Assembly: GCA_012520975.1 (NCBI GenBank)
Contig: JAAYNF010000116.1
Location: 1 to 42,081, forward strand
Direction of reading: 5' to 3'
Length of the DNA stretch: 42,081 bases
Source of the DNA: Clostridiaceae bacterium
Lineage (GTDB): Bacteria; Bacillota; Clostridia; Saccharofermentanales; UBA5734
Position numbers and translations under genes: made by a program. Of this stretch, positions 1 through 42,081 are shown in pieces. The notes below the pieces were generated by a model that ran no database searches, was not told the DNA's origin, and was given only the letters and a program-made list of their open reading frames with translations. How positions within the stretch are numbered: the stretch's first letter is position 1; each line of letters starts with the position of its first letter.

Positions 1-55
1 AAAGTCATAAAATCGACTAAAATATAACGTATATACTCAAAATTCTAAACATTAA

Positions 56-96
56 AAACGCCCGAAAGCCTTACATTTCAAGGACATTGGGCGTTT
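56..96 (-). terminator. Second hairpin with T-tract, possible terminator
   Basis: Arms AAACGCCC (56-63) / GGGCGTTT (89-96), with a T-run on the minus strand after the stem; inner CCTT/AAGG pairing. Confidence 0.5.
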
Positions 97-171
97 CTCT
101 TCCTCTAAACTGTCAAAGACGGGATATTATTCTATCGATAAACAGGACGCAATGTCAACAAAAAAAATAAC

Positions 172-216
172 AACGCCTGCCCGGAGAGGATTGCCATCTC
201 TTCCCGGGCAGGCGTT
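172..216 (-). terminator. Rho-independent terminator of the hydrogenase operon
   Basis: Perfect 13-bp arms AACGCCTGCCCGG (172-184) / CCGGGCAGGCGTT (204-216), followed on the minus strand by GTTATTTTTTTTG. Confidence 0.85.
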
Positions 217-250
217 TGCTGTTGTTAGGGTTTAGGCAAGACTTCAGCCG

Positions 251-2023
251 TTACTCATCCAGTACGCTGTTCGGATAAACCGCGCGGGCTCGATAATGGG
301 TGTGCAGCAACTCATGGGACAGACGGCCATTAGGCTCACCAAGGAAATTTTTATACAACGCCTCAACATCGGCGTTTTTATGGGACTTGCGCTTTGTCAT
401 GAGAGAATCTTCTTCATACAGCGCCTTTGCACGCAATGTTCTCAGATCGATGTCCATCAGATCAGACGCTGAAACCTGCGGTTGACCTCCGCCACAGACA
501 CAGCCGCCGGAACAACCCATGATTTCAATAAAATGGTATTCGGGGGCTGTACCGGCTCGGATCGCATCCAGAAGTTTTCGGGCGGCAGCCGTACTGTGGG
601 CCACAGCAACTCTGATCTTCAGGCCGCCAACCACAACCTCGGCCTCTTTGACGCCCTGATCAACACCCCGGACCGTGGTGTATTCAAACTCGGGCAGATC
701 ATCTTCTTCAAGAATATCGGCAACGGTTCGCAAGGCGGCTTCCATGACACCGCCGGTCGCGCCAAAAATAACCGCGGCGCCGGTGTATTCGCCCATCATA
801 TCCATGTCCGGACCCTCATCCGGGAGCTTTAAGAAATCAATGCCGGTCTGTTTGATCATTCGGGCCAGTTCCCGTGTCGTTAAAACAGCGTCGACATCCC
901 GGAGGCCGGTTTTTTCATTGATCATTTCTTCCCGGGCCGCCTCGGTTTTTTTGGAGGTGCAGGGCATGACCGAAACAACAAAAATGTTTTTGGGATCAAT
1001 CCCCTTGCGTTGAGCATAATAGGTTTTTAAGATTGCTCCTTCCATCTGATGAGGAGATTTACAGGTCGAGAGATTGTCAAGAAAATCCGGATAATAAAAC
1101 TCGGCAAACCGGATCCAACCCGGTGAACAAGAAGTAATCATCGGTAGCTTGCCGCCATTTTTGATCCGATTTAACAATTCCGTTCCTTCTTCCATGATGG
1201 TCAGGTCGGCACCGAAGTTCGTATCGTATATTTTGTCGAAACCCATGCGACGCAAAGCCGCGAACATTTTCCCGGTGGAACGTGTTCCGATCGGCAATCC
1301 GAACTCTTCACCAATTGCAGCCCGAACAGCCGGAGCAACCTGAACCACCACATGCTTTTCCGGATCGTGGATGGCGGCCCAGACCGACTCAATTTCTTCC
1401 CGCTCGTGCAGCGCACCGACCGGACAGGCAATGATGCACTGGCCGCAGTAGATGCAGGGAGCATCGGCCATGCTGATGTCAAATGCCGGTCCTACGCTCG
1501 TGTTGAATCCACGATTGAGGAAAGACAGCACACCGATCTCCTGTTTCTGACAGGCGGCTACACAGCGGCCACATAAGATACATTTGCTTGAATCACGAAT
1601 GATGGACGCAGATTTGCCGTCAACGATCGACGGGCTCTTTTCCCCCTGAAATCTGTTTTCACGAATGGCAAAAAGCTCGCAAAGATCCTGCAGCTCGCAA
1701 TTTCCATTGCGAATACAAGCCAAACAATCTCTGTTGTGATCCGACAAGATCAACTCCAAAGTTGACCTGCGTGTAGCGCGCACCCGCGGCGAATTTGTCA
1801 TAACATTCATTCCTTCGGCCACCGGACTGACGCAGGAAGCCACCAGAGATCGGCCACCGACCACCTCCACCAAACAAATACGACAAGCACCGACCTCATT
1901 GGTTCCTTTCAGAAAGCAAAGCGTCGGAATTTTGATTCCGGCATGCCGGGCGGCTTCGAGGATCGTATAACTGGAAGGTACGTTGACCTTGATACCATCG
2001 ATTGTCAGATTGACCATGTTCAC
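251..2023 (-). CDS. hydA: NADH-dependent [FeFe] hydrogenase catalytic subunit (HydA-like, group A)
   Basis: 590 aa; N-terminal [2Fe-2S] and 4Fe-4S ferredoxin domains; H-cluster motifs TSCSPGW, MPCTSKK, FIEIMGCSGGCVCGGGQP. Confidence 0.95.
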   Translation of the reverse strand: MNMVNLTIDGIKVNVPSSYTILEAARHAGIKIPTLCFLKGTNEVGACRICLVEVVGGRSLVASCVSPVAEGMNVMTNSPRVRATRRSTLELILSDHNRDCLACIRNGNCELQDLCELFAIRENRFQGEKSPSIVDGKSASIIRDSSKCILCGRCVAACQKQEIGVLSFLNRGFNTSVGPAFDISMADAPCIYCGQCIIACPVGALHEREEIESVWAAIHDPEKHVVVQVAPAVRAAIGEEFGLPIGTRSTGKMFAALRRMGFDKIYDTNFGADLTIMEEGTELLNRIKNGGKLPMITSCSPGWIRFAEFYYPDFLDNLSTCKSPHQMEGAILKTYYAQRKGIDPKNIFVVSVMPCTSKKTEAAREEMINEKTGLRDVDAVLTTRELARMIKQTGIDFLKLPDEGPDMDMMGEYTGAAVIFGATGGVMEAALRTVADILEEDDLPEFEYTTVRGVDQGVKEAEVVVGGLKIRVAVAHSTAAARKLLDAIRAGTAPEYHFIEIMGCSGGCVCGGGQPQVSASDLMDIDLRTLRAKALYEEDSLMTKRKSHKNADVEALYKNFLGEPNGRLSHELLHTHYRARAVYPNSVLDE

Positions 2024-2054
2024 GAAATCACACGCTCCTTTTCACGGTAAAATA

Positions 2055-3857
2055 TCACTGCCTGACGACAGCATTGAATTTGCAGGCCTGCTCACAGGCG
2101 CCGCACCGAATACAGCGGGAACTGTCAATAACATAAGGCTCCTTGCCCAGAACACCGCTGATACAATCGGCCGGACATTGTTTGGCGCACAGTCCGCATT
2201 TCCGGCAGTTTTCCGCAACAATCGCATAGGCCAGCAAATTCTTGCAGACATGGCAGCGGCAGCGGCGCTCAGTGACATGCTCTTCGTATTCCTCTCGGAA
2301 ATATTTAAGCGTGGATAAAACCGGATTGGGAGCGGTCTGGCCGAGAGCACACAAAGACCCTTCCTTGATGGCTGTCGCCAGGTGTTCTAATTCCGGAAGA
2401 TCCTCGGGCTGACCCCGACCATCGGTTATCTTCTCCAGTATTTCCAGCATTCGGCGCGTACCGATACGACAGGGAGCGCATTTTCCGCAGGACTCATCAA
2501 CGGTAAATTCCAAGAAAAACTTGGCAATATCGACCATGCAGGTGTCCTCATCCATGACGATCATGCCTCCCGATCCCATCATGGAACCGGCTGCCACAAG
2601 ATTGTCATAGTCGATCGGAACGTCGAGCATTGAGGCCGGCAGACAGCCGCCTGAGGGGCCACCGGTCTGGACAGCCTTAAAAGCTTTGCCGCCGGGGATT
2701 CCTCCGCCGATATCATAAACAATTTCGCGTAGGGTTGTTCCCATCGGAATCTCAATCAAACCGACATTGTTCACTTTTCCACCGAGAGCAAAGACCTTTG
2801 TCCCCTTGCTGCGCTCGGTACCCAAACCGGAGAACCACTCGGCACCTTGGAGAAGGATGACCGGAATGTTGGCAAAGGTTTCGACATTGTTAAGGATGGT
2901 TGGTTGACCAAACAGCCCTTTGATCGCCGGGAACGGCGGCCGTGGCGTCGGGTTGCCGCGCTTACCTTCGATTGAGCGCATAAGGGCGGTCTCTTCACCG
3001 CAAACAAAAGCTCCGGCGCCCAGTCGGATCTCAATATCAAAATCAAAACCGCTGTCAAAAATGTTCTGACCAAGCAGTCCTAGGTCTCTCGCCGCATCGA
3101 TCGCCAGCTGCAAGCGCCTGACCGCAATGGGATATTCGGCGCGGACGTAGGCATAACCTTGGTTGGCCCCGATCGCATAACCGGCGATGGCCATGGCCTC
3201 GACAATGCTGTGCGGATCTCCTTCCAATACCGAACGATCCATAAAAGCGCCGGGGTCGCCTTCATCCGCATTACAGCAGACATACTTTTGCCCGCTGGGC
3301 TGGTTGGCGGCAAACTCCCACTTTAATCCGGTTGGGAAGCCACCGCCGCCTCGTCCTCGCAAGCCGGATTTTTTGATGACGTCAATCACATCCATGGGAG
3401 GAGTTTTTTCGGACAGAATTCGGCCCAAAGCCAGGTATCCGTCTTGAGCAATGTACTCGTCGATGGATTCCGGGTTGATCAAACCGCAGTTGCGGAGCGC
3501 AACCCTTAATTGTTTGGCAAAAAACCGTGATTCCTCAATATTTTTTGCCTGATCTGAGAGCAGATCGGCCTGACTTGTCATCAGTCGCCGGACATAGCGA
3601 CCTTTTTCCAAATGTTCCGAAACAATTTCGCTGACATCGGCCGGTTGAACCCGATAATACATCACGCCTTCCGGGTAAACAACAACAATCGGTCCTTCGG
3701 CACAAAGTCCAAAACATCCTGTTTGAACAACTTTGACCTCCCGATCAAGTCCCAGAGAGGCTATTTCCCGCTCCATCTCCTCGATAATCTGAGGAGACTT
3801 CGATGCCGTGCATCCCGTACCACTACAAACCAGCACATGTGCCCTGTACAAGTTCAT
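2055..3857 (-). CDS. hydB: NuoF-like hydrogenase/NADH dehydrogenase flavin subunit (HydB-like)
   Basis: 600 aa; N-terminal thioredoxin-like [2Fe-2S] domain, NuoF FMN/NADH motifs (GRGGGGFPTGLKW, NADEGDPGAFMDR), SLBB, ESCGKCAPCRIGT, and a C-terminal 2x[4Fe-4S] domain. Confidence 0.95.
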   Translation of the reverse strand: MNLYRAHVLVCSGTGCTASKSPQIIEEMEREIASLGLDREVKVVQTGCFGLCAEGPIVVVYPEGVMYYRVQPADVSEIVSEHLEKGRYVRRLMTSQADLLSDQAKNIEESRFFAKQLRVALRNCGLINPESIDEYIAQDGYLALGRILSEKTPPMDVIDVIKKSGLRGRGGGGFPTGLKWEFAANQPSGQKYVCCNADEGDPGAFMDRSVLEGDPHSIVEAMAIAGYAIGANQGYAYVRAEYPIAVRRLQLAIDAARDLGLLGQNIFDSGFDFDIEIRLGAGAFVCGEETALMRSIEGKRGNPTPRPPFPAIKGLFGQPTILNNVETFANIPVILLQGAEWFSGLGTERSKGTKVFALGGKVNNVGLIEIPMGTTLREIVYDIGGGIPGGKAFKAVQTGGPSGGCLPASMLDVPIDYDNLVAAGSMMGSGGMIVMDEDTCMVDIAKFFLEFTVDESCGKCAPCRIGTRRMLEILEKITDGRGQPEDLPELEHLATAIKEGSLCALGQTAPNPVLSTLKYFREEYEEHVTERRCRCHVCKNLLAYAIVAENCRKCGLCAKQCPADCISGVLGKEPYVIDSSRCIRCGACEQACKFNAVVRQ

Positions 3858-3861
3858 GATG

Positions 3862-4353
3862 TCAAGCCTCCTTATATTTAGCCAAAATCGCCGGTATCTT
3901 ATCCGCGGTCAGACGACCGTAGACATCGTCATTAATCATCATGACCGGTGCCAGACCACAGGCACCAACACAGCGACAAGGATTGATGGAAAATTTCATG
4001 TCATCGGTGCACTCGCCGGACTTAATTCCCAGCTCGGATTCCACCTTCTCCAAGATGGCCTGCGCACCCTTGACGTAACAGGCTGTTCCCAAGCATATGC
4101 TGATCATATATTCTCCCTTGGGTTCGGTGGAAAAGAAAGAATAGAAAGAAACAACGCCATAAACCTCAGCCACCGAAACGCCCAAGCCGAAGGCAATTTC
4201 CCGTTGCACATCAAGCGGCAAATAGCCGTAGATATTCTGAGCTTCTTGCAACACTTGTATCAGCCCTTGGCGACCCTGCGCGTTGTGCTGACTTAGCACC
4301 TCGGCCAACATTTGCTTTTTTACATCCTGAGTCAGTGTTTTCATAATTACCAT
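3862..4353 (-). CDS. hydC: NuoE-like [2Fe-2S] hydrogenase subunit (HydC-like)
   Basis: Thioredoxin-like ferredoxin with CLGTACYVKGA and NPCRCVGACGLAP. The ORF opens at 4389, but the GGGGGTGA RBS favours the ATG near 4353. Confidence 0.92.
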   Translation of the reverse strand: MVIMKTLTQDVKKQMLAEVLSQHNAQGRQGLIQVLQEAQNIYGYLPLDVQREIAFGLGVSVAEVYGVVSFYSFFSTEPKGEYMISICLGTACYVKGAQAILEKVESELGIKSGECTDDMKFSINPCRCVGACGLAPVMMINDDVYGRLTADKIPAILAKYKEA

Positions 4354-4496
4354 GCGTTGACTCACCCCCTCGACTTTATACAATAACATGATTCTTTTTT
4401 ATCAGCAACACAACCCATGAAAGATTGTAACATTTTGCGCGCCACTTGATGAATGGGATATACTTATATGATAACAAAGAATGGAGGCTCGCTAAA

Positions 4497-5396
4497 ATGC
4501 ATCTTTGCTGGTCGGTCGGCCATGAGGATCATGGTCAGCGCGCCGTGGATGTTCTGATCCGACGAACAGATATGTCTCGTTCAATGGCCAAAAAAATCCG
4601 CCTTTATGGACGACTGACCTGCAACGGTCGTGAACACCGAATGATTGATCCGGTTTATACCGGCGATCAGCTGGTGGCCATCTATCAGGCAAATCCGGAC
4701 ACGCCCTCCACCCTGCATTCCAATCATTCTTTGGACATCTGCTACATTGACGATTGGCTGTTGGTAGTCAACAAGCCCGCCGGCATGGTTACACATCCCA
4801 CTTACCTTCATGATCAAGGATCATTGACCAGCTTGCTGGCTGATTTTCCCTTGCATCCTGTCAATCGTCTGGATCGCGACACATCAGGATTGGTGCTTAT
4901 TGCCAGAAACGGACATGCGCACTATGTGATCGCCCGCAACCCCATGCGCAAGATATATGTCGGATTGGTTCATGGCCAAACCGGCGACCGCGGAACAATC
5001 GACGCGCCGATTCGTCGGTCGGATGGCAGCATCATACTGCGCGAGGTTCATGACGAAGGAGTTCCCGCCCAAACACGTTGGCGCCGTATCCACTACTTTC
5101 CTCACTCGGATATCTCTTTTTTAAAATTCGAGTTGTTGACCGGCCGAACGCATCAAATCCGCGTCCATTGTCATTATGCCGGTTTTCCCTTGGTCGGTGA
5201 CGGTCTCTACGGCCGTCGGTCTCTTCAGGAGTTGGCTTTGCCGGATTCATTTGATCCGGATAAAATAATCGGCCGACAGGCATTACATGCCGCCGGCCTG
5301 ACCTTTCACCATCCGATTTCCCGCAAAGAGATGACCGTCAACGCCACATTACCTGCCGATTTTCGACGGCTGATGACATGTCTTTTTTCGATTTAA
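4497..5396 (+). CDS. RluA-family pseudouridine synthase
   Basis: Catalytic motif HPVNRLDRDTSGLVLIARN, GRTHQIRVH, S4-like N-terminus; start chosen at the ATG after ATGGAGG (ORF opens at 4446). Confidence 0.9.
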   Translation: MHLCWSVGHEDHGQRAVDVLIRRTDMSRSMAKKIRLYGRLTCNGREHRMIDPVYTGDQLVAIYQANPDTPSTLHSNHSLDICYIDDWLLVVNKPAGMVTHPTYLHDQGSLTSLLADFPLHPVNRLDRDTSGLVLIARNGHAHYVIARNPMRKIYVGLVHGQTGDRGTIDAPIRRSDGSIILREVHDEGVPAQTRWRRIHYFPHSDISFLKFELLTGRTHQIRVHCHYAGFPLVGDGLYGRRSLQELALPDSFDPDKIIGRQALHAAGLTFHHPISRKEMTVNATLPADFRRLMTCLFSI

Positions 5397-7111
5397 ATCA
5401 AATTAGATTTGCTCGTTGCCGCCTGATCAAGCAATTTGCTTGCCAAAATTTCGGCCTCCTTTTCGCCACTGCTTCCGGCAAGGAGCCGAGCAATTTCCCG
5501 GCGTTGACCGGCGTGGTCCAAAGGATGGAGCCGGGTCCGGGTCTGATCGCTCCGAACGGTTTTTTCGATCAGAATATGCTGGTCGGCCATGGCGGCGATT
5601 TGTGCCAGATGTGTAATGCAGAAAATCTGCCGGGTCCGAGACAGCCGCATCAATTTGTCGGCAACTTTCTCAGCCGTATGGCCGCTGACACCGGCATCGA
5701 TTTCGTCAAAGATCAAAACCGGTATCCGATCGGCCTCGGCCAAAATTGATTTGATAGCCAACATAATGCGCGACGCTTCACCACCGGAAGCGATCCGGAC
5801 CAAGGGCTTCATAGGTTCACCGGGATTAGCCGAAATCAAGAATTCAACCTGATCCAGACCATAACGCCCGGCAAGGTCCGGATTATCTTGAACCGGAGCA
5901 AAACAAACGGCAAACCGAACATCTTTCATCCCCAGATCATGAAGCTCCCGGGTAATATGCCGCTCCAATCCGGCTGCGGCTTCTTGTCGGCACCGGCTCA
6001 AATGATGTCCTTGGTCGATCAATTGCCGGCCGAGCTGATCTTTTTGTTTTGTCAGATTATTGAACAAAGCTTCACTGTCTTCAAGTTCGGCCAGTTCTTC
6101 CCGAGCGATTTGTTGAAATTGCAAAACAGAGGTTAACGTACCACCGTACTTTCTTTTCAACATCGTCAACTGGTCAATGCGTTCATCAAGTTTTTCCAAT
6201 TCCCCCGGCATGATTTCCAAATCGTCCAATGCAGCCCGGATGTCACCGGTTGCGCTTTGCAGATTATAAAGCGATTCCCTGACCTGATCCGCGGTTTCGG
6301 CCAAATCCGGCAGATGCGCGGCAACGATGTCCAGACGAGAGGATGTGCGGGATAGTCCGTTTAAAATGACCGTTTCATTCTCTCCGCTCAAGGTTTCCAA
6401 CGCTTCTGCCAAAGCACTTTTTATTTTTTCGGTATTGGCCAAAACCCGGCGGCGCAGTAAAAGTTTTTCGTCTTCGCCTGCATAAATTCCCGCCGCCTCG
6501 ATTTCTCTGATTTGGTACTCCAAAATGTCGACTCGTCTGGCACGTTCCGCCGGATCTGTTCCCAAGGTCTGAAGCTTGCGACGGCAGGTTTGGTAATCGA
6601 CGTAAATTTCCTGCCAGGCTGTCAATGCGTCAGCCAAGGGCTGTGCGCCATATCGGTCAAGGAGGTGAAGATGGGTCTCGGTTTTGAAAATAGCTTGTTG
6701 ATCATGTTGACCATGAATATCAATCAGATAGGACGCCACATCACGCAAAAGACCAAGCGGAACCACACGACCGTTGATGCGACAGATGGTCTTTCCGGAC
6801 GCCAGAATCTCTCTGGACAGCAGCAACTCCTCCGTATCAGGGTCATCGTCCGGACTCAAGCCCAGCTCATCAAGGAGGTTTGTTGGAAGGGCGATTGTAT
6901 AATTGGTAAAAACCGCTTCTATTGTTGCTCGATCTTGGCCGAAGCGAATCATGTCTCGATTGGTCTTGTTCCCGGTCAAAGCACCGATGGCATCAATCAA
7001 AATGGATTTGCCCGCACCGGTCTCACCGGTCAAAACCAGCAGGCCGTCGCCGGGATGCAAAACGGCGGTTTCAATAAGCGCAACATCATGGATTTCAATC
7101 CGCTCAAGCAT
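5393..7111 (-). CDS. recN: DNA repair protein RecN
   Basis: 572 aa; Walker A GETGAGKSILIDAIGAL, IHGQHDQQ, SGGEASRIMLAIK, IFDEIDAGVSG. Confidence 0.96.
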   Translation of the reverse strand: MLERIEIHDVALIETAVLHPGDGLLVLTGETGAGKSILIDAIGALTGNKTNRDMIRFGQDRATIEAVFTNYTIALPTNLLDELGLSPDDDPDTEELLLSREILASGKTICRINGRVVPLGLLRDVASYLIDIHGQHDQQAIFKTETHLHLLDRYGAQPLADALTAWQEIYVDYQTCRRKLQTLGTDPAERARRVDILEYQIREIEAAGIYAGEDEKLLLRRRVLANTEKIKSALAEALETLSGENETVILNGLSRTSSRLDIVAAHLPDLAETADQVRESLYNLQSATGDIRAALDDLEIMPGELEKLDERIDQLTMLKRKYGGTLTSVLQFQQIAREELAELEDSEALFNNLTKQKDQLGRQLIDQGHHLSRCRQEAAAGLERHITRELHDLGMKDVRFAVCFAPVQDNPDLAGRYGLDQVEFLISANPGEPMKPLVRIASGGEASRIMLAIKSILAEADRIPVLIFDEIDAGVSGHTAEKVADKLMRLSRTRQIFCITHLAQIAAMADQHILIEKTVRSDQTRTRLHPLDHAGQRREIARLLAGSSGEKEAEILASKLLDQAATSKSNLI

Positions 7112-7113
7112 AA

Positions 7114-7605
7114 TCAGTCACGGGGAGGGTTTTTACCGCTTAGACCCTGCAGGGCGATCCGACTCAGTGTTTGACTCAAAGCCACCGCCTGCTCGGCGGA
7201 TCGTGTCGCGACAAAAACCGTGTCATCGCCGGCAATGCTGCCGGCCACTTCGGGCAGCCGCATCGAGTCCAAGGCCGAGGCGCAGGCTTGGGCCATGCCG
7301 GGTAAGCTTTTAATGATGACCAGGTTGACGGCCAAATCAACCTGAACGACGGCTTCGGAAAACACCTTCATCAAACGGCCGGACGCAACCTCACCGCTGC
7401 GTTCCATGGGAACATATTTTTGCAGGCCATGACCGGAGGTAACTTTAATGATACCCAACTCCTTGATATCTCTGGAGATCGTAGCCTGCGTAACTTCCAA
7501 TCCAATTTTATTGAATGCAACGACCAGCTCTTCCTGCGTACTGATGTCGGCTTCACGAATCAGTTGCAGCAGCTTGGCTTGTCGTTCGCTTTTGGACATT
7601 CTCAT
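7114..7605 (-). CDS. argR: Arginine repressor ArgR
   Basis: 163 aa; winged HTH N-terminus (TQATISRDIKELGIIKV) and C-terminal GSIAGDDTVFVATRS. Confidence 0.95.
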   Translation of the reverse strand: MRMSKSERQAKLLQLIREADISTQEELVVAFNKIGLEVTQATISRDIKELGIIKVTSGHGLQKYVPMERSGEVASGRLMKVFSEAVVQVDLAVNLVIIKSLPGMAQACASALDSMRLPEVAGSIAGDDTVFVATRSAEQAVALSQTLSRIALQGLSGKNPPRD

Positions 7606-8462
7606 CGGGCTCTCCCCCTAGCTTGGATTTTTTGCGGCAAAGCAACATAAAAATCATCGTTCCCCAGTCGAATAACTTGCAAAGATTTGGTTGATCGCCG
7701 TATGACAACGGTTCCGCCGCTTTCAACGTAGATATCCCGCCGACCATCAATGGAAACCAAGGCTTGGTAGGGATAATCTCCGATTTTGACGACAATCCGG
7801 CTGTGGTCGGCGGCGATATAACTTCGATTGTGCAACGTGTGTGGGCAAATCGGCGTAATCAGAATCAAGGACAGCTCCGGATGAATGATCGGACCACCGG
7901 CGGAAAGAGAGTAGGCTGTTGAGCCGGTAGGAGTAGAAACAATCAGGCCGTCGCCGGGTATTCGATCAACGGTTTCCTGATTAATCGTCAATTCAAGGGT
8001 CACTATTCTGGGCGAGGCACCACGAGAAACAACCGCATCATTGAGAGCAAAACCCTCGCCCAGCAATACTTGGTTATGGTCGAAACACGAAACATCCAGC
8101 ATCATCCGCTGTTCCAGTTGATAATCGCCGGACACCAACCTTGCGATCGCAGGTCGCAGTTGGTCGGGAAGTATTTCCGGCAAAAAGCCGACACTGCCAA
8201 GATTGACTCCTATCACCGGTATGGATTCATGACCCACCAAGTGAACGAGGGAAAGAAAGGTTCCATCTCCTCCTAAACAGACCGCCAGATCACAGGTGGC
8301 ATAATCAGCCAATTCAACCTGCCCCGACCCAGCCAACAAGGATCCTTTATAATCGGGGCCGGCAACAGCGGTCGCACCGGCCTGCCGGATATAATCTGCG
8401 GCACGAATCGCCAATGAGTAGTCCGGATCCTTGTCAGGGTTTGAAAAAAGCCCGATTCGCAT
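7602..8462 (-). CDS. nadK: NAD kinase
   Basis: 286 aa; CLGGDGTFLS, GVNLGSVGFL, GLIVSTPTGSTAYSLSAGGPI. Confidence 0.96.
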   Translation of the reverse strand: MRIGLFSNPDKDPDYSLAIRAADYIRQAGATAVAGPDYKGSLLAGSGQVELADYATCDLAVCLGGDGTFLSLVHLVGHESIPVIGVNLGSVGFLPEILPDQLRPAIARLVSGDYQLEQRMMLDVSCFDHNQVLLGEGFALNDAVVSRGASPRIVTLELTINQETVDRIPGDGLIVSTPTGSTAYSLSAGGPIIHPELSLILITPICPHTLHNRSYIAADHSRIVVKIGDYPYQALVSIDGRRDIYVESGGTVVIRRSTKSLQVIRLGNDDFYVALPQKIQARGRAR

Positions 8463-8513
8463 GGTTCCTCCCAGCTCGTTAATCAGGAATCATCAGATCG
8501 CGTGTGAGTCTCA

Positions 8514-10397
8514 TTATAACATGAGATTCTTTGCCCGCGCGACAATTCCTTCCGGCGTCAGTCCGTGTATTTCCAGCAACTGTTGCCGGCTTCCCTGCGA
8601 AACCTTGTCTCCATCGACCGCCAGAATCGAGGCGCGAATTGTCGGTTTTTGAGCCAGCAGCGCCGGCAGAATCATTTGACCAAAGCCACCGGTTGTCACA
8701 ACCTCTTCCACAAACAAAACTCGGCCGGTTATGGCGACCGACCGGAATATCGGTTGAAGATCCGCCGGCTTGGCGCAAACCACCGCAATAACTTCGGCTT
8801 GAAAACCTTGGTCGGCAAGCAGCGCAGCAGCGCGCAAACAAGGGCCGATCATTGTACCTAGGGCAACGATCGAGATGTCTTTTCCGCCCTTAAGCTGCGT
8901 GGTTCGCAAGGATAACTGCTCAGGCAACGGATCCGGCCACTCTTGACCCCGCGGATATCGGATGGCAACCGGATGCTCGGCCGTAGCGGCATAGGCCAGA
9001 ACCTCGCCTAATCTTCGGCAATCCGGCGGACAGAAAACCTCAAGACCGGGCAGGGGCAGCAGAAGGCTCAGGTCGTAAATCCCCTGATGTGTTTCGCCAT
9101 CCTCGCCGACCAGTCCGGCACGGTCGATGCTCAGGACCACCGGCAGCTCCTGCAAGCAGATGTCATGGAGCAATTGATCGTACGCTCTTTGCAAAAAAGT
9201 GGAATACAACGCAACAAAAGGCTTCATGCCGCCGGCAGCCAAACCGGCAGCCATCGTGACCGCATGCTGCTCGGCAATCCCCACATCAAAGAATCGATCC
9301 GGAAACCGCCGGGCAAAATCCGAAAGGCCGGTGCCGGCCGTCATCGCCGCGGAAATCGCACAGATTTTGGGATCTTTTGCAGCCAAATCGGATAAGGATC
9401 GACCAAACATCTCCGAAAAAGTACGCCCGCCGCTTATACCGTTAGCCACGCCATTTTCAATGACAAAGGGCGCCACACCGTGATAGACATCCGGTGATTC
9501 CTCGGCAAAAGAATAACCTTTTCCTTTTTGCGTTAATACATGGAGCATCACCGGACCTTTAAGCAGACGGATCGAGCGCAAGTGCCGGCGAAGGGTGTCC
9601 AGATCATGCCCGTCAATAGGACCGTAGTAGCGAAAGCCGAGCTGCTCGAAGAAAATCCCCTGGCGTTGGAAGAGCTGGCGTAGATATCGTTTGAACAATT
9701 GCAGGAGATTATAGATCGGTCGGCCGATCAACGGAGTTTTCGGCAACACAGTATCGATCCCCGACTTCAGCCGGATATAGTTGGGGGAAATGCGTAATTT
9801 TTCCAAATGACGCGACAAACCGCCGACATTGCGACCGATTGACATTTGATTATCGTTGAGAACAACCAGCAGGTTTTCACGAGCTTGGCCGGCGTCATTC
9901 AATGCCTCGAAAGACATGCCGCCTGTCAGGGCACCGTCACCGATCACGGCAACGGCTCGTCCGGCCTTCCCCAGCCTCCGCATGGCTCGACTCAGTCCGA
10001 GAGCAGCCGAGATCGAAGTGCTGCTATGGCCGGTATTAAAGCAATCAAAGGGACTTTCACAGCATTTTGGGAATCCGGACAACCCCTCTTTTTTCCGTAG
10101 TGTAAAAAAACGATCCAGCCGGCCGGTCAAAATCTTCCAAGTATAGCTCTGATGGCCCACATCAAAAATGATGCGATCATTTTCCGGATCAAACTCCAGC
10201 AACAAGGCCATGGTCAACTCAACCACGCCCAAGTTGGAGGCAAGATGCCCACCGTTGCGAGCTACAGTGCGGATGATCAGATTCCGGATTTCGCTGGCAA
10301 CCTGCGCAAGTTCAGCTTTTGAAAGTGATTTTAGTTGGTCGGGCAGTTGCAGGTTTTCAAGCAGATTTTGCCCAGATTTTTGATCGAAAGACTTCAT
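8514..10397 (-). CDS. dxs: 1-deoxy-D-xylulose-5-phosphate synthase
   Basis: VGHQSYTWKILTGR, GDGALTGGMSFEALN, DRAGLVGEDGETHQGIYDLS. The ORF opens at 10448; the internal ATG next to the ispA stop is likelier. Confidence 0.96.
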   Translation of the reverse strand: MKSFDQKSGQNLLENLQLPDQLKSLSKAELAQVASEIRNLIIRTVARNGGHLASNLGVVELTMALLLEFDPENDRIIFDVGHQSYTWKILTGRLDRFFTLRKKEGLSGFPKCCESPFDCFNTGHSSTSISAALGLSRAMRRLGKAGRAVAVIGDGALTGGMSFEALNDAGQARENLLVVLNDNQMSIGRNVGGLSRHLEKLRISPNYIRLKSGIDTVLPKTPLIGRPIYNLLQLFKRYLRQLFQRQGIFFEQLGFRYYGPIDGHDLDTLRRHLRSIRLLKGPVMLHVLTQKGKGYSFAEESPDVYHGVAPFVIENGVANGISGGRTFSEMFGRSLSDLAAKDPKICAISAAMTAGTGLSDFARRFPDRFFDVGIAEQHAVTMAAGLAAGGMKPFVALYSTFLQRAYDQLLHDICLQELPVVLSIDRAGLVGEDGETHQGIYDLSLLLPLPGLEVFCPPDCRRLGEVLAYAATAEHPVAIRYPRGQEWPDPLPEQLSLRTTQLKGGKDISIVALGTMIGPCLRAAALLADQGFQAEVIAVVCAKPADLQPIFRSVAITGRVLFVEEVVTTGGFGQMILPALLAQKPTIRASILAVDGDKVSQGSRQQLLEIHGLTPEGIVARAKNLML

Positions 10398-10398
10398 A

Positions 10399-11295
10399 TC
10401 AACTGGTACGAATCTGGAGATAATCGGCCAGATCATGCAAAAATTCAATCGCTAATCCGCCCTCAAGCAAGGGTTGAAGAGCATCTTTGGCTTGCTCAAC
10501 GGTCAATGCCAGCTGACGGCGCGCTTCGTAAAGGCCTAGCAGGCTGACATAGGTCGGTTTGCCGTCACGATGATCCTTGCCGGCGCTTTTACCTAAGGTA
10601 AGGCGATCGGCTGTGGCGTCTAGGATATCATCTTGAATCTGGAAAGCCAAACCGATGCCATCGGCGTAACACTGCAGCGCATCGAGAACCGGCGGAGGCT
10701 GCTGGGCCAGCAAGGCAGCGGCAATGACTGCTGCTTTCAGCAAAGCGGCGGTTTTTTTGCCGTGTAAAACACGCAATTGATTTAAGGTTAAAACATCACC
10801 TGCAGCCGAAAGATCGAGGATTTGCCCGCCGATCATGCCGCTGCTGCCGGCGGCCTTCGCAATGTAGCCTGCCGCCCGGATTGTTCCCGGTCGTTCAAGA
10901 CGAATCGCCGACAACATCACTTCGTAGGCTCTGTTAAGCAGTGCATCTCCTGCTAGGATGGCAACGGCTTCGCCAAATTTAACATGGCAGGTCGGTCGTC
11001 CGCGCCTCAAATCATCGTCATCCATGCTGGGCAGATCATCATGGATCAAAGAATAGGTATGAATCATTTCCAGAGCGCAGGCAAAGGGCATGGCTTCTGT
11101 TTCCGGCAATTGCAGCATTGTCGCCGTAGCCAAAAGCAATACCGGACGAATTCGCTTCCCACCACCTAAAAGACTGTAACGGGCCGCCTCAACCACAAGG
11201 CCGCCTTCATCATCGGGGATTGATGGAAAGTATTGCGGTAGCCATTCCTCCACCCGGGTTTGGAGTACGGCGAGTTGTTCGTTGAATGAATTCAT
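10399..11295 (-). CDS. ispA: Farnesyl/geranyl diphosphate synthase
   Basis: 298 aa; LIHDDLPSMDDDDLRRGRPT and FQIQDDILD aspartate-rich motifs. Confidence 0.94.
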   Translation of the reverse strand: MNSFNEQLAVLQTRVEEWLPQYFPSIPDDEGGLVVEAARYSLLGGGKRIRPVLLLATATMLQLPETEAMPFACALEMIHTYSLIHDDLPSMDDDDLRRGRPTCHVKFGEAVAILAGDALLNRAYEVMLSAIRLERPGTIRAAGYIAKAAGSSGMIGGQILDLSAAGDVLTLNQLRVLHGKKTAALLKAAVIAAALLAQQPPPVLDALQCYADGIGLAFQIQDDILDATADRLTLGKSAGKDHRDGKPTYVSLLGLYEARRQLALTVEQAKDALQPLLEGGLAIEFLHDLADYLQIRTS

Positions 11296-11570
11296 CAGCC
11301 GTCCTCACCAAAAGGCTTTTCTTCGAAACCGCCGTCGGATTTTTCAATGAGCTCCGTGATCTGGCGTTCAATTTCCCGGAGTTTTCCGGCACAAATTTCG
11401 GTCAAGGCCATTCCCCGACGAAAAAGAGCCATGGAAGCCTCCAGGCTGATATCTCCGGACTCCAAGCTGTTAACAGTCTGCTCAAGCTCCTTCAGCGCTT
11501 CTTCATAACTGAGGTTACGCAGGTCCGCCGAATTCTCATCGAGATTGTTGGTCTGATCATCCATATTCAT
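11295..11570 (-). CDS. xseB: Exodeoxyribonuclease VII small subunit
   Basis: SYEEALKELEQTVNSLESGDISLEASMALFRRGM; RBS GGAGGCGATAAA before the ATG; ORF opens at 11606. Confidence 0.94.
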   Translation of the reverse strand: MNMDDQTNNLDENSADLRNLSYEEALKELEQTVNSLESGDISLEASMALFRRGMALTEICAGKLREIERQITELIEKSDGGFEEKPFGEDG

Positions 11571-11571
11571 T

Positions 11572-12783
11572 TTATCGCCTCCAGTCCCGCACTTGGCGGA
11601 CATCACAATTAATTATTCCGTCACGCAGCCAGACCTCGATATTTTCGCCCGGTTTGACCAACGCAGTCGATAAAAGCACGCTGTTGTCTGCGGCCCTTGT
11701 CACAACGCCGTACCCTCGCGCGAGCACCTTGAGGGGGCTTAAGGCATCCAGTTTGCCCGCGAGAATGGAAAACCGCCGTTCCGCCTGGCGAACGTTGGTC
11801 TGAGTCACGGTTACCAACCGCTGAACCAAGCGGTCGACATCCAAACGACGTCGATCGGTTATTTCCAAAGGCCGGCGCAGGACCCTGTTGACCAAAAGAT
11901 GATCAAGCCGCAGACGTTGTCGTTCCAGTCGCCGACTCAAGGCTTGCCTGAGGCGGATTTGGGCTTGCAAGATTAAATTTTCCTGCTCGCTCTTGACCGG
12001 AACAGCCAATTCCGCAGCCACCGATGGCGTTGATGCCCGAACGTCGGCCACAAAATCGCAAATTGTGAAATCGGTCTCATGACCAACCGCAGAAATAACG
12101 GGAATCTTTGAACGATAGACCGCCCGGGCAACAATCTCTTCATTAAAAGCCCAGAGATCTTCCAGCGATCCACCGCCACGACCGACGATCAGGACATCGG
12201 CCTGACCCAATTCGTTGAATCGGTCGATCGCAGCAGCGATGGCTGCCGCCGCCCCCTCTCCCTGAACCGCGACCGGTATCAACTGCAACCGAAAGTTTGG
12301 AAAGCGCCGGGTCAGAACCTGTAAAATATCGCGAATGACAGCACCCGAAGGCGATGTAACCACACCAATCAAACGGGGCAGTAACGGCAATTGTTTTTTG
12401 TGCTCCGGGTCAAACAGACCTTCGGTCTCCAATTTGCTTTTCAGCTGCTCAAAGGCCAAATAGAGATCCCCTACGCCGTCAGCCGACATGCTCTGAACAT
12501 AGAGTTGAAAACGGCCATCCCGGTCATAAATCGACGCCTTCGCGGTTACAATGACTTTCAGGCCATCGGCCGGTCGAAATTGCAGACGGCCGGCATAGCC
12601 CTTAAACATGACGCAGCTGACCGCGGCTTCATCATCTTTCAGCGTAAAATACAAATGACCGGATGCGTATGATTTAAATCCCGAAATCTCGCCCCGAACC
12701 AGCACCGGATTCAAATTGCCGTCCCGTTCCAGGAGGGTGGCAACATAACGATTTAATTGAGCAACGGAAATCGGTTGGCTCAT
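11572..12783 (-). CDS. xseA: Exodeoxyribonuclease VII large subunit
   Basis: 403 aa; N-terminal OB-fold, VVTSPSGAVIRDI, GRGGGSLEDLWAFNEE, ISAVGHETDFTICDFVADVRASTPSVAAEL. Confidence 0.96.
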   Translation of the reverse strand: MSQPISVAQLNRYVATLLERDGNLNPVLVRGEISGFKSYASGHLYFTLKDDEAAVSCVMFKGYAGRLQFRPADGLKVIVTAKASIYDRDGRFQLYVQSMSADGVGDLYLAFEQLKSKLETEGLFDPEHKKQLPLLPRLIGVVTSPSGAVIRDILQVLTRRFPNFRLQLIPVAVQGEGAAAAIAAAIDRFNELGQADVLIVGRGGGSLEDLWAFNEEIVARAVYRSKIPVISAVGHETDFTICDFVADVRASTPSVAAELAVPVKSEQENLILQAQIRLRQALSRRLERQRLRLDHLLVNRVLRRPLEITDRRRLDVDRLVQRLVTVTQTNVRQAERRFSILAGKLDALSPLKVLARGYGVVTRAADNSVLLSTALVKPGENIEVWLRDGIINCDVRQVRDWRR

Positions 12784-13181
12784 TCGGTCCCTCCACTGAT
12801 GCGTCCCAAGATGGCATTGATGTACGATCTTGATTCTTCGCTGCTGAATTTTTTACTCAGCAAGACCGCTTCGGATATGGCTACACTGGCCGGAACATCA
12901 TCTCCGTAAAGCATCTCAAAGATCGCCAGTCTCAAAATAATCAGATCGATTTTGGGCAGTCGTTCCTTGCTCCAGCGTTTCAGCAAGGGCTCAAATTGCG
13001 CATCCAGATCGATCTGACGCGCACGAACCCCCCGCACCAGCGACATCATATATGACTGGTCTTGAGCTTTGACATTCCTATCAATGAGAAACGTATTGAT
13101 CTGGTCTTCCTCGTCTCCCTTTTGTAATTCCAGCTGATACAACAGCATAAATGCTTTTTCGCGGGCCACGCGGCGACTCAT
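12780..13181 (-). CDS. nusB: Transcription antitermination factor NusB
   Basis: 133 aa; RREKAF-type N-terminus, SVAISEAVLLSKKFSSEESRSYINAILGRI. Confidence 0.95.
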   Translation of the reverse strand: MSRRVAREKAFMLLYQLELQKGDEEDQINTFLIDRNVKAQDQSYMMSLVRGVRARQIDLDAQFEPLLKRWSKERLPKIDLIILRLAIFEMLYGDDVPASVAISEAVLLSKKFSSEESRSYINAILGRISGGTE

Positions 13182-13192
13182 ATTCTCCCCCC

Positions 13193-13429
13193 TTACCGGA
13201 ACATGCCGGGGGGCAAAATTTTGTCCAGCAGGTCGAGGAATGCCTGACGATTACGGAAATAGCGAACCCCCAAAAAGTAGCCAAGAAACGTCATGGCAAT
13301 CAAGAACAAGGTCTTGAGAATACCAAAAATAACCAAAGACAAGGCCAGCACAAAGCCGACCAAGGCACCGATGGCGCCGGGACTTTTGTTTTTTAGGTTT
13401 TCGGCAAGTTGCTGCCAGATCTTTTTCAT
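13193..13429 (-). CDS. DUF2273-type small membrane protein
   Basis: 78 aa, two hydrophobic helices, located between nusB and amaP as in related genomes. Confidence 0.75.
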   Translation of the reverse strand: MKKIWQQLAENLKNKSPGAIGALVGFVLALSLVIFGILKTLFLIAMTFLGYFLGVRYFRNRQAFLDLLDKILPPGMFR

Positions 13430-13434
13430 ATTGT

Positions 13435-13986
13435 TTACCGTTCAATGCGGGCGGCTACCGGTTCTACCCGGCTGACCCTGACGACGACCTGCGCCACTTC
13501 AATGCCGGTATACCGCTCCACGTCTTTTTTGATCCGATCCTGGACTTTGGCCATCATAGCCGGCACCTCGACATCCGAATACAGCACCGCGCTGATCTGT
13601 ATGGAAATTTTATCTCCCTTGAAGGGCGCCACGTGCGCTTTGGCGGTTTTGATGCCGCATTGCGCTGATTTGGCAGCATTCAATGCGATGCTTTCGATCG
13701 CATCCACTCCTATATCAATGTTGCCGATCTCCGTGCTTCGAATCCGGGTACGACGCAACCGACCGCTCATGATTCCATAAACCATGGTTATCAAGCTGAC
13801 AACAAGTACAAACAAGGCCAAAAAAATGACGATGATCCGCGATGATGCCCGGCCCGGCAGAGTGATCAGGAAATCCAACATTCCCGCATAAACGGAATCG
13901 AATAACATCATCATCATCAGGACAAGAGAAAAGACAGCTAAAATAAATGCCAAGACAATAAGTGTAAAGCGAACAAGCCGGTTCAT
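13435..13986 (-). CDS. amaP: Alkaline shock response membrane anchor protein AmaP
   Basis: 183 aa; two N-terminal TM helices then an Asp23-like domain; next to an Asp23 gene. Confidence 0.82.
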   Translation of the reverse strand: MNRLVRFTLIVLAFILAVFSLVLMMMMLFDSVYAGMLDFLITLPGRASSRIIVIFLALFVLVVSLITMVYGIMSGRLRRTRIRSTEIGNIDIGVDAIESIALNAAKSAQCGIKTAKAHVAPFKGDKISIQISAVLYSDVEVPAMMAKVQDRIKKDVERYTGIEVAQVVVRVSRVEPVAARIER

Positions 13987-14360
13987 TTTTTGTCTCCTTC
14001 CCCGGTCACAACCCCTTTGACGTGGACGTGGACGGCCTCGACCATCAGGCCGGTATATTTTTCAACATCCGACTTAACCTGTTCCTGCAGATTCCACGCC
14101 ACCTCCGGAATGATATTGCCAAAGTAAACGATCGGATAAACAGTGATGGCGACCATCTCCTCGTTGCCTTCATGAAAATCCACCTTGACGCCTTTGCCTT
14201 CATGCAAAGCGCCGACCGATTCTTTCAGAAGAACAATGTTGCTGGTATGCAGACCGGCGACACCCGGTGTCTGCAGCGCAGCTTCGGCGGCATACTGAGC
14301 GACGAACCCACGAGACATGGTTCGTTCGCCCTTAATTGAAGCCCGAGGATAATCAGCCAT
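13983..14360 (-). CDS. Asp23/Gls24 family envelope stress protein
   Basis: 125 aa; EGNEEMVAITVYPIVYFGNIIPEVAWNLQEQVKSDVEKYTGLMVEAVHVHVKGV. Confidence 0.92.
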   Translation of the reverse strand: MADYPRASIKGERTMSRGFVAQYAAEAALQTPGVAGLHTSNIVLLKESVGALHEGKGVKVDFHEGNEEMVAITVYPIVYFGNIIPEVAWNLQEQVKSDVEKYTGLMVEAVHVHVKGVVTGEGDKK

Positions 14361-14368
14361 GGCGATAA

Positions 14369-14926
14369 TCAGGCGCGCTCCATGTACTCGCCTGTTCGGG
14401 TGTCGACACGGACGCGGTCTCCTTGGTTAACAAACAGCGGAACCTTGATGACCGCGCCGGTTTCTAGGGTGGCGTTTTTCGTGGCGTTTTGAGCGGTATC
14501 CCCTCTTACGCCGGGCTCACAATCCGTAACCTCCAACTCAACGAAGATCGGTAGTTCGATCCCAAAAACCTCGCCCTTGTAAGACAGGACCTTGCAAACC
14601 ATTTCCTCTTTGAGAAATTTAAGGGAGTCACCTAAGGCCTCGGCGGAAAACGGGATCTGCTCGTAGGTTTCAACGTTCATAAAGTGGTAAAGATCACCAT
14701 CGGTATACAGATAGGTCATGTCAGCGCGGTCGAGCTGGGCTCTTTCAAATTTCTCGCTTGGATTGAAGGAGCGTTCAACAACCGAACCGGTCTTGACATT
14801 GCGGTATTTGGTCCGGACAAACGCCGCCCCCTTTCCGGGTTTGACATGCTGGAACTCGACGACCTGAAAAACCTGTCCGTCCATCTCAAAGGTGACACCG
14901 TTGCGGAATTCGCCTGCGCTGATCAT
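14369..14926 (-). CDS. efp: Elongation factor P
   Basis: 185 aa; [24 protein letters not shown]-terminal [29 protein letters not shown]. Confidence 0.97.
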
Positions 14927-15018
14927 AGTATTGTTTCCTCCGTTTTTGCCTCATCCGGCGTTTGACGATGGTCAAATTCGTAACTATTTTAGTCCATGCC
15001 TAGCCGAAGCGTCAAGGT

Positions 15019-15882
15019 TTAGGACCCCCTTTTGGCTTTCTCATAGAGGCTTTTCATCACCACGGCGTCGGCAGCCTGTGTACCGTCCGATTCACAGATG
15101 ATTATCGGTTTAAGATTCAGTTCCACCATGACTTGGGAAAAAGGCTCAAAATCGGGGCCAAACTGGCGATCGGCCAATGTATGGTGCCGTTTTTCACCAC
15201 CGGCGGTAAACTCAATCCGACTGAAATGAACATGCATGTTGGTTAGTCTTTCCTGCCCCAGTTCATTGGCTATCTGCCGACAGATGTACCGGTAATCATC
15301 GATTGTCTGCAGTTGGCCCTGCGTACGGGCGTTGAGATGGCCAAAATCTAGGCAAGGAAGCAGGCGATCGTCCAGTTGACATAACCGAATGACCTCCTCC
15401 AGATTCCCAAGCTGATTGATTTTCCCCATTACCTCGGGACAGAGTGTACAATCGCGGAGCAGATTCTGCTCATCGGCTCGTTGAATGGCTGTTTGCAGCA
15501 GGCCGAGAGCCAGCTCCAACGCCTCCTGCCTCGACCCGGCCTTGGCCGCGCTGCCCGGATGGAACACAACACGTTCGGCGCCCATTTGCCCAGCCGCCAT
15601 CAGACTATCCAGAATATAGCCAATCGTTTTTTGTTGTTTTTCCGGCTCATTACTGGCCAGATTGATGTAGTAAGGCGCATGCAAACTGAGTCGGATGTTG
15701 TTTGCGCGAGCAGCCTCCCCCAAATTCTTTGCTGTGGCTTCACCAATATTGACGCCGCGCCCGCTCTGATATTCATAGGCGGTTAAACCCTGCTCTTTGA
15801 GCCAAGCCGGCATTTGTATCGATGCTTTGTATCCTTGATCATAAAAAGCCTGCGGGTTGCCGGCAGGACCGAATCTTGGCAT
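15019..15882 (-). CDS. Endonuclease IV-like AP endonuclease / TIM-barrel protein
   Basis: LSLHAPYYINLAS, VVFHPGSA, LDFGHLNA, HVHFSRIEF; AGGAGGTAAGA RBS before the ATG at 15882. Confidence 0.85.
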   Translation of the reverse strand: MPRFGPAGNPQAFYDQGYKASIQMPAWLKEQGLTAYEYQSGRGVNIGEATAKNLGEAARANNIRLSLHAPYYINLASNEPEKQQKTIGYILDSLMAAGQMGAERVVFHPGSAAKAGSRQEALELALGLLQTAIQRADEQNLLRDCTLCPEVMGKINQLGNLEEVIRLCQLDDRLLPCLDFGHLNARTQGQLQTIDDYRYICRQIANELGQERLTNMHVHFSRIEFTAGGEKRHHTLADRQFGPDFEPFSQVMVELNLKPIIICESDGTQAADAVVMKSLYEKAKRGS

Positions 15883-15908
15883 TCTTACCTCCTGATCTTG
15901 GCCTTGGT

Positions 15909-16427
15909 TCAATCAAGATGATCCCTGCGGCCCCAAAAAAAATTTTCCAGTTTGCGCCTTGCCTGGATTGTCCAAGGTTCCTTGGTCGTACGCGGACGAA
16001 CGAGAATGGCTAGGCAACCGGCCCGGCGTGCGGCGAGGACATCGGTCAGCAACTGGTCGCCGATCATGACACATTGCTCGGGTGCGATACCGGCCGCCAG
16101 ACAGGCTTTACGAATCCCATATGTTGATGGTTTCCCGGCCTGCGCGCGCACCGAAACATCCAGCCCCGCGGCATATTGCCGGGCCCGTTTCCACATCGCA
16201 TTGGTGATAATCTGACATACGAGTCCGGCTTCCTGAACCCGACCTATGACCTGACGAGCATAGTCGTCTGCCACAGACGCGCCGTGCAGCGCCAATGTGT
16301 TGTCGATATCAAGCAGAATGAGTTTGTAGCCCTGATCTGCAAGTGTTTGAAAATCCACCTGCAAAAGATCAGGAAACATATAATCCGGAGTGAAAAGCTT
16401 TTTCAATCGCTTCGTCATTAACTTCAT
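15909..16427 (-). CDS. YqeG-family HAD IIIA-type phosphatase
   Basis: ILLDIDNTLALHG, ITNAMWKRA, MIGDQLLTDVLAARRAG. Confidence 0.88.
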   Translation of the reverse strand: MKLMTKRLKKLFTPDYMFPDLLQVDFQTLADQGYKLILLDIDNTLALHGASVADDYARQVIGRVQEAGLVCQIITNAMWKRARQYAAGLDVSVRAQAGKPSTYGIRKACLAAGIAPEQCVMIGDQLLTDVLAARRAGCLAILVRPRTTKEPWTIQARRKLENFFWGRRDHLD

Positions 16428-16529
16428 TCCGCTCCCATGCTGCCGACATGATTTTTTGCTACATAACACTAGTATCGGAGTTTTATCCTTCCCCGTCAAC
16501 CGTTAAACCAATCCAAACCGGTTGCTTGA

Positions 16530-16558
16530 TTGAAATCAAGGTTAGAGTTGACTATAAT
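16530..16558 (+). promoter_or_regulatory. Sigma-70-type promoter of aspartate kinase
   Basis: TTGAAA (16530-16535), 17-bp spacer, TATAAT (16553-16558), 31 bp before the start codon. Confidence 0.75.
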
Positions 16559-16589
16559 TGGAGTGTTGAAATTAAGGGGGAGCACAAAC

Positions 16590-17942
16590 ATGAAAGTTTG
16601 TAAATTCGGAGGTTCGTCTTTATCCAATGCTGAGCAGATTCGTAAAGTATGTGACATTATGCTCAGCGATCCCGACCGGCGGGTCATGGTGGTGTCGGCT
16701 CCGGGAAAACGCACACGTGAAGACACAAAGGTTACCGACCTTTTGATCGCGTTGGCCAATGCCCGCATTCAGGGCTATGACGGTCAAACAGAATTGACGG
16801 CGGTTGTCCGCCGCTTTGCCATTATTGCTAATGAATTGGGCCTTCCCGATTCTTGTCTGGCCGCCATCAAGACCGATTTAACGAAACGAATGCACGCTGA
16901 TCACACGAATTCGCTCAAATTCATGGATTTGCTTAAAGCCGCCGGGGAAGACAATTGCGCCCGGCTGGTCGCGGAATATTTTAAAACCCTTGGCTGTGAG
17001 GCAGCCTATTTCGATCCGAAAGAGGCCGGCATGTTTCTGACCGAAGAATTCGGCAACGCCCAGATTCTTCCGGACTCCTACGGTAATTTAGCCAAACTTT
17101 CCGATTATCCGGGACTGATCATTTTCCCCGGATTTTTCGGCTATACTCTGACGGGAGAAATTGTGACATTTTCTCGAGGCGGCTCGGACATTACCGGCTC
17201 TATACTGGCAGCGGCCCTCAATGCCTCGGTGTATGAAAACTGGACGGACGTGGATTCCGTCTATGCTGTAAGCCCCAGCTTGGTAAGCAATCCGCATCCC
17301 ATCACGGAAATAACCTACGATGAAATGCGCGAACTGGCCTATGCCGGCTTCACGGTTCTGCATGACGAAGCGCTGACCCCGGCTTACCGGAACGGCATCC
17401 CGGTCAATATCCGCAACACCAACAATCCGACAGCCAAAGGCACGCTGATCGTGCGTCAGCGCGTTAATTTTGAAGGTGTTGTCACGGGGATTGCCGGCGC
17501 AAAGGGTTTTTGCACCCTCAATATGAGCAAATACCTGATGAATCGCGAAGTCGGCTTTGCCCTCAAAGTACTCCAGATTCTGGCTGACGAAAAAATACCC
17601 TTTGAGCATATGCCTTCCGGAATCGACTCGTTGTCGATCGTCCTGCGCCGCGACGTCTTTACACCCGACAAAGAAAAAATCGTCACCCGGCGTCTGGTCA
17701 AAGAGCTGGGCATCGAAAAGATCTCGGTCGATCGTAGTCTGGCCATTGTCATGATCGTCGGCGAGGCCATGGCCCGCACCGTCGGCGTCACCGCCAGAGC
17801 CTGTACCGCTTTAAGCAAAGCCGGCGTCAACCTGGAAATCATCAACCAAGGCTCATCGGAAATCAGTGTTATGTTCGGCGTTCGCGAGGAGTATTGCAAT
17901 TACGCGGTCAAAGAACTTTACAAGGAGTTTTTTCAGCGTTAA
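16590..17942 (+). CDS. Aspartate kinase
   Basis: VCKFGGSSLSNAEQIRKV, ENWTDVDSVYAVSP, C-terminal ACT domains; RBS AAGGGGG upstream of the ATG at 16590. The ORF-track start (16530) overlaps the promoter. Confidence 0.95.
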   Translation: MKVCKFGGSSLSNAEQIRKVCDIMLSDPDRRVMVVSAPGKRTREDTKVTDLLIALANARIQGYDGQTELTAVVRRFAIIANELGLPDSCLAAIKTDLTKRMHADHTNSLKFMDLLKAAGEDNCARLVAEYFKTLGCEAAYFDPKEAGMFLTEEFGNAQILPDSYGNLAKLSDYPGLIIFPGFFGYTLTGEIVTFSRGGSDITGSILAAALNASVYENWTDVDSVYAVSPSLVSNPHPITEITYDEMRELAYAGFTVLHDEALTPAYRNGIPVNIRNTNNPTAKGTLIVRQRVNFEGVVTGIAGAKGFCTLNMSKYLMNREVGFALKVLQILADEKIPFEHMPSGIDSLSIVLRRDVFTPDKEKIVTRRLVKELGIEKISVDRSLAIVMIVGEAMARTVGVTARACTALSKAGVNLEIINQGSSEISVMFGVREEYCNYAVKELYKEFFQR

Positions 17943-17960
17943 GGTGCTTGACCTCGATTT

Positions 17961-19841
17961 TTAATAATCTTTCCGCAGGGTCGCGTCGTACACTTTGCTC
18001 GGATCTAACAGCCGCTCCAGTTGATAGGTTCGGCTGTTTCTCAGGGAATAGCCGCTGATGGGTGTTTTGTCGGCATACAAATATCCATAGCCGCTATACA
18101 TATAAGCCTTTGTTCCTTGCCCGCAAAAAAACCTGAACCCTTGCTCGCGCAACCAGATCGCTCGAGGATCGGATCCGTTTAGAAAGGCGCCGAATGGATA
18201 GTTGTAAAATCCAACCGGACCGGTCAGCGCGCCGATCTGATCCAGCCATTTGGATGTATCATCTTGTATGCGTTCAAAGCTTGCGTCGCGCACATTGATC
18301 AGGCCGTAGGTAAAGCAGGCAAATTGCCAACCGGTATTTTGCAATCGAGTCACGATGGCCTCAGCCTCTCGTCGATTGTCAGCAATGTCCGCCGCCGACA
18401 GCCGGAGTTCTTGATAACCCATATCCCGCAGCGCCTTGTTTCGATCAGGCAATTGATTGGAATGAATGACCTTGCCGAAAAGGCATTCATAGCCTGTAAC
18501 GGCGATGGTCCCTTTGGCTCCATCATAGGAAAAATCCCGATGCGTCTCGACAAACAAATCCAGAATACCGATGGCCTCGTCTTCCCGGCTGATCACCATT
18601 TGCCGACCGGATTGCGGTCTGGTGGCACATACGTTGCCGCTCTCGTCCAGTACCAGATCCCAATTTGTTCCCAAGGCACGACGCGAGGCATAATAATTCA
18701 AGCCTTCGATGACCAAGACAAGCGGTTTTTTATTTTCCGGCAGCCATAACGTTTTCCGGTTGCCATTTTCATCATAGATCCGATCATGATCGATTAAGAT
18801 AAAATGATTGCCATACAATTGCTCCAGCAACCGCCTGAATTCGCCGGTGGTCAGCATGACATCCCGGACAGCTGCCAGATTCGGTCCGCCGGAAAAAGCT
18901 GTTTCGGCATCAGCAATGAGGGGCAGGATCGAAATGATCTCAATCGGGCCGAAGTATTCAACCAAAACTTTCGGTACGTTGTTCTCGCAAACAGCCAGAT
19001 CCGCCGCAATAGCAGGGTCGTCAACAAAAACAGCCTGCAAGGCCTCAAGGGCGGATTGGGCCGACATATAGCGCCCACCTTCCATCAAATTCCTAGCGGC
19101 CATGAGGAGCGGCTCATACATCGTCGATTCACACTCCGATTGCATCAGGAGCAATTGGTCATAAACAAAACCGGTCTGCGCAGGATCTTTCGTAAGATTG
19201 TTGAATTGCTGCCAAGCATCCCAGTAATCCCCAGCAGCCCACGAGCTTAACGCCGATTTAATCATTGGCTGCACCGCGGTCATCTGATCGAATTCTGCCG
19301 GAAGGTGCCCGATCGCATGCTTTAAATTGTCAAAATCCGCCAGCTGATCAAAAGCATTCCTGACGACAAAGAAGGATTGCGTTCCCCGAAGATAATCCAC
19401 GCATAGGTTTCGTAAAAAAGATATCAGCCGGGTCGCGGAGATCTCAGCCATCTGCGAGGAGAATTCCAATTCGGTCTTGGTCAGCCGTTTTCCTTGCCCA
19501 AGCCGATATTCGATCCGGTCCAGCCTTTCATTGCTGAGCTTTTCCATTGCGGTCAGGGCCTTGCGGTATTTTTCCTGATGCCGGTCGAGCCAACCGTCGG
19601 CCAAAGCCTTATCCTGCGCCAAACGATAAAGATTCATGGCTTGCGAATAATCGGCCTTCTCCAAAGCCTCCTCAAAAGCTGTCAAAATGGTGTCCACCTG
19701 TCTTTGACCGAACATCAAGAAGCCGCCAACCAAAAGAAAGCCAAGCAAGGCCAGCAGCAGCAGCACAACGAGAATCCTGCTCATGACCGGCTTGGGCCGC
19801 TCATTTGTCGCGTTGACCTGCCAGTCCTTTACCATGATCAA
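17961..19841 (-). CDS. Membrane-anchored polysaccharide-deacetylase-like protein
   Basis: 626 aa; one N-terminal TM helix, helical repeat-rich middle, C-terminal part resembling Firmicutes deacetylase-like proteins (PLIADAETAFSGG, FSYDGAKGTIAVTGYECLFGKV, VGFYNYPFG). Confidence 0.65.
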   Translation of the reverse strand: MIMVKDWQVNATNERPKPVMSRILVVLLLLALLGFLLVGGFLMFGQRQVDTILTAFEEALEKADYSQAMNLYRLAQDKALADGWLDRHQEKYRKALTAMEKLSNERLDRIEYRLGQGKRLTKTELEFSSQMAEISATRLISFLRNLCVDYLRGTQSFFVVRNAFDQLADFDNLKHAIGHLPAEFDQMTAVQPMIKSALSSWAAGDYWDAWQQFNNLTKDPAQTGFVYDQLLLMQSECESTMYEPLLMAARNLMEGGRYMSAQSALEALQAVFVDDPAIAADLAVCENNVPKVLVEYFGPIEIISILPLIADAETAFSGGPNLAAVRDVMLTTGEFRRLLEQLYGNHFILIDHDRIYDENGNRKTLWLPENKKPLVLVIEGLNYYASRRALGTNWDLVLDESGNVCATRPQSGRQMVISREDEAIGILDLFVETHRDFSYDGAKGTIAVTGYECLFGKVIHSNQLPDRNKALRDMGYQELRLSAADIADNRREAEAIVTRLQNTGWQFACFTYGLINVRDASFERIQDDTSKWLDQIGALTGPVGFYNYPFGAFLNGSDPRAIWLREQGFRFFCGQGTKAYMYSGYGYLYADKTPISGYSLRNSRTYQLERLLDPSKVYDATLRKDY

Positions 19842-22039
19842 GCCTCATCTAAACGCAACTGTCGTTTTTCCAGTGTATTTTCGCGAATGTTTGAACCGAC
19901 CGCCGGCAAGGTTCGTGTACGGTAAAATTTGGGTTCGGTGATTCCTGATTCTGACAACCGTTGCAATGAAATCACCTGACTGCCTTTGCGGGACAGCATA
20001 ATCTGGACGCCCTGAGCCGTTCGCGTCGCCTTCACCGGAACCGAACCGCTGTTGAAAACAAGGCCTTTTCGGGTGTCGCTGCTGAGGAAAAAATCTTCGT
20101 CTTCTTCAAGATGGTACATATTGACAAGTGGAGAAACCACACTAAACGCATTGATCAGCTTTTTGCGGTTGGTTTTTGTCTGATAGGCCTCAAGGGGGAT
20201 CCGGGCGACCTTGCCGTTGGCAAATCCCAAGAGCAGCCAACCGGAATAATCTTCGGTCAGATGAACGAACAGGATCCGTTCGTCTTCTTCGAGTTCGAGC
20301 AGGTTTGGGGTGTATTCCCCGAATTCCGAAGGCTTATGGTCCTTAATATCATAACTCTTCAGCTTATAGACAAGGCCGCGGTCGGAAAAAAGTAGCAGAT
20401 CCGATTTGTTTTTTCCCTCCAGCTCCTGAATGATTTGATCCTCTTCCTTGGTTTTCAACTCACCGGCACTTCGCAAGGATGTCAAGGGCAGTTTTTTCAG
20501 ATAACCATGTTCGGTCAGGAAAAATTTCAAGCGGTAATCCTCGATCATCTCATGATCCGACAGTTCTTCGACATCGGCTTCATGTATCAGTCGGGTCTGA
20601 CGCGGCCGACCGTATTTTTTGCTGACGTCTTCCAGTTGTTTGATGATGAGCCGATCGATGCGTTCCCGACGCTCCAATGTCTGTTGCAGGTCATTAATTT
20701 CATCGGTGAGGGCTTGAATATCGGCGATCCGCTGAAGGATGTACTGCCGATTGAGTTGGCGAAGCCGAATTTCAGCCACAAATTCAGCTTGCACCGCATC
20801 AATATCAAATCCAGCCATCAGATTGGCGATAACATCAGCCTCTTTTTCGGTACCCCTGATGATTCGGATGGCCTTATCGATATCCAAGAGAATTTTTTCC
20901 AATCCTTTCAGTAAATGCAGACGCTCTTGCTTTTTTTCCAAATCAAAACCGATTTCCCGCCTCAGGCAATTGCGCCGCCAAGACAACCACTCTCCTAAAA
21001 TGGCTTTGACACCCAAAACACGGGGCATCCCGTTGATCAGGATATTAAAATTACAAGAAAAATTGGCTTGCAGGTTGGTCAAGCGGAAAAGTTTTTGCAT
21101 CAGGGCGTCCGGATCGGCGGATTTTTTATAATCCAGCGTCAATTTCAAACCGTTCAGATCGGTTTCATCACGTACGTCGTTAATTTCTTTGATCCTTCCG
21201 GATTTAACCAAGGCGGTAATATCGTCGATGATGGCTTCGACCGTTGTGGAGTATGGGATTTCTTTGATCTCGATGAATCCATTCTTTTTATCCACTTCAT
21301 AAACCGACCGCAACCGGATACTGCCCCGCCCGGTCTTATAAATCTGCTCGATATCACGACGATTATAAATGATCTCCGCACCGGTGGAAAAATCCGGAGC
21401 CGGCATGATATCCGTCAGGTTGACGCCGGGGTCGCGAATATAGGCGATCGTGGCCTGACAGACCTCCTGCAGATTAAAGGAACAGATGTTGCTGGCCATG
21501 CCGACCGCGATGCCTTGGTTGCTGTTAATCAGGATGGTCGGAAAAGATGCCGGCAAAAGGATCGGCTCCTGCATGGTTCCGTCATAGTTGTCGACAAAAT
21601 CAACGCTGTTTTTGTCCAGGCCACGGAAGATTTCTTCGCAAATTTTGTCCAGACGGACTTCGGTGTAACGTGAGGCGGCATATTGCATATCCCGCGAATA
21701 CTGCCGGCCGAAATTGCCTTTGGAATCAATGTATGGGTGCAACATGGCGCCGTTGCCCCGGGTCAATCGAACCAGTGTTTCATAAATTGCCTGATCGCCG
21801 TGAGGATTAAGTTTCATCGTCTGTCCGACGACATTGGCGGATTTGGTCCGGTTGCCGGTCAGCAAGCCCATCTTGTACATTGTATAAAGCAATTTGCGAT
21901 GTGAGGGTTTAAAACCGTCGATTTCGGGTATAGCCCGTGAAACAATGACGCTCATCGCGTAAGGCATATAGTTTTTTTCCAAAGTCTCGGTAATCACCTG
22001 ACGGTGCAGATGCCCGGGCACCTGTTCTTTTTTCATCAA
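19838..22039 (-). CDS. Type II topoisomerase subunit A (ParC/GyrA-like, short divergent form)
   Basis: 733 aa; PEIDGFKPSHRKLLYTMYKMGL, NPHGDQAIYETLVRLTRG, catalytic AASRYTEVRL. Confidence 0.92.
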   Translation of the reverse strand: MMKKEQVPGHLHRQVITETLEKNYMPYAMSVIVSRAIPEIDGFKPSHRKLLYTMYKMGLLTGNRTKSANVVGQTMKLNPHGDQAIYETLVRLTRGNGAMLHPYIDSKGNFGRQYSRDMQYAASRYTEVRLDKICEEIFRGLDKNSVDFVDNYDGTMQEPILLPASFPTILINSNQGIAVGMASNICSFNLQEVCQATIAYIRDPGVNLTDIMPAPDFSTGAEIIYNRRDIEQIYKTGRGSIRLRSVYEVDKKNGFIEIKEIPYSTTVEAIIDDITALVKSGRIKEINDVRDETDLNGLKLTLDYKKSADPDALMQKLFRLTNLQANFSCNFNILINGMPRVLGVKAILGEWLSWRRNCLRREIGFDLEKKQERLHLLKGLEKILLDIDKAIRIIRGTEKEADVIANLMAGFDIDAVQAEFVAEIRLRQLNRQYILQRIADIQALTDEINDLQQTLERRERIDRLIIKQLEDVSKKYGRPRQTRLIHEADVEELSDHEMIEDYRLKFFLTEHGYLKKLPLTSLRSAGELKTKEEDQIIQELEGKNKSDLLLFSDRGLVYKLKSYDIKDHKPSEFGEYTPNLLELEEDERILFVHLTEDYSGWLLLGFANGKVARIPLEAYQTKTNRKKLINAFSVVSPLVNMYHLEEDEDFFLSSDTRKGLVFNSGSVPVKATRTAQGVQIMLSRKGSQVISLQRLSESGITEPKFYRTRTLPAVGSNIRENTLEKRQLRLDEA

Positions 22040-22099
22040 CGACCTCCTGGTTGATCAAGACAAGATTGAGTGTAAGTAGTTTTCCAAGGAGAAATGCTA

Positions 22100-24085
22100 T
22101 CAGCCGATATCCAGCATATCCAGATACAGATGACCGTTCTGCTCAATGTGTGATTTTCGTCCGGCCAGATTATCTCCCAACAGCAGATCAAAGGTGGCGA
22201 AAGTTACGGCGGCTTCATCAGGAAGAATTTGGATCAACCGGCGTGTTTCCGGATTCATTGTGGTTTCCCACATCATTTCCGGTTCATTCTCGCCCAATCC
22301 TTTCGATCTTTGAATATGACATTTATCAGCTCCAAGCATGGCTAGCAATTGACTTTTTTCTCGTTCATTGTAAGCAAAATAGGTCCGTTCCTCCCGTTTG
22401 ACCCGCTGCGTAATTTCAAAAAGAGGTGACTCGGCAATATAAACCTTGCCCTTTTCGATCAAGGTCGGCGTCAATCGGTAGAACATGGCCAAGATCAATG
22501 TCCGAATCTGGAAACCGTCCACATCCGCATCGGTGCAGATGATGATTTTGTTCCAACGCAAAGCCGACAGATCAAAGGCCGACAAATCCTTATTGTGTCG
22601 GGTTCTTATCTCTACACCGCAACCGAGAACTTTAATCAAATCAACGATAATTTCATTTTTAAAAATGGCTTCATAATCGGCCTTCAGGCAATTGAGGATT
22701 TTGCCCCGAACCGGTATGATCGCCTGAAATTCCGCATCACGTCCCATCTTGCAGGAACCAAGCGCCGAATCACCCTCCACGATATAAAGTTCACGCCGAT
22801 CGACATCACGTGTCCGACAATCAACAAATTTTTTCACTCTGTTGGTCATGTCGATGTTGCCCATCAGTTTCTTTCTTATGTTAAGCCGCTGCCTCTCGGC
22901 ATTTTCACGGCTTCTTTTGTTGATCAGGATCTGTTCGATAACCTTGTCGCCTTCGGCTTTATTCTCGATAAACCAAACTTCCAGCTTGCTACGCAACAAA
23001 TCGGTTATGAATGTCTGAATAAACCTGTTGTTGATAGCCTTTTTGGTTTGATTTTCATAGCTGGTTTGTGTGGAAAACGAACTTGAAACCAGAATCAGAC
23101 TGTCTTGGACATCGGTAAAAGTAATTTTTGATTCATTGGCTTTGTATTTATCCAAGGCCCTGATTTGTCGGTCGATTTCGCCGACAAAAGCATTGCGAAC
23201 GGCTCTGTCCGGTGAGCCGCCGTATTCCAGCCAACTGGAATTGTGATAATATTCCAAACGATTGATCTCGTTATTGAAACAAAAGGCTATGGAGGCCTTG
23301 ACCTTATACTCTTGTTTATCCTTCCGGTCGCGTCCGCTTCCTAATCCATCAAAGAGCACCGGCGTGCTGATTCCCTTTCCCTGATCCAGTTCATGGACAT
23401 AGCCCAGAATGCCTTCAGGATAGTAGAACTTGTCGGTTTCCCCGCTTTCCTGATCATTCAGGACAAACGTAATGCCGGCGTTGACCACCGCCTGACGCTT
23501 GAGCATATCCTGAAAATATTCCAACGGAATGATGATTTCTGTGAAGACATCCCGATCCGGACGCCATTTTTGGATCGTTCCGGTTTTCTTCTGTCGCACA
23601 GGCTCCTTGCTTAAACCGCCGATGTTTTCACCCTTCTCAAAGTGAAGATCAAATCTGAAGCCGTCCCGAAAAACAGTCACATCAAAATATTCCGAAGCAT
23701 ATTGCGTGGCACAAGCGCCGAGTCCATTGATTCCAAGGCTGAACTCATAGGAGTCACCGATCAGGTTGTTATATTTACCGCCGGCATAGAGCTCGCAATA
23801 GACCAATTCCCAATTGTAGCGCTCTTCTTTGTTGTTATAGTCGAGTGGAATCCCGCGGCCGTCATCCTTAACCTCAATCGAACCGTCACGAAACCGGGTC
23901 ACTTCAATCTGGTTGCCGAATCCTTCCCGGGCTTCATCGATCGAATTGGATAGGATTTCAAAAAACGAATGTTGACATCCAACCAAATCATCTGAACCAA
24001 AAATCACGCCGGGCCGCAGACGAACCCGATCGGCTCCTTTCAGTGAGGAAATGCTTTCGTTATCATATGCCTTGCTTTTGGCCAT
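22100..24085 (-). CDS. Type II topoisomerase subunit B (ParE/GyrB-like, divergent)
   Basis: GHKL ATPase motifs (EILSNSIDEA, DDGRGIP, GINGLGA) and TOPRIM (LYIVEGDSALGS, CTDADVDGFQIRTL). ORF opens at 24124; RBS favours 24085. Confidence 0.92.
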   Translation of the reverse strand: MAKSKAYDNESISSLKGADRVRLRPGVIFGSDDLVGCQHSFFEILSNSIDEAREGFGNQIEVTRFRDGSIEVKDDGRGIPLDYNNKEERYNWELVYCELYAGGKYNNLIGDSYEFSLGINGLGACATQYASEYFDVTVFRDGFRFDLHFEKGENIGGLSKEPVRQKKTGTIQKWRPDRDVFTEIIIPLEYFQDMLKRQAVVNAGITFVLNDQESGETDKFYYPEGILGYVHELDQGKGISTPVLFDGLGSGRDRKDKQEYKVKASIAFCFNNEINRLEYYHNSSWLEYGGSPDRAVRNAFVGEIDRQIRALDKYKANESKITFTDVQDSLILVSSSFSTQTSYENQTKKAINNRFIQTFITDLLRSKLEVWFIENKAEGDKVIEQILINKRSRENAERQRLNIRKKLMGNIDMTNRVKKFVDCRTRDVDRRELYIVEGDSALGSCKMGRDAEFQAIIPVRGKILNCLKADYEAIFKNEIIVDLIKVLGCGVEIRTRHNKDLSAFDLSALRWNKIIICTDADVDGFQIRTLILAMFYRLTPTLIEKGKVYIAESPLFEITQRVKREERTYFAYNEREKSQLLAMLGADKCHIQRSKGLGENEPEMMWETTMNPETRRLIQILPDEAAVTFATFDLLLGDNLAGRKSHIEQNGHLYLDMLDIG

Positions 24086-24238
24086 GCCATACGCTCCATA
24101 TCTCTTTTTCTTGCTCTCGAACAAAATAAAACACTCTCATCCTTATTATTATATCGGATAGCCGGGTGAAAGTGAAACAGTCAGTAAAAAGAACCAATGT
24201 TATGTGAACCAATGTCCGATCCCAAACATTTAAAAAGT

Positions 24239-24260
24239 TCCCCGGACCGATCGTCCGGGG
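24239..24260 (-). terminator. Terminator downstream of tRNA-Arg
   Basis: CCCCGGAC-CGATC-GTCCGGGG (240-247/253-260), followed on the minus strand by AACTTTTT. Confidence 0.8.
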
Positions 24261-24273
24261 ATCTCCAATCCTT

Positions 24274-24350
24274 TGGCGAGCCTAGCAGGACTCGAACCTG
24301 CGACCCACAGCTTAGAAGGCTGTTGCTCTATCCAACTGAGCTATAGACCC
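24274..24350 (-). tRNA. tRNA-Arg (anticodon TCT)
   Basis: Full cloverleaf GGGTCTATAGCTCAGTTGGATAGAGC...CTTCTAA...GGTTCGAGTCC...CCA, encoded CCA end. Confidence 0.95.
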
Positions 24351-24457
24351 ACATCGGCCGATCTCATTATACCCGAACCGGTTAAATGTGGCAATTTTTA
24401 TTAACGTATCAACCGGTACAAAGACCGGAGGCAGATTATCTGGTTTGCCTTCGTACG

Positions 24458-24490
24458 AAAAAAAGCAGCAGATTTTTTATCAAAATCTGC
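24458..24490 (-). terminator. Terminator downstream of tRNA-Gly
   Basis: GCAGATTTT-TTATC-AAAATCTGC (468-476/482-490), T7 tract on the minus strand. Confidence 0.8.
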
Positions 24491-24499
24491 CGGCTTCTT

Positions 24500-24573
<74 letters not shown>

Positions 24574-24626
24574 ATGATTTGCTTGCCTGCTGATTTTACC
24601 GTACGGTCGTGTCTTTGTCCAGTGTT

Positions 24627-24654
24627 TTGACAATTAAAATCCTCATGTTAGAAT
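24627..24654 (+). promoter_or_regulatory. Sigma-70-type promoter upstream of the HCy methyltransferase/MTHFR gene
   Basis: TTGACA (24627-24632), 16-bp spacer, TAGAAT (24649-24654). Confidence 0.65.
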
Positions 24655-24687
24655 ATGAAAATCAGGTAAATCGGAGGATTCGCATTC

Positions 24688-26454
24688 ATGAGACCCGCCC
24701 GGGAATTGCTTGAAGACAAGCTTGTTTTGGCCGATGGCGCAATGGGCACCTATTATGCCCAGTTGGCCGCCCGCGATGCCGATTTCTGCGAAAGAGCCAA
24801 TGTCACCAACCCGGAACTGATTCGTCGTATTCACCAGGAATATCTGGCCGCCGGCGCACGCTTGTTGCGCACCAATACATTTGCCGCTGCGGCATTGTTC
24901 GGTATGAGCGACCCGGCCGGCTTGAAAGAAGTCGTGTCCGGCGGATTTAAATTGGCCGTTGCCTGTGCCGGAAATCTGGCCTTTGTCGCTGCCGATTGCG
25001 GACCGGCTTACAATTTGGATCCTGAAGCAGCCGTGGCGGCCGAGCGCATCGTGGTCGATACTTTTCTTGAAAACGGTGCCGAGTTGTTTCTTTTTGAAAC
25101 TTATGCTGACCCGGATGAATTCCTTGGACAATGTCGGTATATTAAAAACGCCGAACCTTCTGCTGTCATTATCGCGTCCTTTACCTTGTCGGCTGATGGC
25201 TATACCCGCAAGGGACTCTCGATCTCCCATCTGTCCGATGTGATGCAAAACTGCGACTTGATCGACATCTGGGGTTTCAATTGCGGGGTGGGTCCGACGC
25301 ACTTGGCTGAGCAGCTTAAACGACTGCCGGTGGATGGCAAGCCCCTTACGGTTATGCCCAACAGCGGTTACCCCAAACAGGAAAACAGTCGGTTGGTTTT
25401 CGTTTCATCGCCGGACTATTTCGCTCAGACAACAGCCGAGCTTGTCACCTGCCGCACCCGCCTCATTGGTGGCTGTTGCGGCACAACACCTCACCACATT
25501 CATGCCTTGCGCCAAGCCTTGGTCGGTGTCGAGCCTGCAAAAGCCCATCCTCAAGCATCGATCCGGCCACCGATCCTTCCCCAAGTTCCTGCCCACCCGC
25601 GGCTGGTTGACGGTTTGACGCAAAACAAATTCACGATCGCTGTCGAGCTCAATCCTCCCCGAACCAGTCAAATGGAACCGCTGATTGCTGCGGCCCGCCA
25701 ACTTCAATTGGCCGGTGTTGATACCATAACGGTGACCGATTCGCCCCTCGCCCGTGTCAAAATGGATTCGGTTTGCTGCGCCTCTCGCTTGGCCAGAGAG
25801 ACCGGCCTGCCGATCTTGCCTCATATTTGCTGTCGAGATCGAAACGTTAATGCCCTTCGTAGCAGTTTGTTGGCTGCCCACAGCGAAGGAATACGCCAGA
25901 TTCTTGCTATCACCGGCGATGCCATACCGGAATCAGATAAAGGCTTTGTAAAACCTGTCTTTAATCTTGGCAGCCTCGGCTTAATTCAACTCATCCAACA
26001 AATGAATCAGGACGAGTTCGCCGACGATCCTATGCTGATCGCCGCCGCACTGGATCCGGGAGTTGCCAAACCGGAAGTGGAGCTTTCCAGAGCAATGAAA
26101 AAAATAGAGGCCGGCGCCACCTTGTTTTTGACTCAGCCGGTTTATGATACCCGGGGCTTGTCGTTGATCCGCCAGGTCCGCCGGACGGGTGGCAAAGTTT
26201 TAATTGGTCTGTTGCCTCCGATCAGCTATCGTAACGCGCAATTTCTAAGTCAGGAAGTTCCCGGTATTCGCATCCCGGCCGAGCTGTTGCGCCGTTTTCA
26301 TCCGGACATGACCCGCGAAGCCGCTGTCGAAGCCGGCCTTGAAGCCACCGTGGAAGTCGCCCGGATCATGCAGCCGGATGCCGACGGATTTTATTTGATT
26401 GCGCCATTTAATCGCGCGGATATCATGGTTCAACTTCATGAAAGGCTGCGCTAG
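24688..26454 (+). CDS. Bifunctional homocysteine S-methyltransferase / methylenetetrahydrofolate reductase (YitJ-like)
   Basis: 588 aa; LADGAMGTYY, GFNCGVGP, GGCCGTTPHHI Zn site; C-terminal MetF domain (VELNPPR, DTITVTDSP, ILAITGDAIP, LTQPVYD). Confidence 0.94.
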   Translation: MRPARELLEDKLVLADGAMGTYYAQLAARDADFCERANVTNPELIRRIHQEYLAAGARLLRTNTFAAAALFGMSDPAGLKEVVSGGFKLAVACAGNLAFVAADCGPAYNLDPEAAVAAERIVVDTFLENGAELFLFETYADPDEFLGQCRYIKNAEPSAVIIASFTLSADGYTRKGLSISHLSDVMQNCDLIDIWGFNCGVGPTHLAEQLKRLPVDGKPLTVMPNSGYPKQENSRLVFVSSPDYFAQTTAELVTCRTRLIGGCCGTTPHHIHALRQALVGVEPAKAHPQASIRPPILPQVPAHPRLVDGLTQNKFTIAVELNPPRTSQMEPLIAAARQLQLAGVDTITVTDSPLARVKMDSVCCASRLARETGLPILPHICCRDRNVNALRSSLLAAHSEGIRQILAITGDAIPESDKGFVKPVFNLGSLGLIQLIQQMNQDEFADDPMLIAAALDPGVAKPEVELSRAMKKIEAGATLFLTQPVYDTRGLSLIRQVRRTGGKVLIGLLPPISYRNAQFLSQEVPGIRIPAELLRRFHPDMTREAAVEAGLEATVEVARIMQPDADGFYLIAPFNRADIMVQLHERLR

Positions 26455-26470
26455 CGCCCCCTTTGCTTGA

Positions 26471-27193
26471 TCACAGATCCGAAATCCAAGGTTTTCTCTC
26501 TTTTAGCCAAGCTGAAAAGATCGAATAATCTCGATTAATGATCAGTTCTTCGGGGAAATCAATTTCATTCAATAACTTCAATGCCGCGCTTACCTCACCG
26601 AGATGGCCGGAAAAGTGCGCATCGCTATTAACCGCCACCAACACACCATGTCGACGGCAGGCCTTGGCGATTTCCAAACAATTGTGTTGCATAAATCCTG
26701 ATGACAACGTGTGATTGTTGATTTCCAATACCTTGTTGTTTTGCTTGCAGGCCTTTAAGACCGTATCCACATCGAAGAGAAACGGGCCACGGCCGATATG
26801 ACCGAGAATATCAACCAGCGGATTGTCGATCACGGCCAGCCAAGCCTCCGTGTGTTCTGCCTTGCCGGCGGGCGGCAATGTGATTTCATGATAACTGGCA
26901 ATACATAGATCCAAGCGCTTCAACGCGGATTCCGGCAAATCAAGTGAACCGTCATGACCGATTATATTGGCCTCAACGCCTCTGAGAACGCGAATGCCGT
27001 CAATCAGGCGCGGCAGGGCGACTAAATTATAAAAATAGATCAAATCCGTCGACCCGATCATTGCCGGGCCATGCTCCGTGGTGGCAAAACCTTCAAGACC
27101 GAGCCGTTTACAGGCTGCAACATATTCTTCCAATGTGCTGAATGCATGTCCGCTTACAATGGTATGGGTGTGGGTGTCAAATAATTTTGTCAA
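26471..27193 (-). CDS. PHP-domain phosphatase (YcdX-like)
   Basis: FDTHTHTIVSGHAFSTLEEY, TTEHGPAM, VNSDAHFSGHLGE metal-binding histidines. Confidence 0.9.
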   Translation of the reverse strand: MTKLFDTHTHTIVSGHAFSTLEEYVAACKRLGLEGFATTEHGPAMIGSTDLIYFYNLVALPRLIDGIRVLRGVEANIIGHDGSLDLPESALKRLDLCIASYHEITLPPAGKAEHTEAWLAVIDNPLVDILGHIGRGPFLFDVDTVLKACKQNNKVLEINNHTLSSGFMQHNCLEIAKACRRHGVLVAVNSDAHFSGHLGEVSAALKLLNEIDFPEELIINRDYSIFSAWLKERKPWISDL

Positions 27194-27225
27194 TTTGAAG
27201 TAATCCTTTCAGGTCAGGTTATAGC

Positions 27226-28473
27226 TCAATCATCTATGGATGAAACATAGTCAAAAAATACGTATCCCTCTCGGCCGGACAATGTTCGCACCTTGACCCA
27301 GCCTTCACTTTCGGCCTCCAGTTGATAAAGCAAATCATCTCGAACCAGCGTGAGGATCAGCTCGGAATTACGGGTGGGTTGGCTGCGAAGGTTTAATTGC
27401 CGAACCGAAACCACCAACCCGGGTGCGGGTGTCGGCTCGGGAGGCTGAGTCGGTCGGGCGGTCGGCGTGGGGGTCGGCGACAGAGCTTGGGTCGATGTTG
27501 TTTCGGGCGCCGGTGTTGTTGATGCGGGAGGTGCTGCCGGAGGGTGGAAAAAAAGCATAATTAAGACCACGATTACAACCAGCAGCAATATAGCCCCGCT
27601 CAGAGCAATCGGCAGCCAACGCCTATTTGCTAGGCAAGCCATCAGGCCCCGTCCGGTCATATTTGTGTCCTTACCGACTCCTGATTGCGACTCCAGACTG
27701 GACGAATGACTGTCCGGTTCGTCTTCCAAGCTATCCCGACGTCGGCCGCCAAACAGACCGGCCAAAGTCCTCAATCTGCCTTGAGCACCGGAATCAGGCC
27801 GGCTTTCGGTCTGCAATAAGTTGATCTGAATCCCAAGCCAAGAAAAATCCTGACTGTAACCTCGCAAACGTGCCAGACGAATCAATTCGCCGACTTTGGC
27901 CGGTTGTTGCCGAAGACCAAGCAACAGATCGGTTACCTCTTGGGCAGAGAATAAACTCAGCAGATCCGGGGGCAGAATAAAAAACTGATCGTGTTGACCG
28001 AGCAACACTTGGTAATAGACACGTGGCTCAGCGGAGGTGATGTCGGCTGCATCCGGCTGAACCCTCGGCGGAACCGGTTCAAGCCGATGAAGCTCCAAAT
28101 TTCGCAACAGGTAAAAACCGGCGGCTTCCGGTAGCCAAGCCTGCAGCTTCCTGTCATCGTAGCACACCAGCCAGTCGGGAAATAAGCGATATTTCTGCAT
28201 CAACAGGTTCAGGTCCTTGGTTCCGTTCCGCGAGATAATATGGAGAAATTCCTGCCAGGCTTTGATCTGCTGCTTTTGCCTAACCAGCGGGGCGTCGGCC
28301 ACATCGTCTTGATTGCGCAAGGCCACAATCATCTGAACTTGACGACTGGATGTCTGGACGTGCGCACTTTGCGAGCGGGGAGCCAACAGTCCCAAATGTG
28401 TGCCATTGACGAGATAGCTGGTGTTTTGGGCATCATGAGAACATAAGCTAAGGGTCAAAGATGATCTGATCAA
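27226..28473 (-). CDS. Membrane protein with C-terminal SH3 domain; N-terminal part possibly a degenerate PP2C-like domain
   Basis: 415 aa; TM helix WLPIALSGAILLLVVIVVLIMLFF, Pro/Thr linker, SH3_3-like VSVRQLNLRSQPTRNSELILTL...EGWVKVRTLSGREGYVFFDYV; TTG start after GGGAGG. Confidence 0.75.
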   Translation of the reverse strand: MIRSSLTLSLCSHDAQNTSYLVNGTHLGLLAPRSQSAHVQTSSRQVQMIVALRNQDDVADAPLVRQKQQIKAWQEFLHIISRNGTKDLNLLMQKYRLFPDWLVCYDDRKLQAWLPEAAGFYLLRNLELHRLEPVPPRVQPDAADITSAEPRVYYQVLLGQHDQFFILPPDLLSLFSAQEVTDLLLGLRQQPAKVGELIRLARLRGYSQDFSWLGIQINLLQTESRPDSGAQGRLRTLAGLFGGRRRDSLEDEPDSHSSSLESQSGVGKDTNMTGRGLMACLANRRWLPIALSGAILLLVVIVVLIMLFFHPPAAPPASTTPAPETTSTQALSPTPTPTARPTQPPEPTPAPGLVVSVRQLNLRSQPTRNSELILTLVRDDLLYQLEAESEGWVKVRTLSGREGYVFFDYVSSIDD

Positions 28474-28656
28474 ACGCGCATCCTCCCGTCAACGCCACCT
28501 GTAATCCTCATTTTGAAGTCCACGCCTATTGTAACGCAAAACCGGCTTTCTGCACAGCCTGACAACCGCAAAATAAATCATTGAATCACTTCTATGTTAA
28601 AATAACAGTGTAATTGGTTCTGCTCACTTGAGTACTCAAGGTTCAAGGAGGAGTCT

Positions 28657-29595
28657 ATGGATATACATCCTCTGTTGCAGGCTATTCGCGATAATATTGC
28701 CAAAATTATGATCGGGAAACAGCACGTTGTTGATTTGTTGTTGATTGCCCTTCTCAGCCGTGGTCATGTCTTGATCGAGGATGTTCCCGGCGTCGGTAAA
28801 ACAACGTTAGCGCAAGCTTTTGCCCGATCCCTTAACCTTTCTTACAATCGGATCCAGTTTACTCCGGACGTGTTACCATCGGATATCACGGGCTTCAATC
28901 TGTTTTCCTTGCAGCACGGCAACATGGAGTTTATTCCCGGTGCAATCATGAGCCAGATTGTTCTGGCAGACGAAATCAATCGCAGCAGCCCCAAAACTCA
29001 ATCCAGCTTGCTCGAGGTCATGGAGGAAAGGCAGGTAACCGTCGATGGTGTAAGTCGCCCGGTTCCTCAGCCATTTATGGTTTTGGCCACACAGAACCCG
29101 ATCGAATACACCGGAACTTTCCCCTTGCCGGAAGCCCAGCTCGATCGATTTATTCTGCGGACTCATCTGGACTATCCAAACCATATCGAAGAGCTTGCCA
29201 TTCTCGAACGTCACCGCCATCCCCCGCAATTGTCTGATCTGCAACCGGTTGCGGATCGCGATGACATCACGAATTTGCAACAGCGAACCGATGACATCAT
29301 TGTTTCTGATCCGGTACTGGAGTACATTGCCCGGATAGCTGAAAAAACAAGAATACATGAAGCCTTGGTCCTCGGAATGAGCCCGCGTGCCAGCATCGCC
29401 CTTATGCAGGCGGCCCGAGCCCGAGCCGTGCTGCTCAGCCGTTCCTTCGTCACCCCGGATGACATTCAGGCGCTGGCTCAACCGGTACTGCTTCACCGTT
29501 TGGTTCTTCGCCCGGAAGAAGTAAAAAATCGTCATTCGGCCGCAAAAATCCTGATCGATCTGATTGGTTCAATCCCCGTTCCGGCAGTCCGATGA
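28657..29595 (+). CDS. MoxR family AAA+ ATPase
   Basis: 312 aa; EDVPGVGKTTLAQAFARS, ADEINRSSPKTQSSLLEVMEERQVTVDG, ATQNPIEYTGTFPLPEAQLDRF. Confidence 0.96.
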   Translation: MDIHPLLQAIRDNIAKIMIGKQHVVDLLLIALLSRGHVLIEDVPGVGKTTLAQAFARSLNLSYNRIQFTPDVLPSDITGFNLFSLQHGNMEFIPGAIMSQIVLADEINRSSPKTQSSLLEVMEERQVTVDGVSRPVPQPFMVLATQNPIEYTGTFPLPEAQLDRFILRTHLDYPNHIEELAILERHRHPPQLSDLQPVADRDDITNLQQRTDDIIVSDPVLEYIARIAEKTRIHEALVLGMSPRASIALMQAARARAVLLSRSFVTPDDIQALAQPVLLHRLVLRPEEVKNRHSAAKILIDLIGSIPVPAVR

Positions 29596-30785
29596 AAATT
29601 TGGCGCACAACCTTTATTTGTTTGATGTTTGCTTGGCTCTTGGCCGGATTAATCAGCGGCCAGCGCATCTTTTTTATCCTTTTTTTATTGCAGCTTCTGC
29701 TGCTGGCCAGTGCTGTTGTTGTCAACATCTGGGGCGCCTTGAGCTTCGCCTACACCCAAAAATTAAGTGAAGAACAAATCATTCGCGGACGGCAAACCTA
29801 TCTGCATCTGGAGCTTCATAACGAAAAACCGATTCCTTACCCGATGATGCAGATTCATCTGGCTACCGCCGATCCGACCAATCCCAAAAGGCTAAACATC
29901 AACCTAGGTTCCAAAGACCGACTCCTTTTTGACCTGACACTGGAATGCCCCCATCGGGGTGAGTTCTTGATTGGCATGACCACAATTGATTTTGTCGATC
30001 TTTTCGGGCTGATCCGTTTGCCTTTTGATATGCGCCTTCTGCCCTATTATCGGGAAAAACGGCTGCTGGTGCTCCCGCGTTTGATTGAGTTGGAAAGCCC
30101 TTCACTGCAAGGATCCGGAAGCCGGATGCCGGATCAAAGATTTTTCGCTACGGACCAGACACAGGATCCTTTTTCTTCGGTTCGCGCGTATCGTCCCGGC
30201 GATCCGCGCAAACTCATTCATTGGAAATTATCATCACGTCACCGTTCTTTGCTCACCCGACAGTTTGATCATCTCAGCGAGCCATGCGTCCTGTTGCTTT
30301 TGGATCTCTCTCTCCCAAAGGGTGGTTCAAAAAAGGATGTGTTGTCGGCGATTGATTCTTGTTGCGAGGCCACCTGTGCCATTATTCTCTCCATGCTAAA
30401 ACGGGGCTGGCCGGTTCAACTGGTCACCCACGATCAATCCAGAGAGAGATTAAACATTGAAAATCTGAGTGGATTTGAAAGAATTCACAATTGGCTGGCA
30501 AAAGTTCCATTTTCCGGACACTATTCTTTCTCCAAGCTGTTAGCCGACGAGTTGGCAACCGCTTCCCACGTCCGAGGAGTTTTGGCTGTCACCCATGATG
30601 CTTCTTACGATTTAATCCCGGTTTTGTTAAATGCACGGCACAGCCCAACTCCGGTTCAGACTTTTTTTACCGGGCCGGCCGCCGAAGATCCGGTCTTGAT
30701 TTCACAAATCCGGCAAAATACAATACCGGCTCATTTCTTTCGCAACTGTGACGACTTGGCCGAGCAATGGAGGGTTGTACCGTGA
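29592..30785 (+). CDS. DUF58 domain-containing protein
   Basis: 397 aa; two N-terminal TM helices, VRAYRPGDPRKLIHWKLSSRHRSLLTRQFD; coupled to moxR. Confidence 0.93.
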   Translation: MKIWRTTFICLMFAWLLAGLISGQRIFFILFLLQLLLLASAVVVNIWGALSFAYTQKLSEEQIIRGRQTYLHLELHNEKPIPYPMMQIHLATADPTNPKRLNINLGSKDRLLFDLTLECPHRGEFLIGMTTIDFVDLFGLIRLPFDMRLLPYYREKRLLVLPRLIELESPSLQGSGSRMPDQRFFATDQTQDPFSSVRAYRPGDPRKLIHWKLSSRHRSLLTRQFDHLSEPCVLLLLDLSLPKGGSKKDVLSAIDSCCEATCAIILSMLKRGWPVQLVTHDQSRERLNIENLSGFERIHNWLAKVPFSGHYSFSKLLADELATASHVRGVLAVTHDASYDLIPVLLNARHSPTPVQTFFTGPAAEDPVLISQIRQNTIPAHFFRNCDDLAEQWRVVP

Positions 30786-33100
30786 CGCCAAAATCGTTTT
30801 CAGCATCTTCCAAGCCAATTCGGCCCAAATTCTCCGAATTGACGGTCGATGTCCTTGTTGCGGGCCTGTTGGCCGGCGGCACATCGTATGGCATCCTGAT
30901 TTGGCTGCAACTGGCATGGTCCCTTCCGGCCGTCCTAGCCGTGTCTTTATTGCTATGCGCTTTTTTGGCCGGTGCAAGCAGAAGATGGTATATCGCGCCC
31001 CTCCTGCTTTTTTTATCGTTGCTCGTGCTTTTCATTCGGTTCTGGTCTGCCGATCGGCTCAATGACGTTTACCACCAATTATCCGCTTTCATACTTTGGA
31101 GTCGAACCTGGTTGCGAATCGGCCAGATTCAACCGGATCACGAACAGTGGTTACCCTTGCTGCGACTAATCCTGATTCTACCGGCAAACCTCTTCTGGTT
31201 TTTGCTTGGCCTGCGTTTTCGTCATCTGATCGGCTATGCTTTTTTAATGCTGCTGATCTTTACGCCGTTAATGCTTTATTATCCCGAAACATTACCCGGA
31301 TTGCTTGTCGCCTTGGCCGGCTTCATCATGTTGCTTCCACGTCATTTTATCCGCCTGGCCGAAAAAGAAACGTTTGAAGAAAAACGAATCTCCCGTGTGC
31401 CGTTGCAACTTCTGGCCCTGCCAATCGCCGTTATTTGCCTGCTGTTGGCCCAAACACTGATACCCGATCAGACACGTAGTTGGCGTGTGCCGGCGATCAT
31501 TCTGCCGCTGAACGACATTGGCGATCTGATCCGTATGCCCTTTGGTCAGTCCCGAACATACATCCCTTTTGATATCAGTTTCTACGGCTATCCGACAACC
31601 GGCGCACGGTTGGGCGGTCCGGTTGTTTTATCTGAAAACCGGATCCTGCTGATCAGCTCCGATCAGCCGTTCCTGCTCAAAGGCAGCAGCCGAAGTATTT
31701 ATACAGGTTACAGTTGGTTGAGCACGGATAGCCGTTCGTATCGCCTGAACAGCGGCATCTGGCGGCAGCTTCAACAGTATGCATTAGGAATCGACCCCCT
31801 TAGGGGGAAGACCGGAAAAGCCTTTAAAGAAGCATTTCAGAGAAAGATATCCTTAAACATCGAACCGTTAGTGCACGGTATGTCTCCTGTTTTTACCATC
31901 GGCCGGGTCCGCCGCGTCGAATTGGATAATCTGTTGGATTATCCGATCTTTTTTACCGATACAGGTAATTTGTTTGTCTTTGGCGGATTGCCCCGTGGTA
32001 TGACCTACCGAGTCACTGCGGATTATTTTGATCGGCATCTTCCCGGTTTTGATGATGCCCTGCTGGCTTTGGAAGCTGATGGAACCACCGGCAATGATCA
32101 AAATTGGCCTGATGTGCGTCGACGCTATCTGCAATTACCGGATCTGTTGCCCCGGCGAATTTACGATCAGGCCAAAACCATTGTTCATGAGGCAAGGAGC
32201 CCTTACCAAAAGGCACTGGCCCTGGAAAGCTTCTTGTCGAAAAACTTTCGTTATACCTTGAAGCCTGAGCATGATTGGGAGACAGTGGATTTTGTCGATG
32301 GGTTCCTGCAAGCCGGCGAAGGCTACTGTGTCCATTTTGCTTCCGCCATGGTTGTTTTAGCTCGGACACAGGGTATTCCGGCGCGATATGTCGAAGGATT
32401 CGCACTTAAACCTTTGAGGGAAAATCAAGGAAACAATAAACGTTGGCTGGCAGATGGAACCGGAGCTCACGCTTGGGCTGAATTATATTTTGAAGGTATT
32501 GGCTGGTTGACCTTCGATCCGACGCCAAACCGTGAAAACGACAAGCCTCCGCAATCAACGACAACTCCGGCTGTTACCTCCGAGGCAACTCCGTCTCCGT
32601 CAACCGATCTCCCGTTCCCGACACCTATGTCTGACGTCGAAGCCGCCGACACGCCGATTGCTCCTTTTATACTCCTGATCGGCGGACTCGTTTTGCTGGC
32701 GATCGGTTTCCGTTATTTCCCATTTCTTGCCGGTCGGTACCATCAGCGCCTGTTCAAAACAACTTGGATCAATCGGCGCTACTCCGACTCGACTGATTTG
32801 TTGGAGTTTTATTATCACGATATTCTCCGTCAGCTGGCCTGCATTGATGTTCAGCCGGAAACCGGCGAAACCTTGAACGGCTTCGCCGGCCGGGCGGATC
32901 AACATTTGCGCTTTTCCACACTTAGATTGCCCGATGTGCTCTGGCCGGTCGTGCAATGGCGCTACGGCAAAATCGCACCTGCTCCGACCGATCTGGACAA
33001 ACTAAAGGAGATGCGACGGCTTTTAGAGGAGCGTCTGTTGGAGTCAATGAGCCGAAAAGATTACCTTTTTAAGCGGATCTTGCGTGCCTGGCGGGTTTGA
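30782..33100 (+). CDS. Transglutaminase-like membrane protein (TgpA-like)
   Basis: Multiple TM helices; catalytic-type GEGYCVHFASAMVVLARTQGIPARYVEGF, AHAWAELYFEGIGWLTFDPTP. GTG start overlaps the DUF58 stop (GTGA). Confidence 0.9.
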   Translation: MTPKSFSASSKPIRPKFSELTVDVLVAGLLAGGTSYGILIWLQLAWSLPAVLAVSLLLCAFLAGASRRWYIAPLLLFLSLLVLFIRFWSADRLNDVYHQLSAFILWSRTWLRIGQIQPDHEQWLPLLRLILILPANLFWFLLGLRFRHLIGYAFLMLLIFTPLMLYYPETLPGLLVALAGFIMLLPRHFIRLAEKETFEEKRISRVPLQLLALPIAVICLLLAQTLIPDQTRSWRVPAIILPLNDIGDLIRMPFGQSRTYIPFDISFYGYPTTGARLGGPVVLSENRILLISSDQPFLLKGSSRSIYTGYSWLSTDSRSYRLNSGIWRQLQQYALGIDPLRGKTGKAFKEAFQRKISLNIEPLVHGMSPVFTIGRVRRVELDNLLDYPIFFTDTGNLFVFGGLPRGMTYRVTADYFDRHLPGFDDALLALEADGTTGNDQNWPDVRRRYLQLPDLLPRRIYDQAKTIVHEARSPYQKALALESFLSKNFRYTLKPEHDWETVDFVDGFLQAGEGYCVHFASAMVVLARTQGIPARYVEGFALKPLRENQGNNKRWLADGTGAHAWAELYFEGIGWLTFDPTPNRENDKPPQSTTTPAVTSEATPSPSTDLPFPTPMSDVEAADTPIAPFILLIGGLVLLAIGFRYFPFLAGRYHQRLFKTTWINRRYSDSTDLLEFYYHDILRQLACIDVQPETGETLNGFAGRADQHLRFSTLRLPDVLWPVVQWRYGKIAPAPTDLDKLKEMRRLLEERLLESMSRKDYLFKRILRAWRV

Positions 33101-33118
33101 ATCCGGTCCAGAACCTTC

Positions 33119-35146
33119 TCAGGTAATAGATAAGGCGGCGGTATAGCCCTCCTGAACAGCTTCACCGACCTTGGCGGCCCGGACGCAATCGCCGATTTCG
33201 AAGACCGGAATGTTGCCTGCGGCCTCTCTTAATGCTTGAACCACGTCTCGGCGTGCCTTCATGCCCAAACAATTGACCACGGTATCCGCCGGGATTATTT
33301 TTTCAACCCCCTCACCGTCACGGACACGTACGCCCTTTTCTAGAACCTCAAGGGCGGTTGTGTCGACCATGGATCGAATGCCAAACTCATCCATTTTATC
33401 CAGCAAAGCCGTCCGATGAATGCCAATGGCCTCGGCCACCAAACGTTCTTTCATTTCAACGACCATAACTTCACGGCCCTTATGCGCCAGCTCCAAGGCC
33501 ACTTCACAGCCGACCAGACCGCCGCCCAGCATAACCACTTTTTCGCCGACCGCCTGGTCCGGCAAGAAGTATGTGTCGATGGCGTTCATGGTCCGATCGA
33601 TTCCCGGCAACGATGGCATCATTGGTTCGGCACCGATGGCAATCACCAAGGCTTCGGGATTGATTTCGCGGATGAATTCCGGTGTGGCCGTCGTGTTCAG
33701 GCGGACCTCGATGGACTTGCGCTTGGCGACTTCACGAACCAATAATTCTTTAAAATTAAACAAATCGCGTTTGAAATAATCGAAATCAGTCAGGCGCAGG
33801 ATGCCGCCCAGTCGCTCATGATCATCCACGAGCGTAACTTGGTGTCCACGGTCAGCGGCATCAATGGCAGTCTGCATTCCGCCCGGTCCGCCGCCGATGA
33901 TCAGGACGCGGCGTGAGCCTTCCGGTTCGGGCATTTCTTCCGGCAATATCTTATGGTGGGAAAAAGAATTCACATTGTACGGGTTAATGGTGCACGACCC
34001 GAGACCCGGTAAATACTGGGAATCCGGATCGGTGGCGTGTTCACCGTAGGGTCCGGGATAGCAGATGCAGCAACGCAGGCATTCGCGAATCTCATCACCT
34101 CTGCCCGAGCAGGCTTTCAAAGCAAAATCAGGATCAGCGATCATCTGCCTGCCCATGGAAACAATATCGGCCTTACCCTCGGCAATGATCCGCTCCGCCA
34201 CCTCGGCGGATGTAATGCCGCCGACAACCGCCACCGGGATGCTTACGGCTTTCTTGACGGCGGCCGCATAATCGGCATTCAGACCATGAGGCAGGAAAAT
34301 TGTGGAGAACTCATGTGAACGAGCCGGGCTGTAATAATGGCCGGCGGAAATATGGATAAGATCGACCAGCCCGCGGCCTTCAAGCATACGGCAAAACTCC
34401 ACGGTCTCGTCTATGGTAATTCCATTGGGCATATTTTCTTCGCCGCTGAGTCGGATTTCAATCAGAAAATCCGGGCCGCATTGCTCGCGAATGCGTTCCA
34501 GAATCTGTAACGGGAAACGCGCGCGATTTTGAATGCTGCCGCCATATTCATCGGTCCGCCTATTGTTTCGCAATGACAAGAATTGGCCAATTAACCAACC
34601 GTGACCGCAGTGCACAAACACACCGTTAAAGCCGGCCTTCTGCATGTAAACGGCAGCGGTGGCAAAATCGTTGGCGACTTTATCCATATCGGCCTTGTCA
34701 AAGCCCTTGACCGGGGTTCCGTCCGGTTTTGTGTAAGAGACCGGACCCAACGGCAGAATCCCATCGTCCAAAAGAGGTTTTTCCTCACCAAAATGGGAAA
34801 GCTCCGCGATGGCCACCGCGCCATGCTTTTTAATGGATTGGGCATTTTTTTGAAAGACTTTAAAATTTTCATCGGTGTAATTGTGATAATCAATGATAAT
34901 ATTGAGAAACTTACCTTCACCGACCACAACCGGCCGCAAGGAGTCATCAAAGTTAACCGGAATTTCACCACTAATGACGCTGGCGCAACCACCTTTGGCT
35001 CGGTCTTCGGTCATGCGAATCACGCGGTCGGAAATGGCCGGGACAAGGGCAAGGCTGGCAAAAATCGTTGGCGCCGCTTCGATGCGGTTTCGATAAGTGA
35101 ATCGGCCGATCTGAATTGGACTGCAAAGATTGGGATATTTTTTCAT
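33119..35146 (-). CDS. Old-yellow-enzyme-type NADH:flavin oxidoreductase with FAD/NAD(P) domain
   Basis: 675 aa; OYE barrel (GFNGVFVHCGHGWLIGQFLSLRNNRRTDEYGGSIQNRARF), Fe-S cysteines, Rossmann motifs VLIIGGGPGGMQTA and VVMLGGGLVGCEVA. Confidence 0.92.
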   Translation of the reverse strand: MKKYPNLCSPIQIGRFTYRNRIEAAPTIFASLALVPAISDRVIRMTEDRAKGGCASVISGEIPVNFDDSLRPVVVGEGKFLNIIIDYHNYTDENFKVFQKNAQSIKKHGAVAIAELSHFGEEKPLLDDGILPLGPVSYTKPDGTPVKGFDKADMDKVANDFATAAVYMQKAGFNGVFVHCGHGWLIGQFLSLRNNRRTDEYGGSIQNRARFPLQILERIREQCGPDFLIEIRLSGEENMPNGITIDETVEFCRMLEGRGLVDLIHISAGHYYSPARSHEFSTIFLPHGLNADYAAAVKKAVSIPVAVVGGITSAEVAERIIAEGKADIVSMGRQMIADPDFALKACSGRGDEIRECLRCCICYPGPYGEHATDPDSQYLPGLGSCTINPYNVNSFSHHKILPEEMPEPEGSRRVLIIGGGPGGMQTAIDAADRGHQVTLVDDHERLGGILRLTDFDYFKRDLFNFKELLVREVAKRKSIEVRLNTTATPEFIREINPEALVIAIGAEPMMPSLPGIDRTMNAIDTYFLPDQAVGEKVVMLGGGLVGCEVALELAHKGREVMVVEMKERLVAEAIGIHRTALLDKMDEFGIRSMVDTTALEVLEKGVRVRDGEGVEKIIPADTVVNCLGMKARRDVVQALREAAGNIPVFEIGDCVRAAKVGEAVQEGYTAALSIT

Positions 35147-35278
35147 AAAAAATCTTCCTTTCGCGGTATCATTAGCGGAATCGTGTTCCCGATGCTGATA
35201 TTGAACATGGTCTTATCTGCCGTCTGGATTTATTTTAACACGGAGTTGGAAAATCCATCAATGTAAAAAGGAGTCGCC

Positions 35279-35452
35279 ATGTTAAAATCCCCCCATATTA
35301 AAATCGATGACCTTTCTTTATTATATTATTCATCTAAATATACAGGCCGAATTACGCATACCGTAGCCTATAAACATAAAAAGCCAATGCTTGTGCTAAT
35401 TACGCCCCAAATAATAAATTACGACCACCGCCGGCGAAATGCTGTTGTTTGA
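35279..35452 (+). CDS. Possible small ORF, 57 aa, no recognised family
   Basis: AAAAGGAGTCGCC-ATG; translates MLKSPHIKIDDLSLLYYSSKYTGRITHTVAYKHKKPMLVLITPQIINYDHRRRNAVV*. Below the size cutoff of the ORF track. Confidence 0.3.
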   Translation: MLKSPHIKIDDLSLLYYSSKYTGRITHTVAYKHKKPMLVLITPQIINYDHRRRNAVV

Positions 35453-35496
35453 ATTCGCACCTTTTTCCCTGACATTCTATGGTCTCACAACAGTAA

Positions 35497-36513
35497 TTAT
35501 TTCAGGACATCCTGCCAAGCCTTGATAATATGATCGGTCATCCGATTATTTTCCTCATCGATCCGACGCGCCTCCGGATGGTTCCAATACCAATTAACCG
35601 AGCGGGTCAATCCCTCTCTGAGGAGGATTCGCGTACGGTAACCCGGAACAAATTTTTGCAATTTTCGAATGTCAAAAATCGCGTTTTCACTCATATCGCC
35701 CAAAATGGCGTTATATTTTTCCGGGTAGAGCTTGCCGATAAAGGTGGTCGGAACATGAACGATTTTGGGTTCAACGCCCAGGATTTGCCCGTACATGCTC
35801 ATAATTGCATCCCAAGTATGCGGATCGTCATTGGTAATGTGAAATGCGTGCCCGATCGCCTCGTGATTACCCATCAAGCCGCAAAAAGCATAAGCAAAAT
35901 CATCACTGTGGGTCGCCGTCCAGAAGGTTCGCCCCAGGTCATGGACGATGATCGGTTCGCCCTTAAGAATCCGGTCGGCCAGCGTCCAATGGGGTACGGC
36001 CCATCCCATCAAGGGACCGACAACCAGTTTGGTCTCACCATAAGTATGAGAAGGACGCACAATGGTGATGGGAAAGTTGTTGTCACGATACTGTTTGGTG
36101 AAGTAATCTTCACAGGCTATTTTATTGCGGGCGTACAGGCTGTAAGGGTTCCTCAAAGGTGTGTCCGGTGTGATCGGTAGCTTTAAAATCGGTTTTTGAT
36201 AAACGGTACAGGAACTGATGAAAAAATACTGTCCGGTCCGGCCGGCAAACACCTCATAATTCATCTGCGCTTGTTCGGGTGTGAACAGAATGAAATTGGC
36301 AACAACATCGAATTTCTGATCACCAACCTTAGCTTTGAGATCGGCCGAGTCGAAGGCATCGCCAATGATGTAATGAGCGCCCAGAGCCTCACATTCTCGA
36401 TTGTTGCCACGATTAAAAAGGTAAACCTCATCGCCGCGTTCCAACAATCGTTTGGTAATAGACATGCTGATATTACCGGTTCCGCCGATTAATAGAACTT
36501 TCATCTTCAACAA
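35497..36513 (-). CDS. NAD-dependent epimerase/dehydratase family protein
   Basis: 338 aa; N-terminal LLIGGTGNISMSITKRLLERG, YARNKIACEDYF (YxxxK), IVRPSHTYGE. Confidence 0.9.
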   Translation of the reverse strand: MLKMKVLLIGGTGNISMSITKRLLERGDEVYLFNRGNNRECEALGAHYIIGDAFDSADLKAKVGDQKFDVVANFILFTPEQAQMNYEVFAGRTGQYFFISSCTVYQKPILKLPITPDTPLRNPYSLYARNKIACEDYFTKQYRDNNFPITIVRPSHTYGETKLVVGPLMGWAVPHWTLADRILKGEPIIVHDLGRTFWTATHSDDFAYAFCGLMGNHEAIGHAFHITNDDPHTWDAIMSMYGQILGVEPKIVHVPTTFIGKLYPEKYNAILGDMSENAIFDIRKLQKFVPGYRTRILLREGLTRSVNWYWNHPEARRIDEENNRMTDHIIKAWQDVLK

Positions 36514-36557
36514 CTCCTTCTGTGAGAAAATAGTTTTCTGAACTTACATCCATTCAA

Positions 36558-36587
36558 ACAGTACTGATAAATGGAACAAATTGTCAA
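36558..36587 (-). promoter_or_regulatory. Candidate promoter of the epimerase gene
   Basis: Minus strand TTGACA, 18-bp spacer, TACTGT. Confidence 0.45.
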
Positions 36588-36610
36588 GCCTGGGTTGATT
36601 CGAACCGGAA

Positions 36611-36648
36611 AAACATAAAAGCCTCAAGAAGCAATGTTCTTGAAGCTT
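36611..36648 (-). terminator. Terminator of the Lys-Gln-His tRNA cluster
   Basis: AAGCCTCAAGAA-GCAATG-TTCTTGAAGCTT hairpin (one G-U pair), then TTTTATGTTTTT on the minus strand. Confidence 0.75.
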
Positions 36649-36650
36649 TC

Positions 36651-36726
36651 TGGTGATCCACCGGAGATTCGAACTCCGGACCCCCTGATTAAAAGTCAGG
36701 TGCTCTACCTACTGAGCTAGTGGATC
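36651..36726 (-). tRNA. tRNA-Lys (anticodon TTT)
   Basis: GATCCACTAGCTCAGTAGGTAGAGCACCTGACTTTTAATCAGGGGGTCCGGAGTTCGAATCTCCGGTGGATCACCA. Confidence 0.96.
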
Positions 36727-36729
36727 GTT

Positions 36730-36804
36730 TGGCTGGGGTGGCAGGATTTGAACCTACGCATGCGGGAGTCAAAGTCCCGTGCCTTACCGCTTGGCGACAC
36801 CCCA
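36730..36804 (-). tRNA. tRNA-Gln (anticodon TTG)
   Basis: TGGGGTGTCGCCAAGCGGTAAGGCACGGGACTTTGACTCCCGCATGCGTAGGTTCAAATCCTGCCACCCCAGCCA. Confidence 0.96.
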
Positions 36805-36859
36805 ATGACGTAATTTGTCCAAGGATCCGATTGACTCATCAGGATCCCGCCGGGAATTT

Positions 36860-36937
36860 TGGGGTGGGATATGGGAATCGAACCCACGACTTCCAGAGCC
36901 ACAATCTGGCACTCTAACCAACTGAGCTAATCCCACC
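36860..36937 (-). tRNA. tRNA-His (anticodon GTG)
   Basis: GGTGGGATTAGCTCAGTTGGTTAGAGTGCCAGATTGTGGCTCTGGAAGTCGTGGGTTCGATTCCCATATCCCACCCCA; includes G-1. Confidence 0.95.
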
Positions 36938-37012
36938 GTATCGTGCAAGAATGATCCGGCCGCTTACCGGCTTTTCGCCGGCACGAATGAATTATACGGA
37001 TGTACGGCTACC

Positions 37013-37041
37013 TTGTCAAGGGTCGATCGGCAGATTATACT
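37013..37041 (+). promoter_or_regulatory. Sigma-70-type promoter upstream of the GNAT gene
   Basis: TTGTCA (37013-37018), 17-bp spacer, TATACT (37036-37041). Confidence 0.65.
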
Positions 37042-37071
37042 GGCCTTATCAAAGCTCTGGGAGCGTGATCA

Positions 37072-37659
37072 ATGTTGACAACCAATAACTCTCGATCCGG
37101 ACTGCCGTTGCGTGGTCCCCGTGTTGATCTGACCGCCATTCACGAGTCCGATATCCCGAACCTGCTGCCATTTTTTCAGGATATGGCCTCCCTCACCTAC
37201 TTTATTCCGACAACGGCTCGACCACTGAATGCCACACAGATCGGCCACCTGATGACAGATTGGAATGACGGTGTGGAAAACTTTATCTTCGCCGTTCGTG
37301 TTGACGGTTGGTTGGTCGGACTGCTGAATCTGGACGGTCTCGACTGGCCGAACGGGCACAGCGAAATCGGCATTGCGCTGACCGAACCTGCGGCTCGCGG
37401 ACACGGTCTGGCTGCCGAAGCTTTGACCTTGATGATCCGTTACGCTTTTGATGAACTGGGCCTAAAACGCATCTGGGCACGCGTCATCGAACCGAATACG
37501 GCATCCCGCAAGCTGTTTGAGACCTTGAATTTTACCCTTGAAGGGCGATTGCGGCAACATATTCTTCGCCGTGGTGATTATCATGATATGCTGATATACG
37601 GTTTGCTCAACACCGATCAACAACCTGCCCTGAGCGGACACCATGATTCGGACAGATAA
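37072..37659 (+). CDS. GNAT family N-acetyltransferase (RimJ/RimL-like)
   Basis: 195 aa; HSEIGIALTEPAARGHGLAAEALTLMIRYAFDELGLKRIWARVIEPNTASRKLFETLNFTLEGRLRQHI. Confidence 0.93.
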   Translation: MLTTNNSRSGLPLRGPRVDLTAIHESDIPNLLPFFQDMASLTYFIPTTARPLNATQIGHLMTDWNDGVENFIFAVRVDGWLVGLLNLDGLDWPNGHSEIGIALTEPAARGHGLAAEALTLMIRYAFDELGLKRIWARVIEPNTASRKLFETLNFTLEGRLRQHILRRGDYHDMLIYGLLNTDQQPALSGHHDSDR

Positions 37660-37706
37660 TTTTAAGCATCGAAAGCGAACCGAAAGCGAACCGATATCTT
37701 TTTTTC

Positions 37707-37735
37707 TTGAAACCATCCGGATGTGATGGTAGAAT
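37707..37735 (+). promoter_or_regulatory. Sigma-70-type promoter of the phosphofructokinase gene
   Basis: TTGAAA (37707-37712), 17-bp spacer, TAGAAT (37730-37735). Confidence 0.65.
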
Positions 37736-37785
37736 AGCCCTGCTATGCAAACTTTGAGCTACATATGTCACCTAGGAGGATTCAA

Positions 37786-39030
37786 ATGAGTAAGTTAATC
37801 GGCAATGCGGTTTTCGGCCAATCCGGCGGACCGACCTCGGTCATCAACGCCAGTGCAGCCGGTGTTTTTACCGAAGCCCTGCGGCAAACCGGCGTCATCG
37901 AAAAGGTCTACGGCGCGGCCAATGGAATCGTCGGCATCCTAAACGAGAAGTTTTACGATATTGGCCAGGAGGACCCGGCTGAATTGGAGCTGCTCAAAAC
38001 CACCCCCTCTTCGGCATTGGGGTCCTGTCGTTATAAATTGGCGGATCCCGACGTCGACGATACGGATTATAAGCGCATTCTGGAAGTGTTTCGTAAACAT
38101 AATATCCGTTATTTTTTCTATAACGGCGGTAATGACTCCATGGACACCTGCAACAAGATTTCCAAGTTCATGCAAAAGGCCGGCTATGATTGTCGCGTCA
38201 TGGGTGTTCCCAAAACCGTAGACAATGATTTGTATGGCACGGATCACTGCCCCGGCTTTGCCTCGGCCGCCAAATACATCGCCACCACATGTATGGAAGT
38301 CTATTTGGACGCACGCGTCTATGACACCGGCATGATCACCGTTATCGAAATCATGGGGCGCAATGCCGGTTGGCTGGCAGCATCGGCTGCTTTGGCCAGT
38401 TACAAAGGCTACGGACCGGATTTGATCTATCTGCCTGAGGTTGATTTTGATCTCGAAAAAATGTTGAGAGATGTCCAGCGCATCTATCAAAAGGAAAATA
38501 AAGTTATTGTTGCTGTTTCCGAGGGTGTTAAGACCCGCGAAGGCAAGTATATCCCCGAGCTGGTCGGCGAATTAAGGGTGGATGCCTTCGGACACAAGCA
38601 AATGGGAGGTACCGCCAGCGTTTTGGCAGATTATTTAAGAGATAAAATTGACTGTAAAGTGCGTGCCATCGAATTTTCCCTGATGCAACGCTGCGCCGCC
38701 CACCTAGCTTCTCTGACCGATGTCGAGGAGGCATTCCTTGCCGGACAGACCGCTGTCCGTTGTGCTGTTGATGGCATGACCGACTTGATGGTCGGTTTTC
38801 AGCGGCCGGCCGAAGGACCGTATCAATGCGAAATCAACCTGGTTCCTCTCAGCAAAGTAGCCAACACCGAAAAGAAAGTGCCGCGTGAGTGGATTAATGA
38901 CGAGGGGAACTTTGTTAATAAACAATTTATTGACTACGCATTGCCGCTGATTCAGGGAGAGTCCAGGATCGCCTTGAAAGATGGCCTGCCCAGATTTGCC
39001 AAGCTCAAAAAAGTGCCGGTCAACGGCTGA
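37786..39030 (+). CDS. 6-phosphofructokinase, probably diphosphate-dependent
   Basis: VFGQSGGPTSVINAS, FYNGGNDSMDTCNKI, GVPKTVDNDLYGTDHCPGF, EIMGRNAGWLA; AGGAGG RBS before the ATG at 37786. Confidence 0.92.
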   Translation: MSKLIGNAVFGQSGGPTSVINASAAGVFTEALRQTGVIEKVYGAANGIVGILNEKFYDIGQEDPAELELLKTTPSSALGSCRYKLADPDVDDTDYKRILEVFRKHNIRYFFYNGGNDSMDTCNKISKFMQKAGYDCRVMGVPKTVDNDLYGTDHCPGFASAAKYIATTCMEVYLDARVYDTGMITVIEIMGRNAGWLAASAALASYKGYGPDLIYLPEVDFDLEKMLRDVQRIYQKENKVIVAVSEGVKTREGKYIPELVGELRVDAFGHKQMGGTASVLADYLRDKIDCKVRAIEFSLMQRCAAHLASLTDVEEAFLAGQTAVRCAVDGMTDLMVGFQRPAEGPYQCEINLVPLSKVANTEKKVPREWINDEGNFVNKQFIDYALPLIQGESRIALKDGLPRFAKLKKVPVNG

Positions 39031-39053
39031 AATCAGGCTTTGTTTTGAAAAAG

Positions 39054-39079
39054 CATCTGCCGCAAATTTGCGGCAGATG
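39054..39079 (-). terminator. 26-bp perfect palindrome, likely terminator for leftward transcription
   Basis: CATCTGCCGCAAATTTGCGGCAGATG; followed on the minus strand by CTTTTTC. Confidence 0.6.
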
Positions 39080-39303
39080 TCATCCTGCTCCACAAAAATA
39101 TCATAAAGCAAATCTCTATTTCACGCCCACAGCATTCCGGTTAATACTCATTGCTCCGATACGGAGCATGGTTCTATCCATATCGTAACCTGTAAGCATG
39201 GCATTGTCATCGTGCGCTTTTGCTTGTCTATCATAGAATATTTCTTCCAGGTGATGCTCTTTTAGGTATTCCCCAGCAGGCACCAGAAAGCCGCTGGTAC
39301 CCT

Positions 39304-39425
39304 GAGAAAAAGTCGAGAATAAAACGCTGGTTTTGACTGTTTTGACATTCATAGAATCCTGTGAAATCAAGCTTTTCCGACTATAGCATTTGTTTGATAT
39401 CAGGGGTGTCGGCAAACTCAGGTAC
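39304..39425 (-). pseudogene. Degenerate copy A of a small unrecognised gene
   Basis: Minus-strand reading VPEFADTPDIKQML*SEKLDFTGFYECQNSQNQRFILDFFSG parallels copy B (VHEYSYTPDVKQMLHSEKVDFTRFYECKDSQKERFIYDFFSG) but has an in-frame TAG. Confidence 0.65.
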
Positions 39426-39438
39426 AACAGACTAAAAT

Positions 39439-40284
39439 CTATATCCACATAATCCCACACGCAAAGCCAAGCCATTCCGGATGTTCAAATGCCAATTTTT
39501 GAAGAGAACTCGCATTTTCAGGGATTACTTTTCTCTTGCTATAGCCCAAAATAAATTCTGTTGCCTGTTCCGAATCAGGACAATCTCCAATAATAAAGAA
39601 CTTATCAGCAAACAGCTTAATATTTGATTTTTCGGATAGCTTTTCCAACATGGGCGGATATAGCATCCAACTATAACACAGAAAAGCTTTATACTCTTGT
39701 TTCGGATAAATTTCCGAGAAAAATACTTTTGCTTTTTGAAAAGATAATTCAACTGATTTCGGATTTAAATCTGCACCTCGTTGAATGTGGCAGTTAATAA
39801 CGGGTGAGCCGTTTGGCAATGACTCTTTCTGCTCTTTGGTAAATGCCATATAAGGTTCGCCAATTGTATCTTCATCCAAATATATCATCTCAAATGGCTG
39901 AAACTGCAAAGAACCTATTTTGAATATCGAAACATTCATAATATGTCGGAACCAGATAACATCGTCCTTTGAAATACCCGCCTTGCCTGTTTTCTTATAA
40001 TATAAATTAGCTCGTAGAGAAACATCTTCAAATGTGTCAAAAATAATCTCGTCCGTAATCCCTTTTGTACTGTATTCATCATATTTCCTAATCAAAAGAT
40101 ATGTAACAACAGATAAACGGGTTAAGGGCATGCGCTTAAGTAATGCAAAATCAAAATTCTCTCCCTGATATGCGGTTTTTGCAATCTCTTTAATTGTCTT
40201 TTCATCTTTTTTGATTTTTTTAAACACAGATTGCTCCACATATTTTTCATAATGCAGTTCTGAAATTATTTTTTCTAAAGTCAA
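39439..40284 (-). CDS. NAT_N/GNAT_C-type acyltransferase-like protein
   Basis: About 281 aa; layout recalls the acyltransferase-domain family (YYKKTGKAGISKDDVIWFRHIMNVSIFKIGSLQFQPFEM, VINCHIQRGADLNPKSVELSFQKAKVFF, YKAFLCYSWMLYPPMLEKLSEKSNI). TTG start after AAGGAGA; ORF opens at 40302. Confidence 0.72.
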   Translation of the reverse strand: MTLEKIISELHYEKYVEQSVFKKIKKDEKTIKEIAKTAYQGENFDFALLKRMPLTRLSVVTYLLIRKYDEYSTKGITDEIIFDTFEDVSLRANLYYKKTGKAGISKDDVIWFRHIMNVSIFKIGSLQFQPFEMIYLDEDTIGEPYMAFTKEQKESLPNGSPVINCHIQRGADLNPKSVELSFQKAKVFFSEIYPKQEYKAFLCYSWMLYPPMLEKLSEKSNIKLFADKFFIIGDCPDSEQATEFILGYSKRKVIPENASSLQKLAFEHPEWLGFACGIMWI

Positions 40285-40324
40285 ATAATATCTCCTTTTC
40301 AACCCGGAATTTAATCATATATCT

Positions 40325-41659
40325 CTATTTCAATACTTTCCATACCGGATTCTGTTTAGAGCCGACTCGCCTGATATAACCCTTCTCTACAAGAGAATTG
40401 AGTGCTCTTTGAACCGTTCTTACAGTTTTAGAAATCTTATCAGCTATTTCTTCTCTTGAAGAATCCGATTTTTGTTTTAAAATAGCATAAACCGCTTTCT
40501 CTGTTCCGTTCAAAGTGACATTCAAAGTGACATCTAAAATGTCACTTTGAATCTGTGGTCGGTATATTATAAATTTGAATCCATTATTCTTGTTTTCATA
40601 AGAATACTTGATTCCGGAATCTTTACATAGGCTATCTATTCTCTTGAAACCGCTACCAAATTGCTCTATATATTTGCTCAAGTACAGAATTTTCGAGATT
40701 GTTGCGTTTCTTATCTCAGATTCCACATTGCCTTTTATATATTCTTCCGGCTTATATCTACTGGCATAATCTCCGGGGCTATATATAGTTATCATACTCG
40801 GATGAATACATATCTCATGATTTGTCCTGCTTCCATACACTGCGTGAGCAAAGCTGTTTGCCAAAACCTCTCTTATCACTGCAGTCGGAATTTCAGGAAT
40901 CTCACTTCTTTCCGATTCAATAATTTCAACTTTCCATCGTATATTCTTAAATATGTAATCTTCTGCTTTCTTCAACAAATTATAAATATTGTCCTCATAT
41001 AATTTCATATCAAGAATTGTCAATTTTTCATCCGATGCAAATATACCGACTTTTAGAGAAACGGGTCTTGTATCACCAAAGAGAACCTCACCGGCATTTG
41101 TCAAATACTCATCTTTAACAAGACCGAACCTCTTTAAAATAATCGGCGTTGTATACCTGCCTTCGGGTAATCTTCCGGCACTTATTGCCTTTTGCCAAAA
41201 CGACTTTACTGAAAACTTATCAACTTGTTTTGATAAAGTGTCAGATTTGCCATTTTCCCATTTCGTACGGTATTTATTTGCTTCAAAAAAAGTCTTTAAT
41301 TCTTCGGGACTTACTTCTCTGTCTTCATCTGCGGTTCGCAAGTAGTATCTGCCCGCCGCGGAATATGGCTTGCTATCACCGCTGAATTCAACCTTTATCA
41401 ATTGTTTTCCATCTATCACAATTTCATCAATTGCAGGATATATCTGCGGTTTAATGCTTTCATAAACCGCTCTTGAAACATCTCTTAAAGATGATTCCGA
41501 CACATTCTGTCCAACAACATCACCATTAGGCTTGACCCCGAAATACAATGTGCCGATACCGTGCTTATTTAATATAGACGCTATGGAAATCATAGCAGCT
41601 TTTATCTCACTCGTCGATTTTTTAAATTCAAGAGTTTCAGTTTCTTTTCCGAGATTCAT
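40325..41659 (-). CDS. AlbA_2 (Schlafen-like) ATP-binding transcriptional regulator with C-terminal HTH
   Basis: N-terminal ETETLEFKKSTSE...GTLYFGVKPNGDVVGQ (AlbA_2); EIPTAVIREVLANSFAHAVY and EQFGSGFKRI (HATPase_c_4-type); C-terminal SREEIADKISKTVRTVQRALNSLVEKGYIRRVG HTH. RBS GGAAAGAGGTGG before the ATG at 41659. Confidence 0.9.
   Translation of the reverse strand: MNLGKETETLEFKKSTSEIKAAMISIASILNKHGIGTLYFGVKPNGDVVGQNVSESSLRDVSRAVYESIKPQIYPAIDEIVIDGKQLIKVEFSGDSKPYSAAGRYYLRTADEDREVSPEELKTFFEANKYRTKWENGKSDTLSKQVDKFSVKSFWQKAISAGRLPEGRYTTPIILKRFGLVKDEYLTNAGEVLFGDTRPVSLKVGIFASDEKLTILDMKLYEDNIYNLLKKAEDYIFKNIRWKVEIIESERSEIPEIPTAVIREVLANSFAHAVYGSRTNHEICIHPSMITIYSPGDYASRYKPEEYIKGNVESEIRNATISKILYLSKYIEQFGSGFKRIDSLCKDSGIKYSYENKNNGFKFIIYRPQIQSDILDVTLNVTLNGTEKAVYAILKQKSDSSREEIADKISKTVRTVQRALNSLVEKGYIRRVGSKQNPVWKVLK
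40509..40552. repeat. Intragenic operator-like palindrome plus 12-bp direct repeat in the AlbA_2 gene linker
   Basis: TTCAAAGTGACA x2 (40509-40520, 40521-40532); perfect 14-bp inverted repeat ATTCAAAGTGACAT (40520-40533) / ATGTCACTTTGAAT (40539-40552), spacer CTAAA. Confidence 0.9.
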
Positions 41660-41677
41660 TATCTTACCACCTCTTTC

Positions 41678-41688
41678 CAAAGTGACAT
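41678..41688. promoter_or_regulatory. Operator-like element CAAAGTGACAT near the predicted transcription start
   Basis: 11/11 identical to the intragenic repeat cores at 40511-40521 and 40523-40533. Confidence 0.65.
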
Positions 41689-41689
41689 T

Positions 41690-41718
41690 ATTGTACCACG
41701 AAGTGACACTTATGTCAC
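41690..41718 (-). promoter_or_regulatory. Predicted promoter of the AlbA_2 gene
   Basis: Minus strand GTGACA (41718-41713), 17-bp spacer, TACAAT (41695-41690). Confidence 0.6.
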
Positions 41719-41720
41719 TT
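41701..41720. promoter_or_regulatory. Inverted-repeat operator candidate AAGTGACA-CTTA-TGTCACTT
   Basis: Perfect 8-bp arms overlapping the predicted -35 and spacer. Confidence 0.7.
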
Positions 41721-41747
41721 AGAATTATTTAGTCGAATGCTGTCTGA

Positions 41748-41786
41748 AATCGGTGCCATAATCGGTGTCACTTTATGGCACCGATT
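41748..41786. promoter_or_regulatory. 14-bp perfect inverted repeat upstream of the AlbA_2 promoter
   Basis: AATCGGTGCCATAA (41748-41761) / TTATGGCACCGATT (41773-41786). The spacer region carries another TGTCACTT (41766-41773). Confidence 0.8.
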
Positions 41787-41794
41787 ACAAAGTA

Positions 41795-42034
41795 TCATAA
41801 TTGTGCAGTATTTTTGAATTTAGAATTTTGTGGAAACTCTGAAACCCTGTTTGTTGCTGCGTTTTTCGCCTTTAGCATTATTATGACATACTCCCCGGAG
41901 AAGAAGTCATAAATAAAACGCTCTTTTTGACTGTCTTTACATTCATAAAACCTCGTAAAATCAACCTTTTCCGAGTGTAGCATTTGTTTGACATCAGGGG
42001 TATACGAATACTCATGTACTCTTATTATTTGCAA
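41795..42034 (-). CDS. Small unrecognised protein (copy B), 79 aa or truncated
   Basis: ORF MQIIRVHEYSYTPDVKQMLHSEKVDFTRFYECKDSQKERFIYDFFSGEYVIIMLKAKNAATNRV...; similar to degenerate copy A at 39304-39425. May start TTG. Confidence 0.4.
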   Translation of the reverse strand: MQIIRVHEYSYTPDVKQMLHSEKVDFTRFYECKDSQKERFIYDFFSGEYVIIMLKAKNAATNRVSEFPQNSKFKNTAQL

Positions 42035-42081
42035 TTACAATTCGAATTTAAATATATTAGGAATAACTCCTGTCCCAAATG

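Follow-up and report, generated by a model that had tools for sequence, protein, structure and literature searches.

Operator-like half-sites shared by the promoter and the interdomain linker codons of a solitary bacterial Schlafen-type gene

A gene encoding a protein of bacterial Schlafen architecture, located in the window (the whole analyzed stretch of 42,081 nucleotides from a Clostridiaceae bacterium), displayed the same operator-like motif at its own promoter and within the codons of the linker in front of the C-terminal winged helix-turn-helix domain (wHTH). The linker copies were constrained at the DNA level and changed together with the promoter and the wHTH, and the arrangement recurred with unrelated motifs in relatives. 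The motif copies probably serve as wHTH operators for autorepression, with the intragenic array blocking or looping transcription.

Encoded protein and motif copies

The window protein had an N-terminal SLFN_AlbA_2 domain, a histidine-kinase-like ATPase, and a C-terminal winged HTH (Table 1), which are features of bacterial Schlafens. In the AlphaFold model, the wHTH was composed of three helices plus a wing (recognition helix: residues 413-425, VRTVQRAL; wing: about residues 429-442; as assigned from Pfam and AlphaFold), and the lowest confidence in the protein (pLDDT <50) was found immediately N-terminal of the wHTH at residues 371-381, namely those encoded by the intragenic motif copies. 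By fold, the whole protein was most similar to DIP2311 from Corynebacterium diphtheriae (PDB 3LMM; E=7.9e-16), a structural-genomics entry that, to our knowledge, has neither an assigned function nor a known DNA site or linker repeat. PADLOC gave only weak hits. The same genome harbored a second SLFN_AlbA_2/HATPase_c_4 gene (L001, at G000:C121), which contained no linker repeats and had other promoter repeats (GAAAAAATATTCATTGCATTT twice).

Table 1. Features of the gene and its promoter region (coordinates refer to the window; motifs of the intragenic half-sites are given in gene orientation)
Feature	Coordinates	Strand	Description
Coding sequence, 444 aa	40325..41659	-	SLFN_AlbA_2 / HATPase_c_4 / linker / winged HTH; ORF plus Pfam; bacterial Schlafen architecture
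SLFN_AlbA_2 domain, residues 6-116	41312..41644	-	Pfam PF04326, E=8.4e-19, 68.7 bits (cut-off 25.3)
HATPase_c_4 domain, residues 283-363	40571..40813	-	Pfam PF13749, E=8.2e-10, 39 bits (cut-off 26)
Linker codons 371-384 (QSDILDVTLNVTLN), intragenic operator array (putative)	40508..40549	-	Lowest synonymous diversity in the gene; low-confidence AlphaFold segment
Intragenic half-site 1, AAGTGACA	40540..40547	-	AGT at S372 in 43/43 orthologues; GAC at D373 in 45/46
Intragenic half-site 2, TGTCACTT	40525..40532	-	V377 codon GTC in 43/43 orthologues
Intragenic half-site 3, TGTCACTT	40513..40520	-	V381 codon GTC in 45/45 orthologues
Winged HTH, residues 385-442 (Pfam match 382-435)	40334..40507	-	Pfam HTH_36 plus HTH_24; AlphaFold
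Promoter half-site 1, AAGTGACA	41713..41720	-	Coincides with -35 hexamer GTGACA (41713-41718); in nearly all orthologues
Promoter half-site 2, TGTCACTT	41701..41708	-	Within -35/-10 spacer
-10 hexamer TACAAT	41690..41695	-	Part of the sigma-70-like promoter, 17 bp from the -35 hexamer
Promoter half-site 3, TGTCACTT	41680..41687	-	Just downstream of -10
Outlying AAGTGACA copy	41766..41773	-	Beyond DNA common to most orthologues

The initial annotation had listed seven AAGTGACA/TGTCACTT 8-mers within 1.3 kb, and every copy was recovered at its position (Table 1), as was the extended form CAAAGTGACAT (41678-41688, 40511-40521, and 40523-40533). This copy number was indeed far from random: 0/100 dinucleotide-preserving shuffles of the window reached seven (mean 0.83, largest 4). 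The intragenic copies fell, as had been described, in codons of the linker between HATPase_c_4 and wHTH, a disordered segment, where they encode QSDILDVTLNVTLNGTE. Four copies had been ascribed to the promoter side; three of them formed the promoter operator, while the outlying one was not shared by most orthologues and is probably unrelated to the operator. The three promoter half-sites lay on a sigma-70-like promoter (GTGACA, 17 bp, TACAAT). In gene orientation, the promoter and the linker each contained one AAGTGACA followed by two TGTCACTT, and the linker array was located about 1.15 kb downstream of the promoter array. Across the 1.99-Mb assembly, AGTGACA-N2..10-TGTCACT was found only at this promoter and in this linker.

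Synonymous-site constraint in the linker

A genome scan identified 59 related loci, mostly with 68-96% identity (many from metagenome-assembled genomes with uncertain host names, and with start codons chosen by rule), and the sequence comparison was applied to 46 full-length orthologues, most of which had 68-96% identity to the protein of the window. In these 46 orthologues, no other stretch of the gene came close to the linker motif in synonymous conservation: synonymous diversity was 0.155 in the 13-codon window at the linker, with the lowest value elsewhere being 0.398 (mean 0.537, sd 0.068). Linker Val was encoded by GTC in 89/90 cases (19% elsewhere), linker Thr by ACT in 88/93 (23% elsewhere), and linker Ser by AGT in 56/68 (13% elsewhere). 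Half-site hexamers were dense in the promoter (32/kb) and the linker (27/kb) and rare in the remaining coding sequence (0.3/kb), and 36 of the 46 orthologues had at least two of them in linker and promoter alike. An AT-rich Mollicute relative with 44% identity retained TGTCAC in promoter and linker, and used GTC for 4/4 linker Val codons versus 4/34 elsewhere in that gene. The proposal of an operator-like motif matched between promoter and linker at the DNA level was upheld by this constraint on synonymous sites (0.155 versus at least 0.398), and the match is not a protein-level accident.

It is accordingly hard to credit, and extremely improbable in our judgment, that the linker is a low-complexity peptide repeat (VTxN-like) kept by protein selection and matching the promoter by coincidence. 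Slippage of 12-bp tandem repeats yields in-frame 4-aa repeats, and most repeat-linker clusters had no promoter match (see below), but this explanation is contradicted already by the synonymous codon constraint, and further by the joint switching of promoter and linker, the several unrelated motif families that match their own promoters (both see below), and a palindrome unique to two places in the genome.

An element acting as RNA was also considered: an inverted repeat would fold the mRNA into a hairpin that is bound by the protein or governs mRNA stability or translation. The linker mRNA of the window (40500-40560) folded into a 15-bp hairpin (z = -4.3), which arises because the half-sites are inverted, and SLFN_AlbA_2 domains are RNA-linked. 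Against this, the third linker half-site, dispensable for the hairpin, was equally conserved; the promoter copies included the -35 box and the spacer, both untranscribed; and other motif families were direct repeats only, with no significant fold in the two families tested (z = -0.2 and -1.3), so that the hairpin was rejected as a general explanation. An RNA element thus has a low probability.

Co-variation of the motif with the promoter and the wHTH

In a fully supported clade composed of L165, L177, L180, and L183, CAAAGTGAC/GTCACTTTG was replaced by ATAAGTGAC/GTCACTTAT at the linker half-sites: all linker half-sites in both orientations, plus most promoter half-sites, had switched from CACTTTG to CACTTAT. 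The linker codons CAA AGT GAC ... GTC ACT TTG ... GTC ACT TTG were replaced by ATA AGT GAC ... GTC ACT TAT ... GTC ACT TAT, and the promoters displayed TATAAGTGACA...TGTCACTTAT at most half-sites. Because both half-site orientations changed together, the Q-to-I and L-to-Y substitutions in the linker were sensible only as by-products of a change in the DNA motif. Seven positions of the wHTH region were fixed in this clade for a residue uncommon elsewhere, and five of the seven were located in the wing (434 and 436-439), with changes including S434A, Q436K, and P438S. The switch was a single evolutionary event, and it is therefore suggestive rather than a statistic. The promoter and linker arrays were not absolutely coupled, since L184 kept the promoter sites and lost the linker sites, and L175 displayed the reverse, with the promoter form lost.

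The linker motif was also correlated with the recognition helix in about eight lineages, some of them related to one another: (i) linkers with TGTCGG (L035, L073, L078, and L109/L356) were always accompanied by the helix TIER, i.e., E, and (ii) linkers with TGTCAC (window, L006, L202, L237, L017, L131, and L020) by Q or K at the same helix position. L020 and L035, 85% identical to each other, had K and E, respectively, at that position and differed in the whole array (VTQN, TGTCACCC in L020; VGQN, TGTCGGTC in L035), and the linker motif was absent from the own promoter of both; this pair supports the view that linker DNA would be read by the protein's own wHTH even without a promoter site. Co-evolution of the repeat with the HTH, which the initial annotation had raised as a possibility, was borne out insofar as the motif changed together with the promoter (CACTTAT clade) and with wHTH residues (helix Q/K versus E; wing).

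The co-variation also bears on operator copying, in which recombination or slippage would pass repeats between promoter and linker; the intragenic copies would then have no regulatory role, and the likeness would reflect recent homogenization. The promoter and linker of L186 had 32 identical nucleotides (TGTCACTTCGGATGTCACTTTGAATGTCACTT), including three tandem units, suggesting that arrays can be copied between promoter and linker, and tandem arrays of variable copy number existed. Nevertheless, copying without a regulatory role is unlikely: endless conversion would be needed for single half-sites synonymously conserved down to about 70% identity and across unlinked insertions, half-sites of opposite orientation changed together, and flanking codons were not homogenized. 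In the Selenomonas loci L185/L186, tandem copies were present in the promoter also.

Recurrence with unrelated motifs

The survey covered 213 homologues in 61 clusters at 50% identity, 22 of which had tandem linker repeats. Operators common to the own promoter and the own linker, and unrelated to one another, were AAAGCGCAA, TGTCGGTTTGAAT, AAATGATTCGATAAATGAT, and GACCAAATAAA. The following linkers were each matched in the own promoter: (i) KAQN, spelled AAAGCGCAAAAT, in L028, L046, L068, and L069; (ii) VGLN, spelled GTCGGTTTGAAT, in L109 and L356; (iii) SIND, spelled TCGATAAATGAT, in L351 and L359 (match of 19 nt); and (iv) DQIND, spelled GACCAAATAAA, in L332 and L334. A weaker match of own promoter and own linker was found for TTGGGAATAAAA (L211), and TGTCAC was common to promoter and linker in the window group, L006, L202, and a Mycoplasmopsis plasmid. 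That relatives with quite different operators shared the arrangement points to built-in self-regulation.

When own promoters were ranked against those of other clusters, 4/61 clusters reached a rank of 0.01 or below (0.6 expected), and all four were repeat-linker clusters. The window cluster fell short of this threshold at 0.018; the most likely reason is that the same motif occurs in L006-type promoters, which were treated as "other". The broader expectation that linker repeats of homologues match their own promoters was confirmed in at least five unrelated motif families, but it did not hold as a general rule, with no own-promoter match in about 16 of the 22 repeat-linker clusters. No motif was found in the wider flanks (up to 1.5 kb) of the non-matching repeat-linker genes, and a search for the L020 motif elsewhere in its genome (two mismatches at most) gave nothing but two AT-rich chance-like hits. 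In L020/L035 and L017/L131, the DNA common to relatives ended at the ribosome-binding site, and thus there was no conserved promoter. The codon-preserving linker shuffle suggested by the initial annotation gave p<0.01 in 17/138 genes but, by median, in 1/49 clusters only; since the operator is already specified by the amino acid sequence, the test has little power here, and promoter swaps and orthologue synonymous diversity were therefore used instead. Six homologues without linker repeats (L013, L014, L015, L016, L026, and L030) had clear repeated promoter motifs (TGCAACGA, AACGCAAA, ATCAAACGCA, and others), apparently additional operators within this family.

Mobility of the operator-gene unit

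Most pairs of orthologues with 85-97% nucleotide identity (window 40325-41720; L148-L201) shared only the operator-promoter and the coding sequence; for example, L174/L176, L180/L183, and L185/L186 had unrelated flanks and no conservation of neighbors. The shared DNA in most pairs reached about 60-75 bp upstream, to a point immediately beyond the first half-site, and 0-40 bp past the stop codon, and in other families it was likewise confined to the single gene. Since the shared DNA ended at both gene borders, the sequence comparisons indicate that the operator and this one gene travel together from genome to genome as a unit, which was unexpected. No conserved neighbors were found around the window orthologues, which were solitary and had no defense-locus linkage, a feature frequent but not defining in bacterial Schlafens.

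These limits could be taken to mean that the half-sites serve mobility, with the protein of a one-gene mobile unit binding near both of its ends, at the promoter on the left and, on the right, at the linker, which lies about 200 bp from the stop codon, as the shared DNA ended so close to the gene between unrelated neighbors. Such a role is very improbable: the right end was not conserved, target-site duplications were inconsistent (own 4.7 versus swapped 4.4 +/- 0.3), Pfam detected no transposase domain in the window protein, and families without linker repeats moved likewise. Over all loci, neither direct nor inverted end repeats of transposable-element type were consistent, nor were target-site duplications.

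A few loci had short direct repeats on both sides of the shared unit (L177: GAGCATTTATA, 11 bp; L173/L176: ATAATATTT), and an unexplained 17-nt inverted repeat (TGAAATCGGTGCCATAA / TTATGGCACCGATTACA) was located just upstream of the shared unit at 41745-41789 of the window. L237 and L238 from Mycoplasmopsis arginini plasmids (44% identity) adjoined type I restriction genes (hsdS fragments, recombinase, and hsdR), and the gene was annotated in three pieces in the L238 plasmid; a Mycoplasmopsis relative was located between type I restriction-modification genes, and two plasmid hits from the Aliarcobacter/Arcobacter group also touched hsdR.

Proposed mechanism and implications

From the sequence features we infer protein binding, autorepression, and a roadblock or loop, with tight control of a defense-type effector as the purpose. 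The protein on the three promoter half-sites (-35 box, spacer, and start region) would exclude RNA polymerase, while on the linker array it would most probably act as a roadblock, halting polymerase during elongation before it reaches the wHTH codons, and a loop of about 1.15 kb from the linker array to the promoter array would possibly aid autorepression. Because the linker need only be flexible, the operator would be free to dictate its peptide, and the linker peptide would change whenever the wHTH specificity changes. The bacterial Schlafen family has reported anti-phage roles, and tight self-control would therefore be expected.

More speculatively, and with rather less than even likelihood, the array in the coding linker may constitute a portable, promoter-independent operator, by which a mobile one-gene defense-type effector would be self-limited behind any promoter it lands at. 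Families of the VTQN/VGQN type, which lack a conserved promoter, would then perhaps have no cognate site in the genome other than the linker array, and the linker peptide across the whole family would record the DNA specificity of the wHTH.

The DNA site that a protein would recognize apparently determines the amino acid sequence of one of its own segments, and this is repeated with unrelated motifs in one family. Operator/repressor co-evolution would thus be directly readable from single genes, DNA specificities could be predicted for many uncharacterized bacterial Schlafens, and the arrangement suggests how solitary, mobile, potentially toxic effectors control themselves.

Comparison with known systems

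The literature searched on intragenic operators, Schlafens, and this domain family provided precedents, and a description of the present arrangement was not found in it. Operators within coding sequences are known from lac O2 (in lacZ) and gal OI (in galE), which act together with a promoter operator; they are located in target genes rather than in the regulator's own gene, and they form no coding repeats.

Bacterial Schlafens, composed of a Schlafen RNase, a minimal histidine-kinase-like ATPase, and a wHTH, are described as widespread with BREX-type defense systems and as having anti-phage roles (PMC12839542). The domain order given there is the same as that of the window protein, while those Schlafens are linked to defense loci and the window orthologues were solitary; an operator or linker-repeat arrangement was not found in the available part of that source. 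TrlG of the Photorhabdus temperature restriction locus is likewise an Alba_2 plus HATPase_c_4 protein, differing in that only those two domains are shown, and no operator analysis of TrlG was found in the available part of its source (PMC7554251).

The lacI/O3 pair is a further precedent: in Escherichia coli, LacI at lac O3 roadblocks lacI, giving a truncated, SsrA-tagged product, and operator looping helps, so that the repressor limits its own gene via an operator located distally in that gene's transcription unit, at its end (PMC3711431). The window gene likewise had operator-like intragenic sites under DNA-level constraint, and the same motif was placed where a bound protein would block its own promoter. 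Unlike lac O3, the array of the window gene was part of the regulator's coding sequence, between two of its domains, and had a matching promoter array; moreover, it shaped the linker peptide and recurred with unrelated motifs across the family.
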